Positions 1 through 58,163 of a stretch of 58,163 bases of DNA are shown in pieces. This DNA comes from Roseiflexus sp. (GTDB taxonomy: Bacteria > Chloroflexota > Chloroflexia > Chloroflexales > Roseiflexaceae), in contig JANXAL010000065.1 in the NCBI GenBank assembly GCA_025062325.1, positions 1 through 58,163 on the forward strand. Reading direction: 5' to 3'. The notes below the pieces were generated by a model. The model was not told the origin of the DNA and did not search any database. It was given only the letters and a program-made list of their open reading frames with translations. The first letter of the stretch is position 1; every line of letters starts with the position of its first letter. The position numbers and the translations under genes were made by a program.

Positions 1-251
<251 letters not shown>

Positions 252-326
252 GTATGAACATAAGAATGAGAATGTAGAATTGAGATATGCCGCCACCCCC
301 TCTCAACTCTACATTCTCAGCCAAAC

Positions 327-413
327 TGGTGGGCCGGGCTGGATTCGAACCAGCGAAGGCGTTAAGCCAGCAGATTTACAGTCTGCCCCGGTTGGCCACT
401 TCGGTACCGACCC
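327..413 (-). tRNA. tRNA-Tyr (anticodon GTA)
   Basis: This is a class II tRNA of 87 nt with a long variable arm. The acceptor stem GGGTCGG pairs with CCGGCCC with one G-U pair, the anticodon loop holds GTA within GACTGTAAATC, and the T-loop is GGTTCGAATCC. The CCA is encoded at 327-329. It is the first gene of the tRNA-tuf unit. Confidence 0.97.
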
Positions 414-449
414 AATACAACACCCCACCACGCACCGTGGCGAGTATGC

Positions 450-478
450 ATTATACGACAGCCCCGAGCGCCTGTCAA
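450..478 (-). promoter_or_regulatory. Consensus sigma-70 promoter of the tRNA-Tyr/tRNA-Thr/tuf unit
   Basis: Read leftward, the -35 box is TTGACA (complement of 473-478) and the -10 box is TATAAT (complement of 450-455), with a spacer of exactly 17 bp. Both hexamers match the consensus perfectly. The -10 lies 36 bp before the first tRNA base, as expected for a strong growth-related operon. Confidence 0.9.
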
Positions 479-603
479 ACCGAGAGGGCATCAATAGTCC
501 TTAAGTCCCAGATTCTGCGTAGGAATTGACGCTCAGTGTACAATGCTCATTAGATAGAACATCACGGCAACGGCAACACTGCGCCGTCGCCGACGTGCGC
601 ATG

Positions 604-632
604 TTGATGCGCACCGCCGAGTGGCATATATG
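604..632 (+). promoter_or_regulatory. Possible promoter of the STAND/BTAD regulator
   Basis: TTGATG at 604-609 and TATATG at 627-632 are separated by 17 bp, about 30 bp before the ATG at 662. The boxes are imperfect and no transcript end is known, so this is a weak prediction. Confidence 0.35.
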
Positions 633-661
633 TATGATAGTAGGGACGCTTTCTCATCAGT

Positions 662-3600
662 ATGCGTGCGCTTGACCCCAGCAGCGAGCCCAGTAGTCGC
701 AACCGTATGGCGCATGCGCTGTTGCCGCTGAAACTGGTTCCTCCGCCCCTGCGCGAGGGCGTCTCGCTCCGCCCCGATCTGCAGGCGTTGCTTGCGGAAG
801 TGCGTCTGCAACCGCTGACCCTGGTGATTGCGCCAGCCGGGTATGGCAAAACCACACTCCTCGCGCAATGGGCGCAGGAGTTGGGACGCACCGGCGCACC
901 GGTCTCATGGCTGACGCTTGATGTCGGCGAACGCGACCCGGCATTGTTTCTGGCATATCTGATCCGCGCGTTTCAGACGGCATATCCTGCTTTGGGGCAG
1001 GACGCGACGCGCGTGCTGTCGAGCGCAGCCAGTCCCGAGCGTGACTGGCCACTGGTTGCCGGCGCATTGTGCAGCGATCTGCAGCGTCACGTGCTATCGG
1101 CAACCTTTCTCTTCCTCGATGATCTGCACCAGGTGATTGATTCGGCGGTGATTGGGCAGATTCTCGGCTATCTGCTGCGCGCCGCGCCACCCGCCTTGCA
1201 TATCGTGATCGCATCGCGGCGCGAGGTGAATATCTCGCCGCTAGCGCGCATGCGCACGGAAGGTCGCGTCGTTGAAGTGCATCAATCCGATCTCCATCTG
1301 ACAGCCGAGCAGGCGCGACAACTGCTCGCTATTCAGGGAGTAACTCTTTCTGACGAGGAGCTGACGACGCTGCTGACGCGCACCGAAGGATGGGCGCTGA
1401 GTCTGCAGTTGGCCGCCCGTGCGCTCGCCGAACAGCCTGCAGAACGCCGCAGTAAGTTTGTAGCGGCGCTGGGCGGCGGAAGTGAACAACTGCTCGCGTA
1501 TCTCGCAGCGGAGGTGCTCGCCGATCTCCCTGCAGACGTGCTTGAGTTTCTGCGCCTTGCCGCGCTCCCGCCGCATTTCGACGCCGATCTGTTGGCACAT
1601 GCGCTCTTGCGTGAGGATGTGCCCTACCTGTTGCGCCGCATCCGTTCCCTTGGCCTGCCGCTGACGCCGCTCGACGCTAAGGGGGACCGTCTGCGCTTCC
1701 ATCCGCTCTGGCGCGAATTGCTGCTGCGCGGCATTCATGAAATGGTGGACGATGAGACGCTTGCAGCGTTTCATCGTCGCTTCGGTCGGCAGTTCGAGAT
1801 GCGCGGTGAGCTCGAGGAAGCGCTGGATCATTACGCTCGCGCCGACAGCATCGATGATCTCGAACGTGCGTTGCTCGAACACGCTTGGCCGTTGCTCAAT
1901 TCGCCGCGCCGCGATACGGTGCGCCGCTGGATTGAGCAGATCCCGGCGGAGCGGCGCGATGCGAACCCCGAGCTGCTGTACATGTGGGGGTATAGCCAGG
2001 TTGTCGCTAATCCGTCGCTCGCTTCACAGCTTATCGAGCGCGCTGCCGACCTGTTTCGTCGTCGAGGGGCGCATGCGCGCGAGCTGCGCGCCTATTCCGA
2101 TCTTGCGGCGCTCCTCTTCTGGCAGGCGCGCCCTACCGATTTCGCAGCGGTCTGTGTGCGCGCCATCCGCGCTGCCAATCAGGTGCGCGACGCCTGGTCC
2201 CGTGGTGCGGCGCTGACATGCGTCGCTGCAATGCTGTCGATCCGGGGGCGTCTCTCCGCTGCGCTGCGGGTCGCGCACCACGCAGCCGTTCATCCGCTGA
2301 GTCCGGCATGGCGCTGGCTGCTGGCGATGATCGTCGCCTCGATCCACAATCAGCTTGGGCGGCCTGCCGAGGCTCTGGCAGTGGTTGATGAAGCCCTGCA
2401 ACTGATGCAGATCGACAGTAATGACCGTATGCGTCAGAATCTGCTGCGTCAGCGGGCCATGGCGCTCTATCTGCTTGGCCAGCATACGGAGGCGATCGCC
2501 CTGGCGCTGGAGACGCACCGCTATCTGCTCGACTACTATCGTGACGGCACGGCGGGGGTGAGTGCGGCGCAACTGGCGTTACTCCTCTCGTGGCAGGGAC
2601 GTCTCGATGAAGCAGCGATCTACATTGCGCAGGCGCGCGCCGCCTTTCATGAGCTTGGTGCGCTGGCGCCGCTTGCGTCGCTCCAGGCTATCGAGCTGTA
2701 CTGTATGCTGCGGCGCGGTCAGGCGGCGCGCGCCGCAGCCGCTGCAAGCGCCTTCGTGCGCCGCCTTGATGAGGTAGAAGGCGCTGCGCCCGATCTGCGC
2801 CTGCGTCTTTTGCTGGCAGTCGTGCTCGGCGAGGCGGGCGAGCATCAACAGGCGCTCGACCTGCTGAAGACGACGGTGCAGCAAATGCAGCACCGCGGCT
2901 ATCGGGTGTTTTTGGCATCAGCCTGTCTCTACGGGGCGTACCTGGCAGGACGGTGCAACAACGCGGCGTTGCGCGACGCCTGGCTGCGCACTGGATGGGC
3001 TGTCGCAGAAGAGGAACGCTGCCGTTTTCTGCCCATGCTGCCCGTCGAAGCGCTGAAAGATGTGGCAGTCGCTGCGCTGCGCGCCGGGATCAAAGCAGAA
3101 GCGGTCGGACGCATCCTGCCGCGCCATCTCGATGAAGAGGCGGTGGAAATGTTTCAGGACGTCTTGAACGATCCATTGCCAGAAGTGCGGGCGCAGGCAG
3201 CGCGGTTGCTTGGCGATGTCGGTGCGGCGGTCGCCTATCCGGCATTGCGCACCTTGCTCAAGGATCGCAACGCGACGGTGCGCCAGATCGCTGAGGAGTC
3301 GCTCAATCGTCTGGTGTATCGTCCGCCATATACGCTGCGTATCCGGATGCTTGGCGCCTTTGCCGTCTGGCGCGGTGATCATGAGATCCGCGACCGTGAG
3401 TGGCGGAGCAGCAAAGCGCGTCAGTTGCTGCAGCTGTTGTTGACGGAACGGGGACGGGCGCTGCCGCGTGAACGGGTGGTCGAAGCGCTCTGGCCCGATA
3501 TGGAGATTGACGCAGCAACCAATAATTTACGTGTCACCATCAACCGATTGAGCAAGGCGCTCGAACCAGATCGACCTGATGGCGCACCGTCCGCCTACTT

Positions 3601-4099
3601 GATCCAGCAGGGCGAAACGTATGCCTTCAACACCGCTAGCGACCACCAGATTGATGTTGTAGAGTTCATCGAAGCCATCAATGAAGGACGACGCGCAGAT
3701 CAGCGCGGTCAGCGCGCTGCCGCGATCGCCGCCTACCGACGCGCCATTCAGTTGTACGGCGGTCCTTATCTCCCCGACAATATGTACGAAGACTGGACCG
3801 TCGTCGAGCGTGAACGGCTAGCGCTGGCGTTCATCGAGGCTGCGCTGCGGCTTGGGGCGCTGCTCCTCGATGAAGGCGCCATTCACGAAGCAATCGGTCT
3901 GGGATGGCGTGTGATCGAAATCGATCAGACGCAGGAAGAAGCATATCGCCTGCTCATGCGCGCGCATGCTGCGCTTGGCGAACGCAGCACGGCGCTACGA
4001 CTGTATGCGCGGTGCGTCAATGTTTTGCAACAGGAATTGGGCATCGCGCCGTTGCCCGAAACCACCGCGCTGTACCACATGCTGCGCGACCTGCGGTAA
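662..4099 (+). CDS. MalT-like STAND ATPase regulator with HEAT and C-terminal BTAD (SARP-type) domain
   Basis: This 1145-residue signal-transducing ATPase and transcription regulator has a Walker A motif at about residues 57-65 (APAGYGKTT) and a Walker B-like FLFLDDLH at 149-156. The middle is a long TPR-like helical region typical of MalT sensors. A HEAT-type stretch follows at about 840-885. From about residue 890 there is an OmpR-type winged helix (RIRMLGAFAVWRG, then WRSSKARQLL and RERVVEALWP) and a bacterial transcriptional activation domain up to the C-terminus. MalT family proteins usually end in a LuxR helix-turn-helix. Here the output is of the SARP/BTAD kind, a combination frequent in Chloroflexota and actinobacteria. 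The ligand and targets cannot be read from sequence. The ATG at 662 gives the longest frame; the ATG at 707 (MAHALLPLK) is an alternative. The adjacent MFS exporter is a possible target. Confidence 0.9.
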   Translation: MRALDPSSEPSSRNRMAHALLPLKLVPPPLREGVSLRPDLQALLAEVRLQPLTLVIAPAGYGKTTLLAQWAQELGRTGAPVSWLTLDVGERDPALFLAYLIRAFQTAYPALGQDATRVLSSAASPERDWPLVAGALCSDLQRHVLSATFLFLDDLHQVIDSAVIGQILGYLLRAAPPALHIVIASRREVNISPLARMRTEGRVVEVHQSDLHLTAEQARQLLAIQGVTLSDEELTTLLTRTEGWALSLQLAARALAEQPAERRSKFVAALGGGSEQLLAYLAAEVLADLPADVLEFLRLAALPPHFDADLLAHALLREDVPYLLRRIRSLGLPLTPLDAKGDRLRFHPLWRELLLRGIHEMVDDETLAAFHRRFGRQFEMRGELEEALDHYARADSIDDLERALLEHAWPLLNSPRRDTVRRWIEQIPAERRDANPELLYMWGYSQVVANPSLASQLIERAADLFRRRGAHARELRAYSDLAALLFWQARPTDFAAVCVRAIRAANQVRDAWSRGAALTCVAAMLSIRGRLSAALRVAHHAAVHPLSPAWRWLLAMIVASIHNQLGRPAEALAVVDEALQLMQIDSNDRMRQNLLRQRAMALYLLGQHTEAIALALETHRYLLDYYRDGTAGVSAAQLALLLSWQGRLDEAAIYIAQARAAFHELGALAPLASLQAIELYCMLRRGQAARAAAAASAFVRRLDEVEGAAPDLRLRLLLAVVLGEAGEHQQALDLLKTTVQQMQHRGYRVFLASACLYGAYLAGRCNNAALRDAWLRTGWAVAEEERCRFLPMLPVEALKDVAVAALRAGIKAEAVGRILPRHLDEEAVEMFQDVLNDPLPEVRAQAARLLGDVGAAVAYPALRTLLKDRNATVRQIAEESLNRLVYRPPYTLRIRMLGAFAVWRGDHEIRDREWRSSKARQLLQLLLTERGRALPRERVVEALWPDMEIDAATNNLRVTINRLSKALEPDRPDGAPSAYLIQQGETYAFNTASDHQIDVVEFIEAINEGRRADQRGQRAAAIAAYRRAIQLYGGPYLPDNMYEDWTVVERERLALAFIEAALRLGALLLDEGAIHEAIGLGWRVIEIDQTQEEAYRLLMRAHAALGERSTALRLYARCVNVLQQELGIAPLPETTALYHMLRDLR

Positions 4100-4152
4100 G
4101 CCCCCCAGTGCGACGCATCGTCGCGTCCTTGGTCCCTCGCATCGGCACCCTG

Positions 4153-4161
4153 TGGTATGAT
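4153..4161 (+). promoter_or_regulatory. Possible extended -10 promoter of the MFS gene
   Basis: TGG followed by TATGAT (4156-4161) forms an extended -10 element, 35 bp before the ATG at 4197. No good -35 box sits at the right distance. Confidence 0.35.
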
Positions 4162-4196
4162 AGCTGACCATGCATTCTTCCTGAAGCCGCCTCTGG

Positions 4197-5450
4197 ATGC
4201 GTATGCACACATCGACGCCTTCGCCCCGTGTTGCGGCGCTGGCAGCGCTGCGCTACCGCGACTTTCGACTGCTCTGGGCTGGTCAGTTCGTGTCGATCAC
4301 CGGCACGCAGATGCGCAACGTTGCGATCGCCTGGCAGGTTTATCAACTGGCGCAGGCGGAGAGCAATATTCGAGCTGAACTCGCTCTTGGCCTGATCGGA
4401 CTGGCGCGCGTTATTCCGCTCGTTATCACAGCGCTCTTCGGTGGCCTGGCCGCCGACCGCATCGAGCGACGCAAAATCCTGATCCTGACGTCACTCGCAG
4501 CGCTGATATGTTCTGTGGTGCTGGCGTTCACTGCTCAGATGGAGCGCCCGCCGCTGCTGCTGATCTATGCGATGGTGGCGCTGGCATCAGTCGCAGGCGC
4601 ATTTGAATTACCAGCGCGCCAGGCGATTATTCCCAACCTGGTTGCACCGCAGCATCTGTCGAATGCGCTAAGCCTGAACATCGTCGCCTGGCAACTTGCG
4701 ACAGTCATTGGTCCAGCATTGTCCGGCGCGCTTATTGCCGCAGTTGGGATTGCACCAGTTTACTGGATCGACGCCGCCACCTTTCTGGCGGTCGTGGCAG
4801 CGGCGCTGTTAATGCACACGCGTAACTTTCCATCACGTCCCGAACCGGTGTCGCTCCAGGCGGCGCTCGCGGGGTTGCGCTTTGTGTTCTCGCATCGCCT
4901 GATTGCCACGACCATGCTGCTCGATTTCTTTGCTGCCTTCTTCGGCGCCACCGGCATGCTGCTGCCGATCCTTGCCGATCAAGTCTTGCGGGTCGGTCCT
5001 GCTGAGCTCGGTTGGATGTACGCCGCGCCATCGGCAGGAGCGCTGGTCGCCGCAACGCTACTGAGCAGCATACGTATCCCGCGCCAGGGGATGACCTTGC
5101 TTGGAGCAGTACTGGTGTTCGGCACATGCGTTGCGCTCGTCGGAATGTCGCGCTGGTTGCCGCTGACGCTGGCAGCGCTGGCGGGCATGGGGGCGGCGGA
5201 TACGGTCAGTATGGTTATTCGTGGCGCCATCCGTCAGTTGCTCACCCCCGATGAGCTGCGCGGGCGAATGGTAGCGGTCAATATGGTCTTCTTTGCCGGC
5301 GGTCCGCAGCTTGGAGAAGCCAACGCCGGATTCATCGCCAGTCTCATCGGTGCGCCCGCAACAGCAACGCTCGGTGGCGTGATGTGCATTCTGCTGGTCA
5401 TTGGGACAGCGCTCAGAGTGCGTGAATTGCGCGAGTATGAGGGACCATGA
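4197..5450 (+). CDS. MFS transporter, MFS_3/EntS-like exporter
   Basis: This 417-residue inner-membrane protein has about 12 hydrophobic segments. The N-terminus carries the pattern of the EntS-like (MFS_3) exporter branch: RYRDFRLLWAGQFVS, a first helix, then the loop GGLAADRIERRKIL, which is the MFS motif A region between helices 2 and 3. A second conserved stretch is AFELPARQAIIPNLV between helices 4 and 5. Members export siderophores, drugs or other small molecules by proton antiport; the substrate here is unknown. The gene starts 97 bp after the STAND/BTAD regulator on the same strand. The ATG at 4197 gives the longest reading; the ATG at 4203 is almost equivalent. Confidence 0.9.
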   Translation: MRMHTSTPSPRVAALAALRYRDFRLLWAGQFVSITGTQMRNVAIAWQVYQLAQAESNIRAELALGLIGLARVIPLVITALFGGLAADRIERRKILILTSLAALICSVVLAFTAQMERPPLLLIYAMVALASVAGAFELPARQAIIPNLVAPQHLSNALSLNIVAWQLATVIGPALSGALIAAVGIAPVYWIDAATFLAVVAAALLMHTRNFPSRPEPVSLQAALAGLRFVFSHRLIATTMLLDFFAAFFGATGMLLPILADQVLRVGPAELGWMYAAPSAGALVAATLLSSIRIPRQGMTLLGAVLVFGTCVALVGMSRWLPLTLAALAGMGAADTVSMVIRGAIRQLLTPDELRGRMVAVNMVFFAGGPQLGEANAGFIASLIGAPATATLGGVMCILLVIGTALRVRELREYEGP

Positions 5451-5454
5451 TCGT

Positions 5455-5484
5455 TTGACGAGCGACTAGGCATGTCGCTATACT
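5455..5484 (+). promoter_or_regulatory. Promoter upstream of the coiled-coil/J-like gene
   Basis: TTGACG (5455-5460) and TATACT (5479-5484) are spaced by 18 bp, 40 bp before the GTG start at 5524. Both boxes are one base from consensus. Confidence 0.6.
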
Positions 5485-5523
5485 ACAGATGTACAGGTCG
5501 TTTTCAAGCTTGAGGACACGAGA

Positions 5524-5955
5524 GTGGCTCGTAACGATAATCCACTGCGCGATATCGATCCTGCGACGATCGATCCCGCGTGGCTGTTGAACGAATTGAA
5601 GGAAGCGCATCAAACGATCCGCGCCCTGCTGCGCCAGCTCCGCAAAGAGCAGGATCGTCATGCTGAGATCGCGCGCGCCTACAACAAAACGGTTGCCAAT
5701 CTGATTGAGATTACTCGTGAAAATGCCGCGCTCGAACGCGAACGCGATATGTGGAAGGCGCGCGCTGAGAGCGCTGCGCGCGAGCAGGCGTCTGTGAAGA
5801 TCGGCAGCATTCCTTTTTCGCTGACCGCCGCCGAAATCAGCGCCATTCGCAAAGCAATGGCGCGTTTGCACCATCCCGACGCTGGCGGCGATGCCGAGCG
5901 CATGAAACTCTGGAATGCCGCTCTTGATCCGCTTGAGGAGCGGGCCTCTTCCTGA
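5524..5955 (+). CDS. Small coiled-coil protein with a degenerate C-terminal J-like HPD segment
   Basis: The start is GTG at 5524, preceded by a GAGGA Shine-Dalgarno-like sequence. The 143-residue product is charged and helical. Residues about 20-95 have coiled-coil character (ELKEAHQTIRALLRQLRKEQ and following). The last 45 residues read like helices II and III of a J-domain, with MARLHHPDAGGDAERMKLWN containing the HPD tripeptide that stimulates Hsp70 ATPase. The usual helix I is not clear and the domain sits at the C-terminus, unlike DnaJ. A role as an Hsp70 co-chaperone or a structural J-like protein is only inferred. No signal peptide is present. The convergent neighbour ends 24 bp downstream. 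Confidence 0.8.
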   Translation: MARNDNPLRDIDPATIDPAWLLNELKEAHQTIRALLRQLRKEQDRHAEIARAYNKTVANLIEITRENAALERERDMWKARAESAAREQASVKIGSIPFSLTAAEISAIRKAMARLHHPDAGGDAERMKLWNAALDPLEERASS

Positions 5956-5978
5956 TGCCGCTCTCCGCTTGCCTCTCC

Positions 5979-7043
5979 CTACTGCACAACAAACGACGCA
6001 ACACCGGTTAGGCGACTCCGCGTGCCATGTGCAACGATCTGGTAGGTCCCCTGCGTCAGATCGGACGGTCGATACGTCAGCCACACCCGTCCCGATGGAT
6101 CTGCCGTTGCTGCTACGTCGAGCGGCCTCACGCCGCGCGGCGTGTTGAGCCATGTGACCACATTTTCGCCTGGGACGAAGCGATCACTGAAGAAGGTGCG
6201 CGTGGCGCTCGTCGCTCCCCGAACCGGTTCGACGATCAGCCAGACGAAGGGTGTAGTATCGTTGCCGCCGCCAACTAGCACTGGCGCCCAGTTGCTACGC
6301 CCGCTGCCGCCACGATCCTCGTCTGACCAGCGGAAGGTCGAGCGCGTTTCGATGACCGTGTTGGTTGCGAGTGAGGTATTGACCCTGAAATCGATGAAGC
6401 CGCTGCGCATCTTGCTGCCGCCGAGGCGACCGAACGTAACGGTGAGCTGGGTTGGCGTCAGTTCGCTCACCCAATCGCCTGCGCCGCGGTCGAAGCGGCT
6501 GGCGATTGGCAGGATGTGGTTGCGGTTGTACGGTACAACGACGGTTGTGCTCCTGGCATCACCCGTGCCGTCGTTGTACACCCGGATCTCGTAGGTCAGA
6601 GTCATGCCGCGCCCGACGCGGATGCTCGGCTCGGGCCAAATGACGGCAGTCACGTCGGCGCCTGGCGGTGGCGGAGCAGGCGTGGGTTCTGGCGGAAGCA
6701 TGATCCGCGGCGGCGGTCCGACGATCAGTGGCAGATAGACTGGCGGGATTGGCGTGGGAATGGCGCTCACGAACGGCGCATCCGCCGTGGCGATGCCTGG
6801 AAGGTCGCCAAACCGCTGGAGATATGCGTCAAGCGCAGGACGGATGGCTGCGTCGAAATCGACCACAATATCGCGGGTTGCGGGTCCGAGATCCTCCTCG
6901 TGAAGCGTGAGCATGTTGTCCGGCGTAACAACTGGCGGCAGATCGTCAATATGCTGGGCTGCACCCGGCGCGGTGAACGGCAGTATAGTCACTATCAGCG
7001 CTCCGATCAGCAGCGCTGACCACAGAAGGCGCGTGCGTCTCAT
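5979..7043 (-). CDS. Secreted protein with an adhesion-type beta-sandwich region, function unknown
   Basis: The start chosen is the ATG at 7043, preceded on the reverse strand by AAAGGAGAGGG; a longer open frame upstream lacks a ribosome-binding site and known features. The 354-residue product has a signal peptide (MRRTRLLWSALLIGALIVTI, cleaved near GAAQ). A Pro-rich linker at about residues 95-130 follows. Next is a beta-rich region resembling DUF11/CARDB-type domains of surface proteins (TAVIWPEPSIRVGRGMTLTY, then EIRVYNDGTGDAR). It is probably exported to the cell surface. I do not recognise a specific family. It is transcribed away from the S8 protease. Confidence 0.82.
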   Translation of the reverse strand: MRRTRLLWSALLIGALIVTILPFTAPGAAQHIDDLPPVVTPDNMLTLHEEDLGPATRDIVVDFDAAIRPALDAYLQRFGDLPGIATADAPFVSAIPTPIPPVYLPLIVGPPPRIMLPPEPTPAPPPPGADVTAVIWPEPSIRVGRGMTLTYEIRVYNDGTGDARSTTVVVPYNRNHILPIASRFDRGAGDWVSELTPTQLTVTFGRLGGSKMRSGFIDFRVNTSLATNTVIETRSTFRWSDEDRGGSGRSNWAPVLVGGGNDTTPFVWLIVEPVRGATSATRTFFSDRFVPGENVVTWLNTPRGVRPLDVAATADPSGRVWLTYRPSDLTQGTYQIVAHGTRSRLTGVASFVVQ

Positions 7044-7689
7044 AGCCCTCTCCTTTCGCGACTCTGGCTGGTTCGCCTTATCGGTTAGCACACAACCGTA
7101 AAAGCGTCCTTCTATAGAGTTGGACGCCGGACCGGGGGATATTGTTTCCCCGAAAATCTTCAAATGTGCGTATACATCGATTATTTGCGGTGCTGTGCTA
7201 CGGTGTCGCGGATAGCGACGCGGACGCGGGCGCGCCAATGTTGCGCTCCTACGGTTCACGTCTCGAATGCCAGAGACGGATGCGGGGGCGGGAAAACCGA
7301 CGGCCGTCGCGCCGAGACCCGGGGGCGCAGCGCCGCCGCGCCCCTGCGAGGCTTCTGGCGGTAATGGTCGCCTTTGTCCGGAGGCGATACGCCTTCTGTA
7401 TTGAGGATCCTAGCGATCAGGACACGAAGCTGAGTTTGGCGGGCAGCGGGGAGCGTCCCTGGAGATCTCGATTATAATGTACTCAAACTGCCCTAGCACT
7501 AATCTCGGCACTCCCGCAGGTCTGTCGCCAGCGCATCAGGCATGTTAGACGCGTTGGCGAACACGTGTTGCACAAAGAAGGTTAGTTTAGCCTGACCCGA
7601 GACGTGAGACTGGCGCGTGATCAGAGCGGCTCATTCCTCACCCCCATTCTTCCAAAGCCAGTCTCGTTCTGTGACAAGGGAGAGGTATT
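7044..7689 (+). other. 646-bp divergent intergenic region
   Basis: This stretch separates the leftward secreted-protein gene from the rightward S8 protease. It contains no convincing gene. A TATAAT-like hexamer at 7473-7478 has no good -35 box, and there is a perfect 10-bp palindrome AACACGTGTT at 7560-7569. The region at 7310-7350 is very GC-rich. Promoters for both flanking genes must lie here but cannot be placed with confidence. Confidence 0.4.
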
Positions 7690-10600
7690 ATGAGCCGACA
7701 GCCCCCTTTCCGCGCACTGGCAGCAGCGTTTGCGTTCGTGCTGGCGTTTGTGTTCGTTGCGCCGACAACAGCGCAGGTCGCTCCTCCCCAGATCGATCTG
7801 ACACGCATCGATCAGTTGCGCCTGGACACGCCAATCGAAGCCACAAGTCCACGTAGTGTACTGTCTCCCACCCTGCAAGGCGCGACGGGGCGGCGACAAG
7901 TCGTTATTCGCTTGCGCGAAAACCCAACGGCGATGGTCGAAGAAGGCGTTGCGCAGCTAGCGCAGGTTGATCGCGTGCGCGCACAGCAGGATCGGGTGCT
8001 GGCCCGCATTCGGGCAATCGATCCAACAGCGACGGAGTATGCGCGCCTGCGCATTGGTCTCAACGCCCTGATCCTCGAGGTCGATGCAGCAGCGCTGCCC
8101 GTGATCGCGCGTGATGCTGAAGTGACGCGCATCAATGCGGTAATCAACTACGAGCGCGACCTGGATGAAACGGTGCCCTACATTGGCGCCTCGCCTGCTG
8201 TGCAGGAGCTGGCGTTCAAGGGCAAAGACGTGCGCGTGGCAGTGCTCGACAGCGGCATTGACTACACCCACGCAAAACTCGGCGGCGTCGGCACGCTGGC
8301 AGCCTATCGGGCTGCTTACGGCGACAGCCCGGCCGATCCGCGCAATACAACGCTCGACGGTCTGTTCCCGACCGAGCGGGTGAAAGGCGGCTATGACTTC
8401 GTTGGCGAGGCGTGGCCCAATGGCCCGCTGGCGCCTGACCCCGACCCGATTGACTTCGAGGGTCACGGCACTCACGTCGCCGATATTATTGGCGGCAACC
8501 CTATTCCCGACCCAGAGCGGGCGCGAGTGCGAGCAGTCCACGCATCACCCGATGCACCGAACGTCGATATTCTGGTCAACGGCACGTTAGCATTCACCAA
8601 CGTACCATTCCGTGCGGTGAGCAACTACGCGCTGCTGCCCCCCGGCACATACAACCTGAAAGTCGTCCCGTCAGGCGCGTCCGGACCGATCGCGATCAAC
8701 GTAGACGTGACGGTTGAGGCAGGCAAGGACTACACAGTTGCCGCCACCGGTCTTTTGACAGAGATTACGCCGCTGGTGTTGGTGGACGACAATAGCGCTC
8801 CGGCAGCCGGGAACGCGCACGTGCGCTTTGTGCATCTCTCGCCGAATGCCCCGGCAGTCGATGTGGCGGTCGCTGGCGGCGGTCCAGTGATTTTCAGCAA
8901 TATCTCCTTCCGCGAGGCTGGCGCATATACGCCAATACCTGCCGGAACATACAACCTGGAAATACGCCTGGCAGGGACGAATACTGTTGTGCTCTCCGTC
9001 CCTGGGGTCAACCTGAGGGCAGGCAAGGTCTACACTGCATATGCCTTTGGTCTAGTCGGCGGTACGGGGAATCAGGCGCTTGGCGCCGATTTAAGCGAGG
9101 ATAACTTCACGGCAGGCGGCGGTGTTGCGCCAAAGGTCGATCTGTATGCCGTCAAGGTCTGCTCGGCAGTGTCTCCGGCGTGTAGCGGCATTGCGCTCCT
9201 GCAGGGTCTGGAGTTTGCAGCGGATCCGAACGGCGACGGGATGACCGACGACCACGTCCATATCGTCAACATGTCGCTTGGCGTGGCATATGGGCAGAAT
9301 TACGATGATGATCTCTCTGTGATGGTCGATGCAATCACGCCGATTGGCATTCTGGTAGTCGCCTCAGCAGGCAACAATGCTGATCGTCCTTATATCAGCA
9401 GTGCGCCAGCGGTGGCGCGCAGCGCGCTTTCGGTAGCGCAGACGGCCGTGCCGCGCGATAAGGCGTTCCCAATCAGCGCTGGCGGCGCAACCGTCTACGG
9501 CATTGCGCAACCGTGGGCGCCGGAGCCGACGCGGCTGATCAGCGGGACGCTGCAATATGGCGATGGAACGGGTGGCAACCTGCTTGGATGTTCAGCGTTC
9601 CCGCCCGGCTCTCTCATTGGGAAGGTGCTCTTGGTAGACCGCGGGGTGTGCGCAGTGAGCATCAAGGGGAGCAATGGCGCTGCGGCAGGCGCTGTGGCGG
9701 TGCTCGTTGCAAACAACGTCGCCGGGGCGGTGCCGCCATCGTTCGGGTTCGGCGGCGGCAACCCGACTGTTCCGACGCTGTCAATCACACAGGCGGCTGG
9801 CAATATGCTCAAGGCGCGGGTCGGGAATGTCGCTGCTGTCGATGGCGCCAATCCACAGCGTTCGGTAGGCAGCGTGGTCGGGACGTCATCGCGCGGTCCG
9901 GCAATGGGCCAGATGTTCTACGGCAACCCGGTCATGTATGGCCAGATCATCAAGCCGGAGATCGGCGCACCTGGCGCTTCGATTTCGGCAGTGGCCGGCA
10001 GCGGCAGCGGCGTTGCACCATTCGGCGGCACATCCGGCTCAGCGCCGATGGTCGCCGGTGCAGCAGCGCTGCTGATGAACGCAACCGACTGGCAACTCTC
10101 GCCATGGGAACTGAAGGCGCGCCTGATGAACACGGCAGAGACCAACATTCTGAACGGTCCACGCGTCTTCGTTGGACCAGAGGGTCTCGCGCCGATTACG
10201 CGCATTGGCGGCGGCGAGGTGCGCGTTGATCGCGCAGTGGCGGCGCAGGCGAGCGCCTGGGAGAGCGTAAGCCGCGGGGGGGCGCTGTCGTTTGGCATGG
10301 TCGATCTCACGCGCGAGACGACGCTGCACCGTACAATTGTAGTGCACAATTATGGAGATACGCCGCTGACGTACTCCATCCGCCCGACCTTTCGGTTTGC
10401 CGATGATGCGGCGACCGGCGCAGTGATGCCAGTTGCACCGCCGATAATCATGGTACCGCCGCGCAGTCAGCGTTCCTTCCCGTTTGTGCTGCGAATCAAC
10501 CCGACGAAACTACAGCCCTGGACGCTGAACTCTGGTCCGAACGGCGGCAACGGTGACGCACTAACGCTCGTCGAGTACGATGGGTACCTGGTGCTCGATG

Positions 10601-11427
10601 CGCCGGGGACGGCGAACGACCTGACGATGCCCTGGCAGGTGTTGCCGCGCGCAGCAGGCAATGTGCGTGCACCTATCAGCGTACGGTTGCAGGACGGCTC
10701 GGCGACGGCAACGCTCACTAACAGCAGCGTGAACCCGGTCGATGTTGAGACCTTCGCGCTGATCGGCGAGAACCCCTTCGTTACAGCATCGCCGGGTGCA
10801 GGGCAGCAGGCGCCGCCAATGGACCTGCGCTATGTTGGGGTGGCAACCTATAGCGTTCCTGCAACCTTCTGCACTTCATCCCTTTTGATCCGGTTCGCCA
10901 TTAACACCCATCAGCGCATGACGCATTCGAACTATCCGGTAGAGATCGATCTCGCCTTCGATACCAATCGTGACGGAGTCCCTGATTACATTGGCTTTAC
11001 ATCGGAGGTGGGTCCTGCCTTTGCAGGAGATGGGCGGAATGCCTTCTTCGTCGGACGCGCCGGAGGAACGATTGCAACCGCTTACTTCCTCACCGAGCAT
11101 CCGACGAATAGTGCAAATACGATCGTAACAATCTGTGGCGAGCAGATCGGCATTACGTCGCCGGGCCGACAGATCAACGTGGATGCGTATGTCTTCGACA
11201 ACTATTTCACGGGGAATCTCCTAAGCTACATCGACGACATGAGCACGGTCATCGGCGAGCCACGATATGTCGACTCGATCAGTTTTGGCACAGTACCTGC
11301 CAGCGGCTCGCTGACGATAACTATTCTCAGCACCGGCTCGACAGCGACGACAACCGAGTCCGGCATCCTGCTCATGTTCTCCTACGGTCCAGTCGGAAAT
11401 GAAGCGCGTGCAATCAAGGTGCGATAG
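7690..11427 (+). CDS. Secreted subtilisin-like (S8) serine protease with two DUF4397 insertions and a PA domain
   Basis: The ATG at 7690 follows the ribosome-binding site GGGAGAGG. The 1245-residue product has a signal peptide (about residues 1-29, ending TTAQ) and an inhibitor I9-like propeptide region. The catalytic triad of an S8 protease is complete: Asp187 (AVLDSGIDYTH), His259 (GHGTHVADI) and Ser782 (GTSGSAPMVAG), with the oxyanion Asn562 (ASAGNN). Two DUF4397-type beta domains (about residues 278-370 and 376-457, each with VHxSPxAPxVD) are inserted between His259 and Asn562. A protease-associated domain at about 600-720 lies before the catalytic serine. The C-terminal 380 residues are beta-rich. 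It is expected to degrade extracellular protein or process surface proteins. Confidence 0.95.
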   Translation: MSRQPPFRALAAAFAFVLAFVFVAPTTAQVAPPQIDLTRIDQLRLDTPIEATSPRSVLSPTLQGATGRRQVVIRLRENPTAMVEEGVAQLAQVDRVRAQQDRVLARIRAIDPTATEYARLRIGLNALILEVDAAALPVIARDAEVTRINAVINYERDLDETVPYIGASPAVQELAFKGKDVRVAVLDSGIDYTHAKLGGVGTLAAYRAAYGDSPADPRNTTLDGLFPTERVKGGYDFVGEAWPNGPLAPDPDPIDFEGHGTHVADIIGGNPIPDPERARVRAVHASPDAPNVDILVNGTLAFTNVPFRAVSNYALLPPGTYNLKVVPSGASGPIAINVDVTVEAGKDYTVAATGLLTEITPLVLVDDNSAPAAGNAHVRFVHLSPNAPAVDVAVAGGGPVIFSNISFREAGAYTPIPAGTYNLEIRLAGTNTVVLSVPGVNLRAGKVYTAYAFGLVGGTGNQALGADLSEDNFTAGGGVAPKVDLYAVKVCSAVSPACSGIALLQGLEFAADPNGDGMTDDHVHIVNMSLGVAYGQNYDDDLSVMVDAITPIGILVVASAGNNADRPYISSAPAVARSALSVAQTAVPRDKAFPISAGGATVYGIAQPWAPEPTRLISGTLQYGDGTGGNLLGCSAFPPGSLIGKVLLVDRGVCAVSIKGSNGAAAGAVAVLVANNVAGAVPPSFGFGGGNPTVPTLSITQAAGNMLKARVGNVAAVDGANPQRSVGSVVGTSSRGPAMGQMFYGNPVMYGQIIKPEIGAPGASISAVAGSGSGVAPFGGTSGSAPMVAGAAALLMNATDWQLSPWELKARLMNTAETNILNGPRVFVGPEGLAPITRIGGGEVRVDRAVAAQASAWESVSRGGALSFGMVDLTRETTLHRTIVVHNYGDTPLTYSIRPTFRFADDAATGAVMPVAPPIIMVPPRSQRSFPFVLRINPTKLQPWTLNSGPNGGNGDALTLVEYDGYLVLDAPGTANDLTMPWQVLPRAAGNVRAPISVRLQDGSATATLTNSSVNPVDVETFALIGENPFVTASPGAGQQAPPMDLRYVGVATYSVPATFCTSSLLIRFAINTHQRMTHSNYPVEIDLAFDTNRDGVPDYIGFTSEVGPAFAGDGRNAFFVGRAGGTIATAYFLTEHPTNSANTIVTICGEQIGITSPGRQINVDAYVFDNYFTGNLLSYIDDMSTVIGEPRYVDSISFGTVPASGSLTITILSTGSTATTTESGILLMFSYGPVGNEARAIKVR

Positions 11428-11916
11428 CGCCGGCGTCGCGCATTTACCCCAATCGCGTATTGTTGGCGTGGTCGAGGTTCATGGAACAAATCAGGGAGAT
11501 TCGGCGTTGAAAGAGCAGACACGCTGCCAATGGCGTCCCATGGCTGGTAGACTTTGATTCCACTATGCCCCTACCCGCCCGGCGACTGCTGAAGAATAGT
11601 CCGATATCGCCGGATTGCTGCGGGCTAAAACCTTCGCCGAGCACATGCCTGTGGAGCTTCTGCATCCGTAGCGAGGGCTAGAGCCCGCCACTCAGAGGAT
11701 GCGCGACGCAACGGCATCGGTATACCGGCTATACTCACAAGCTGCAGGCTACAAGATGCGCAGCCTGCCTTCACAGGCTAGACCAGGCGATACCGACTGC
11801 TCAAAGACCACAAACGGCGCGCTATGGGCAGCGAAACCGGTTTGCATAGACTGGAACGGAACGATGTCGCAATACCTATGCTAATGATCGTACTACTCTA
11901 TCTCTCAAGGTGAACG
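11428..11916 (+). other. 489-bp intergenic region without a recognisable gene
   Basis: The only structured element seen is an imperfect hairpin, GCAGGCT at 11744-11750 pairing with AGCCTGC at 11762-11768. Small open frames here have no ribosome-binding site and no recognisable sequence. Confidence 0.4.
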
Positions 11917-12564
11917 ATGCGCATGCTTCTGCTCACAGGCAGCTTGATCCTGGCGCTCGCTGCGTGCAGCGCCCCCACCGCCACGCAGAGCGACACTCCG
12001 GTTCTCCCAACCGGTGAGCCGTCGCCGCCTTCGGTAACGCCGCTCCCTACCGGCGAGCCTGGGCAGATCCCGGAGGTCGAACCGTCAGCCTCTCCTGCTG
12101 CGGGAACGCCGACGGCGCCGTCAGTCGTCGCAGACATCATGCCGACAACTGCTGCCACGCTGGCTCCATCTCCTGCGCCGCAGTCAGCAGCTCCTACAGC
12201 GCCTATGCTCACGCTTCCCTCGCCACCGCCGCAGGTCACGGCGCTAGCGTTGCCGGTCCCGGAAGTGCAGCCGCCGGTGAATGTTGTGGAGCGGGCAATC
12301 CTCCCAGCGGACCTGCTCGCGCGGCTGGTCAGCGATCTGGCTGGGCGGAGCGGAAGCGATCCGTCCACAATCACGCTGATTAGCGCAGAAGCAGTGATCT
12401 GGAATGACGGATCGCTCGGTTGCCCGCAACCCGGCATGGTCTATCCACAGGTGCAGATCGAGGGATACCGCGTTGTTCTGCGGGTCGGCGACCGTAACTA
12501 TGATTATCGCGTTGGAAAGGGCGGTTCATTTGTGCTGTGTGATCGTCCCATACGTCGCCCTTGA
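11917..12564 (+). CDS. Putative lipoprotein with Thr/Pro-rich linker, function unknown
   Basis: The ATG at 11917 follows the ribosome-binding site AAGGTG. The 215-residue product has a short lipoprotein signal with lipobox LAAC (Cys17), so it is probably anchored to the outer face of the membrane. Residues 20-120 form a Pro/Thr/Ser/Ala-rich linker of low complexity. The C-terminal 90 residues form the conserved-looking domain, with SAEAVIWNDGSLGCPQPGMV, then YRVVLRVGDRNYDYR and a final Cys. The two Cys residues (in LGCPQP and VLCDRP) could form a disulfide. The function is unknown. Confidence 0.82.
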   Translation: MRMLLLTGSLILALAACSAPTATQSDTPVLPTGEPSPPSVTPLPTGEPGQIPEVEPSASPAAGTPTAPSVVADIMPTTAATLAPSPAPQSAAPTAPMLTLPSPPPQVTALALPVPEVQPPVNVVERAILPADLLARLVSDLAGRSGSDPSTITLISAEAVIWNDGSLGCPQPGMVYPQVQIEGYRVVLRVGDRNYDYRVGKGGSFVLCDRPIRRP

Positions 12565-12568
12565 CGCA

Positions 12569-12598
12569 TTGACAATCAGACATCATGCGCGATACAAT
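12569..12598 (+). promoter_or_regulatory. Promoter of the Thr/Pro-rich anchored protein gene
   Basis: TTGACA (12569-12574) and TACAAT (12593-12598) are spaced by 18 bp. The -10 is 32 bp before the ATG at 12631, so the leader would be about 25 nt. Confidence 0.65.
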
Positions 12599-12630
12599 CG
12601 CTGGCTGTTGCGATTCCTGACAAGAGGCGC

Positions 12631-13578
12631 ATGAACCCGCTCCCGTCACAGCGTCCAAGCATCCAGTTGATCCTGGCGGCGCTGGCGTTTCTTACCGGAG
12701 TGATCATTCTGGTTGCGCGTTTTGGCGGTTATCTGGCCGCTCCGCCAGCGATGGTTGGGCGTGCAATCGAGACCCCGCTGCCAGCGGTTCTGTCCACCAC
12801 GCTACCGCTGATGCCCACTGATACGCTGACCGCAACGATTACGCCGGGGACGCTGGCGCCTGCTGCAGCGCAGGTATCGCCAGTCGCCACGCCAACGGCA
12901 ATGCTAGCGCCGCCGGCTGCCATGCCCGCTGCAACGCTGTTCGCTGCAACTGCCGCGCCTGCTACAACGCCCGCCACTGTGGTCACTGGATTCACGCCTG
13001 CCGCTCCAGTCTCACAACCTGCCACTCCGACAGAGGTGGCGGTTACGCCCACTACAGCGCTGTCGCTATTGCCAACGTCCGTTCCATCGCCAGCGACCAC
13101 GACGCCGACTACGTCGCCAACACCGACCCCCACGCCATCGCTCGTGCCGACGCCGACTATGTCGCCAACACCGACCCCTATGCTGTCGCCAGCGACTCCG
13201 ACTGCAACGTCCACCGTGACTCCGGCGCGTCAGACTATGACCGCAACCCTGACAGCGACACCTGGCAGCGCCACCCCGCCATTGCCGACTCCAGGAACAC
13301 GCACGCTGACTCTGCTTGTCGAAGGAACGCAATCCCAGGTCGAGATCTTTTATGAAATTGGCGATACCAGGATTGTGGTCGGCAATCAACTCCTCTTACC
13401 CTGGACGCTAATGATTCGGGTGGCATCTGATCTCGATGTGCGCCTGACAGCCCTGGGCAGGGAAGAGTTTGGCGATTTGCGGTGCCGGATCACCGGAGAT
13501 GCCGTCCCAAGCCCCGGCATCGTTGATTATGACGCCAGTCCGTACCCGTCGGTCGAGTGCGCAGTCAGCGGCTTGTGA
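12631..13578 (+). CDS. Membrane-anchored Thr/Pro-rich protein, function unknown
   Basis: This 315-residue protein has one N-terminal hydrophobic helix (about residues 12-30, LILAALAFLTGVIILVARFG) that would act as anchor or uncleaved signal. Residues about 45-225 are an extremely Thr/Pro/Ala-rich extended stalk with repeated TPTPT-like runs. The last 90 residues form a compact beta-rich domain (TLTLLVEGTQSQVEIFYEIG onward) with two Cys. The architecture, anchor plus stalk plus small globular head, suggests an extracytoplasmic surface protein. It has its own promoter at 12569-12598 and follows another Thr/Pro-rich lipoprotein. I do not recognise the family. Confidence 0.8.
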   Translation: MNPLPSQRPSIQLILAALAFLTGVIILVARFGGYLAAPPAMVGRAIETPLPAVLSTTLPLMPTDTLTATITPGTLAPAAAQVSPVATPTAMLAPPAAMPAATLFAATAAPATTPATVVTGFTPAAPVSQPATPTEVAVTPTTALSLLPTSVPSPATTTPTTSPTPTPTPSLVPTPTMSPTPTPMLSPATPTATSTVTPARQTMTATLTATPGSATPPLPTPGTRTLTLLVEGTQSQVEIFYEIGDTRIVVGNQLLLPWTLMIRVASDLDVRLTALGREEFGDLRCRITGDAVPSPGIVDYDASPYPSVECAVSGL

Positions 13579-13606
13579 TCGTGCTGTGTGCTAGAATTTA
13601 GGGACT

Positions 13607-13718
13607 AGAGGTTAGAGGCTAGAGGCTAGAGGTTAGAGGTTAGGGGTTAGGGATTAGGGGTTAGGGGTTAGGGCGATGAGATCAACGAACTTAACCCTTA
13701 ACCCCTAATCCCTGACCC
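13607..13718 (+). repeat. Telomere-like GGTTAGG/AGGTTAG tandem repeats with inverted copy
   Basis: From about 13607 there are roughly ten degenerate copies of a 7-8 bp unit (GAGGTTAG, GAGGCTAG, GGGGTTAG). At 13691-13718 the complementary version (TTAACCCTTAACCCCTAATC) follows, so the two arms could pair into a long hairpin around the spacer at 13673-13690. The element fills the gap just before the dead helicase gene. Confidence 0.75.
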
Positions 13719-13738
13719 CAGGTTCTCAGTTCTCACTG

Positions 13739-16306
13739 ATGCAAAGCATCAGCGACATTATTCAGGCAATTGCGCGGCAGCGTGCCCGGGGCGATTCGAC
13801 GCCGCTGATCATGCTGCGTGTGCTAGACGCCATGCCTGGCGAGCGCGTCAGTCACCTGCCGATCGATCCGCAGCTGGCGCAGGCATGGCTCGCGTACACT
13901 GGCGAACCATTTCGCCCGCACCAGGCGCATGCGTTGGCGGCGCTGCGGCGTGGTGAGCCGGTGGCGCTGCGCGCATCATCCGTCAGCATCGTAGACACAT
14001 TGCAACTGCTGGCGCGTGCGGCGCTCGCTGAATCGCAAAGCGCAACCGTGCTGGCGCTGACATTCGATGACAACCAGGCGTGCGCCCTGCATACAGCATT
14101 TGAGGATGCCAACCAGTCGCTTCCACGCCATCTTCATACATCGGTGACGATGACTGCGGCGCCGCACGTCGATCCCTCCGCGCGGCTGGTCATCGCAACG
14201 CCGGAAGCGCTGCATAGTCGGGTGCTGCGGCATCACGCACGCGCCTGGAGCGCCCTCTGGAGCGGATTGCGCTTGATCCTGGTCCCGGATGTGCACCGAT
14301 TTACCGGCGTTGCTGGCGCTCATCTCGCCGATCTGTTCATGCGCGCATATCGGGTTGCGGCGGCGCACGGCGCCTCGCCAGGCTTTCTGGCATCGCTGAT
14401 TCGCGTGAGCGATCCGTCTCCTGCGCTGAGCGCCCTGCTTGGCAGGTCCTGGCGCGTGGTCGACGCCGATGATGGACCACGCTCAGCGACGGTTGCGGCG
14501 ATCTGGCAGGGAGGCAGCGTCTGGCTGCGCGAAACCGTCGAATTGGTGACCCAATTGCGGCGGCAGTCGTACCGGGTGCATGTGCTGTGCGATCCGCTCT
14601 TGCGCGTGGTGCTCGCGGCTGCCATTGGCGACTCAGCGGATGTCACTGTCGGTCCCGACCCGCAACCGGCGCAGGTGCTCGTCTGCGCCGGTTTTCCTGG
14701 TTCGATCAGCGCCTTCCGGCGTTTGCTGGCGTCTGGGCATCAGGCAGTAATCGTCGTGCTTGGCGAGTTGCCGCAGGAACAGGCGCTGGCGCGTCAGGCG
14801 TCTCTCACGCTTGAAGGACCGCTGACCACATGGGTTCCGCCGCCGACGAACGTCTACGTTCTGGCGCAGCACATCATGTGCGCCGCCAGTGAATTGCCGC
14901 TGACCGCTGCGGATGTTGACGCCTGGGGATGTGCAGAGATTGTAGCGCGGATGGTTGCGAATCAGCAGTTGATCGAGCTGCCCGACAGCGAGCCGCTCTG
15001 GATTCCAGCAGGCAAGCGTGACCCCTATGCAGAGTTCAGCGTGCTGGCAGCCAGTGGCGGCGCAATCGCCGTGCGCTCAGAGCAACCGCGCATCCGCGAA
15101 CGTCTCGACCCGACCCTCTATGAACGCTGGGCATTTGCAGGCGCAGCGCTGCCGCCGGGTATCGGCGGGTTGCGCGTGGTGATGCGTGATGAGGAAGAGG
15201 GAAGCATCTCGTTACGTCTGGAAACCAGCGGACGGCGCACCTACCCCTTGCGCCGCGGGCAGGTCGCTATCCGCGAGATGCACGAAGAGCGGGTGCTGTT
15301 CCACAATCACCACGTGGCGCGAGGGCGCGTTGTGGCGCAGGAGACAATCTATGGCTGGCGCGAATTGTCACCCGGTGCATCTCCTGTTGATACGGCGCTT
15401 ACTGCGCCGCTCGAAACTCGCTGGGTCGCACCCGCCTGCTGGTTTGACTTGCCGGTTGCGATCCAGGTTCAGGGTCAGTTCATTGGATGGTGCATCACGG
15501 CTGCGGTCACACTGCACGTCCTGGCTTCCTTCACCGATCTCGTGCCATTCTACGATCATGAACGGCGGCGGCTGTTCTTCATCGATGCGCAGCCAGGTGG
15601 AAATGGTCTGGCGCAGTGGCTCTACCAGCACGCCGAAGACGTGGTGCAGGTCGCCTATGACGTGGCGCTGGCATGCCGCGCCGATCCGCTGCTCGAACCA
15701 CTGAGCCGCGTCGAGCAGGACTGGCTGCTTGCACTGCTCGGTCGGGCGTCAGTCGAAGCGCCGCGCCGCAGCGACCTATCGGATACGATTCCGCCAGTCT
15801 CGCTGCGCGAACACCGTCAGCCTGCCGGATCATCGAATGATGTCCAGTCGCCTGCATCTTCGGAGCCTCCGTCGGCGCGCATCGATCCGGCGCAGCCTTC
15901 TGGCGGAAAGCGTTTATCGCCACAACGTGAAGCGCCGCAACCCAACACGCCGTCTGTGCAGGAACCGACCAGACCGTCGAATACAACCGTTGCACAGAGC
16001 AATGAGCGTAGCGAAACACCCGACGCTGCGGCATTGATTGAGCGTCTGCGGCGACAACGTGAACAGCGCGAGCGAGCTAAAGAGCGTAGCGTGCGCGTGG
16101 CGCCTGCGCGTGAAACTCATGGACCACTGCGGTTTGCTGCGGGTGACCGCATTTTCTGCCTGCCCTACGGCGATGGCGAGGTGATTGACAGCCGTATCGA
16201 AGATGGGCGCGAGATGCTTACCGTTCGCTTTCCCGAGTATGGCGAACTGACGATTGATCCGGCACTCAGCCTGGTACGCAAACTCGAACCGCCGTCGGAA
16301 AACTGA
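13739..16306 (+). CDS. YprA/MrfA-like superfamily 2 helicase homologue with degenerate ATPase motifs and a Tudor-like C-terminus
   Basis: The 855-residue protein follows the layout of YprA/MrfA DEAD/DEAH helicases with a DUF1998-like C-terminal part. Residues 52-64 match the Q-motif region (YTGEPFRPHQAHA). The Walker A position (about 76-84, VALRASSVS) has no Gly-Lys-Thr. Motif II is VPDVH at 182-186 in place of DEAH, followed by the usual RFTGVAGAHLADLF. Near residue 617 there is DAQPGGNGLA, the DUF1998 signature. Residues 690-790 are a Ser/Pro/Arg-rich disordered linker. The C-terminus (about 798-850, AAGDRIFCLPYGDGEVIDS) resembles the Tudor-like domain at the end of UvrD/PcrA, which contacts RNA polymerase. 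It probably keeps the fold but cannot hydrolyse ATP. A scaffold or regulatory role is inferred. Confidence 0.82.
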   Translation: MQSISDIIQAIARQRARGDSTPLIMLRVLDAMPGERVSHLPIDPQLAQAWLAYTGEPFRPHQAHALAALRRGEPVALRASSVSIVDTLQLLARAALAESQSATVLALTFDDNQACALHTAFEDANQSLPRHLHTSVTMTAAPHVDPSARLVIATPEALHSRVLRHHARAWSALWSGLRLILVPDVHRFTGVAGAHLADLFMRAYRVAAAHGASPGFLASLIRVSDPSPALSALLGRSWRVVDADDGPRSATVAAIWQGGSVWLRETVELVTQLRRQSYRVHVLCDPLLRVVLAAAIGDSADVTVGPDPQPAQVLVCAGFPGSISAFRRLLASGHQAVIVVLGELPQEQALARQASLTLEGPLTTWVPPPTNVYVLAQHIMCAASELPLTAADVDAWGCAEIVARMVANQQLIELPDSEPLWIPAGKRDPYAEFSVLAASGGAIAVRSEQPRIRERLDPTLYERWAFAGAALPPGIGGLRVVMRDEEEGSISLRLETSGRRTYPLRRGQVAIREMHEERVLFHNHHVARGRVVAQETIYGWRELSPGASPVDTALTAPLETRWVAPACWFDLPVAIQVQGQFIGWCITAAVTLHVLASFTDLVPFYDHERRRLFFIDAQPGGNGLAQWLYQHAEDVVQVAYDVALACRADPLLEPLSRVEQDWLLALLGRASVEAPRRSDLSDTIPPVSLREHRQPAGSSNDVQSPASSEPPSARIDPAQPSGGKRLSPQREAPQPNTPSVQEPTRPSNTTVAQSNERSETPDAAALIERLRRQREQRERAKERSVRVAPARETHGPLRFAAGDRIFCLPYGDGEVIDSRIEDGREMLTVRFPEYGELTIDPALSLVRKLEPPSEN

Positions 16307-16515
16307 GAACCGAGAACTGAGAGCTGGAGGTTAGGGGTTCATGAGGAGCGCTCCTCTCCAGCCTGCGCCCTTACCTCTCACCTTTCACCTCTCGCCTCAC
16401 TCACATGGAGGCGCAGAAGCACAAGTTTAATCGTCATTCGTCACTCATCACTTGTCCCACCTCTTGCCTCTTGCCCCTCGCCTCAATCTCCTAACCATAT
16501 CATAACCCCATCCTC
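16307..16515 (+). repeat. Low-complexity intergenic DNA with a perfect palindrome and CT-rich repeats
   Basis: Just after the stop codon the words ACTGAGAACC/GAGAACTGAGAG and GGAGGTTAGGGGTT repeat, in inverted orientation, the words that precede the helicase gene at 13721-13737. A perfect 14-bp palindrome GAGGAGCGCTCCTC lies at 16343-16356 and may help end transcription. Degenerate CACCTCT/TCACCTTT repeats fill 16370-16500. No gene is seen. Confidence 0.65.
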
Positions 16516-16544
16516 TTGCTCTTGCCTAAGAGACATGCTACAAT
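16516..16544 (+). promoter_or_regulatory. Promoter of the paralogue pair/zincin operon
   Basis: TTGCTC (16516-16521) and TACAAT (16539-16544) are spaced by 17 bp, and the -10 carries the extended TGC motif. This leaves a leader of about 160 nt before the ATG at 16711. A small hairpin, CCCCG/CGGGG at about 16665-16687, lies just before the ribosome-binding site. Confidence 0.55.
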
Positions 16545-16710
16545 CTCACACAATCCGACTGAAATCTTGCGAGCTCTGCCTGATCAGCCGCGTCTGACTG
16601 TTTGGCTCGCCGAGACCTGTTTTACCGAACGATAACGCGCCGATCCAAGATTGGGGCTGTTATATCCCCGCAGTCTTGCAAACGGGGACGGTAGGAGAGT
16701 GACCACCACG

Positions 16711-16974
16711 ATGCCATCTGAACGCATCGACTATTCAGAGTTGCTCCGTTCCATCGGGCAGTTTATCCAGCAGCAGCATCTCAATGAGGTCGCCATACTC
16801 GAGTTTGATCGCGGATGGATCATCTCGGGGGTTACGTATCAGAGCACAGCGCAAGGATTCGTTCGGGTCGCCGCTGATTTTGTGCTCTCACACGAAGAAC
16901 TGCGTCACTTTATTCAGCAGATGCGAGATCAGCGCAGAACAGAGCCTCCGCCTAAGGGGAGGTGGCTGGGATGA
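16711..16974 (+). CDS. Small protein, first member of a tandem paralogous pair, function unknown
   Basis: The start chosen is the ATG at 16711 (MPSERIDYSELLRSIG), with GGAG 13 nt upstream; GTG at 16699 would add four residues but lies too close to that site. The 87-residue cytoplasmic protein shares its whole length with the next gene: DYxxxLRxIGxFI near the N-terminus, a central V.I.E...G segment, and a charged C-terminus ending in a PP motif. The stop overlaps the next start (ATGA), which implies translational coupling. Expected partners are its paralogue and the zincin downstream. I do not recognise the family. Confidence 0.8.
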   Translation: MPSERIDYSELLRSIGQFIQQQHLNEVAILEFDRGWIISGVTYQSTAQGFVRVAADFVLSHEELRHFIQQMRDQRRTEPPPKGRWLG

Positions 16975-17237
16975 AACTGTTCCGCGGACTGGCGAAAACC
17001 GATTATCAGGATGTGCTGCGCACGATTGGGCTGTTCATTGATGAACACGGCTATACGGACGTGCGGATTATCGAGATCGAGGACGGGTTGGTCTTGCAGG
17101 GCCGCGTGCGCGAGCAGAAGGGAATAGGAACATCGAGTTACGAGACGTTTCTGATTACCGACGACGATTTGAAGGAAATGGTGCGCACCGCAGCCAAACG
17201 GCGCGGGCAGAAGCCGCCAGCCTTTACGCAAGAATAG
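16971..17237 (+). CDS. Small protein, second member of a tandem paralogous pair, function unknown
   Basis: The ATG at 16971 is preceded by a strong ribosome-binding site (GGGGAGG, 8 nt spacing) inside the previous gene, so the GTG at 16962 is not used. The 88-residue product aligns with the preceding protein: TDYQDVLRTIGLFIDEHG corresponds to IDYSELLRSIGQFIQQQH, followed by V.IIEIEDGLVLQG. The pair looks like a duplication whose members may form a heterodimer, which is inference. The stop is 11 bp before the zincin gene. Confidence 0.82.
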   Translation: MKLFRGLAKTDYQDVLRTIGLFIDEHGYTDVRIIEIEDGLVLQGRVREQKGIGTSSYETFLITDDDLKEMVRTAAKRRGQKPPAFTQE

Positions 17238-17248
17238 GATACCGAACC

Positions 17249-18421
17249 GTGCCTGTCTGTATAATCCGTATGACGCGTCGCCTCGGCGCTGCTCTGATTC
17301 TGGCTTGTGTCGCTGGTGCAGGCGCGCGCTACTTGGTCAATCGCGCTGCAAGCGGCATGCCGCGTCCACGCATGATCGACTGGCTTCAGGCGCGCAATGT
17401 CGGTGTGGCTGTGTCGCAGTCGTATCTGGCGCCGGTGATTGACCGAGCAGCGCGCCAAGAACAGTACCGTCGTATGGTTCAGCGCAGCGAGCCGCTGATC
17501 GCTGCCTACATGGGGGTAAAGCTACCCTGGCCGATTGATCGGATCTATGTGTTTGATCGGGCAGAGTGGATTGAAGCAAACCTCTCTGCATTTCAGTCGC
17601 TGTTCGCACCGCTAGAAGAACTGTACGACGAAGTGAGCGCACGGCAGGGGATAATCGGCATGCTGATCGGGCAACTGAACAGCCAGTTGATCGGCATGCA
17701 GATGGGAGCGCTGATTGGCTTTCTGGCGCGGCGCGTGCTTGGGCAGTACGATCTCGGCCTATTGTCGCCTGACCCGAACCTGCGCGGTGCGCTCTACTTT
17801 GTTGAACCAAATATTGCACGCATCTGCGCACAACTTGGCCTTGATGGCGACGACTTCCGCATGTGGATAGCGCTTCACGAAACCACGCACGTTTTCGAGT
17901 TTGAAGCGTTTCCGTGGGTGCGCGAGTATTTTCAGGACCTGCTGCGTCAGTTCATGAGTCGGGTGAACGATCAGGCAGCGATGCTTAGCGTCGGTATCGT
18001 GCGCTTGATCGAGCGTCTGCTGCAGGGGCAGCCAATTGATCGGCACTGGATTGAGCTGATGTTAACTCCTGAACAACAGGAGATTTTTTCTCGCATGCAG
18101 GCGCTTATGTCGGTAGTGGAAGGGTATTCCAATCACATCATGAATGTCATTGGCGCCCAGTTGCTTCCCAGTTATCATTACATTGAAGCACGTGTGCGCC
18201 AACGCCAGTTGCGTCGCCCATTGATTGAAGAGGCGTTCAACCGCCTCACTGGTATGGACTTGAAACTGGCGCAGTATCAGCAGGGCGAAGCGTTCATTAA
18301 CGCGGTTGTCGCTGCACGCGGGTCGGCGTTTGTCAATCTTATCTGGGAGCGCCCTGAGAACCTGCCGACAATGGAAGAAATCCGCGCGCCGCACCTCTGG
18401 ATTGCGCGCATCAGCGGGTGA
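17249..18421 (+). CDS. Zincin-like metallopeptidase of the DUF2342 / F420-biosynthesis-associated type
   Basis: The GTG at 17249 is chosen because AGGA lies 9 nt upstream; the ATG at 17270 has no ribosome-binding site. The 390-residue protein starts with a hydrophobic segment (RRLGAALILACVAGAGARYL) that may anchor it in the membrane. The zinc site is H210-E-T-T-H214 in WIALHETTHVFEFEAFPWVR. This is the HExxH-type signature of DUF2342 zincins, often named 'coenzyme F420 biosynthesis-associated' in Actinobacteria. That name reflects phylogenetic profiling, not a shown activity. It closes an operon with the two small paralogues, which may regulate or bind it. Confidence 0.85.
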   Translation: MPVCIIRMTRRLGAALILACVAGAGARYLVNRAASGMPRPRMIDWLQARNVGVAVSQSYLAPVIDRAARQEQYRRMVQRSEPLIAAYMGVKLPWPIDRIYVFDRAEWIEANLSAFQSLFAPLEELYDEVSARQGIIGMLIGQLNSQLIGMQMGALIGFLARRVLGQYDLGLLSPDPNLRGALYFVEPNIARICAQLGLDGDDFRMWIALHETTHVFEFEAFPWVREYFQDLLRQFMSRVNDQAAMLSVGIVRLIERLLQGQPIDRHWIELMLTPEQQEIFSRMQALMSVVEGYSNHIMNVIGAQLLPSYHYIEARVRQRQLRRPLIEEAFNRLTGMDLKLAQYQQGEAFINAVVAARGSAFVNLIWERPENLPTMEEIRAPHLWIARISG

Positions 18422-18915
18422 GTCCGTTTATCTGCCTCGATTACTGTGCTGTGCTCCCTGGCTGGCAGCATCTTTCGCTGTGCACATGCTGCAAAAACTC
18501 AACACCTGAACCATTGCCCCGATCCCGCGCCGCACTGGACACACCCACATGTCACACTGCGTCATACGCGCTGCTTCACGGGAGATCGTCCTGATGCAGA
18601 ATGTGATACCAGGACCCTGGCAAGCATGCCTTTCTGATATACCGCCTTTTCTGCATCAGGAAGCGATTGTCGGACCTGTGGCAATGCATAGCGCTGCAGG
18701 AGAGGGGGCGGCTCTCAGGGGAAGGTTCTTTGACCTGCACGGATGATTTGTGCATTGCTATGCTTTGGTCTACACTTATGAGTCGCCCCCTTCTCCCACG
18801 TGAGGGAGAAGGGGGCATTGGGGCGTTCCTGATGCCCGAAACAGGTGATACACGGCAGCGGCATACCGGGAAACTTACCCCCGTAATTGGACTCGGGGGT
18901 AAGGGAGGGTTAGCC
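18422..18915 (+). other. 494-bp region between convergent genes
   Basis: The stretch between the zincin and the leftward symporter holds no gene I can support. It contains one copy of a repeated hairpin element (18785-18850), related to those at 35007-35360. Open frames on either strand here have no ribosome-binding site or family resemblance. Confidence 0.5.
18785..18816 (+). terminator. Strong 13-bp hairpin between convergent genes (repeat family member)
   Basis: GCCCCCTTCTCCC (18785-18797) pairs perfectly with GGGAGAAGGGGGC (18804-18816) around a 6-nt loop. It lies between the ends of two convergent genes and could stop or protect transcripts from both. No T-run follows, so intrinsic termination is uncertain. 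The tail (ATTGGGGCGTTCCTGATGCC) matches the tails of the hairpins at 35187-35215 and 35290-35330. Confidence 0.5.
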
Positions 18916-21084
18916 TTAGTGCGCGCCAGCCGCCTGCTTGCCGCCTGCAATGCTGGTCATCAACTCATCATCGAGTTCCGGGCTGCGCAGGTGATCGACC
19001 AAGTCCTGCACCTCCTGCGACGGCGCCGCCGTCAGTTTGCTGACGATGTAGCAGAGCAGGAAGTTGACTGGCATGCCGAAGATGCCCGCTGCCAGGTGTG
19101 TGATGCCCAGCACGTTGAACGACGGATCGATATAGTTGTTATACATGTAGAAGAGCGTCACCGATAGACCGCCGATCATACCCGCGATCGCGCCAGGACC
19201 GTTGCAGCGCTTCCAGAAGATGCCAAGCAGGATGACTGGGAAGAACGACGATGCCGCCATCGAGAACGCCCACGCCACCATCTGCGCAATCAGCGCCAGA
19301 CGTGGCAGCGCAAGCAGTGCGGCAATCACGGCAGCCACCACAAGCATCGTCTTGCCGAGCCAGATGCGGGTGTTCATGCTGGCTTTCGGGTTGACGATGC
19401 GGTAGTAGAAGTCATGCGCAATGGCGGACGAAATAACGACCAGCAGACCGTCGGCGGTGGAGAGCGCCGCCGCCATACCGCCAGCCGCGATCAACGCCGC
19501 AACGGTGTACGGCAAACCGGCGATTTCCGGCGTTGCCAGCACGATCGTATCCGGGTCGATGTTCAGTTCACCGAACTGCAGGATGCCATCGGTGCTGGTC
19601 TTGGTGATGACTGTGCCCGACAGTTCGCCGAACACGCCGATCTTCTTGCCATCGACCTCTTTCTCACTGAACGTCGCACCAGCCAGGTCGATCTTGCCGT
19701 TGCCATTGGCGTCGGTGATCACCAGCGCACCGCTCTTCACCTGAGGCGCAGCCCAGGACGGAAGCTTGTCAATCGGCTTTCCTTCGAGCGTCGTGTAGTC
19801 GCGCTGCGTGATCAGACCGAGGCGGCTCCAGTTCTGCGTCCACTCCGGCAACGAACTGATCTCTTTGCCGACCACGTTCTGCAGGATTTCCCAGCGCGCA
19901 AACGCCGCATAGGCAGGCGCCGTGAAGTAGAGCAGGAAGATGAAGAACAGTGCCCAACCGACGCTCAGGCGACTCTCGCGCACGCTCGGCACCGTGTAGA
20001 AGCGGATCAGAATATGCGGCAGACCGGCAGTGCCGACCATGAGACAGAAGGTGAGCGCCAGGAAATTCCACGGCGTCCCGCGCCAGTCGGTCTGGATGAC
20101 ATCCGCAGGCTTGCTGGTGTCAGGGATCGACTTCGCCGGCGGCGGGGTAATGTTGACGCCAAAGTAGGTGTTGATCTGATTGATCGCCGAGACTGCTGCG
20201 GCATTGCTCAGCCCTTCGTTGTACGCAGGAACATACCCGCTCTGAATGATGCGCCCTGAACCATCGCGCGCTGGCGCTTGAGCGGAGATCTTCAGCTCAG
20301 ACTCCAAGCGAGTGATGTTTGCCAGCGCCTGCCCGTAGCTCAACTGCGGTATAGGGAAGCCGGTCAATTTAAGCGAGAGGAAGGTCACCGGGATCACATA
20401 GGCGATGATCAGAATGATGTACTGCGCCACCTGCGTCCAGGTCACCGCCTTCATCCCACCCAGGAACGAACAGACGAGCACGCCGGAAAGACCAATCACC
20501 ACGCCCCACTCATACGGCACGCCGATGAAGCGCGACATGATGATGCCGACGCCCACCACCTGCGCCGTTACATACGTCAGACTGACGATGATGGCGCAGA
20601 TGGCCGCCACCAGGCGGGGCCAGCGCCCGCCATAGCGGGTGCCAACAAAGTCGGGGATGGTGTACTGACCAAACTTACGGATGTAGGGCGCAAAAAGGAG
20701 CGCCAGCAGCACGTAGCCGCCCGTCCACCCCATGATATACGCCAGCCCGTCGTAGCCAAGCGCATAGAGCGTGCCAGCCATCGAAATGAACGACGCCGCG
20801 CTCATCCAGTCGGCGCCGGTCGCCATACCATTGAACACTGCGGGAACATTGCGCCCGGCGACGTAGTACTCGTCGAGGATCTTGGTGCGGCTCATGATGC
20901 CGATGAAGGCGTACAGGCCCATCGTCAGCATCAGGAATGTCCAGCCGATCCAGGCTTTCGGCATGCCCGCGCCAAGCTCCAGCACGCCCATGATTAGGCT
21001 GAACACAATCAGACCTATCGTGAACATGCCGTAGTACTGCGCCAGGCGGTTGTTGCGCAGTTTGATTGCTTCATTGACTGCCAT
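18916..21084 (-). CDS. Sodium:solute symporter, VC_2705 (acetate permease-like) subfamily, large subunit
   Basis: The 722-residue SSSF transporter has at least 12 membrane segments. It carries family signatures such as DEYYVAGRNVPAVFNGMATG, where the first two helices lead to the substrate site, and ALSTADGLLVVISSAIAHD. It has an extra soluble region of about 110 residues (about 400-510) with a calcium-loop-like DANGNGKIDL. This extension and the small subunit gene directly upstream place it in the VC_2705-type two-subunit group related to ActP. Substrates of ActP-like proteins are short-chain carboxylates, driven by sodium; the substrate here is inferred. The ATG at 21084 follows GGAGGGAG. 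It is cotranscribed with the small subunit, with a 20-bp gap. Confidence 0.93.
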   Translation of the reverse strand: MAVNEAIKLRNNRLAQYYGMFTIGLIVFSLIMGVLELGAGMPKAWIGWTFLMLTMGLYAFIGIMSRTKILDEYYVAGRNVPAVFNGMATGADWMSAASFISMAGTLYALGYDGLAYIMGWTGGYVLLALLFAPYIRKFGQYTIPDFVGTRYGGRWPRLVAAICAIIVSLTYVTAQVVGVGIIMSRFIGVPYEWGVVIGLSGVLVCSFLGGMKAVTWTQVAQYIILIIAYVIPVTFLSLKLTGFPIPQLSYGQALANITRLESELKISAQAPARDGSGRIIQSGYVPAYNEGLSNAAAVSAINQINTYFGVNITPPPAKSIPDTSKPADVIQTDWRGTPWNFLALTFCLMVGTAGLPHILIRFYTVPSVRESRLSVGWALFFIFLLYFTAPAYAAFARWEILQNVVGKEISSLPEWTQNWSRLGLITQRDYTTLEGKPIDKLPSWAAPQVKSGALVITDANGNGKIDLAGATFSEKEVDGKKIGVFGELSGTVITKTSTDGILQFGELNIDPDTIVLATPEIAGLPYTVAALIAAGGMAAALSTADGLLVVISSAIAHDFYYRIVNPKASMNTRIWLGKTMLVVAAVIAALLALPRLALIAQMVAWAFSMAASSFFPVILLGIFWKRCNGPGAIAGMIGGLSVTLFYMYNNYIDPSFNVLGITHLAAGIFGMPVNFLLCYIVSKLTAAPSQEVQDLVDHLRSPELDDELMTSIAGGKQAAGAH

Positions 21085-21104
21085 AGTGGTCGCTCCCTCC
21101 GCTG

Positions 21105-21386
21105 TTACTTATCCCGGTCTTTCAGGTGATACTTCGCGTCCAGCTTGTTCATAGCATAGGCGTAGTAGAAGATGAGGATAACGAACACAACCAGCGAAAG
21201 CTGGCTGCCAAAGTAGTAGCCGAGCGGGAAGCCGAAAAACGAGATCTGGTTCAATTGATTGACGAACAGCGGCGGAATGTAGGCGACGGAGAACCAGATG
21301 ATCAGCAGGATCGCAATCAACCGGTTGTTCTCTTTCCAGTATGCATTGATGCGTTCCTGACGGCTCATTCTTTCGATGTCAGACAT
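21105..21386 (-). CDS. Sodium/solute symporter small subunit (DUF4212)
   Basis: The ATG at 21386 (MSDIERMSRQERINAYWKEN) follows a strong ribosome-binding site, AAGGAGG, so the longer open frame upstream is not coding. The 93-residue protein has two membrane helices (LIAILLIIWFSVAYIPPLFV and LSLVVFVILIFYYAYAMNKL) separated by a short FFGFPLGYYFGSQ segment. This is the typical layout of DUF4212 proteins, encoded next to VC_2705-type symporters and thought to be their small subunit. It is the first gene of the two-gene operon. Confidence 0.93.
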   Translation of the reverse strand: MSDIERMSRQERINAYWKENNRLIAILLIIWFSVAYIPPLFVNQLNQISFFGFPLGYYFGSQLSLVVFVILIFYYAYAMNKLDAKYHLKDRDK

Positions 21387-22239
21387 ATTGCCTCCTTGCT
21401 CTTCGCTCAGGCGTCGTTGCTCGATGGAATGGTCGATTATCGCCCTGGTTCCGATACAACCGACGTGCCAGTATGCCCGATCGTGCTCACCTCCTTTCGT
21501 GATGAGAAAACAGGGATCTGACAGCCGGGCAGTGCTGTACGGCAGCCTGACCAGTACAACACCAAACACTTCGCAGTCGGGGCGGTCGCCCGGCGGTCAA
21601 TGATCGATTTGCTGCAAACAGACGCTGTTTGCGCAGCGGAGATCTTCCTCAGGCTTGGTCAGTTGGCGGTAGTTAGGAATGGTGTAAGCATAATACGCGG
21701 TCTTTTTCAGCGTATGATAAATCTAGTGTAAAGTTTCTGTAAAATATATGACTTCTTTATGGCTGCGCGTTGCTGCATCCGCACGGCCTCGTGCGCGGGT
21801 GCGAGTCGCTGCTGGCGCTGTGGCGAGCGCAGCTACCGGGAGACATCGGAGACCGATGGCGTCGAAGCACGATCGTTCGATGCCCAAAAAACTGAACGAC
21901 CGGTCGGCGGCGCCGGGTGTTAGTCCACGTCAAGAGCATCCCAGATTTGCAGAGCATATGCGCAGCGCCATGTGCGCCGATGCGGCTTGTGGGCGCTGGC
22001 AGCGGGAGCGGAACCAGTCGCCCCGCCACGCGCAGTGCGGTCAACGCCAGATGTGAGCTTTCGGGCGCAATAGCGGGCGGAAGTGGGAGGGCAGTGATCA
22101 GCGGTTCGCTCTGGGAATGGTTCTGGCAGGTCTGGTCGTTGCAGAAGAACAGCAGCGCACCGCCGGCGCAGCAATTTGACCAACAGCGACAGCGTACTGC
22201 GGATCGGCGTCAGAAACGCGCCGGGCAGGCGGTCGTATT
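21387..22239 (-). other. 853-bp intergenic region upstream of the symporter operon
   Basis: The part at 21640-21770 is noticeably AT-rich and probably holds the leftward promoter of the symporter operon. A palindrome lies at 21614-21632. From 21770 to 22239 the DNA is GC-rich and open in several frames, but none gives a recognisable protein or ribosome-binding site. I leave it unannotated. Confidence 0.45.
21614..21632. promoter_or_regulatory. Possible operator: GCAAACAG-ACG-CTGTTTGC
   Basis: This is a perfect 8-bp inverted repeat with a 3-bp centre, 228 bp upstream of the small-subunit start. Its form suits a dimeric repressor or activator. No regulator gene lies next to it. Confidence 0.35.
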
Positions 22240-23496
22240 CTACACCACGCCAACTTCGGCATAGACGGCGCGCGCCCGTGCATAGACTCGCTCCCACGTC
22301 AGGTCGCGCAGGGTTTTTGCGCGTCCGGCAGCGCCCAACCGCTGCGCCAGCGGGCGGTCGTCCAGCAGAAGCCGGATCGTCTGCGCCAGGCCAGCGACAT
22401 CGCCAAACCGCACCAGCAGACCGTCCTGCCCATCGATGATCACATCGGGGATACCGCCAGCGCGGGCGCCAATCACCGGCACGCCGTAGCACCAGGCTTC
22501 CAGAAATACGATGCCGAACGAGTCGGTGCGCGATGGGAGCGCAAAAACGTCCGCCGCCGCCAGCGCATCGCGCTTGATTGTTTCAGGAGCGTAGGGCAGC
22601 AGGCGGATGCGCGCCCGGTCTGCCGCTGGAAGGCGCGTATAGAATGCGTTGAAGTGCGCTAGCGGCGCGCCAATGAGCGCCAGTGTGGCCGTATACCCGT
22701 CGCGCCACAGGCGCTGCATCGCCCTGACGAGATGGATGGCGCCTTTGTCGTATGCCAGTGCGCCGATAAACAGCACGAGCGGTCCATCGATACAGTGATC
22801 GGCACGAAACCGGGCGCCGTCGCCTCCCTGAACTTCCTCTGGCGTTACTCCAACTCCGACCACGCGCAACCGTTCGCGCGGTACGCCGCGCGCTGCCAGG
22901 AAATCGCGCTCTAAGCCGGTCATCACAATGACCCGATCACTCCGGCAGAGCAGATCGATCTGATGGCGCATACTGTAGTAACGCACGATGGTCCGACTTC
23001 CCGGTTCTCCCAGATGCACAAACGGCGTACAGATGAAGGGAATCCTATGCTGTTGCGCATACGCGAATGCCGGCAGAATGGCGAAGTCGAGCGTAATGTT
23101 CGTTGCATGCACCAGGTCGAATGGTCCGTACTGCGCGAAGAACGTCTCGACGCCAGGCCACTGCGGCGTCCAGAGCGCGAGGCGGCGGAGCAGCGGCGCA
23201 GTGTTGGCAATGCGTGAGATCTCGGTCATCAGGCGACGCAGCGCCGGGTAGAAGATCGGCAGTCCGAGACGACGACGGATCGGCAGGCGCACGATCTGCA
23301 CGCCGTTGAGCATTTCAAACGGCGTCTCGATACAGCGGCGTCCTGGCATCCAGATGTGCTCGAGGTCGCAGGCATCCGTAGCGAGGACGGTCACGCGATG
23401 CCCTTCCGCTGCCAGACGTTCGCCAATCTCGCGGAAGTAGCGCGCTGCGCCGCTCGCCACGGGATGATAGAGTTGAACAACATGGAGGATGCGCAC
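22240..23496 (-). CDS. Glycosyltransferase family 4 (GT-B fold)
   Basis: The start is GTG at 23496. It shares one base with the TAG stop of the upstream gene (TAGTG), and the protein then begins VRILHVVQLYHPVASGAARY, a typical GT4 N-terminus. The 418-residue enzyme has the donor-binding C-terminal motif: LPSRTDSFGIVFLEAWCYGV (E-x7-E type, with FG...FLEA) followed by PVIGARAGGIPDVI. GT4 enzymes transfer a sugar from a nucleotide-sugar with retention, often to lipids, polysaccharide or another sugar. The acceptor is unknown. It is the last gene of the leftward operon beginning at 29963, and a lipid kinase three genes up hints at envelope glycolipid work. Confidence 0.92.
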   Translation of the reverse strand: MRILHVVQLYHPVASGAARYFREIGERLAAEGHRVTVLATDACDLEHIWMPGRRCIETPFEMLNGVQIVRLPIRRRLGLPIFYPALRRLMTEISRIANTAPLLRRLALWTPQWPGVETFFAQYGPFDLVHATNITLDFAILPAFAYAQQHRIPFICTPFVHLGEPGSRTIVRYYSMRHQIDLLCRSDRVIVMTGLERDFLAARGVPRERLRVVGVGVTPEEVQGGDGARFRADHCIDGPLVLFIGALAYDKGAIHLVRAMQRLWRDGYTATLALIGAPLAHFNAFYTRLPAADRARIRLLPYAPETIKRDALAAADVFALPSRTDSFGIVFLEAWCYGVPVIGARAGGIPDVIIDGQDGLLVRFGDVAGLAQTIRLLLDDRPLAQRLGAAGRAKTLRDLTWERVYARARAVYAEVGVV

Positions 23497-24548
23497 TACT
23501 TCCCCCAACTCAGCCCGGAATCGGCATCGGCGCACAGCCCGATGCTCACCCGTCGTGGCGTGGATGCCTGGAGACTATCGCCAGCGATGCGAAGATCGGC
23601 GACCCACAGATCGAACCCAATTTCGCCAGGAGCAACAGCCAGGAATGCCAGCATCCGGCCATCGGGCGAGAAGGCGGGAGCGCGAGCTGTGCCGATGCTT
23701 GTCAGGCGCACCACAGTTCCTCCGGACGTCGGAACAGCAAAAATGTCGGTGCGGTCGCCGTCACGGCTGGCAAACGCCAGCCAGCGTCCATCAGGCGCAA
23801 TCGCCGGATCATAGCTTTGCGGCGGGACGCCGGGAAGCGGCGTCGCCACGCCGGTTGCGCGGTCGTAGCGCAGAATCTGCGATGCACCGCTGGATGTTGC
23901 AGGTTCGAGCACGAATACAATCGCCGAACCGTCGGGGCTGTGCGTCACCCGCCCGACGTGTCCCATATCATTGGCGTAGATCAATCGGCGCAATCCGCCC
24001 GCCTGAATCGGCAGAGTGAACAGCGCCAGATGATACTCCGCTGCTGGCGATCCGGAAGGCGGACCATACTGTGACGCAAAAGCGATGGTTTGACCATCGG
24101 GCGCAAACGAGGGATAGAAGGCCCAGATGCTCTCACGGATGCGCTCAAAACTGTTGCGCGGCCTGCTGGACCCATTATTGGTCAGGCGCAGTGGCGCGCC
24201 GCCGCTCAGCGGCAGCAGCATCACGTCGCTAAAACTCTGATCGCGCTGTACAAAGACGATCTGCGCGCCGTCGGGCGACCAAGCGGGGTGCAGCGCTGTT
24301 CCACCATCGATCAACGGGTGAGCGATCTGATCCTGCCACATCCAGACATTTCCAGCGCGCACAAAGAGCAGGCGACCAGGCAACCGAGCGCCTGCAGCGA
24401 TGATCGGAGGTTGGGGAGCGTCGGGTTGCGCCGATGGCGGCGCGATTGGCAGAAGCGCTGCGGGAGTTGGCGCAGCATCGGGCATCTGGGCCGTGCAGGC
24501 GGTCAGGACAACGAGCAACAGGCACGTTAGAACGAAGCGCGGGATCAT
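23496..24548 (-). CDS. TolB-like beta-propeller lipoprotein
   Basis: The 350-residue product starting at 24548 has a compact lipoprotein signal (MIPRFVLTCLLLVVLTAC, lipobox LTAC). The frame extends to an ATG at 24641, which would overlap the lipid kinase gene by 16 nt and give a very long Arg-rich leader. Neither start has a good ribosome-binding site, and I prefer the shorter by signal length. The mature protein has several PD40/WD40-like blades, each with a PxxSPDGxxIxF-type motif (AWSPDGAQIVFVQR, SFAPDGQTIAFAS, AFSPDGRMLAFLA). It is probably a surface-exposed binding propeller. Its stop overlaps the glycosyltransferase start. Confidence 0.88.
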   Translation of the reverse strand: MIPRFVLTCLLLVVLTACTAQMPDAAPTPAALLPIAPPSAQPDAPQPPIIAAGARLPGRLLFVRAGNVWMWQDQIAHPLIDGGTALHPAWSPDGAQIVFVQRDQSFSDVMLLPLSGGAPLRLTNNGSSRPRNSFERIRESIWAFYPSFAPDGQTIAFASQYGPPSGSPAAEYHLALFTLPIQAGGLRRLIYANDMGHVGRVTHSPDGSAIVFVLEPATSSGASQILRYDRATGVATPLPGVPPQSYDPAIAPDGRWLAFASRDGDRTDIFAVPTSGGTVVRLTSIGTARAPAFSPDGRMLAFLAVAPGEIGFDLWVADLRIAGDSLQASTPRRVSIGLCADADSGLSWGK

Positions 24549-24625
24549 ACTGATGAGAAAGCGGCCAATGCGCCGGCCTGGAATCATCGGACGATGCAGC
24601 GCGGCGAACAATCGAGCCCATTGTG

Positions 24626-25639
24626 TCAGGCGATGCCGCATGGACGCTGGTAGGTCGGCGCGGCGCGCAGCAGGTCATCTGGCAGCGTGTCCGGCAGCAG
24701 CGCGTACAGCGCCCCTGGAGCGACCGTGAACGTCATCGGCGTAAAACCGGACTGATCGCCATCGACCTGCACCGGCAGCGCGCCGCGAGTGGTGATATGG
24801 ATGATGCGCGCGCGATGATACTCGATGCGTGGATCGAGATTGTAGCGCTGACGCAGGATGGAGAGCAGGCGCAGCGGCGCTTCCGCCAGGCTGTCGCCCT
24901 TGATGATGCACACATCAAGCAACCCGTCGTTGATGCAGGCGCGCGGAGTGATTTTGAAGACGCCGCCATACAACTGGCTGTTGCCGATGACCACCAGAAG
25001 CACCCGCCCGCGAATCACGCGCCCGTCAAGCGCTATGCGCGCCCGACGTCCGCGGTAGCGCAGCGCCAGATCGAAGGCGCGCACCACGTAGGCCAGCGCT
25101 CCCAGGCGACGTTTTTCGTCGCTGCGCACCTCATTTACCACTGCAGCGTCGAAGCCAATGCCCGCCATAAGCAGGAAGTAGCGATCGCCAGCGCGCCCCA
25201 GATCGATGCGCCGTCGGCGCGCCAGGAGCAGCGCCTCAGCCGCCGCGCGCGGCTCGAGCGGCAAACCGAGTTCACGCACCCAGACATTGACTGTGCCGAC
25301 CGGCAACGCTGCCAGCGCCGTGCGTGTTCCCGCCAGACCATTAATGACCTCGTTGATCGTGCCGTCGCCGCCAGCCGCTGCTACGACATCATACCCACGC
25401 CATGCCGCTTCGCGCGCCAGACGGATGCCATCGCCAGCCTGGTGGGTCGTTTCGATATCGACCGTCCATCCGTGGGCTTGCCAGACAGTACGCGCTGCTT
25501 CGATATTCTGCCGCAGTGCAGCAGCTTGCCCGGCGAAGGGATTCAGCACAATCAGCGCGCGCGGGTCCTGTGGCAGCGCCTCATTTGTATCGATGAGCGC
25601 TGATGCGGACGCTGTTGTCAGAGTGATCGGATCATGCAT
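24626..25639 (-). CDS. Diacylglycerol/lipid kinase (DAGK catalytic domain, YegS/DgkB-like)
   Basis: The ATG at 25639 (MHDPITLTTASAS) follows GGGAGGATAAGA, a clear ribosome-binding site, and overlaps the preceding regulator gene by 8 nt. The 337-residue enzyme carries the DAGK nucleotide-binding motif AAAGGDGTINEVINGLAGT near residue 90 and the conserved PVGTVNVWVRELGLP. A second domain of the NAD/diacylglycerol kinase fold includes the GIGFDAAVV motif. It phosphorylates diacylglycerol or a related lipid with ATP at the membrane. This links it to lipid turnover and perhaps to the glycosyltransferase in the same operon. Confidence 0.92.
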   Translation of the reverse strand: MHDPITLTTASASALIDTNEALPQDPRALIVLNPFAGQAAALRQNIEAARTVWQAHGWTVDIETTHQAGDGIRLAREAAWRGYDVVAAAGGDGTINEVINGLAGTRTALAALPVGTVNVWVRELGLPLEPRAAAEALLLARRRRIDLGRAGDRYFLLMAGIGFDAAVVNEVRSDEKRRLGALAYVVRAFDLALRYRGRRARIALDGRVIRGRVLLVVIGNSQLYGGVFKITPRACINDGLLDVCIIKGDSLAEAPLRLLSILRQRYNLDPRIEYHRARIIHITTRGALPVQVDGDQSGFTPMTFTVAPGALYALLPDTLPDDLLRAAPTYQRPCGIA

Positions 25640-26396
25640 TCTTATCCTCCCTGGCATTGGATGCCGACGGCTCGCTGCGGGTCGTACCAGGCGCCTCGAT
25701 CCAGCCGCGGCGCAGGGCGTAGAGCACTGCCTGCGTCCGATCATTCAGCGAGAGTTTGCGCAGGATCGACGAAATATGGTTTTTGACCGTTTGCGTGCTG
25801 ATGTGCAGCGCTTCGGCGATCTCACGGTTGCTGCCGCCGGCGGCGATGCGTTCGAGCACTTCGATTTCGCGGTCGCTCAGCGGCGTAAAGAGCGGAAACT
25901 CTGCTCCTTGCAGGGTGGTCACATCGTGCGGGAGATTTCGGAACTGTGACAGAACTCGACCGGCGACTTTCGGGTCATCAAGCACAACGTCGTTGATAAC
26001 GTACTCACCGCGTGCAACGCGGCGAAGAACGTCGGCGAGTTCGTCCGGATGCACATCTTTCGAGCGATATGCAGAAGCGCCGGCGCGGAGCGCGTTGAAC
26101 GCCTGTTCGTCGCTTTCGTACACGCTCAGCACCACAATGCCGACGCCAGGATAGTTGAGACGCAGCTGGCGGGTCAGTTCCAGCCCGCTCATCCCCGGCA
26201 GGTTCAGATCGACTACCACCGCATTGGGTTCCTGATTGGGCGGAGCGGCATTCATCCACTCCAGCGCCTCCTCCCCGGATGACGCCTCGCCGACCACGAC
26301 AATGTCGCGGTAGGTGGAGAGCGCCGCACGCACGCCCTGACGGAAGAGCGGATGGTCATCGACGATCAGCAGTTTTACGGCAGGGTTGGCGGACAC
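25632..26396 (-). CDS. NarL/LuxR-type response regulator (orphan)
   Basis: The 254-residue regulator has a receiver domain (LLIVDDHPLFRQGVR at the start, phospho-acceptor Asp in VVVDLNLPGMSG, conserved Lys in RSKDVHPDEL). It ends with a LuxR-type helix-turn-helix (LSDREIEVLERIAAGGSNRE, then TVKNHISSILRKL). It should bind DNA as a dimer after phosphorylation. No histidine kinase is adjacent. It overlaps the Maf gene upstream by 22 nt and the lipid kinase downstream by 8 nt, so all are cotranscribed. Confidence 0.93.
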   Translation of the reverse strand: MSANPAVKLLIVDDHPLFRQGVRAALSTYRDIVVVGEASSGEEALEWMNAAPPNQEPNAVVVDLNLPGMSGLELTRQLRLNYPGVGIVVLSVYESDEQAFNALRAGASAYRSKDVHPDELADVLRRVARGEYVINDVVLDDPKVAGRVLSQFRNLPHDVTTLQGAEFPLFTPLSDREIEVLERIAAGGSNREIAEALHISTQTVKNHISSILRKLSLNDRTQAVLYALRRGWIEAPGTTRSEPSASNAREDKNA

Positions 26397-27097
26397 GGCG
26401 GGATCTCCTTTCCCTGATCGAGCAGCCAGCGCCGATAGCCCTCGACCGGATCGCCCAATCCTCTGATGCCAGCAGCGCGGAGGAGGCGCCAGGTCTCGAC
26501 CAGCGGCAGCCCGACGACACAGGTGAAACTACCAGCGACCGCGCGCACCAACCGACCTCCTAAGCCCTGAATGCCGTAAGCGCCAGCTTTGTCGAGCGGC
26601 TCGCCGGTAGCGACGTAAGCGTCGATATCGGCATCGCTGAGCACGGCAACTGTTACCCGACTAGCGACAAGATCGAAGAGCGGCGGCGCGCCTGTCTGTC
26701 GAGCATCGATGACTGCCAGACCAGTGTACACGGTATGCGTTTTTCCCGACAAACGACGCAGCATCCGGCGTGCATCGTCGGGATCGATTGGTTTATTCAG
26801 CACTTCCCCTTCCAGCGTTACAATCGTATCGGCGCCGATAATAACACTATCAGGCGCGGATGCGCAAGCGGCGCTAGCCTTACGCCAGGCGCGCAGCGTC
26901 GGATGATCGAACAATGGCAATGCCAGCGGCGGCAGCGCGGCGACAATCTCCGGCGGCGGCGGATGAGCGTGCTCTTCGGCATCTGTCGCAATGACCCTGA
27001 ACGGCACGCCAAGGTACGCCAGCAATTCGCGTCGTCGCGGTGATGCCGATGCCAGCGCCAATGGAGGAGACGGGGGATTGTCTGTATCAGTGCTCAT
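26375..27097 (-). CDS. maf: Maf-family nucleoside triphosphate pyrophosphatase
   Basis: The ATG at 27097 (MSTDTDNPPSPPLALASASP) has a modest AAGG ribosome-binding site; the ATG at 27127 has none. The 240-residue enzyme shows the Maf signature LALASASPRRRELLAYLGV, then VIIGADTIV and KPIDPDDARRMLRRLSGKTH. Maf proteins hydrolyse dTTP/UTP or modified nucleotides to monophosphates and are linked to septum inhibition in Bacillus. The C-terminus is about 25 residues longer than usual (LGDPVEGYRRWLLDQ and following) and overlaps the next gene. Confidence 0.93.
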   Translation of the reverse strand: MSTDTDNPPSPPLALASASPRRRELLAYLGVPFRVIATDAEEHAHPPPPEIVAALPPLALPLFDHPTLRAWRKASAACASAPDSVIIGADTIVTLEGEVLNKPIDPDDARRMLRRLSGKTHTVYTGLAVIDARQTGAPPLFDLVASRVTVAVLSDADIDAYVATGEPLDKAGAYGIQGLGGRLVRAVAGSFTCVVGLPLVETWRLLRAAGIRGLGDPVEGYRRWLLDQGKEIPPCPPTLP

Positions 27098-27151
27098 TGC
27101 GCTCTGCCTTGGTTCGGTGCGAAACATCTCTGGCGCAGCGTGCCATCGACA

Positions 27152-28375
27152 TCAGACATTGCGATGACGGCGGCGACGGCGCGGGCGCTGCGGTGTGGCT
27201 GAAGCGGGAGAAGCGGGCGGTTGAGACGTTTCTTCGCCAAGAAACGCGGCCAGATCATCGGAGCGATCAGACGGTCGCTGCGACTGCGCTTCAGCGTCAT
27301 CCGGCGAAGAGTGCGGCTGCGGCGTCTCATCGACCAGCAACGTGAGGTCTTCCTCATCAAGCATCTCGAGCGGTACGTCATCGATGCCTTCTTCAAGCCA
27401 CGCCAGCGCTTCAAGCACATCGGGATTGTTGATCGATTCGCGCAGCAGTCGTTTTCCGCCCTGGCGTCCCTGACCCTGATCGGCGCGGCGTTCCTGGCGT
27501 TCGGAACGCATCCTGGCGACTGGCGTGATCCCTTCAGCATTGCGACTGCGCGCAATTTCGCCGACGTGCCGGGTGGCTTCCTGGATCTGCGTTGGCGAGA
27601 ACTCTTCCTGCATACCAGTGCTGGCAAGCGCAACAATGACAGTCTCACGCAGAACATTGACGCCGACCACCTCACCCGGTCCATCAGGAGTCTGGACCCA
27701 TGTGCCTTTACGCGGCATCCTGCTCTTAACACTCACATAATGTTCGTGTTCATAGGAGAGGCAGCACAGCAGGCGACCGCACACTCCGCTGATCTTGGCA
27801 GGGTTGAGCGGCAGGTCCTGGTCTTTTGCCATCTTGATCGAAACGCGCGCATAATCAGGGAGGAATGTCGCACAGCAGAGGAGACGGCCGCATGGCCCGA
27901 TGCCGCCGAGGAGCTTGGCCTCGTCGCGCGGACCGATCTGACGCAGCTCGATACGGGTGCGGAAGGTGCGCGCCAGGTCGCGCACGAGAGCGCGGAAGTC
28001 CACGCGTTTTTCAGCGGTGAAGTAGAACGTCAACCGTGAGCCATCGAACGAATATTCCGCTTTCACCAGGCGCATCGGCAGACCATGCTCCTGGATCTTT
28101 TCGGCGCAACGCGCCAGGAGTTCATCCTGACGGCTGTTCAACTGGCGCAGGCGTTCGAAGTCAAGCGGTTCCGCTCGACGCAACACGGGCTTGAGCTCCC
28201 CGACGATCTCTTCAGGATCGACCAAACGCGGCGGATATGCGACCTTGGCCAGTTCCGGGCCGCGCACCGTTTCGACGATGACATATTCACCCTGCGCTAG
28301 CGCCTCGATGCCATTCGGATCAAAATAGTACGTCTTGCCTGAGTCTTTGAATCGAATCCCAACCACAAGCGGCAT
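27152..28375 (-). CDS. PSP1 C-terminal domain protein (RicT/YaaT-like)
   Basis: The ATG at 28375 (MPLVVGIRFKDSGKTYYFDP) follows GAGG at 5 nt. The 407-residue protein has the RicT/YaaT core, including two cysteine clusters GPCGRLLCCATF and GVCGRLLCCLSYE that in Bacillus RicT help bind [4Fe-4S] clusters. RicT works in the RicAFT complex that controls RNase Y and developmental phosphorelays. RicA and RicF homologues are not nearby. The last 130 residues are an extra Arg/Gln/Asp-rich, probably disordered tail ending in a basic RRRRRHR-like run, perhaps for RNA contact. Confidence 0.92.
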   Translation of the reverse strand: MPLVVGIRFKDSGKTYYFDPNGIEALAQGEYVIVETVRGPELAKVAYPPRLVDPEEIVGELKPVLRRAEPLDFERLRQLNSRQDELLARCAEKIQEHGLPMRLVKAEYSFDGSRLTFYFTAEKRVDFRALVRDLARTFRTRIELRQIGPRDEAKLLGGIGPCGRLLCCATFLPDYARVSIKMAKDQDLPLNPAKISGVCGRLLCCLSYEHEHYVSVKSRMPRKGTWVQTPDGPGEVVGVNVLRETVIVALASTGMQEEFSPTQIQEATRHVGEIARSRNAEGITPVARMRSERQERRADQGQGRQGGKRLLRESINNPDVLEALAWLEEGIDDVPLEMLDEEDLTLLVDETPQPHSSPDDAEAQSQRPSDRSDDLAAFLGEETSQPPASPASATPQRPRRRRRHRNV

Positions 28376-28409
28376 ACAAACCTCATATCTAGAACCGTGC
28401 CAGGAGGTA

Positions 28410-29963
28410 TCAGGGAGTGCGGAATGCCCCTGTCTCGCGGGTGCGATTCTGCGCACGCCCGATGACCTTGTAGGTAGGGACGAGTTTGGCTTTGCCTTTC
28501 AGTTGATAATTCCCCATTTCCTGCACGATGAACGCATCGCCAATAGCATTGCGCGTCGCTTCGGAGATCAGCACCGAATTGAGGTCGGCGCGGCTCTCAA
28601 GGCGCGCCGCAGTGTTGACGGTGTCGCCGATAACAGTGTACTCCAGACGCTGGCGTGTTCCGAAGAAGCCGGCATACACGGGGCCAGTGTTGATCCCGAT
28701 GCGAAAATCGAACGCCTTGGATGGTTCGAGTTTTTCAATCAGGCGGCGATGCGCTTCGATCATATCAAGCGCAGCGTCGACCGCTTTAATGGCCGTAATG
28801 CGATAATCCTGATGTTCATGCACCTGCGGCGCGCCAAAGATCGCCATAATGCCATCGCCGATGTACTTATCAAGCGTGCCGTCGTGCCGGAAAATCACCT
28901 CTGTCATTTCGTGGAGATACTCGTTGAGCAGGTCCTGCACTTCACGCGGCGAGAGGCGCTCGGAGAGAGACGAGAACCCTTTCACATCGGCGAACAGGAC
29001 GCTGACGACCAGTTCCTGCGGCTCGCGCAAACGACCATGTTCGGAAAAGTAACTTGCCACTTCACGCGCAACGCTCGGAGAGACAAAACGCTCGAACAAC
29101 TGGCGGCTTGCCTCCTGTTTCCGCAATTCTTCGGTCAGGCGCGCACGCTCGATAGCAATCGCTGCCTGGCTGGCAATCGCCGCCAGCAGGTCGCGCTCAC
29201 GGGGACCAAACCGGTCACGCCCTGGCGAGTCGAGGTAGATCAGCCCAATGGATCCGTGCTCGACGAGCAGCGGCGCGCAGAGCGCCGAGCGAATATTGGC
29301 GCTGATAATGCTGTGCGTGCCGCCGATTTCAGTGCGCGCGTCGCGCGTCAGCACTACTTCACCCGCCTCAAGCGCTTTGCGCGCGATGGTCGAACTGATA
29401 ACCACCTCGTGCTGCGAGGGTGGATAGATCACGCGCGGCACCAGTTCGTTGTCGCGTTTCAGAAGCAGAAGTGCGCGCTGCGCCGGGATCAGGCGCAACA
29501 CCTCTTCGATAATGGCATCGAGCAGCTCGTTCATGGCAATGATCAGGCTCAGACGCCGGGAGATGCGGAAGAACTCGCGCAGATCGATGGCCAGTTCGGG
29601 CACATCGCCGGTGGCGACGCCGCGCGCCTCAGCAGCGACCGGAAAGTAGCGACTGTCGTCAAGCACCACGTTCTGCGCCGCTCGTTCTTCAAAGCGAAGC
29701 TCAAACGGACCAATCTGAACGGTGTCGCCGTCGCGCAATGGTTCTTCCCGAATACGCAGCCGATTGACAAAAACGCCATTGCGACTGTTGGCATCGCGCA
29801 CCCAGACATCGTGCCCCCTACGGACGATCTCAGCATGGTAACGCGAGACCGTTGGATGGTTGAGCACAATGTCGTTTTCAAGCGCCCGTCCGATGCGCAA
29901 TCCGTGCGCCTCTATCGGGTAGGTCTTGCGTTCGCCGTTGATGTCAAGGGTGATCAACGCCAT
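28410..29963 (-). CDS. FHA-GAF-adenylate cyclase (class III)
   Basis: The 517-residue protein has three domains in order. The first is an N-terminal FHA domain (about 1-100: GLRIGRALENDIVL, then SRYHAEIV and NSRNGVFVN) that should bind phosphothreonine. The second is a GAF domain (about 150-310). The third is a class III nucleotide cyclase domain (about 325-510). The cyclase core shows the first metal Asp in LFADVKGFSSLSERL, DGTLDKYIGDGIMAIFGAP with the second metal Asp, and the GDTVNTAARLES helix. It probably makes cAMP. It is the first gene of the leftward operon and has its own promoter at 30027-30055. Confidence 0.94.
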   Translation of the reverse strand: MALITLDINGERKTYPIEAHGLRIGRALENDIVLNHPTVSRYHAEIVRRGHDVWVRDANSRNGVFVNRLRIREEPLRDGDTVQIGPFELRFEERAAQNVVLDDSRYFPVAAEARGVATGDVPELAIDLREFFRISRRLSLIIAMNELLDAIIEEVLRLIPAQRALLLLKRDNELVPRVIYPPSQHEVVISSTIARKALEAGEVVLTRDARTEIGGTHSIISANIRSALCAPLLVEHGSIGLIYLDSPGRDRFGPRERDLLAAIASQAAIAIERARLTEELRKQEASRQLFERFVSPSVAREVASYFSEHGRLREPQELVVSVLFADVKGFSSLSERLSPREVQDLLNEYLHEMTEVIFRHDGTLDKYIGDGIMAIFGAPQVHEHQDYRITAIKAVDAALDMIEAHRRLIEKLEPSKAFDFRIGINTGPVYAGFFGTRQRLEYTVIGDTVNTAARLESRADLNSVLISEATRNAIGDAFIVQEMGNYQLKGKAKLVPTYKVIGRAQNRTRETGAFRTP

Positions 29964-30026
29964 ATGTGGAGTCTCCGGCGCCGCCTGCGACGCAGACGTC
30001 GCCTTCTAGTGCGTGCACTTCCGTTT

Positions 30027-30055
30027 AGTATAGCAGACGCCATTGTGCGCGGCAA
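30027..30055 (-). promoter_or_regulatory. Promoter of the adenylate cyclase operon
   Basis: Read leftward, TTGCCG (complement of 30050-30055) and TATACT (complement of 30027-30032) are spaced by 17 bp, and TGC precedes the -10 as an extended element. It lies 64 bp before the cyclase ATG and would drive the genes down to the glycosyltransferase. Confidence 0.65.
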
Positions 30056-30096
30056 CCTGCGATGGCCTGTCCATTCCCCGTCAAAAGGGGTTTTTA

Positions 30097-30105
30097 TGAT
30101 ATAAT
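30097..30105 (+). promoter_or_regulatory. Extended -10 promoter for the pot operon
   Basis: TGA followed by TATAAT (30100-30105) forms an extended -10 consensus. It points rightward, about 205 bp before potA, leaving a long leader at 30112-30309 in which I recognise no riboswitch class. No clear -35 box is seen. Confidence 0.5.
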
Positions 30106-30309
30106 ATGGCGAGAATCTATTCCGCTTTACAGCCTGTTACTGTGGCTGTGCTCCATCTCCGCGGCAATGATGCCGCCCGCCAATGTGTTCGGGTCGAAAC
30201 ATTGAGCTCAAAGCGCAGAGATGCTGCATAGATAGGTGGAAGCCGTTTCTCACATTCATGTGGTCATAGTAAGCATCTGTGTTGTTTGATGCCGTGCTTA
30301 TCGTGAACC

Positions 30310-31428
30310 ATGCAATCTGGGCATGCCATGAGCAACGGAATAGCGGTTGATCTGCGCAATGTTGTCAAACGTTTCGCAGATGTATGCGCCGTTGATCACG
30401 TCTCAATGCAGATTCGCGACGGCGAATTTTTCTCGATGCTTGGTCCCTCCGGTTGCGGCAAGACAACGACCTTACGCATGATTGCTGGGTTTGAGTTTCC
30501 CACTTCAGGCGAAATCTTCCTCCATGGCAAAGCGGTTGGAACCACCCCGCCGTTCCGACGCAATGTTAATACGGTATTCCAGTCCTATGCGCTCTTCCCG
30601 CATATGACCGTCGCCGAAAATGTCGCCTTCGGTCTGCGCATGAAGAAGACGCCGCCCGCCGACATCGCACGGCGGGTGACCGAAGCGCTCGAACTGGTGC
30701 GCTTGGGCGACTACGCGTCGCGCCGACCGCGTCAACTGTCTGGCGGTCAACAGCAGCGCGTGGCGCTGGCGCGTGCGCTTGTCAACCATCCTGAGGTGCT
30801 GCTGCTCGATGAGCCGCTTGGCGCCCTCGACCTGAAGTTGCGCAAAGAAATGCAGCTTGAGCTGAAAAGCCTCCAGGAGCGCGTCGGCATTACGTTCATC
30901 TACGTCACGCACGATCAGGAAGAGGCGCTGACGATGAGCGACCGTATTGCCGTCATGAATGCTGGAAAGGTCTTGCAGATCGGTACGCCGACCGAAATCT
31001 ACGAACGTCCGGTCTGTCGTTTCGTAGCCGACTTTATTGGTGAAACCAATTTCATCGAAGGAAAGGTCGAGTCAGTGGAGCCGAGCGGCATTGCCACGAT
31101 CACGTCAGACGATGGTTTGACCCTGCGTGGTCAAACCATCCGCCCTGTCGCCCCTGGAATGAACGTCACCCTTTCCATTCGCCCCGAGAAAGCGTTTCTG
31201 TCGGTGCAGGAGCCGCCGCCAGGAACGCCGAACTGTTATCAGGTGCGGGTGGAACGCATCGCCTATATCGGGAGCGATACCCGGATCGACGTTCGCCTGG
31301 GTGCACGGCTGTTCGACCTGTGGGAACAGAACAGCCGCTCGACTCTCGACCGCGACGCTTACTGGCAACCTGGCGAGACAGGGTATCTCTGGTGGCCCCC
31401 AGAGAACGCTATCATTCTGACAGAGTGA
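30310..31428 (+). CDS. potA: Spermidine/putrescine ABC transporter, ATP-binding protein
   Basis: The 372-residue ATPase has a Walker A motif in [19 protein letters not shown], the Q-loop ([10 protein letters not shown]), the ABC signature [15 protein letters not shown] and Walker [13 protein letters not shown]. The C-terminal 130 residues form a TOBE-type domain with the PotA-like IRPEKAFL segment. It energises polyamine import from the cytoplasmic face of the membrane. It heads the potABCD operon. The ATG at 30310 and the ATG at 30328 ([13 protein letters not shown]) are both possible; neither has a strong ribosome-binding site. Confidence 0.94.
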
Positions 31429-31441
31429 AGCTGAGGTGACG

Positions 31442-32350
31442 ATGGCCACTGACACGCTTGCATCTGATTCTCAACCGCGTGAAGGTCAGATAGCCGCCCT
31501 GCTACGCCGTAACGAACGACTGCAGCTTGGCCTCCTCCTCTTCCCCGGTCTCTTCTGGTTGGTGACATTCTTCGCCCTGCCACTGGTCGTCGTTGTGCTC
31601 TACAGTTTTGCAACTAACGGACCTGGCGGACGTATCGAGTGGACCTTCACGCTCAACAACTATCGCACCCTGTTCACGGAAAGCCTGTATGTTAACGCCT
31701 ACTGGCGCTCGATCTGGGCAGGCGTGTGGACAACCCTGGCGTGCCTGATCCTCGGTTATCCGCTGGCGTACTATATCATTCGTCGCCCACCGCGCTGGCG
31801 CACTATCCTGCTCTTTCTGATATTGATCCCGTTCTGGACGAACTTTCTGGTGCGTACCTACGCCTGGATGCTGATCCTATCGAACAACGGCATTATTAAC
31901 AGCGCCATTCAGGCGCTGGGGCTGTCGCGCATCGCACTCTACCCTTCTGAGGGCGCAGTGCTGGTTGGGCTGATCTATGGCAGTCTGCCATTTATGGTGC
32001 TTCCGATCTACGCATCGCTCGCACGCTTCGATTTTACGCTGATGGAAGCGGCGGCTGATCTCGGCGCCAATCAGGTTCAGGCGTTTCTGCGCGTGATGCT
32101 GCCGTTGACGATGCCGGGCGTAGCTGCCGGGTCGGTGCTGGTATTCATTCCGACGGTGGGACAATTCGTCGTTTCCGACCTCCTTGGCGGCGCAAAAGTC
32201 GATTATCTGGGAAATCTGCTACAACGTCTGTTTACCCGCTCGAACCCGCCAAACTGGCCCCTCGGCTCGGCAATGGCGATTGTCTTTATGATTGTGCTGA
32301 CAGTGGCGATTATCATTTATTTTCGGGTGACGACCGAAGAGGACCGTTGA
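31442..32350 (+). CDS. potB: Spermidine/putrescine ABC transporter, permease PotB
   Basis: The ATG at 31442 has GAGG at 5 nt spacing; the GTG at 31436 falls inside that site. The 302-residue protein has six membrane helices and the ABC permease EAA loop, seen as MEAAADLGANQVQAFLRVML. The motif RTYAWMLILSNNGIINS is typical of PotB. It forms the channel with PotC. The gene follows potA by 13 bp. Confidence 0.93.
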   Translation: MATDTLASDSQPREGQIAALLRRNERLQLGLLLFPGLFWLVTFFALPLVVVVLYSFATNGPGGRIEWTFTLNNYRTLFTESLYVNAYWRSIWAGVWTTLACLILGYPLAYYIIRRPPRWRTILLFLILIPFWTNFLVRTYAWMLILSNNGIINSAIQALGLSRIALYPSEGAVLVGLIYGSLPFMVLPIYASLARFDFTLMEAAADLGANQVQAFLRVMLPLTMPGVAAGSVLVFIPTVGQFVVSDLLGGAKVDYLGNLLQRLFTRSNPPNWPLGSAMAIVFMIVLTVAIIIYFRVTTEEDR

Positions 32351-32498
32351 ACGGGTCAGGGCAGAGACGTTGTAATGCGATGTCTCTGCCCTGACCCATT
32401 CGCACATTTGTAATGCATTCGCTGATTCGCTCATGTTTCACTCATTCGTGACCCACATTCGTTGACCCATTCATGGTTTCGTTTGGGGGTTCCGAACC
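32351..32498 (+). repeat. potB-potC spacer with TTCGTTGACCCATTC-type repeats
   Basis: This 148-bp spacer carries scattered copies of CCCATTCG, TCATTCGTGACCCA and TTCGTTGACCCATTC (32459-32473). These are the same words that build the 40-bp tandem repeat at 33561-33700 in the potC-potD spacer. There is no coding signal. Confidence 0.7.
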
Positions 32499-33356
32499 AT
32501 GGTCGATATCCAGTTGCCGCAATCGGTGCGCGTCGCTGGGGGCGAGCGCCGTTATTCGCCTGGTTCGCTGGCGCTTGGAGCGCATGCCATACTGACGCTG
32601 GCATTCCTCTACGCACCAATCGTGGTGCTGGTGCTCTTCTCCTTCACCCGCGACAGCTTCGGCGTGCGGTGGACGGGGTTCACATTCGATTGGTATATAC
32701 GGTTGCTTGCCGATCAGCGCCTGCTCACTGCGGCGATGAACACCCTCATCGTTGCATTCGTATCAACCGTCGTTTCGACCATTATCGGCACTATGACCGC
32801 GCTGGCGATGGAACGTTACCGCTTTCGCTGGCGCACTGGCCTTGATGCGCTCCTCTATTTGCCCATCGTTATCCCGGAAATCGTCATGGCGCTGGCGCTG
32901 CTGGCGTTCTTCGCTTTCTCCTTTGGACTGCTCGAAACCCTGTTTGGCATTCGCCTCCAGTTTGGCTTGGCGACGGTCACGATCTCGCACATTGCCTTTA
33001 CCATCTCATTCGTGGTCGTCGTTGTACGCGCCAGCCTCAAGGGGTTCGATATGCGCCTGGAAGAAGCAGCGCAGGACCTTGGCGCGAATGAATGGCAGAC
33101 GTTTCGCTATATTACGCTGCCGCTGATCATGCCAGGCGTCATTGGCGGTGCGCTGCTCGCCTTCACCCTGTCACTTGACGATTTTGTGATCACCTTTTTC
33201 ACGACCGGCTCCGGCGTGTCGTTGTTGCCGGTCGAAGTGTACGGGCAGGTCAAACGCGCCATCACGCCGAAAATCAACGCTATCTCGACTCTGATGCTGC
33301 TAGTGTCGATCACGCTGGTGTTCCTCTCGCAATTTGTGCAGCGGCGGGAGGTGTAA
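32499..33356 (+). CDS. potC: Spermidine/putrescine ABC transporter, permease PotC
   Basis: The 285-residue protein has six membrane helices and the permease EAA loop LEEAAQDLGANEWQTFRYIT. The C-terminal DDFVITFFTTGSG segment is characteristic of PotC. It pairs with PotB as the membrane channel of the polyamine importer. The GGGGG run before the ATG at 32499 is a plausible ribosome-binding site. It is separated from potB by 148 bp of repeat-rich DNA. Confidence 0.93.
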   Translation: MVDIQLPQSVRVAGGERRYSPGSLALGAHAILTLAFLYAPIVVLVLFSFTRDSFGVRWTGFTFDWYIRLLADQRLLTAAMNTLIVAFVSTVVSTIIGTMTALAMERYRFRWRTGLDALLYLPIVIPEIVMALALLAFFAFSFGLLETLFGIRLQFGLATVTISHIAFTISFVVVVVRASLKGFDMRLEEAAQDLGANEWQTFRYITLPLIMPGVIGGALLAFTLSLDDFVITFFTTGSGVSLLPVEVYGQVKRAITPKINAISTLMLLVSITLVFLSQFVQRREV

Positions 33357-33560
33357 ATAAGGCGCAGGGCAAGAGGTACGAGGTGAGAGGGATGTTGAAG
33401 GTGGGAAGGTTGAAGGTGGGAAGGTCGAAGGCGCCCGTAGCGACGTTGCACCGCAACATCGACGCTCGAAGCGAGAAATCGAATATTGAACAGGACGCAG
33501 TGGGATGATACAACCACAGAGACACAGAGAACACCGAGCGAGATGATATTGCGAACTCGC
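33357..33560 (+). repeat. Purine-rich GGTGGGAAGGTYGAA repeats downstream of potC
   Basis: After the potC stop a 14-bp unit (TGAAGGTGGGAAGG) is repeated about three times at 33392-33430. A CGTTGCACCGCAAC inverted repeat follows near 33453. The element is low complexity and resembles, in complement, the CT-rich stretch at 16370-16500. No gene is seen. Confidence 0.65.
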
Positions 33561-33730
33561 TGACCCATTCGCGCATTCGTTTATTCGTGGTCCTATTCGT
33601 TGACCCATTCGCGCATTCGTTTATTCGCGGTCCTATTCGTTGACCCATTCGCATATTCGTTTATTCGCGGTCCTATTCGTTGACCCATTCGCGTATCTAT
33701 TCGAGACCCATTCGTTGACCCATTCGCGTA
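33561..33730 (+). repeat. 40-bp tandem repeat (minisatellite) in the potC-potD spacer
   Basis: Units begin at exactly 33561, 33601, 33641 and 33681, each starting TGACCCATTCGCGCATTCG. The first three are full 40-bp copies with only one to three differences. The fourth breaks off after about 20 bp and is followed by degenerate fragments to about 33735. There are no unique spacers, so it is not a CRISPR array. A period of 40 is not a multiple of three, so it is not coding. Confidence 0.93.
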
Positions 33731-33782
33731 TTCGTTCTTCGAAAGAGGTTTTCGGAGTACACACGTCAGAAAGGGAACAAAG

Positions 33783-34973
33783 ATGCCTCAGGGACACACC
33801 AGGTTCACTGCCTTGCTGCTTATCATTCTGCTGGCGCTCGCAGCATGCGGCGGGCAACCGACAGCCAGCCCTGGAACTGAATACGGCAGCGGCGCAACAG
33901 CCGAACCGACCGCGACGCCTCCGACGGCACAACCGTCTGCTGGCGATGAGCTGCAGGTGGATCGTTCGCGACTATCGAGGGAACTCAGGTTCTTCAACTG
34001 GTCAGACTATATCGATCCCTCCATCCTCGAAGACTTCGAGAAAGAGTATGGCGTCAAAGTGATTGTTGACCCGTTTGACAATAACGAAGACATGCTTGCA
34101 AAGGTGCGCGCTGGCCGCTCCGGGTACGATATCATCACTCCCTCCGACTACGCGGTCGAAATCATGTGGCGCGAAGGACTATTGGCGAAGCTCGACAAGT
34201 CGCTGCTGCCGAACCTGAAGAATATCGATCCCAACTTGCTCAACAAATATTTTGACCCGGGGAATGTCTACTCTGTGCCATACATGTATGGCACCACAGG
34301 CATTGCCTACAACCGACAATTTTTCCCCAACGGCGTCGATAGTTGGGCGGCGCTGTTCGATCCAGCGCAGATCGCACAATACCGCGGCAAGTTCAGCATG
34401 CTTGACGATGAGCGAGAAACGCCCGGAGCAGCGCTGAAATATCTGGGCTACTCGCTGAACGAGACTAGCCCGGAGGCGCTAAAGAAGGCGCAGGACCTGC
34501 TCATTGCGCAGAAACCGTTCCTAGCGGCGTACAACAGCAGCGACGTCAACCGGAAGCTAGCGAGCGGCGAATATGTCATCGCCCACTCCTGGAGCGGCAC
34601 AGCATTGCAGGCGCGCAAAGGTTTAGGCGATGAGTTTTCCGGCAACCCAGACATTGCCTTCGTCATTCCCAAGGAAGGCGGCATGATCTGGATGGACAAC
34701 ATGGTCATCCTGGCCGAATCGCCGAATGCTTACACGGCACACGTGTTCATGAATTTCCTCATGCGTCCCGACATCGCTGCGCGCAATACCGAATACATTG
34801 GCTATCTGTCGCCGAATGCCGAAGCGATCAAGTTGCTGCCGCAGGAGATTATCGACCTGTATAACGAAGGGTTCGCCCCGAACGATGAGGTGTTGAAGCG
34901 ACTGGAATGGGCGATCCGCAATGATCAGACCGCCGCCTTCACCGATCTGTGGACGGCGGTGAAGGGGGAGTAG
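33783..34973 (+). CDS. potD: Spermidine/putrescine ABC transporter, substrate-binding lipoprotein PotD
   Basis: The ATG at 33783 follows AAAGGGA. The 396-residue protein has a lipoprotein signal with lipobox LAAC (Cys21), then a Thr/Pro/Ala-rich linker to about residue 60. The PotD-like fold begins at ELRFFNWSDYIDPSILEDFE and includes VPYMYGTTGIAYN and a C-terminal helical part. It captures polyamine outside the membrane and hands it to PotBC. It is the fourth gene of the operon, after a 426-bp repeat-filled spacer. Confidence 0.95.
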   Translation: MPQGHTRFTALLLIILLALAACGGQPTASPGTEYGSGATAEPTATPPTAQPSAGDELQVDRSRLSRELRFFNWSDYIDPSILEDFEKEYGVKVIVDPFDNNEDMLAKVRAGRSGYDIITPSDYAVEIMWREGLLAKLDKSLLPNLKNIDPNLLNKYFDPGNVYSVPYMYGTTGIAYNRQFFPNGVDSWAALFDPAQIAQYRGKFSMLDDERETPGAALKYLGYSLNETSPEALKKAQDLLIAQKPFLAAYNSSDVNRKLASGEYVIAHSWSGTALQARKGLGDEFSGNPDIAFVIPKEGGMIWMDNMVILAESPNAYTAHVFMNFLMRPDIAARNTEYIGYLSPNAEAIKLLPQEIIDLYNEGFAPNDEVLKRLEWAIRNDQTAAFTDLWTAVKGE

Positions 34974-35006
34974 GGGCGTGACGGCGCCATCTCCTTTTCT
35001 CGAGGG

Positions 35007-35360
35007 TGGCGCTTTTCGGGTGCAAGGGACGTTTTTGGCGTCCTGACTGCCCCCTTCTCCTACCCCCCTGCGCTCCCTGCGTGCGGGGAGGGTGGGGAGA
35101 GAAGGGGGAGACTCTCAAATGTAGCGTTTTTCAGACGCGAGGGATGTTTTCCGCGTCCCGAAGCCTTTTTCTTCCTCACCCCCCTGCCCCCTCTCCAGCG
35201 TCGCCGGAGAGGGGGAGTTGGGGCATTCTGGCACCCAAAAACGGGCGACTCAACATGAGGGTTTGCCAGAAAAATCTACACCTGAAAGACCCTCCTCCCC
35301 CCTCCCTCGCAAGGGAAGAAGGAGGATTTTGCACATTCTGACGCTCAAAACGGGCGATGC
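35007..35360 (+). repeat. Tandem hairpin elements (MITE/REP-like), three related copies
   Basis: Three related units follow potD. Copy A (35007-35122) has GGCGCTTTTCGGGTGCAAGG, then a long imperfect hairpin of CCCCCTTCTC with AGAAGGGGG. Copy B (35123-35260) has AGCGTTTTTCAGACGCGAGG, then the hairpin CCCCCTCTCC/GGAGAGGGGG (35187-35215) and a tail GGGGCATTCTGGCACCCAAA. Copy C (35276-35360) has a related hairpin and tail CACATTCTGACGCTCAAAAC. A lone hairpin plus tail at 18785-18850 belongs to the same family. The whole interval 34974-35563 has no gene. The hairpins may end the pot transcript. Confidence 0.75.
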
Positions 35361-35563
35361 AACAGAGGGGCTGGCTGAAACATCTCCCCCTGTAAGGCTA
35401 TGCGCTCGAGGTGTGTTGACCATCGAACGCGGGAAGTTCGCCTCAACAACCAAATCGCTTCCATTCCGCTACAAAATCGCCATGAACCCTCCCTTGTCCG
35501 TCTAAAGCATCACTGCTATAGTGACCTAGCAGAAGGTCCGTTTTCCGAGACGACGACGATGCT

Positions 35564-36583
35564 ATGACGGATGCTTCCGCTGCCCGAAGCCAACCCTCTT
35601 CCCCGCAGGTGATTTCCGCTTCATACCGCACCGACATTCCAGCGCTCTACGGCGACTGGTTCATGGAACGCGTCCGTGAAGGATATGTGCGGTATTACAA
35701 CCCCTATGGTCCGCAGGTTGTGTCTGTGTCGTTGCAGCCGCAGGATGTGCACGCGATTGTCTTCTGGTCCAAGAACTACGCGCCGTTTATGCGCCATCTC
35801 GATGAGCTGGAGCAGCGGAACCTCGATTTCTATTTCCATTTCTCGATCAATGGCTATACCGCCGATCCCGCTGTTCGCCCGCTTGAAGAGCGTGTGCCGC
35901 ACCCGACACAGTCCATCAAGGTCTTTCGCGAACTGGCGACGCGCTATTCGCCCAAACATGTGCAATGGCGCTATGACCCGATTATCTACACGGATCGGAC
36001 CGATGAACAGTGGCATATGCGCACTTTTGCGAAGCTTGCGCGGCAACTGGAAGGGTTGACCGAACGGTGCTATTTCAGCTTCCTCGACATCTACGACAAA
36101 GTTGCCCGCAATATGCGCGGCCTCGATCAAGCCCTTCGACTACGCGATCGCTCGGATGAGGAAAAGCGCCAGTTGGCGCTTGAGTTGGCGCGGATCGCTG
36201 AGAACCACGGCATCACCCTCTACACCTGCGCCGAAGATTTCGCTGCAATTGGACCGATTAAGCGAGGTGCGTGCGTGGATAAGGACATCCTGGACGCCTT
36301 CTGGCCCCACAAGGCGCGGGCAATGAAGCTGTGCAGCAACCGCGGCAAATGCGGTTGCTACGACAGCCGCGACATCGGCGCGTATGACACCTGTCCGCTC
36401 GGCTGCGTGTATTGCTACGCCGTGCTCAATCGTCCCCTGGCGCTCAAACGCTATCGTGAGCACGATCCGCACCATGACGCGCTGATTAAGCGCGGTCCGA
36501 AAGAACCGCCAGCGCATACATTAGCGCACAACGAGATCATTCAGCCAGAGTTGCCACTCAATGATGATAGCAATGACCGGTGA
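35564..36583 (+). CDS. DUF1848 protein with C-terminal CX3CX2C (radical SAM-like) cysteine motif
   Basis: The 339-residue protein matches DUF1848 in its opening (VISASYRTDIPALYGDWFME) and the early VFWSKNYAPFMRHLDEL. Mid-protein segments FHFSINGYTADP and then VQWRYDPIIYTD resemble strands of a radical SAM barrel. Six cysteines cluster near the end: Cys257, Cys263, Cys265, Cys277, Cys281 and Cys284. The last three form C-X3-C-X2-C (CPLGCVYC), the radical SAM spacing that binds a [4Fe-4S] cluster, but at the C-terminus instead of the N-terminus. Activity is unknown. It is followed after 33 bp by the methyltransferase gene and then the RecQ-like gene, in one apparent operon. The start has a weak ribosome-binding site. 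Confidence 0.85.
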   Translation: MTDASAARSQPSSPQVISASYRTDIPALYGDWFMERVREGYVRYYNPYGPQVVSVSLQPQDVHAIVFWSKNYAPFMRHLDELEQRNLDFYFHFSINGYTADPAVRPLEERVPHPTQSIKVFRELATRYSPKHVQWRYDPIIYTDRTDEQWHMRTFAKLARQLEGLTERCYFSFLDIYDKVARNMRGLDQALRLRDRSDEEKRQLALELARIAENHGITLYTCAEDFAAIGPIKRGACVDKDILDAFWPHKARAMKLCSNRGKCGCYDSRDIGAYDTCPLGCVYCYAVLNRPLALKRYREHDPHHDALIKRGPKEPPAHTLAHNEIIQPELPLNDDSNDR

Positions 36584-36616
36584 GGTCAATGTGACCTATT
36601 GACGGGAAGCATACCT

Positions 36617-37882
36617 ATGCAGCACGCATCCGCTCCAGCTCTGCTTGCCACTCTGGAAACCATGATCGCCCCCGGAGGACGTGTGCGTGTGTCTCCGTAT
36701 GTGGAGAGCGCGCAGTTCCAGGTGCTGTTTGGCGAACGACCGCGCCCTGATCGCCGGTATGAAAGCGGCCTGTCGCTGCTCAAACAACACGATGCCCGCA
36801 TCAAACAACTGGCGCATGACTGGGTTCAGTTTTCCAATTACGGCAAATCATTCAACAGCGACTACTACGACTCGCCCGGTCAGCTTGACGCGTATCTGGC
36901 GTATTACTGCACCACGAATGTCGCCAAAGTTCAACTCTGTCTGCTCGATCTCCTGCGAGCTGGCGCGCTGCCGCAACCGCGCCTGCGGATTATCGACATC
37001 GGCGTCGGCACGGGGACGTCACTCCTGGGGGTCATGGATTTCCTGTTGACGTGGGCGACTGCGTGCGCGCTCTACGATGTCGAATTTCCGATTGAGGACG
37101 TGCAATTCATCGGTATTGATCGCAGCCGGAGCTGCCTTGACTATAGCAGTCGCGTGGCGCATGCCTGCGCCGATGCGGTTCAGGAGCGGCTTGATGCGCT
37201 GCGGGACGCCGATGCGCTCCCTGCGATCAGGAATGTTGAACGCTGGGCGCGCGCGGCGCGGTGGATGCCGCACGATCTCAACACAGCGTCCTTCGATGCC
37301 GACGAGCCAAACCTTCTTATTGCCTCGAATTCGTTCAACGAGCTCCAACCCATTGGTCGGCGTCACCTTGGATCGATGATCCTGAGTCTGTCAACGCAAG
37401 GCACTGCGATCATTATTGAGCCGGGGGACCGGAATAAATCCCAGACGCTGATGGACTGGCGTCTCCGGTTGGTGAAAGCCCATCCGCAGATCCGGGTCGT
37501 GGGACCGTGTGGGCACGCCAGGAGCAGTCCTTTGACCGAGGCGTGTTCGACATGCTGGAATGGACGCCGTGAGTCGTTGCACCAACCGCTGCTCTACAAA
37601 CGGTTTCGCGAAGCGGCTGCGGAGTTGAAAGTGGATGATCGTCCATTTCATGATTTTGAGAACGAACTGCTCTCGTGGACATATACCCTCCTCCAGAAAA
37701 ATGCAGAAGGAGGTCATTGCGCCCCGGAGCCGATACGCATCCGGGATGGCCAACCCTGGCCAGACGACATGCCGCTTATTTTTGTCGGTGCGTTCAGCGG
37801 CAAGAGACAGACGAGAGGCAGAAATGGCATTGATGATACTCAGGGCGATCAGTTAGTCGGTGTGCGTCAAGAGTTCGAATAA
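36617..37882 (+). CDS. Rsm22-like class I SAM-dependent methyltransferase
   Basis: The ATG at 36617 (MQHASAPALLATLE) with GGGAAG upstream is preferred over TTG at 36599. The 421-residue protein has a Rossmann-type SAM-binding motif I in LRIIDIGVGTGTSLLG (about residues 121-136), then FIGIDRSRSCLDY, an acidic motif II region. A later part has GPCGH...CSTCW, a cysteine cluster like the iron-sulphur or zinc site of Rsm22/METTL17 proteins, which act on or near the small ribosomal subunit. The match is by layout, so the RNA target is inferred. Its end overlaps the RecQ-like gene by 23 nt, which suggests coupled translation. Confidence 0.75.
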   Translation: MQHASAPALLATLETMIAPGGRVRVSPYVESAQFQVLFGERPRPDRRYESGLSLLKQHDARIKQLAHDWVQFSNYGKSFNSDYYDSPGQLDAYLAYYCTTNVAKVQLCLLDLLRAGALPQPRLRIIDIGVGTGTSLLGVMDFLLTWATACALYDVEFPIEDVQFIGIDRSRSCLDYSSRVAHACADAVQERLDALRDADALPAIRNVERWARAARWMPHDLNTASFDADEPNLLIASNSFNELQPIGRRHLGSMILSLSTQGTAIIIEPGDRNKSQTLMDWRLRLVKAHPQIRVVGPCGHARSSPLTEACSTCWNGRRESLHQPLLYKRFREAAAELKVDDRPFHDFENELLSWTYTLLQKNAEGGHCAPEPIRIRDGQPWPDDMPLIFVGAFSGKRQTRGRNGIDDTQGDQLVGVRQEFE

Positions 37883-40800
37883 TGCCGGGAATGGGGCGCA
37901 CCAGTATTTCAAGTGTTGTCCTGGCATTGTCGAACAGGCGCAGACTCTGGTCTTACGACGAGATGCCGGGATTGAACTCCCGCCGCTCGCATATGGCGCT
38001 GAAATAATCGTCGAAGGGGCAAAAGTAAAAAAGGTATCTGAAACACATATCGAGATCGAACCCAATGCGGAGACCCGGATTCGGTTGTGTTCGCCAGAAA
38101 AGCGTACCATTGAAACATTTTCTGAGGAAACATCTCCCGAGAAAACATCCCCTCAGGAAACGTTTCTTGAGGAAACATTTCTTAAGGTCTACTCCGAACG
38201 CACCCGCATGGCGATTGACGAAATCGGATACCGGCTGTTCGGCTTCCCACAGATGCACGCCTTTCAGCATCGCATTCTCGCTCATGTGTTGACGGGACGG
38301 AGCATTCTGGGGATTGCCGCAACCGGCGGCGGCAAGAGCGAGTGCTATATCCTGCCAGCGATGCTCCTCCCCGGCATTACAATTGTCGTCTCCCCGCTCA
38401 AATCGCTCATGGCCGATCAGTACGAGCAGCGCATCTGCCAGCGTTACGGTCTGGGCAATTTGAGCACATTCATTAACGGCGATGTGCCGTTCCAGGAGCG
38501 GCAGAGACGCCTGCGACACATCGAACTGGGGCATTATAAACTGGTATATGTCACCCCGGAACAGCTTGAGCGCAGTTATGTGCTCAATAGTCTGAAACAG
38601 GCGCACAAGAATGTCGGAATCCGCTATCTCGCGCTTGATGAAGCGCACTGCATCAGCCAGTGGGGGCACGACTTCCGCCCCAGCTATCTCAATATCGTGC
38701 ATCGCCTGCGCGCTCGAGGCTTGCACCCGGTACGCATCGCATTGACGGCGACTGCCAGCCCTGACGTTCGCCAGGACCTCTGTGAGGAGCTGGAACTGAA
38801 CCCTGCTTCGCTCGATCAGGGCGGCGATGTGTATATTGAGTCCTCAAATCGCCCCGAACTCAACCTGATCGTGCGCGTCTGCCGCACCACCGCTGAGAAA
38901 GTTGACGCCATCCTCAGCGATCTCCGGCGTCTGCAAGAGATGAACCGGGACAATCCCGAACCCGGCGCGGCGATTGTGTTTCTCCCCTGGACTGGAGGGC
39001 GTCCAGGTGATGGCGCGTCGGAGCAACCCGCGCCGAAGTCTGCGCTGAACCAGAACGGGGAGCGGCAGGACGAGGACGCGGCGACACGGGAGTCACAATG
39101 CGGGCGATTCAGCGCGGGCGTAACCCGGTTCGCTTCGTATCTGGAGCGAACGCTCGGAGAACGTGTGGCAATTTACCACAGCAAGATGGACGGCGATGAT
39201 CCAGCGGAGGAAGCAAACAGGGATGCGCCGGACAATCACCAAACCGGTGAGAACCGTCCGCTCGGCGACATGAGCGGACGCACCCGCAGCCAGCAACAGA
39301 ACGCCTTCATCACCGGCAAATGCAACATCATGGTGGCAACCAAAGGTTTTGGCATGGGCATCGACAAGCCCAATGTCCGGCTGGTGATCCATCGAACGCC
39401 GCCAGCCAATCTTGAGGCGTATGCCCAGGAAGCGGGACGCGCCGGGCGTGATCGGCAACTGGCTGACGTGATTCTGTACTATAGCCCTGATGAGGCTGAG
39501 GATATCGAAGAGTCCGGCAAGACGACAAAAGTGCCATCCGACCGGCAGATCCAGGAACGCTTTCTCTCCGAGAAGCACATACGGCGTGAAGATGTCATCG
39601 TCATGCGGGCATTCCTGCGCAGCGTCACCCGCAGGGTTGCGGATCGGCTCTATTTCACCAATGATGAGGCGATCGAGTTCTTTGATAAGTGTGTTGATAA
39701 TCCAATCGCGGAATTAGAGCAAGGCTATCGCTGGCCAACCTGGCCGGAGCGTGTTCCCAGCGGGTACGAGTCGCCCGAGCATCAAGCCATTCTGGATCGC
39801 GGCTATGAGTATCAAAAGAAAACAGACTATATCAAGCGTATCCTGGATGTGCTTTATCGGATCCGCCCCGCAACCGACGCGCACACGCGCGAAGCGCTGA
39901 TTCTGGAGTTGCGTCAATGCGGCGGAACTATTATCAAACCACAAGTCTATAATGTGAATGCCATCTTTCGTTCAAATGCGTATTTTGGCGACGTGCTGCG
40001 GAAGAGCGGCATTACGCCTCAAGAGTTTACGCAATTGTACATGGCTGGCGATTTGGACAAGGATGGCGATTTGATCCCGCTCGCAGAGCGCCTCGCCATG
40101 CCGCTCAGCGATCTTGAACAGATGATCCACGACATCCGCCAGTTCGACAGAGTTAGGGATCAACAGACCGGTAAGTGGCGTCCGGCGCTTCTGGATGGCC
40201 AGGTGAAGGCGCCGTGGTACGGTCCGGCAGCCGGACGCACCTCTCTGAAAGCGTGGCGTGACTACGCGGGGGCGTGGAAGCGCGCGTCAGATGCATATGA
40301 GCGCGCTAAAAAGGCGAATCCCTCAAAGCCATCTATCGACGACTGGTTTGGATGGTCTGAGGTGTGCTCACGTTATGGCTGGGAGGTGCTGGGCGGACCG
40401 GCGCTCGAGCGCGAAGACGACTTTGCCGATTATCTCGAGCGATTCATGGAAGTGCATGAGAGGCGTCGGGCAAATGACTGGGCGTCCTATAACCGCCTCC
40501 TCACCGACTATGTCGGCGTTCGGGAAGACGGTTCGATTGGCGACGCAGCAGGAAAAGAGTGCCTGCGCGCCGTGCTGCTCGGCTATCTCAAGACCTACGA
40601 AGTGGTTGTGGGCGGCAACTGCTACAGTTGCAGCCGCTGCGTGCCCGACGGAAACTTCGCAGCGTTCGACATGGAACAACGGCGGCACGCCGTGGCACGC
40701 ATGACCGAGGAGCTGGAACGGCTCTTCACGCAGGCGGAGAGTTTCAAGGACCGTCTGCCTGATGAACGCGCCATTGATCGCCTGTTTGACGCCATCCGTC

Positions 40801-42881
40801 AGGCGCAGGCTTCCGGATCATCGCTTGGCGCCTATCTCCAGGGTTGGACGGCGCGGCTCCTGCAGGATGCGCCGAACCATCAAGCGGCGCTTCTGATCCG
40901 TATTACGGCGATGCTGGAAGGCCTGTTCGAGCCGCAGCGACGCGACCTCCTGAACATGCTGCAAACGCTCGTCGATGTCGCAGCGGTTGAAGAGTCAGAA
41001 CGCATTGACCGCTTGATGTCGCGCGCGCGCGAACATCTCTCCGACTCAGACGAATTCCATCGTCTGCGTGCGACCATCGCGCGCCGCCTGAACAATCCGC
41101 AAGAAGAGGTCAGGGCATGGACTGACGTGGTGCGCATTCTCGAACAATCAAAGCACACTCCTCGACGGAAGCTTTACGACGCGCATCGCGAACTGATGCG
41201 CCTCTACGCGCCGGAAAGCCCGCTCCACGATCATACGCGCTACAACGAACATGCCCGTCATGCTGCGCGGCGTAGCCCCAATATTCCAGGCGCTCGCGCC
41301 ATTTACTCAAGCGTCGCGCCCCAATGGGAATGGCAGTTCATTGTTGACGAACTTGAGTATCTTACGAGTGACGCAGGAGACGATGCGCGCGCGCAGGCGT
41401 TGCTCCACTCCTGGCTTGCTGCGCGACCCGATGAGCGCGCTGCGGTCGTCGCAACCTGGTTGAGCGAGAAGCCATCGCTCTGGCAGACATGGCCAGTTGA
41501 AGCTATCGAACCCATCATCCGGTTGTTCCCTGAGTCGCTCCTCCGCGAGCATCCGCGCATCCCCCTGCATGTGGCGCAACAATCCGGCAACCTCGACGAT
41601 ATGGTTCAGTGGTCTCAGGTGATCGTCGAACGCAATGAGGCGCTGGCTGATGATGCGCTTGAAAGGATCGCCCTGGCTGCCGCCGATGGCCACGAACAGG
41701 CGCGCCGCCTCATCGACCAGTTGCGCAGCGATCCGGACAGAGCAGAGGCTACCTATCAGGTGATGAAACCTGTTATCATCACGAAAGGATGGAACCGCGC
41801 CGCGTGGTTTGTCGAGCGTTTCGCCGAACGGATTGCTGCTGACGAACCGGCGGCGCGTCTCGACATTCTTGAGCGCTGTATCAACAGTATTACGAATAAT
41901 GTAGAACGGTCAGACGCTTTGCAGCGACTCGAGCAGATTGCGCAATCGCTCTTTGATTGTCCGGAGACAGCAGCGCAGGCGCGGTCCGTATGGCATCGCC
42001 TGTACATCGAGCAGCCGCAGGCCGCCATTTCATACTTGACTGAGTGTCAGAGCGATCAGCGTACCGCCAGCTACGCAATTGATTGCCTGCAAACCCTGCG
42101 AACGATGCACAAACCAACGGTTAACGCAATCTACGCACTTCTCAAACCTCGATTTGTGCAAAAGACAAGAACTTTACAGGGAATGATGTTATGGTGCGAA
42201 TGGTTTGAAGCTGAAATTCTTGCAGACTCATCGGAAGACCGTCTTGACGTGTTCAAGCGCTCGCTTGCCCTGGCGTATCAGATGCCTGATCGAGCCAAGT
42301 TTTACAAAACCCTGGCGCCGATTGCGGTCAGTCTGTTGCTTGATCGGAACGTCCAATTCCGAGAGATTTATGGATTCCTGCGGAAGTGTGCAATTGACTA
42401 TCCCGAAATATGTGATCAGATGTATGATCGCTTCAAGGCGCAACTGAGCGGGTGCACCTGGGAAACGGTTGAAGCCTGGCTGGCGATCTTTCAGGCAAGG
42501 ATACTGCAAGAGAGTTCAGGTGATCTCATCAGTCTCCTCAGGCGCTGGCAAACGCTGCTCCCGCGAACACCAGCGCGGCGTGCAGCGCTCCGGCGGTTGC
42601 TGCCGCTGGTGCAGAAACTCTTGAGCGACGCCGCATATACCAGAAAAGCCAGCAAACTCTGGGGAGAAATCTGCAGCGACTATCCCATCTATGTGCCGGG
42701 TGATCGCGTCTGGCATCCATCGTTTGGTCTTGGGCGCGTGATTGCAACATCCGTGTTAGAAAGTACGCAGACTCCTCTCATCTCAGTGGAGTTTGATCAG
42801 GCAGGCACTATGGAATTTTCGCTGCACCGCGTCGGGATTGGGATCGTTGAATTGGCGCAAGAACCGACGCCTGTCACCTGA
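37860..42881 (+). CDS. Giant RecQ-type helicase with large insertions and a Tudor-like C-terminus
   Basis: This is a 1673-residue superfamily 2 helicase; E. coli RecQ has about 610. After an N-terminal beta-rich segment of about 80 residues and five pentapeptide repeats (84-108), the core begins near residue 125. It has Walker A ATGGGKSE (Lys159), the DEAH box at 260-263 in LALDEAHCISQWGHDFRPSY, and motif VI YAQEAGRAGRD at 521-531. Lobe 2 has a low-complexity insertion (about 365-480). A 370-residue stretch then separates motif VI from the RecQ zinc site Cys901, Cys921, Cys924 and Cys927 (CX19CX2CX2C). About 680 residues of helical repeats follow, then a Tudor-like end (about 1612-1665, GDRVWHPSFGLGRVIA). 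It should unwind DNA 3' to 5'. GTG at 37860 is the assumed start. Confidence 0.88.
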   Translation: MCVKSSNNAGNGAHQYFKCCPGIVEQAQTLVLRRDAGIELPPLAYGAEIIVEGAKVKKVSETHIEIEPNAETRIRLCSPEKRTIETFSEETSPEKTSPQETFLEETFLKVYSERTRMAIDEIGYRLFGFPQMHAFQHRILAHVLTGRSILGIAATGGGKSECYILPAMLLPGITIVVSPLKSLMADQYEQRICQRYGLGNLSTFINGDVPFQERQRRLRHIELGHYKLVYVTPEQLERSYVLNSLKQAHKNVGIRYLALDEAHCISQWGHDFRPSYLNIVHRLRARGLHPVRIALTATASPDVRQDLCEELELNPASLDQGGDVYIESSNRPELNLIVRVCRTTAEKVDAILSDLRRLQEMNRDNPEPGAAIVFLPWTGGRPGDGASEQPAPKSALNQNGERQDEDAATRESQCGRFSAGVTRFASYLERTLGERVAIYHSKMDGDDPAEEANRDAPDNHQTGENRPLGDMSGRTRSQQQNAFITGKCNIMVATKGFGMGIDKPNVRLVIHRTPPANLEAYAQEAGRAGRDRQLADVILYYSPDEAEDIEESGKTTKVPSDRQIQERFLSEKHIRREDVIVMRAFLRSVTRRVADRLYFTNDEAIEFFDKCVDNPIAELEQGYRWPTWPERVPSGYESPEHQAILDRGYEYQKKTDYIKRILDVLYRIRPATDAHTREALILELRQCGGTIIKPQVYNVNAIFRSNAYFGDVLRKSGITPQEFTQLYMAGDLDKDGDLIPLAERLAMPLSDLEQMIHDIRQFDRVRDQQTGKWRPALLDGQVKAPWYGPAAGRTSLKAWRDYAGAWKRASDAYERAKKANPSKPSIDDWFGWSEVCSRYGWEVLGGPALEREDDFADYLERFMEVHERRRANDWASYNRLLTDYVGVREDGSIGDAAGKECLRAVLLGYLKTYEVVVGGNCYSCSRCVPDGNFAAFDMEQRRHAVARMTEELERLFTQAESFKDRLPDERAIDRLFDAIRQAQASGSSLGAYLQGWTARLLQDAPNHQAALLIRITAMLEGLFEPQRRDLLNMLQTLVDVAAVEESERIDRLMSRAREHLSDSDEFHRLRATIARRLNNPQEEVRAWTDVVRILEQSKHTPRRKLYDAHRELMRLYAPESPLHDHTRYNEHARHAARRSPNIPGARAIYSSVAPQWEWQFIVDELEYLTSDAGDDARAQALLHSWLAARPDERAAVVATWLSEKPSLWQTWPVEAIEPIIRLFPESLLREHPRIPLHVAQQSGNLDDMVQWSQVIVERNEALADDALERIALAAADGHEQARRLIDQLRSDPDRAEATYQVMKPVIITKGWNRAAWFVERFAERIAADEPAARLDILERCINSITNNVERSDALQRLEQIAQSLFDCPETAAQARSVWHRLYIEQPQAAISYLTECQSDQRTASYAIDCLQTLRTMHKPTVNAIYALLKPRFVQKTRTLQGMMLWCEWFEAEILADSSEDRLDVFKRSLALAYQMPDRAKFYKTLAPIAVSLLLDRNVQFREIYGFLRKCAIDYPEICDQMYDRFKAQLSGCTWETVEAWLAIFQARILQESSGDLISLLRRWQTLLPRTPARRAALRRLLPLVQKLLSDAAYTRKASKLWGEICSDYPIYVPGDRVWHPSFGLGRVIATSVLESTQTPLISVEFDQAGTMEFSLHRVGIGIVELAQEPTPVT
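38109..38183 (+). repeat. Five in-frame 15-bp repeats encoding pentapeptides in the RecQ-like gene
   Basis: Five consecutive 15-bp units (consensus GAGGAAACATYTCYY) start at 38109, 38124, 38139, 38154 and 38169. Each encodes one pentapeptide of the type E-E-T-F-L: IETFS, EETSP, EKTSP, QETFL, EETFL. They join the N-terminal segment to the helicase core and would change length in steps of five residues. Confidence 0.9.
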
Positions 42882-43313
42882 TAGGAAGATCAACCAAACC
42901 CGGACGATCGAGCCAATTCTCACGGAGCGGACGGCGTTAGCTTTGACAAGCTCAACCAATGCCGCCTGCAAGGTGGTCAATCTGGGCGAGAGCGTTCAGT
43001 GTCTGATCGGCCGCTCTACAAGGATGCTGCTGGCGAGGTGTCATACGCGACATCATGCTCATTTGAGCATTTGTACGCGCTCGAGGGGCTGGCCAACCAA
43101 AGTGGGCCGTGCAAATGAACGTTCAGAAGTCAATCCGATAGACCTCCTGCCCTTTGAGCTGAAACCCTCGCTCAGGACGGGGAAACCCCGAAGGGGCTTT
43201 CACGAGCTCAGGCGAGGCTTCAGTCCGCAGCGCCGAGGAATGCCGGACTATTGTCTCATTGACGGCATCAAAAAAGCGACCGGTGTTGCTGTTTGGTCGC
43301 TTCTCATCGCATA
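42882..43313 (+). other. 432-bp spacer between the RecQ-like gene and tRNA-Gln
   Basis: No gene is supported here. It holds one copy of a dispersed palindromic element (42937-42966). It also has a GC-rich structured stretch at 43170-43230, with GGGGAAACCCC and GAAGGGGCTTT, that could be the scar of a small mobile element. I found no duplicate of the tRNA-Gln 3' end that would mark an attachment site. Confidence 0.4.
42937..42966 (+). repeat. Dispersed palindromic repeat, copy 1
   Basis: The sequence TAGCTTTGACAAGCTCAACC (42938-42957), followed by AATGCCGCC, matches the element at 48701-48730 (GGCTTCGACAGGCTCAGCCA). Both are near-palindromes with arms like TTGGCT/AGCCAA. They are both intergenic. 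Confidence 0.65.
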
Positions 43314-43387
43314 TGGCTGGGGGACAGGGACTCGAACCCCGACTACCTGATCCAGAGTCAGGCGTTCTACCGTTAAACTATCCCCCA
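43314..43387 (-). tRNA. tRNA-Gln (anticodon CTG)
   Basis: On the reverse strand the acceptor stem TGGGGGA pairs with TCCCCCA, with the anticodon stem CCTGA/TCAGG around the loop CTCTGGA (anticodon CTG) and the T-arm GGTTCGAGTCC. The first base is U, as is common for tRNA-Gln. CCA is encoded at 43314-43316. It lies 36 bp downstream of tRNA-Leu. Confidence 0.96.
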
Positions 43388-43395
43388 TCATTGAA

Positions 43396-43420
43396 GCAGG
43401 GGCGAAGTGTTCGCCCCTGC
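43396..43420 (-). other. Perfect 11-bp hairpin between tRNA-Leu and tRNA-Gln
   Basis: GCAGGGGCGAA (43396-43406) pairs with TTCGCCCCTGC (43410-43420) around a 3-nt loop. It fills the spacer between two tRNA genes and lacks a T-run. An RNA-processing signal or an attenuator is more likely than a full terminator. Confidence 0.7.
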
Positions 43421-43423
43421 TGA

Positions 43424-43510
<87 letters not shown>

Positions 43511-43542
43511 GTGTAGGCGCTGTGTTGCTGTCAGCAACTGGC

Positions 43543-43571
43543 ATGATACATCAAGCAGGCTGATTTGTCAA
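43543..43571 (-). promoter_or_regulatory. Promoter of the tRNA-Leu/tRNA-Gln unit
   Basis: Read leftward, TTGACA (complement of 43566-43571) and TATCAT (complement of 43543-43548) are spaced by exactly 17 bp. The -10 is 32 bp before the first base of tRNA-Leu. Confidence 0.85.
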
Positions 43572-43758
43572 ACGGATTCAAGCGCGATCAGCATCAGCGC
43601 CCAGATTCACACAGGCTCAATGGACTCTGCCGGATGTCGGCGATAGAAGGCGATCACTCCCTCGATCCATGCTAATCCGCGTGCTCCCATCCGTCATGCT
43701 CATTGGAGCGTCCAAACGTCCTGCCGAATCTGGACCATGTCCAATCTCGGCCCTTAAC

Positions 43759-43779
43759 CTTGACAATGTCATGCTCAAG
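43759..43779. promoter_or_regulatory. HspR operator (HAIR element) over the dnaJ promoter
   Basis: CTTGACA-N7-GCTCAAG matches the HAIR consensus CTTGAGT-N7-ACTCAAG at 11 of 14 positions with exact spacing. It covers the -35 box of the dnaJ promoter, so HspR binding would block RNA polymerase. hspR is the second gene of the same operon, giving a closed feedback loop. Confidence 0.82.
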
Positions 43780-43789
43780 TTCATATAAT
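43760..43789 (+). promoter_or_regulatory. Promoter of dnaJ-hspR
   Basis: TTGACA (43760-43765) and TATAAT (43784-43789) are both consensus, with an 18-bp spacer, and lie 39 bp before the dnaJ ATG at 43829. The -35 box is embedded in the HspR operator. Confidence 0.85.
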
Positions 43790-43828
43790 AGAACACGTGA
43801 TCACAATCGAGCGCGGAGAACAGGGTCA

Positions 43829-44707
43829 ATGGTATTCAAGGATTATTATGAAATATTAGGCGTCGACCGGAACGCGACGGAGGCAGAGATCAAGAAAGCC
43901 TACCGTAAACTTGCGCGTCAGTATCACCCCGATATCAATCCCGGCAACAAGGCTGCCGAAGCCCGCTTCAAGGAGATCAACGAGGCGTATGAGGTGCTAT
44001 CCGATAAGGAGAAGCGCGCCAAGTACGATCGGTTCGGGCGCGACTGGCAACGCTATCAGAATATGCCCGATTTTGGCGGTTTTGCGGCAGGCGGCTTTGG
44101 CGCAGCCGACTTTGCCGATATCTTCGAGACCCTCTTCGGCGGCGGGCGCGGCGTGCGCAGCAATGTGACCTACCGCACAAAAGGTCAGGATATTGAACAG
44201 CCAGTGGACATCACCCTTGAAGAAGCCTTCAGCGGTACGCAGCGCACCCTGCAGGTGCAGTCGCCGAATGGCGCGATGCGCTCGATCACCGTCAAGATTC
44301 CGCCAGGCGTCGATACCGGATCGCGAGTGCGCATCGCCGGTGAGGGCGCTCCGGGAATGGGCGGCGGACCGCGCGGCGATCTGTACCTGGTGATCAACGT
44401 TCTGCCGCATGCGCGCTTTGAGCGGCGCGGCGATGATCTGTATGTTCGCGCTCCGGTCGATCTCTATACCATGCTTCTGGGCGGCGAGGTGAGAGTGCCA
44501 GCGATGGGAGGGAGAACGGTTACGCTTAAGGTGCCAGCCGGTTCGCAGAATGGGACGGTTATGCGTGTCAGCGGTCAGGGCATGCCGCGCCTGCGTGATT
44601 CGCAAACGCGCGGTGATATGTATGTAACGCTTGAAGTGTTGTTGCCAACCAGTCTTTCACCGCGCGAGCGCGAACTGGTCGAGCAGTTGCGCGCGCTCGC
44701 GCGATAG
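43829..44707 (+). CDS. DnaJ/CbpA-type Hsp40 co-chaperone without zinc finger
   Basis: The 292-residue protein has an N-terminal J-domain ([20 protein letters not shown], with HPD in [11 protein letters not shown]), then a Gly/Phe-rich linker ([18 protein letters not shown]). Two beta-sandwich substrate domains follow ([20 protein letters not shown] and after). The CXXCXGXG zinc repeats of DnaJ are absent, so it is of the CbpA/type II kind. It stimulates DnaK ATPase and delivers unfolded protein. The ATG at 43829 gives the standard J-domain start. It is repressed by HspR through the HAIR site. dnaK is not in the window. Confidence 0.95.
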
Positions 44708-44725
44708 GAGACGCATATCCTATCT

Positions 44726-45019
44726 ATGAAGCAGCGCTACTATACGATCAAATCGGCGGCTGCCCTGTGCGGGATGCATGAGCAGAGCCTACGCCTGTAT
44801 GAGCGCCGCGGCCTTATTCGGCCGCAACGCACCCCTGGGAATATTCGCCGCTATACCGAGAGCGACATCGAACAGATCCGGTTTATCCGACGCCTGATTG
44901 ACGACCTCGGCGTGAATCTGGCGGGCGTTGAAGTGATCCTGCACCTCCGTCAACAATTGATTGAGGCGCAGCGCGAACTCGAAGAGCTACGCCGCCGCCT
45001 GCCGGTTGATACGTCGTAA
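44726..45019 (+). CDS. hspR: HspR, MerR-family heat-shock repressor
   Basis: The 97-residue protein has a MerR winged helix-turn-helix (YYTIKSAAALCGMHEQSLRL, then YERRGLIRPQRTPGNIRRYT) and a C-terminal coiled coil (LRQQLIEAQRELEELRRRL). HspR binds HAIR sites with DnaK as co-repressor and releases when DnaK is busy with unfolded protein. It follows dnaJ by 18 bp, and the HAIR site at 43759-43779 supports the assignment strongly. Confidence 0.95.
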   Translation: MKQRYYTIKSAAALCGMHEQSLRLYERRGLIRPQRTPGNIRRYTESDIEQIRFIRRLIDDLGVNLAGVEVILHLRQQLIEAQRELEELRRRLPVDTS

Positions 45020-45188
45020 CCCTTCCTTCGCAGCGTCTTCGTATGAGGATGGTTCAGAAAAGCTGAAGCAGCGGCACGGAGACACCAAGGAAGGTCCGTT
45101 GAGTGACTGACTCGACCGCTGCCGCGTCTTCGCGTCTGTGCGAGCAAGGCTGTAAACCAAAGCCGAGAATTGGGCCCTAGGCGCGACG

Positions 45189-46538
45189 TCATCGCTCCGG
45201 ATAGGTTTCAAGAACCTCTTTGACCGCCGCCAGAAATGCATCGGCGGTGGCGCCGTCACAGGCGCGGTGGTCGAACGTCAGCGACAGGTAGCACATCGGA
45301 CGAATGACGATGGCATCGTTGCCCTCGTGAGTGACTACGATGGGTCGTTTGACCACAGCGCCAACGCCGAGGATGCCGCTCTGTCCACGATTGAGGATCG
45401 GGGTCGCGAACAGACTGCCGCCAACGCCGTGGTTGGAGATCGTGAATGTTCCCCCTTCAGTGTCATCCGGTTGCAACCGGCGCGTGCGCGCCCGTTCGGT
45501 CAGGTCATTCAGCGCGCGCGCGATGCCAGCCAGGCTCTTCTCGTCGGCGTCGCGCAGCACTGGAACGATCAACCCGTCTTCCAGCGCGACTGCCACGCCG
45601 ATGTTGATGCGCCGGTAGGTGATGATTCCCTCGTCGGTGAAGCGTGTGTTTAGCGCTGGCACGCGGCGCAGCGCAGTTGCAACTGCCTGTACAATATACG
45701 CTGTCAGAGTCAGACGTATCCCCTGCTGCTCGAAGGATGCGCGATACCGGTCGCGGTGCGCCAGCACGCGCCCCATATCAACCTCGAAGACTGTCGTCGC
45801 CTGGGGAGCGTCGCGCAACGAGCGCACCATATGATCGGCGATCACGCGCCGCATCGTTGTCAGCGGCGTGAGGGTTGCATCATCGGGCAATGGCTGTGCG
45901 ACCGGTGCACGTGGCGCTGCCGGTGGAGCGGGCGGCGCTTCGGGAACAGACGCAGCAGGGGGCGCTGCACGCGCCGGAGCAGGCGGCGCTTCGGAAACGG
46001 GCGGAACGGGGGACGCTGCATGCGCCGGAGCGGGCGGCGGCGCTTCAGACGTCGGGGGCGGCGGAGCGACAGCCGCTTTTTGCATCTCAATGTAGCGCAA
46101 CACGTCCTTCTTGCTGACGCGTCCGCCAGCGCCGGTACCGCGGATCTGGCTCAAATCAATGCCGTACTCAGCGGCAAGGCGCGCCACGACCGGCGTGATC
46201 GGCGGACCATCGCCACGGCGAGTGCGCACCGGCTCCGGTTCTGGCGCAGTTGTTGCTCCAGGCTGTGGCGTTTCCGGCGTTGCGCTCACATGGGCTTCGG
46301 TCGCTTCGCCGATACGCGCCAGCAATGCACCAACCGGCACGGTTGCACCTTCTGGGGCGATAATTTCGAGCAAAACGCCGCTGGTGATTGAAGTTACTTC
46401 GGTTGAGACTTTGTCGGTTTCTACCTCCACCAGCGCCTCAAAGCGTTCGACCCGGTCGCCGACGCGCTTGAGCCAGCGCCCGATGGTGGCTTCGGTCATA
46501 CTCTCGCCAATCTGCGGGAGAACGATATCAACCGCCAT
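45189..46538 (-). CDS. 2-oxo acid dehydrogenase complex E2 (dihydrolipoamide acyltransferase)
   Basis: The ATG at 46538 (MAVDIVLPQIGESMTEATIG) is the normal lipoyl-domain start; the longer frame is not supported. The 449-residue enzyme has one lipoyl domain (lipoylated Lys in VEVETDKVSTEVT), an Ala/Pro linker, and a peripheral-subunit-binding domain (VVARLAAEYGIDLSQIRGTG, then GGRVSKKDVLRYI). A second very Ala/Pro-rich linker (about 190-225) leads to the catalytic trimer domain with the DHRACDG active site (His and Asp). It moves acyl groups from the lipoyl arm to CoA. Which complex it serves cannot be decided: no E1 or E3 gene is adjacent. It resembles branched-chain or 2-oxoglutarate E2. 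Confidence 0.93.
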   Translation of the reverse strand: MAVDIVLPQIGESMTEATIGRWLKRVGDRVERFEALVEVETDKVSTEVTSITSGVLLEIIAPEGATVPVGALLARIGEATEAHVSATPETPQPGATTAPEPEPVRTRRGDGPPITPVVARLAAEYGIDLSQIRGTGAGGRVSKKDVLRYIEMQKAAVAPPPPTSEAPPPAPAHAASPVPPVSEAPPAPARAAPPAASVPEAPPAPPAAPRAPVAQPLPDDATLTPLTTMRRVIADHMVRSLRDAPQATTVFEVDMGRVLAHRDRYRASFEQQGIRLTLTAYIVQAVATALRRVPALNTRFTDEGIITYRRINIGVAVALEDGLIVPVLRDADEKSLAGIARALNDLTERARTRRLQPDDTEGGTFTISNHGVGGSLFATPILNRGQSGILGVGAVVKRPIVVTHEGNDAIVIRPMCYLSLTFDHRACDGATADAFLAAVKEVLETYPER

Positions 46539-46609
46539 GGTTGCATTCCCGGAGGTGACAGATGCGGATGCGGACGCGCAGAGTTGCGTGTGCGCACTAT
46601 CTAAGAGCA

Positions 46610-46618
46610 ATTATAGCA
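46610..46618 (-). promoter_or_regulatory. Extended -10 promoter of the E2 gene
   Basis: Read leftward, TGC is followed by TATAAT (complement of 46610-46615), about 70 bp before the E2 ATG. The -35 box is not clear. Confidence 0.5.
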
Positions 46619-46756
46619 GAAGTGAAAAGTCCAAGGGTCAGATGCGCATTCTAATAGGGGTGTCAGTCACAGAGGCGGAACGACTCACCCTCTTGATGTC
46701 GAACCCAGCGATTGCCAGCAGGTGATATCGTTGAATAGTACGCAGGAGGTGTTGCT

Positions 46757-47632
46757 ATGTTTCACGATTTTCAAACCATACGCATCAAAACACAAGGCGC
46801 CGAGATCCATCTGGTGCGCGGCGGGTCTGGTCCGCCGCTGCTGCTGCTCCATGGCTACCCGCAGACCCATCTGATGTGGCGGAAAGTCGCGCTGCGGCTG
46901 GCTGCCGAGTTCACCGTCGTCGCGGCGGATCTGCGCGGCTACGGCGACAGTAGCAAGCCCCCAGGCGGCGCCGATCACGCGGCGTATAGCAAACGCGCTA
47001 TGGCACAGGATATGGTCGAGGTAATGAACGCGCTCGGCTTCTCACGCTTCATGGTCGCTGGTCACGACCGCGGCGCGCGTGTCGTCCATCGCCTCTGCCG
47101 CGATTATCCCGACGCTGTGATCCGTGCTGCAGTGCTCGACATTGCGCCAACCCTCTACATGTACACAACCGCCGACCGCACATTTGCTGAAGCGTACTAC
47201 CACTGGTTCTTTCTCATTCAGCCCTACGACCTGCCAGAACGTCTGATCAGCGCCGATCCAGAGTATTACCTTCGCAAAAAACTCGCCCACTGGGGACGAA
47301 CGCCATCCGCCTTCGAGCCGGAGGTGATCGCCGAGTATGTGCGCTGCTTCAGCGACCCGGCGACGATCCACGCGACTTGCGAGGACTATCGGGCGGCGGC
47401 AAGCATCGATCTGCGCCACGACGAGGCCGACCTGCATGTGCCGGTCGCCTGCCCGCTGCTGGTGCTGTGGGGGGCGGAAGGGTTTGTCGGGCGACGATAC
47501 GATCTGCTGGCAGTCTGGCGGCAGCACGCGGTCGATGTGCGCGGGCACGCCATTCCAGGAGGGCACTTTCTCCCCGAAGAAGCGCCGGAGGAGACGTATG
47601 CGGCGCTGCGGGCGTTTTTTGCTGAGGCGTAG
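46757..47632 (+). CDS. Fluoroacetate dehalogenase-like alpha/beta hydrolase
   Basis: The ATG at 46757 follows AGGAGG. The 291-residue alpha/beta hydrolase has the oxyanion motif LLLHGYPQTHLMW and the nucleophile Asp104 in GHDRGARV. All fluoroacetate dehalogenase positions known from the Burkholderia FA1 enzyme appear, mostly with the same numbers: Asp104, Arg105 and Arg108 (carboxylate binding), Asp128 (acid), His149-Trp150 and Tyr211 (fluoride pocket), and His270 (base). FA1 numbering is 104, 105, 108, 128, 149, 150, 212 and 271. It probably hydrolyses haloacetates to glycolate by an Asp-ester intermediate. The natural substrate is not known. It is divergent from the E2 gene. Confidence 0.9.
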   Translation: MFHDFQTIRIKTQGAEIHLVRGGSGPPLLLLHGYPQTHLMWRKVALRLAAEFTVVAADLRGYGDSSKPPGGADHAAYSKRAMAQDMVEVMNALGFSRFMVAGHDRGARVVHRLCRDYPDAVIRAAVLDIAPTLYMYTTADRTFAEAYYHWFFLIQPYDLPERLISADPEYYLRKKLAHWGRTPSAFEPEVIAEYVRCFSDPATIHATCEDYRAAASIDLRHDEADLHVPVACPLLVLWGAEGFVGRRYDLLAVWRQHAVDVRGHAIPGGHFLPEEAPEETYAALRAFFAEA

Positions 47633-47639
47633 TGCAAGG

Positions 47640-47860
47640 CTGAAACCTGCTCTGCTTTGACCCTCTGGTTTCATAGTACGGTCCGTAATAGTCAACATAG
47701 TTCACGCGCAGCGTATTACTGGTAGTATACGTCGCCTGCGTACGTGGAACTGCCTGTGCCAGCGCCGGAGTGGCGCGTCCGACCGTCATGCTTGAAACGA
47801 GCAGCAGGATGATAACGAGCAGCTTTGTGAACAGATTTTTCGAGACGGATAAGCGAACGC
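47640..47860 (-). pseudogene. Remnant of a small secreted protein
   Basis: Reverse-strand translation of about 47840-47660 gives a signal peptide (KLLVIILLLVSSMTVGRATP, ending ALAQA), then a Tyr-rich stretch with VNYVDYYGPYYETR. There is no start codon in front: the frame merges directly with the broken kinase upstream. The end runs into the hydrolase gene. It looks like the tail of a deletion or fusion event. Confidence 0.55.
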
Positions 47861-48474
47861 TCCAGCGTAGCCACTATCGCACGATACTCATTTAACGTAG
47901 CCTGTGCATCGGATTGCATCACTTCAATTGAGGTGCATAGCGTTGCGAGAGGGGTTCGCAGTTCGTGTGCAACATTTGCCACGAATTCACTCTGGCGCTC
48001 AAAAGCTCACTCCAGGCGGTCAAGCATAGTATTAACTTATTTGCTGAACCTTTTGGCTGATCTGGCGTAACGGACGAAGCGCAATGCCTGCAACTACATA
48101 ATCGCACTGCCTAAGAAACCGATGAAGACCAACCCTATCAGCGAAATCAACTGCACATCGCGCAATAAAGATTGAATACTTCCGCGTGCTGATTGGGTCA
48201 TGACAGGGGCTATTGATGGAGGAGATAAAGATACAGGAACGGTACAAGCAGAAGTCAGCACAGACATAGAACCAGACGATTCTCAATCTGTTGCAGGAGT
48301 TGCTAGGAGCGCACTATCAATTGCTCTATCTGAAATAATTGCGACCGTCACATTGATAAACATGAGCAGCATGAAGCTGCAGATCACAACGAGTACGCCT
48401 GTGCCTATAGCAAGACGAAACTGTAATGTCCACCGTCGCCGCTGCCATGCTCCAGCATGTTCTGTACGTATCAT
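47861..48474 (-). pseudogene. Broken sensor histidine kinase
   Basis: Fragments in different reverse frames follow kinase order. From the ATG at 48474 there is an N-terminal membrane segment (FRLAIGTGVLVVICSFMLLM) ended by a stop near 48285. Next is a second membrane/HAMP part (ALRPLRQISQKVQQIS) ending in a stop. Then comes a shifted VNTMLDRLE interrupted by TGA at 48007-48009, and finally the dimerisation helix FVANVAHELRTPLATL with the phospho-His. The ATPase domain is missing. The gene carries at least one frameshift, two stops and a 3' deletion. Confidence 0.85.
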
Positions 48475-48566
48475 ACCTCGTTCTCCAGAGCATCTGCGTC
48501 TCCGAACCGATATCCAATCCCAACGACAGTCTCAATTAGTAACAGGCGCATAGAGCCCATCCTCCC
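48471..48566 (-). pseudogene. C-terminal remnant of an OmpR-type response regulator
   Basis: The reverse frame ends with MRLLLIETVVGIGYRFGDAD, the wing of an OmpR winged helix (usually YIETVRGVGYRF). Its TGA overlaps the kinase ATG in the ATGA manner of intact two-component operons. The receiver domain and most of the DNA-binding domain are gone. Confidence 0.8.
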
Positions 48567-48838
48567 CAATGCTGCTCCATTGTGTTCATCTGATACCCAG
48601 TATACCCCGCGCTCAAAATCTGCAAAGCACACATCGTCTTCTTCAGAACTGTACTTCTCTCTATGCTCGCGCTGAGCTGTTGTCAGATGCGCAGTGGGCA
48701 TTGGCTTCGACAGGCTCAGCCAACGCTGCCGCGAATATGGCAACGCTCAGGAGCAAACCGAGAGAATGGAGTCCGCTCCCAATCCGTCAGAATCCGTCCC
48801 AATCCGTGCGCATCCGTGTTCTATTCCACGGAAACCCT
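48567..48838. other. 272-bp non-coding stretch with AATCCGT repeats
   Basis: No gene is supported. AATCCGT/CATCCGT is repeated about five times at 48780-48820. One dispersed palindromic repeat lies at 48701-48730. Confidence 0.5.
48701..48730 (+). repeat. Dispersed palindromic repeat, copy 2
   Basis: The near-palindrome TTGGCT-TCGACAGGCTC-AGCCAA followed by CGCTGCC is related to the element at 42937-42966. Both lie in non-coding DNA beside decayed or structured sequence. Confidence 0.7.
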
Positions 48839-51715
48839 CTACCGCCCCCTGCCAAACGCATCCGGCGTGGCGCCCTGCCCGGCGACTTCGATTTCGCTGA
48901 GCGCAGCAGGCGCTGGCGCGCCGCGCTGCGTGCCGCGCACGGCGGTGACGGTGAACTCGATACGGTCGGCAGCGATCGGTTGCGGCAGGCGAATAAGCGT
49001 CCCCCCGCGCGAGAGCGGCGCGACTGCTTCGACAGTTCTGGCGGTTCCGGCGATTTCCTGCCCGCGCAGGTAGAACCGTAATTCACCGCTCACCGCATAA
49101 TCGGCGCTGCGCCCCTCCTGCCCCGGTTCCGCGCCGACCAGTCGCACTTCGAGTATCGCCATCGGCAATGGCCACTCCAGCCGGATCCACTGCCCAGCGC
49201 CGCCATTCGCCGTCCATGGCGGCGTCCGGTCAATGAGCGTTCCGTTGGGCGCAGTCACATATCCGCGCCGATCATTGATCCGTGGTGGTGCGCCGCTCTC
49301 GACCGAGGAGGACGCAGCAATGGCGGCTGCCGGGGCAATATTCGTCCAGCCGCGTGCGGCGAGCGACGGATTGACGATCGAACCGCTTGCGTGCCCCATG
49401 TGGCAGCCGATACAAAACATTGGTTGCCCAGGACGACCGGCTATGTTTCCCTGCGCGATACTGAGCGTATGGCGGTTGCCGCCGCGCACAATGCGTCCCT
49501 GTTTGTCGCGCAGCACGATGAACATCGGCACGTCGGCAGGCGCGGAGGCGAGGAACGACCCATCCGGGTTGACCGGCACGGTCAACCATTTGACCGCACG
49601 CGCTTGATCGTCGGGGTTGGGGGCGCGTGACGTAGCGCCGCCAAACTGATTGGCGTCGATGTAGATGTCGGCAAACGCCGCGCTCCCCGGCGGCGGCGAG
49701 TTGTTGATGAATGGAAACTCCAGCGGCGGATTAGCGTAGACATTGGCGTTCTGTACGGCGACCAGTGCGACGCTCTGGATGCTTCGGCGACTCCAGGTGT
49801 ACGCCGGGTTGCCGAAGGTGTCGAGCAGACCGAACGGCACATTGCTTTCCAGCGGATCGTCGCTGACCGGCGGCGGCGCGCCGCGCGGCAGTCGCCACAT
49901 GCCTGGTCCGTCGCCAACGGGACGCGCCACGATCGGCTTGGCTTCCACCGCGTCATAATCCGTTGACAGACCTTCAAGCGGCACAATCTCGTTCTGTGTG
50001 CCATCAGGATATATTGTGCGCAACTCGTAGCGCAACGACGATGATTGCAACCGTAGCGTGATCGTTCGTCCATTTCGAGTGTCCGTGTATGTGCTGGTGC
50101 GGGCAGGCACAGGTGCGGCAGCGGTCTGCGAGAAGATGATCCGGCCATCGGGCAATCCGGCTGGCGCCAGCGCATACGGCGGACGAAAACTGGTTCCCTG
50201 GTCCCAGCGGTACCCGGCGATCGACTCGGTAGTGTTCAGTGCCATGTTTTCGATGCCGGGGCGCGCCACGCGAATGCCGGTGTAGAGCGTCGAATGCGCC
50301 ATGGTCTGATCCCGCTGCGTCGTGTATGCCACTAGCAGCTCGCCGCCGGACAGCACGACTGCCGGTTGTACTGCATTGTACGTATCGAGACCGCTATCGT
50401 TTGTGAGATCCGATTCGTAGCGCGGGGTCCACGCAAAGCGACGCATGCCGCTGCCGTCAGCTTCGATGGCCATGAGGTGCCAGGTGTTCGGCGCATCACG
50501 GATTGGGAAGCCGTCTGCCAGTCGCCCGCGCGCTGGCTTGAAGGTGGCGTTCGTGTTGGAATAGACCAGCGTTCCATCTGGCAGGCGATACCCCGTGACC
50601 GGCTGCTCGACGACGAGCATGCGCGTCGTGCCGCTCTGCAGCGCTGCCGTTGGCGTGGCGGTCGGGCGCGTGCGTGGCGTTGGCGTCAGCGGCGCGGGTG
50701 TTTTGGTCAGGCGAACGATGCCGCCGGTAGCGGGGTCGATTTTCTCTACAAACGACAAGGTTGGCGTGGGTGTCGGCATCGGCGGCGCGGTTGGTTGTGG
50801 CATCGTCTGAGGGAGCTGCGCCGTCTCGACGATTTGAATGCGCCGTTCGACGATGATCGGACGTCCGCTCTGATCACGGGCAATCTCCGTTCCAGCCCGG
50901 TTATCGATCCGATTGTAAATGCCCCGCTCGCTCGGCTGATTGAAATTAACCCACCAGCGGCTAAAGACAATGCTGCCATCGGGAAGCGGCGCCGGATGGA
51001 GCGCTGCCGTGCGCTCGGTGGTCAGGCGGCGCATATTGCTGCCATCGCCGTCGATCATGTAGAGATTGAACGCTCGCCGACCGTCGTAGGGCGAGCGCGC
51101 CGGATAGCGCGATGAACTGAACACGATCCGCCCATCAGCCAGGTATGCTGGAAAGAGGTCGTCGTAGAATGCATACGCCTCAGCGTTTCCTGGACCATCA
51201 GGGATAGTAATATCGCGGTCGGAATAGGTGAGCTGGCGTAGTCCGCGCCCATCGACGCCGATTTCGAACAGCCGCCACGAGTAGTACGGACGACCGTTCG
51301 GCTGATTGCGAAACGTTTCCGGTCCAAACGTTCCCGCAAAGACGATGCGACGCGCATCGAACGACACATTGGGCGACTGGACATCGCGCAATCCCAGCGG
51401 GTTGAGCGGATCGCCCGCCGGTCGCGCTGTGTCAATCAGAACACGCAGTTGACCTGACGGATCGCGAATGAGCAGTTTTGATCCGGGCGCGAATTTTGTC
51501 ATCCCGGTGATCATATGCCCTGCCGGACCGAGGTCGCGCGGAAAGAGATAATCGCTAGTCGCCAGGCGGCTGCGCGCCACGAAGACCAGGGGCGGAAGTG
51601 AGGCTCGCGCCTGCGCCGGTGGAGCGATTGGCGCAGGCGCCAGAAATAGAAGCAGGCATACAAGCAGGGACGCCCTCAGTGCAGGTTGCAGCCGATGTTG
51701 CACTAGAAGAGACAT
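48839..51715 (-). CDS. Secreted TolB-like propeller protein with a single c-type haem motif (HzsA-like)
   Basis: The 958-residue protein has a signal peptide (ASLLVCLLLFLAPAPIAPPA). Propeller blades with IVFSSSR- and PDGSIVFSR-type motifs fill about 60-300 and 390-620. Residues 305-370 are a Pro/Thr-rich insert. Near residue 768 is one haem-binding site CIGCH (Cys768, Cys771, His772), followed by HMGHASG, where a Met or His could be the distal ligand. The last 150 residues look like a discoidin-type beta-sandwich. The layout of propeller plus C-terminal CXXCH recalls hydrazine synthase A-related proteins, but no other hydrazine synthase subunit is present. It probably works outside the membrane, cotranscribed with the BcsB-like gene. 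Confidence 0.88.
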   Translation of the reverse strand: MSLLVQHRLQPALRASLLVCLLLFLAPAPIAPPAQARASLPPLVFVARSRLATSDYLFPRDLGPAGHMITGMTKFAPGSKLLIRDPSGQLRVLIDTARPAGDPLNPLGLRDVQSPNVSFDARRIVFAGTFGPETFRNQPNGRPYYSWRLFEIGVDGRGLRQLTYSDRDITIPDGPGNAEAYAFYDDLFPAYLADGRIVFSSSRYPARSPYDGRRAFNLYMIDGDGSNMRRLTTERTAALHPAPLPDGSIVFSRWWVNFNQPSERGIYNRIDNRAGTEIARDQSGRPIIVERRIQIVETAQLPQTMPQPTAPPMPTPTPTLSFVEKIDPATGGIVRLTKTPAPLTPTPRTRPTATPTAALQSGTTRMLVVEQPVTGYRLPDGTLVYSNTNATFKPARGRLADGFPIRDAPNTWHLMAIEADGSGMRRFAWTPRYESDLTNDSGLDTYNAVQPAVVLSGGELLVAYTTQRDQTMAHSTLYTGIRVARPGIENMALNTTESIAGYRWDQGTSFRPPYALAPAGLPDGRIIFSQTAAAPVPARTSTYTDTRNGRTITLRLQSSSLRYELRTIYPDGTQNEIVPLEGLSTDYDAVEAKPIVARPVGDGPGMWRLPRGAPPPVSDDPLESNVPFGLLDTFGNPAYTWSRRSIQSVALVAVQNANVYANPPLEFPFINNSPPPGSAAFADIYIDANQFGGATSRAPNPDDQARAVKWLTVPVNPDGSFLASAPADVPMFIVLRDKQGRIVRGGNRHTLSIAQGNIAGRPGQPMFCIGCHMGHASGSIVNPSLAARGWTNIAPAAAIAASSSVESGAPPRINDRRGYVTAPNGTLIDRTPPWTANGGAGQWIRLEWPLPMAILEVRLVGAEPGQEGRSADYAVSGELRFYLRGQEIAGTARTVEAVAPLSRGGTLIRLPQPIAADRIEFTVTAVRGTQRGAPAPAALSEIEVAGQGATPDAFGRGR

Positions 51716-51771
51716 GAGCAGGCGCTCAAACCAGTGATCGAGTCCGTACTAACAAACAGGCACATATCATT

Positions 51772-54015
51772 TCATTCTCTCGGCGGTCGTCGCCAGGGGG
51801 CGCGCCAGAAAATCACTACGCCCACGCCGATGATTGCCGCCACAAGCGCCGCCAGCAGCAGCGGCAGGCTGCTCGATGAGGCGCCCGGTGCAGGCGTGGG
51901 GGTCGGTTGGACAGGCTGTGAGGTTGGTTGCGCTGTCGGCTCAGCAATAGGAGTTGCCGTCGTAGCGGGCGTTGGCGAAAGTCCGGTTACAATCGCACGC
52001 CGATTGCCCAGCGTCACACGTTGCTGCGGGTCGACAATCGCCAGCGTACTGGTGAGGCGGCTGCGCTGGCGCGGATCGACGAGCATGAGCGCCGCCTGCT
52101 CAATACTGGCATCGTCGCTGCCGAGCGCGGCGACCACAACCCGTCCGGGATTCCAGGGCGCCGTAGCAAGCTGAAGATATGCCACGCTCGCATCAGGCGG
52201 CACGCGGTATACCACAGGCATATCAACCGATCGCGGCACATTGCTGCCGGGGTCGAACGGCGCTGGCAGAACGCTGCTGAGATCGGTCAGGATAGGCAGA
52301 TCGCTGGGGCGACCAATGATCAACAGATCGCGCGTTGCGCGCACATCCGCTGGAACGTTGTCCGCAAATGCAGCGATAGGCTGAACAATGGCGTCGCGCG
52401 TCTGTCGCCCCATGTGGAACGCCAGCCAGGCTGCTGCTTTCCAGGCAACTGGTGCATTCTGTGGAACAACGAAAGCTGTGGTGGCAAGCGCGGGATCAAG
52501 CGTGAATGGCAGGGGATAACTGCTGAGATTGAACGTCCGTCGCGGCTCGGCTGTCGCTGGTTTCATTGGCAGGTGAAGCGCCGATTCAGGCCAGATGGTC
52601 GCCCACAGATCGACATTCCGTGTATCAGTGCAGAGCGAGAGAGGCGCAAGATTTGTCTGGATCGTTAGGATATTGGCGCCGGAACGCGCAGCGGATGGCG
52701 GGAGCGTGATGCGGTTGGTCGTCACGCGCGTAGTTTCGTCGCTGAGGCGCACACTGCCGATAGGTACGCCATTCAGGCCGACGGAGATGCTCGACTGACC
52801 GAAGTCGACCGTTGCAGCATGATTGAACACCAGATCGAGGTAGGCGCCATCATCCAGTTGCTGACCGGGAGGGAGGTTGAAGCGAAGATCGAAGGTTCCG
52901 ACGCGATCGCGGATCACCCGCGGCTCCAGACCCAGATCGCTCAGACGCTGATCGATGGCTACTGGCGCTTCTGTGGGCGCGACGAGCAGATCACGCACAA
53001 CTGCCACATCGGGACGATGATTGACCCGCACTGGAACCGAGCTCAACGCCCGGGCAGCCTTCACAACCCCCGCCTCTGTTCCGCCGCTCACCAGTAGCAC
53101 GGCGCGCTCTGAATTCCATGGCGAAACGATCATCTGCAGGATGCCATCATCAGGAGTTGCGCCAGGGGCGTCGAATCCCTGCTCATTGAAGGCGGCAGGC
53201 AGCGCCAAGTTGCGCACCAGCGGCGCAAGGCCGGTATGTCTGCCGACCAGAATCAGATGGCGCCCGGTACGGCTTTGAGGAGCGAGACCCCGCACTGTGG
53301 TCAGATCAACCTGCAGCCGCCCTTCAGTCAACCGTCCAAAACTAGCAGCGACCGTCAGCGCAGCCTGAAGGTCAGTGATCGATGGCGTATCGGGCACAAC
53401 AATGGTCGCCTGATCCGGCTCGAACGATCCCTGGAAGATCGGGCGAGGAAGATTGCGCAGGTCTGTATCAAGCGGTATGCGCGTATGAGGAAAGATAAAG
53501 TGAGATGTCGCGCGAATCACCACTGCCGTGCGTTCACTTGGCGCGACATCACAGCCAGCAGGATTATCCAGCGTCACGTCTAATTCGTGGCGTCCGTCGC
53601 CGCGCACTGGCGTGAGCGCCTGATCAGGAATATTGAATGTCACACGCCGTTCACCGGATCGGGTTAGCTCAACCGTGCCGATCAACACACGGTTGAAGCG
53701 CACTTCTAAAAAGCCGCCCAGACGCTGCTGCTCATTGCCGAGGGGAAAGAAAATGGTCATATCTAGTTGCACCTGCGCACCCGACTCCAGTTCCCAGTTT
53801 GCGGGTGTGCTGAACAGATAGCGTGTCCCATCAAATACACCGCTTAGACTCTGATCAGTCGCGCCCAGACGCGCAAATGAGATGATACTAGAGTCTGACA
53901 CTGGCGACGATTGCGGCTCAGAGTTTTGAGCATGTGCCGCAAATGAGCATAAGGTTAGCGCTATTATAACTGCTGACCAGCAGCATACTCGCCAGAATCG
54001 CATCGCCGGATGCAT
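51772..54015 (-). CDS. BcsB-like cellulose synthase regulatory subunit
   Basis: The ATG at 54015 (MHPAMRFWRVCCWSAVIIAL) follows AAGGAG. The 747-residue protein has a signal peptide (ending AAHAQ), two carbohydrate-binding beta domains alternating with flavodoxin-like domains, and one C-terminal membrane helix (LPLLLAALVAAIIGVGVVIF). This is the BcsB design. BcsB guides the growing beta-glucan through the periplasm after BcsA makes it. No bcsA gene is in the window, so it may partner with a remote glycan synthase. It is 56 bp upstream of the propeller/haem protein in the same direction. Confidence 0.88.
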   Translation of the reverse strand: MHPAMRFWRVCCWSAVIIALTLCSFAAHAQNSEPQSSPVSDSSIISFARLGATDQSLSGVFDGTRYLFSTPANWELESGAQVQLDMTIFFPLGNEQQRLGGFLEVRFNRVLIGTVELTRSGERRVTFNIPDQALTPVRGDGRHELDVTLDNPAGCDVAPSERTAVVIRATSHFIFPHTRIPLDTDLRNLPRPIFQGSFEPDQATIVVPDTPSITDLQAALTVAASFGRLTEGRLQVDLTTVRGLAPQSRTGRHLILVGRHTGLAPLVRNLALPAAFNEQGFDAPGATPDDGILQMIVSPWNSERAVLLVSGGTEAGVVKAARALSSVPVRVNHRPDVAVVRDLLVAPTEAPVAIDQRLSDLGLEPRVIRDRVGTFDLRFNLPPGQQLDDGAYLDLVFNHAATVDFGQSSISVGLNGVPIGSVRLSDETTRVTTNRITLPPSAARSGANILTIQTNLAPLSLCTDTRNVDLWATIWPESALHLPMKPATAEPRRTFNLSSYPLPFTLDPALATTAFVVPQNAPVAWKAAAWLAFHMGRQTRDAIVQPIAAFADNVPADVRATRDLLIIGRPSDLPILTDLSSVLPAPFDPGSNVPRSVDMPVVYRVPPDASVAYLQLATAPWNPGRVVVAALGSDDASIEQAALMLVDPRQRSRLTSTLAIVDPQQRVTLGNRRAIVTGLSPTPATTATPIAEPTAQPTSQPVQPTPTPAPGASSSSLPLLLAALVAAIIGVGVVIFWRAPWRRPPRE

Positions 54016-54237
54016 GCAAAACTCCTTCCGCCTGACCAAGAGGTCATCTCTCATCCTCGATACGCTGCTTACCGCTGTCAATCATAGCACAGCAGACGCA
54101 TGAGCGCTCCGATGCTCTCGACAGCGCTCGAAAGAAGAAATCGCTGATCGCCGGGAAAGGCGCGCAGCATTAGTATCATTCCTCTCGAAAAAGAGAACGA
54201 TCCGGGCAGTGCACTTGACGAATGGCTCTTTTCTGCA

Positions 54238-54246
54238 TGGTATAAT
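54238..54246 (+). promoter_or_regulatory. Extended -10 promoter of galK
   Basis: TGG then TATAAT (54241-54246) lies 50 bp before the galactokinase ATG. A TTGACG at 54214-54219 is a possible -35 box, with an over-long spacer of 21 bp. Confidence 0.55.
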
Positions 54247-54296
54247 GGCAGTGGCAATGCCGGTCTCTCGACAACCTGAGCACCGACGGGCCACGT

Positions 54297-55472
54297 ATGC
54301 TTGATGCGGGGTTGTTGCGCGAACGCTTTCAGCAACGTTATGGCGTCTATCCGTCTCTGATCGTTCGCGCGCCGGGGCGCGTCAATCTGCTTGGCGAGCA
54401 TACCGACTATAATGACGGTTTCGTTTTACCGGTCGCCATTGATCGCGCCACGTACATTGCAGCACGTTCGCGCGACGATCAAATGGTGCAGGTTGTATCT
54501 TCCGACCTCAACGAGGAGGACTCGTTCTCGCTCGATCACATTGAACGCAGTGGGCAACCCTGGCATAATTACGTCCGGGGTGTTGTGCTGGCGCTGCAGG
54601 TTGCAGGGTATTCGCTCATGGGCGCCGACCTGTTGATCGCCAGCGACGTCCCGCGCGGTTCCGGGCTTTCGTCGTCGGCTGCGCTTGAAATCGCCGTCGG
54701 GTATGCATTCCGGGAACTCAACTCTCTAAGCATTTCCGGCACAGAACTAGCGTTGCTAGCGCAGGGCGCCGAGAACAACTTCGTCGGCGTGCAGTGCGGT
54801 ATTATGGACCAGTTGATCGCAGTGTTTGGTCGTGGTGACCACGCATTGTTGATCGACTGCCGTGATCTATCCCACCGCGTTGTCCCGCTGCCGTCATCAG
54901 TCGCCATTGTCGTGTGCGATAGCCGTCTTCCGCGCACGCTGGCGGCGTCGGCGTACAACCAGCGGCGCCAGGAGTGCAACACAGCGGTTCAGTTACTCCA
55001 GCAGTGGTATCCTGGCATTCGCGCATTGCGCGATGTCAGCGAGGATCAGTTCGCAGCACATTGTGAAAGGTTGCCTGAGCCAGTTCGCTCCCGCGCCCGG
55101 CATGTGGTGCGTGAGAATCGCCGCACCCTCGAGGGTGCGGAAGCGCTCGAGCGCGGTGATGTGGTCGCATTCGGGCAATTGATGAATGCGTCGCATGCCA
55201 GTCTGCGCGATGACTATCAGGTGAGCCTGCCAGACATTGACCTTCTCGTCGAAAGGGCGCAGCGTCTGGCAGGGTGTTACGGATCGCGATTGACCGGCGC
55301 CGGATTTGGGGGGTGTACGGTGAGCCTGGTTGAGCACAGCGAAGTAGAAACGTTCAGCCGCGACCTGTTACAGGCATACCACGATGCTACCGGTCGAACG
55401 GCGACTATTTACGTGTGTCGTGCCAGCGATGGCGTTGGTCGCGCCGTGGACGATGCAGGTCCACAGAAGTGA
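54297..55472 (+). CDS. galK: Galactokinase
   Basis: The 391-residue GHMP kinase carries the three family motifs. Motif 1 is [19 protein letters not shown] near residue 27, the galactokinase sugar-binding signature. Motif 2 is [18 protein letters not shown], the ATP loop. Motif 3 is the C-terminal [16 protein letters not shown]. It phosphorylates galactose at C1 with ATP in the Leloir pathway. galT and galE are not next to it. The length matches E. coli GalK (382). Confidence 0.96.
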
Positions 55473-55555
55473 ATGAGTGCGTAGCGTGTCACATGTCTGC
55501 AGGAGTGTATCGATCCTTGCCGAACGTCGACAGTTACGCCTAATGGAGCTGAACT

Positions 55556-56260
55556 GTGAGTGTTGACATGCATATGTCCACAATTCTGCTGGTCGAAGAT
55601 GATCCCATTCTTTCGGAAACCTTGCGCTACAACCTGGAGCGCGAAGGATATGCAGTCATTAATGCCGCTGACGGAGTGGCAGGCCTTGAGCGGGCACGCC
55701 GCGATCAACCCGATATGGTCATCCTCGATGTCATGCTGCCGCGCCTGGACGGGTTTTCGGTATGCCGGATCCTGCGTCAGGAGAGCGAGGTGCCGATTCT
55801 GATCCTGACGGCGCGGCAGGATGAGATCGATCGGATCGCAGGACTAGAGTTAGGCGCCGACGATTATGTCGCCAAGCCCTTCAGTCTAGGCGAACTGCTG
55901 GCGCGAGTGCGAGCAATCATGCGCCGGTCGGAACGTCGGATTAACGTGACGCGCGAGGTGCTCGACGCTGGTCCGCTTCGGGTCGATACCGGATCGCGGC
56001 GCGCTTGGCGCGGTGACGTGGAACTGAACCTGTCCCAGAAAGAGTTCGATCTGCTGGCGTGCCTGATGCGCAATCGCGGTATGGCGTTGTCGCGCGACAT
56101 GCTGCTTGAGCGGGTGTGGGGATACGATTTTCTCGGCGATAGCCGAACGGTTGATGTGCACATTCGCTGGCTGCGCGAAAAAGTCGAACCTGATCCCAGC
56201 AAGCCAATCTACATTCATACGGTGCGCGGCATCGGCTATCGCTTCGAGGCGCCGAACTGA
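55556..56260 (+). CDS. OmpR/PhoB-type response regulator
   Basis: GTG at 55556 has GGAG at 7 nt; ATGs at 55568 and 55574 are alternatives. The 234-residue regulator has a receiver domain (STILLVEDDPILSETLRYNL, phospho-Asp in VILDVMLPRLDG, Lys in DYVAKPFSLGELLARVRAIM). It ends with an OmpR winged helix (LSQKEFDLLACLMRNRG, ending IYIHTVRGIGYRFEAPN). It works with the histidine kinase 18 bp downstream. The sequence is PhoB-like, but the phosphate link is inferred. Confidence 0.95.
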   Translation: MSVDMHMSTILLVEDDPILSETLRYNLEREGYAVINAADGVAGLERARRDQPDMVILDVMLPRLDGFSVCRILRQESEVPILILTARQDEIDRIAGLELGADDYVAKPFSLGELLARVRAIMRRSERRINVTREVLDAGPLRVDTGSRRAWRGDVELNLSQKEFDLLACLMRNRGMALSRDMLLERVWGYDFLGDSRTVDVHIRWLREKVEPDPSKPIYIHTVRGIGYRFEAPN

Positions 56261-56278
56261 TATGCGGCGCCGATCAGC

Positions 56279-57475
56279 GTGAGCGCTGTGATGGAATGGA
56301 TCATCATTGCCACGCTTCTGGCGGCGCTTGTCCTCTCCATTACCTGGGGATGGCGCCAGCGATCTCGCACGCAACAACCGCCAGCACCGCCCGCCCCCTC
56401 CGCTGATTCGTCGTTCTCCCTCTTCCACGCTGCCGCCGCCGCGTTTGATGATGGGTTGGTGCTGGTCGACGCTGATCGTCGGGTGCGCTATCTCAATGCG
56501 CAGGCGGAGGAATTGTTGAATCTCAACCGAGCGATGAGCGTCGGGGAGGGCTTGATTGCCCTGGCGCGCGATTACCAGGTGGACGCACTGGTCGAAGAGG
56601 CGATTGAGTCTGCTGAACCTCGTGAAAGCATCCTTCAGCCGTTGGGGCGGCAACGCACGCTGCGGATACGGGTCGTTCCGCTTGATCATGGAATGCATGG
56701 GGCGTTGCTGCTGGTGCGCGACGTTACCCAACTGAGTCTGCTGGAACGGTCACGGCGCGATCTGGTTGCTAACGTTTCGCACGAACTGCGCACCCCTCTG
56801 GCATCCATCAAGTTACTAGTAGAGACGCTGCAATCCGATCCGCCAGCACCGATAGCGCAGCGCATGTTGGGCCAGATCGCCCAGGAAGTCGATGCCATAA
56901 CCCAGCTTGTTGAAGAGTTGCACGACCTCTCGCAGATTGAGTCGGGGCGGGTGGCGCTTCAACTGGCGCCAACGCCGCTGATGCCGCTGGTGACGCATAC
57001 CATCGAACGCATTCGCCCGCAGATGGATCGAAAACATATTCGCGTCACTGCTTGCGTGCCTCACGATCTCCCGCCTGCTTTGATCGATGGCAGTCGCATT
57101 GGTCAGGTGCTGCTCAACCTGCTTCACAATGCCTCGAAGTTTACGCCCGAAGGCGGGCAGGTGACCATAGAAGCCTCGGTTATCACGGTTGGAGATGGAT
57201 CACCATCGCCGCCCGGCATGCCCTCGTCGCATCTGCCAGGACAATGGTTGCTTGTGTCGGTTACCGATAATGGTATTGGCATTCCGGCAAACGATCTCTC
57301 GCGGATCTTCGAACGATTCTATAAAGTTGATCGCGCGCGAACGCGCAATGCAGGCGGTACGGGATTAGGGCTGGCAATCGCCAAACATCTGGTCGAGGGG
57401 CATGGCGGGCGCATCTGGGCAACCAGTGTTGAGGGCGAAGGAAGCACCTTCTACCTAACGCTGCCTATATCTTGA
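56279..57475 (+). CDS. Sensor histidine kinase (PhoR-like)
   Basis: The 398-residue kinase has one N-terminal membrane helix (MEWIIIATLLAALVLSITWG), a PAS domain (about 45-150), a HisKA helix with the phospho-His in LVANVSHELRTPLASIK, and a HATPase domain with N, G1 and G2 boxes (LLNLLHNASKFTP, SVTDNGIGIP, GGTGLGLAIAKHL). Like PhoR it has little extracytoplasmic sequence, so it senses inside the cell or through a partner. GTG at 56279 is used; the ATG at 56291 is an alternative. Confidence 0.95.
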   Translation: MSAVMEWIIIATLLAALVLSITWGWRQRSRTQQPPAPPAPSADSSFSLFHAAAAAFDDGLVLVDADRRVRYLNAQAEELLNLNRAMSVGEGLIALARDYQVDALVEEAIESAEPRESILQPLGRQRTLRIRVVPLDHGMHGALLLVRDVTQLSLLERSRRDLVANVSHELRTPLASIKLLVETLQSDPPAPIAQRMLGQIAQEVDAITQLVEELHDLSQIESGRVALQLAPTPLMPLVTHTIERIRPQMDRKHIRVTACVPHDLPPALIDGSRIGQVLLNLLHNASKFTPEGGQVTIEASVITVGDGSPSPPGMPSSHLPGQWLLVSVTDNGIGIPANDLSRIFERFYKVDRARTRNAGGTGLGLAIAKHLVEGHGGRIWATSVEGEGSTFYLTLPIS

Positions 57476-57570
57476 ACTCTCTTGTCGTCGGAAGCAGGTT
57501 CACGTCTCGTTCCGCCGGAAAATCCAGCACCGTACACGCCAGAAACTGACAACTGCATCCGCCGGGCAAT

Positions 57571-58163
57571 ATGTTGTTTCTCGCGCCTCCTGAACAATCT
57601 GCTGCGCTCTTGCGCGCTATTTTTGAGGCGACTTCTGAAGCCATGCTGGTTACTGATGGCACAGGAGGCATTTTGCTGATCAACAAACAGTTCGAGGACC
57701 TCTGGCGACTGGCGCCGGGATGGCTAGAGACCGTTACCGCCCATGATCGGGTTCAGCAACTGGCGCATCTTGTCTGCGATCCCGATCAATTCCTCAGTCG
57801 CATCGAGGAGTCGTATGATCAGCCAGACCTTGAAATGATCGACTGGCTAACGTTGCGCGACGGTCGGATTATCGAGCGCTATACGCGGGCATTGCGCCTC
57901 GATGACCGCATCCTTGGTCGGATCTGGCTGTTTCGTGACATCACATCGCGTGAGCACGCGCAGCGCGAACTCAAAGTGATGAAGCGCGTCCTGGAGGCGC
58001 TCAATCGGATTGTCGAGCCGCAACGCCAGTTGCAGGCAGGCGTGCAGGCGCTGGCGCAGGAGTTGGGGGCGCGTGCGGCGTGGCTCTGGGGTGTGGAGGG
58101 AGGCGATTTCGCCCGTCTGCTCGCGCACTATAGCGCTAGTGAATTACGCATCGATCTCACGCC
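57571..58163 (+). CDS. PAS/GAF sensor protein, N-terminal part (runs off the window)
   Basis: An open frame starts at the ATG at 57571 (MLFLAPPEQSAALLRAIFEA), after an in-frame stop at 57547-57549, and is still open at the last base. The first 130 residues look like a PAS domain (ATSEAMLVTDGTGGILLINK, later RIWLFRDITSREHAQREL). A helical linker and the start of a GAF-like domain follow (ELGARAAWLWGVEGGDF). It is likely a histidine kinase or cyclase whose output lies outside. It follows the PhoR-like kinase by 95 bp. Confidence 0.85.
   Translation, partial: MLFLAPPEQSAALLRAIFEATSEAMLVTDGTGGILLINKQFEDLWRLAPGWLETVTAHDRVQQLAHLVCDPDQFLSRIEESYDQPDLEMIDWLTLRDGRIIERYTRALRLDDRILGRIWLFRDITSREHAQRELKVMKRVLEALNRIVEPQRQLQAGVQALAQELGARAAWLWGVEGGDFARLLAHYSASELRIDLT

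Follow-up and report, generated by a model that had tools for sequence, protein, structure and literature searches.

The locus analyzed here raises the question of how a protein with a radical-SAM-type cysteine motif close to its C terminus could be related to the radical-SAM enzymes. The window, a 58,163-nucleotide stretch of DNA from Roseiflexus sp., encodes a DUF1848 protein of 339 amino acids (positions 35564–36583, + strand). The Pfam profile PF08902 (DUF1848) matches it over its full length with 304.1 bits against a cut-off of 30.5 (E = 1.4e-90), and the protein is an ordinary family member without any difference from the others. The sequence C277-X3-C281-X2-C284 (36392–36415) lies at 82–84% of the chain, in the last fifth, exactly where the preliminary description had placed it when suggesting that the first strand of a radical-SAM barrel had moved to the end. 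To our knowledge, radical-SAM proteins have been assumed to keep an invariable core order in which the cluster loop comes after the first strand. The Pfam note on DUF1848 presumably already cites a C-terminal cysteine cluster resembling Radical_SAM. Here, we propose that DUF1848 is a permuted, SAM-cleaving radical-SAM enzyme, which we consider likely. What the computations demonstrate is the class of the fold, its permuted order, the conservation of the cysteines, and the pairing of the genes; cluster binding and SAM cleavage are inferred, without biochemistry.

The spacing alone is little proof, because CX3CX2C appeared in 76 of 20,000 shuffled versions of the window protein. The real evidence for the motif is the conservation of its cysteines. 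Alignment A2 comprises 98 DUF1848 relatives gathered with two search patterns, and alignment A1 comprises 14 proteins, namely, the window protein and 13 others found by profile search alone, without use of the motif. C277, C281, C284, and the adjoining Y283 and Y285 (YCY) are invariant across the 98 relatives, but this count is biased because one of the two collecting patterns held CX3CX2C. All three motif cysteines are present in 13 of the 14 A1 proteins. One A1 member (L014, 1495–2454) has CX2CX2C in place of CX3CX2C. The motif cysteines, YCY, and the residues aligned with the SAM pocket of spore photoproduct lyase (SPL), namely, K/R70, T/S94, and D138-P139, are kept in distant members, including those of phages. 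An accidental spacing in a zinc-binding tail unrelated to radical-SAM enzymes would be allowed by the shuffling frequency given above, but the invariance across phyla, the radical-SAM structure matches, and the permutation-dependent profile alignment described below make this explanation extremely improbable.

The AlphaFold2 model of the window protein, built with A2 (pLDDT 90.6, pTM 0.88), is a TIM-type barrel closest to radical-SAM enzymes; a fold without such a barrel would have refuted the permutation. The E-values of Foldseek were modest, the best (4e-4) being that of a radical-SAM thioether enzyme, and other TIM barrels ranked near the radical-SAM entries. When the model was realigned with VIA-align, the top 22 solved-structure entries were all radical-SAM enzymes (Z = 9.4–8.1), including SPL, PFL activase, RlmN, Elp3, viperin, SuiB, NifB, and Mmp10, and non-radical-SAM barrels were listed at Z = 7–8. 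In the best match, SPL (Z = 9.4, rmsd 3.6, 187 aligned residues, 18% identity), residues 9–223 of the model were aligned on SPL 128–341, i.e. past the first strand and cysteine loop of SPL. PFL activase (Z = 9.3) was aligned from residue 61 (61–245), beyond its cysteine loop, and RlmN (Z = 9.3) from residue 163. In all three rows, which were the ones checked, the alignment begins only past the canonical first strand. We take the cysteine loops to be C90/94/97 in SPL, a numbering that agrees with the chain sequence, and C29/33/36 in PFL activase. Because the best rows start after the cysteine loops of SPL and PFL activase, strands 2–6 are N-terminal in DUF1848, and the cysteine loop comes last. 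The rows against complete eight-stranded barrels extend to residues 309–322 (e.g. 7uek, 15–309). These rows are consistent with a C-terminal strand that closes the barrel beside strand 15–18, a pairing that, like the closeness of the cysteines, was inferred and not taken from coordinates. Judged by its best structural matches, the model is a partial TIM barrel as in radical-SAM enzymes; the position of strand 1 within it is inferred.

The permuted order was also examined by profile comparison. The reference profile was made from 29 SplB-like radical-SAM proteins encoded in genomes of the same phylum as the window, and residues 255–310 of DUF1848 (the C-terminal 56) were placed before residue 14. 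In native order, the DUF1848 profile was aligned with the SplB-like profile at the motif only (39 columns, score 55.1), whereas the permuted profile was aligned over 228 columns (score 76.8, E = 2.7e-10). Some block-shuffled bodies placed behind the motif reach 64–72 (top 72.1), so that the full permuted profile clears this harsher control only narrowly, and the body-only comparison is the cleaner test. The body alone scored 37.9, above every shuffle (column shuffles, maximum 21.4; block shuffles, maximum 31.0 and 31.6; reversal, 14.0). A relationship to SPL and SplB-like proteins beyond the motif is therefore indicated by the body-only score, and it covers the full length only once the order is permuted. 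Cut points from 130 to 270 gave the same alignment gain, and those at 30–110 or at 290 and above gave none; therefore, the gain requires that the body segment with strands 3–5 come after the motif. The gain (from ~40 to ~225 columns) was repeated in the full set and four random halves and also in 17 viral-contig members and 81 other members, each taken separately. A second alignment pair gave 148 columns in permuted order versus 25 in native order. Comparison of the body with the RlmN (14.2), HMGL-like (21.5), and AP_endonuc_2 (17.5) profiles gave nothing above their shuffles, and the RlmN profile matched DUF1848 at the motif only. Judged from these profiles, the body similarity is specific to SplB-like radical-SAM proteins as against the three other barrel families. 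HMMER searches with permuted sequences recovered no radical-SAM body, and Pfam scans of permuted sequences gave no improvement on the native ones; single-sequence scans are too weak here. PDB matches of the native and permuted profiles in HMMER, such as PDE1B, were discarded as motif or chance matches only.

These comparisons bear on convergence, in which an unrelated TIM barrel would have gained a cysteine loop of its own at the C terminus. ThiC is a precedent, since its TIM barrel acquired a C-terminal cluster separately, and TIM barrels match each other easily, as the non-radical-SAM barrels at Z = 7–8 illustrate. However, radical-SAM enzymes occupy all of the top 22 structure places, the body similarity is specific to SplB-like proteins, and CX3CX2C with the YCY flank is common to SPL and SplB-like proteins. 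We regard convergence as improbable. The permuted radical-SAM order of DUF1848 is well supported, both by the TIM-type model with its radical-SAM matches and by the permutation-dependent profile alignment.

The strand equivalents can be assigned as follows (all on the + strand). Residues 15–24 (the VISASYRTD region; 35606–35635), with strand 15–18 in the model, are equivalent to strand 2. Their T23-D24 is nearly invariant (T in 95 and D in 97 of 97) and pairs with TD of SplB-like proteins (RTD with ATD); from the VIA-align offset, we infer that this region may correspond to about SPL 142–143. The equivalent of strand 3 is residues 62–70 (..FWSK; 35747–35773; model strand 62–69), where FWSK is aligned with ITTKS of SplB-like proteins, and residue 70 is K in 72 and R in 24 of the 98 relatives. 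Residues 89–96 (..FHFSIN; 35828–35851; model strand 89–94) are equivalent to strand 4. They contain T/S94 (T in 92 and S in 6 of the 98), FHFSIN stands opposite RFRFSIN of SPL, and E108 is aligned with E-P of SPL. The strand 5 equivalent, residues 133–140 (..WRYDPI; 35960–35983; model strand 133–140), stands opposite GFVVAPI of SPL, and its R136 and D138-P139 are nearly invariant. The SPL residues concerned (K174, S195, and A234) are presumably located at the SAM site. The fragments FHFSINGYTADP (residues 91–102) and RYDPIIYTD (136–144) had earlier been read as later strands of the barrel; they were located correctly and are indeed aligned with the matching SPL strands. No radical-SAM role is known for the strongly conserved W68 and W135-R136. 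Residues 266–285 (36359–36418), with C277, C281, C284, and the invariant YCY, form the relocated first strand and CX3CX2C loop. Their counterpart in the profile alignment is the motif near the N terminus of SplB-like proteins, and they include a weak match to positions 4–17 of the Pfam Radical_SAM model.

Four further cysteines, C222, C237, C263, and C265 (36227–36358, + strand), are present in 98 of 98 relatives in A2 and 14 of 14 proteins in A1. The preliminary description proposed a second cluster held by C257, C263, and C265. The places given for these residues are correct, and the invariant C263 and C265 remain candidates together with C222 and C237, but C257 drops out, being variable (K in 48 of the 98). 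The four residues probably hold a second cluster (4Fe-4S) or zinc, metal binding being inferred from conservation. The hydrogen-donor cysteine of SPL, which we take to be C140 of Geobacillus SPL (consistent with the SPL chain sequence), has no counterpart in DUF1848: there is no conserved cysteine near strand 2, and the first invariant one is C222.

In the window, DUF1848 is followed directly by an Rsm22/METTL17-like gene of methyltransferase fold (36599–37882, + strand; PF09243, 29.7 bits with a cut-off of 23) and then by the third gene of the cluster, which encodes a RecQ-like helicase of 1673 amino acids (37860–42881, + strand; RecQ family model, 239 bits with a cut-off of 219.8). The helicase is also matched by DpdF of PADLOC (E = 4.3e-85). 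The second and third genes overlap in different frames. In the same genus, locus L281 (77–81% identical) encodes both as a single 2102-amino acid protein, and the two-gene form of the window may be genuine or may result from an indel in the assembly. The Rsm22-like part and helicase are fused in L281, L282, L283, and L163, where DUF1848 is directly upstream. Among the other loci with a readable context, DUF1848 adjoins split or interrupted frames in L284 and L286, no DUF1848 was found within 7 kb upstream of the Rsm22-like gene in L285, and the Rsm22-like locus of L287 stops at the contig border. The Rsm22-like gene occurs in two of the five same-genus genomes listed and is rare in the window's phylum (9 of 400 genomes). 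Shortly downstream of the helicase, genes for tRNA-Gln and tRNA-Leu (43314–43510) may mark an island boundary. A 40-bp unit is repeated in tandem (4.6 copies; 33557–33736) between transporter genes.

Outside the window-type group, 12 members of a second methyltransferase family of ~300 amino acids were found when the sequences flanking 113 DUF1848 loci were examined. All 12 directly adjoin DUF1848 on the same strand with gaps of −60 to +16, and they come from Ignavibacteriae, Phycisphaerales, Geobacter, Bacteroidales, Syntrophomonadaceae, Enterobacterales, and genomes of the window's phylum. An E. coli gene before DUF1848 and a convergent Planktothrix gene after DUF1848 also belong to this family. 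When the predicted structure of the ~300-amino acid partner (pLDDT 85.4) was compared, METTL17/Rsm22 chains filled the top seven places (Z = 17–20.5 over ~240 residues, within a METTL17/Rsm22 range of 15–20.5), and other methyltransferases scored Z = 16.6 or less. Because the METTL17/Rsm22 chains come first, the two sequence types of the partner belong to one structural family. Three cysteines of the window-type partner (304, 316, and 319) are conserved among the five proteins compared; the pattern of human METTL17 has four (C333/C339/C347/C404). METTL17 carries an Fe-S cluster and interacts with the small subunit of the mitoribosome (PMC11046306). The pairing of DUF1848 with an Rsm22-like protein is frequent but not universal, being found in several phyla and E. 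coli, and no other immediate neighbor of DUF1848 recurs widely.

The nature of this partner is relevant to a further possibility, that DUF1848 has the permuted fold without radical chemistry, its seven cysteines holding structural zinc or Fe-S in a nucleic-acid-binding accessory protein. Rsm22/METTL17 proteins themselves retain a methyltransferase fold and Fe-S and act in ribosome assembly (PMC11046306), and a few DUF1848 members give weak zinc-finger-type Pfam matches. Nevertheless, distant and phage members conserve not only the cluster cysteines and YCY but also K/R70, T/S94, and D138-P139, and we do not expect a purely structural role.

We therefore return to the SAM-cleaving enzyme and propose its mechanism. 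DUF1848 would have derived from the SPL/SplB-like branch, its chain beginning at the canonical strand 2 and finishing with strand 1 and the CX3CX2C loop. The C-terminal strand would turn back to lie alongside strand 2, putting the SAM-cleaving [4Fe-4S] cluster at its usual site, where C277, C281, and C284 may bind [4Fe-4S] and SAM; C222, C237, C263, and C265 would carry the second cluster or zinc. The reduced cluster would cleave SAM to generate a 5'-deoxyadenosyl radical, which may attack a substrate handled jointly with the Rsm22/METTL17-like methyltransferase. SPL repairs DNA. Because of this activity, the engagement of the mitoribosome by METTL17, an RNA-binding relative of the partner, and the presence of a helicase, a nucleic acid is our best guess for the substrate, an inference that remains tentative.

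A DNA match to the pair of DUF1848 and Rsm22-like genes was found in 30 of 5,426 complete E. coli genomes, and in both examples examined, the pair is within an integrative conjugative element. The two genes (L180, 8207–9936; L181, 4207–5936) overlap by 4 bp and are located between conjugation genes. DUF1848 relatives also occur on plasmids and viral contigs of up to 452 kb. These mobile contexts, with the PADLOC model discussed below, fit a role in inter-element conflict; no defence activity has been shown. An uncultured phage, cr272_1, has a 1278-amino acid protein piece (A0A7M1RU68_5) with a strong match to the DUF1848 model (E = 2.4e-11), which suggests a DUF1848-like domain within a large phage protein. 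On a Roseburia plasmid (L178, 4322–6942), genes for a macrodomain ADP-ribose hydrolase and a Sir2-type protein directly precede DUF1848. The PCHR motif of O6-methylguanine-DNA methyltransferases is found in genes that adjoin DUF1848 at L080 (9318–9929), L098 (9316–9927), and L093 (9481–9948); these three loci, and an AlkB gene near DUF1848 on one plasmid, are too few for partners to be recognized. A reverse-transcriptase neighbor was seen on one viral contig only (L102) and was rejected as a partner; there, the enzyme resembles a component of a diversity-generating element. The apparent DUF1848 fusions of L039 and L027 resemble spurious long open frames; in L039, the added part matches PF10712, which we read as antisense to NAD-glutamate dehydrogenase. 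The conserved neighbors in Rhodospirillales (the L039-type frame, GrpE, and RNase PH) are explained by shared synteny.

In the literature searched, the coverage of which was incomplete, we found no mention of DUF1848, PF08902, or IPR014998 and no permuted radical-SAM protein. The whole-core permutation and the pairing with an Rsm22-like protein appear to be new, but novelty is unproven because of the incomplete coverage. In the most far-reaching reading, DUF1848 would be the first recognized circularly permuted radical-SAM family, a two-cluster enzyme acting with an Rsm22/METTL17-like methyltransferase and, in the window, with a RecQ-like helicase. Together they would form a mobile module for the modification or repair of nucleic acid when bacteria and mobile elements are in conflict. 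Taken as a whole, this picture is possible but rather unlikely to hold in every part. If the natural permutation is true, the cluster-bearing strand can be relocated. The permutation would also explain why a widespread family was left unnamed by Pfam-type searches, and it suggests that further radical-SAM families hidden by a C-terminal motif should be sought. The recurrent Rsm22/METTL17-like pairing offers a testable bacterial system for a medically interesting protein family.

Among the known systems, RTasDUF1848 of PADLOC (PDLC03815, filed under DRT) matches the window protein (E = 7.1e-56). A DRT accessory protein would have a reverse transcriptase nearby, and none is present among the adjacent window genes (Rsm22-like, RecQ-like, and solute-binding protein), nor does any match other than that to the RTasDUF1848 profile point to DRT; in contrast to RTasDUF1848/DRT, the partners here are the Rsm22-like protein and RecQ-like helicase. 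Radical-SAM proteins of PF04055 have three cysteines in CX3CX2C, as C277, C281, and C284 do. In canonical members, this motif comes after the first strand and ahead of the remainder of the barrel, which is not so in DUF1848. Because its motif is at 82–84% of the chain, DUF1848 is classed as a permuted variant and not as a canonical member. The window protein scores 12.9 bits with PF04055, below the gathering score of 29.5, and 11.1 bits with NF033668, below the curated cut-off of 360; weak Radical_SAM matches occur in 51 of the 98 relatives (best E = 1.4e-4). ThiC (pyrimidine phosphate synthase) belongs to a barrel family of its own and has its cluster motif, CX2CX4C, C-terminal to the TIM barrel. 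DUF1848 resembles ThiC in this location but differs in the motif. The closest relatives are SPL (PDB IDs: 4k9r, 4rh0, and 4fhe-g) and SplB-like proteins (NF033668, PA0069 type), with which DUF1848 shares strands 2–6 in order, the CX3CX-Y-C-Y cluster loop, the FSIN strand followed by E-P, and the ..PI strand; T-D after strand 2 is shared with the SplB-like proteins. Unlike these proteins, DUF1848 has strand 1 and the cluster loop at the C terminus, lacks helix 1, and possesses four extra invariant cysteines.
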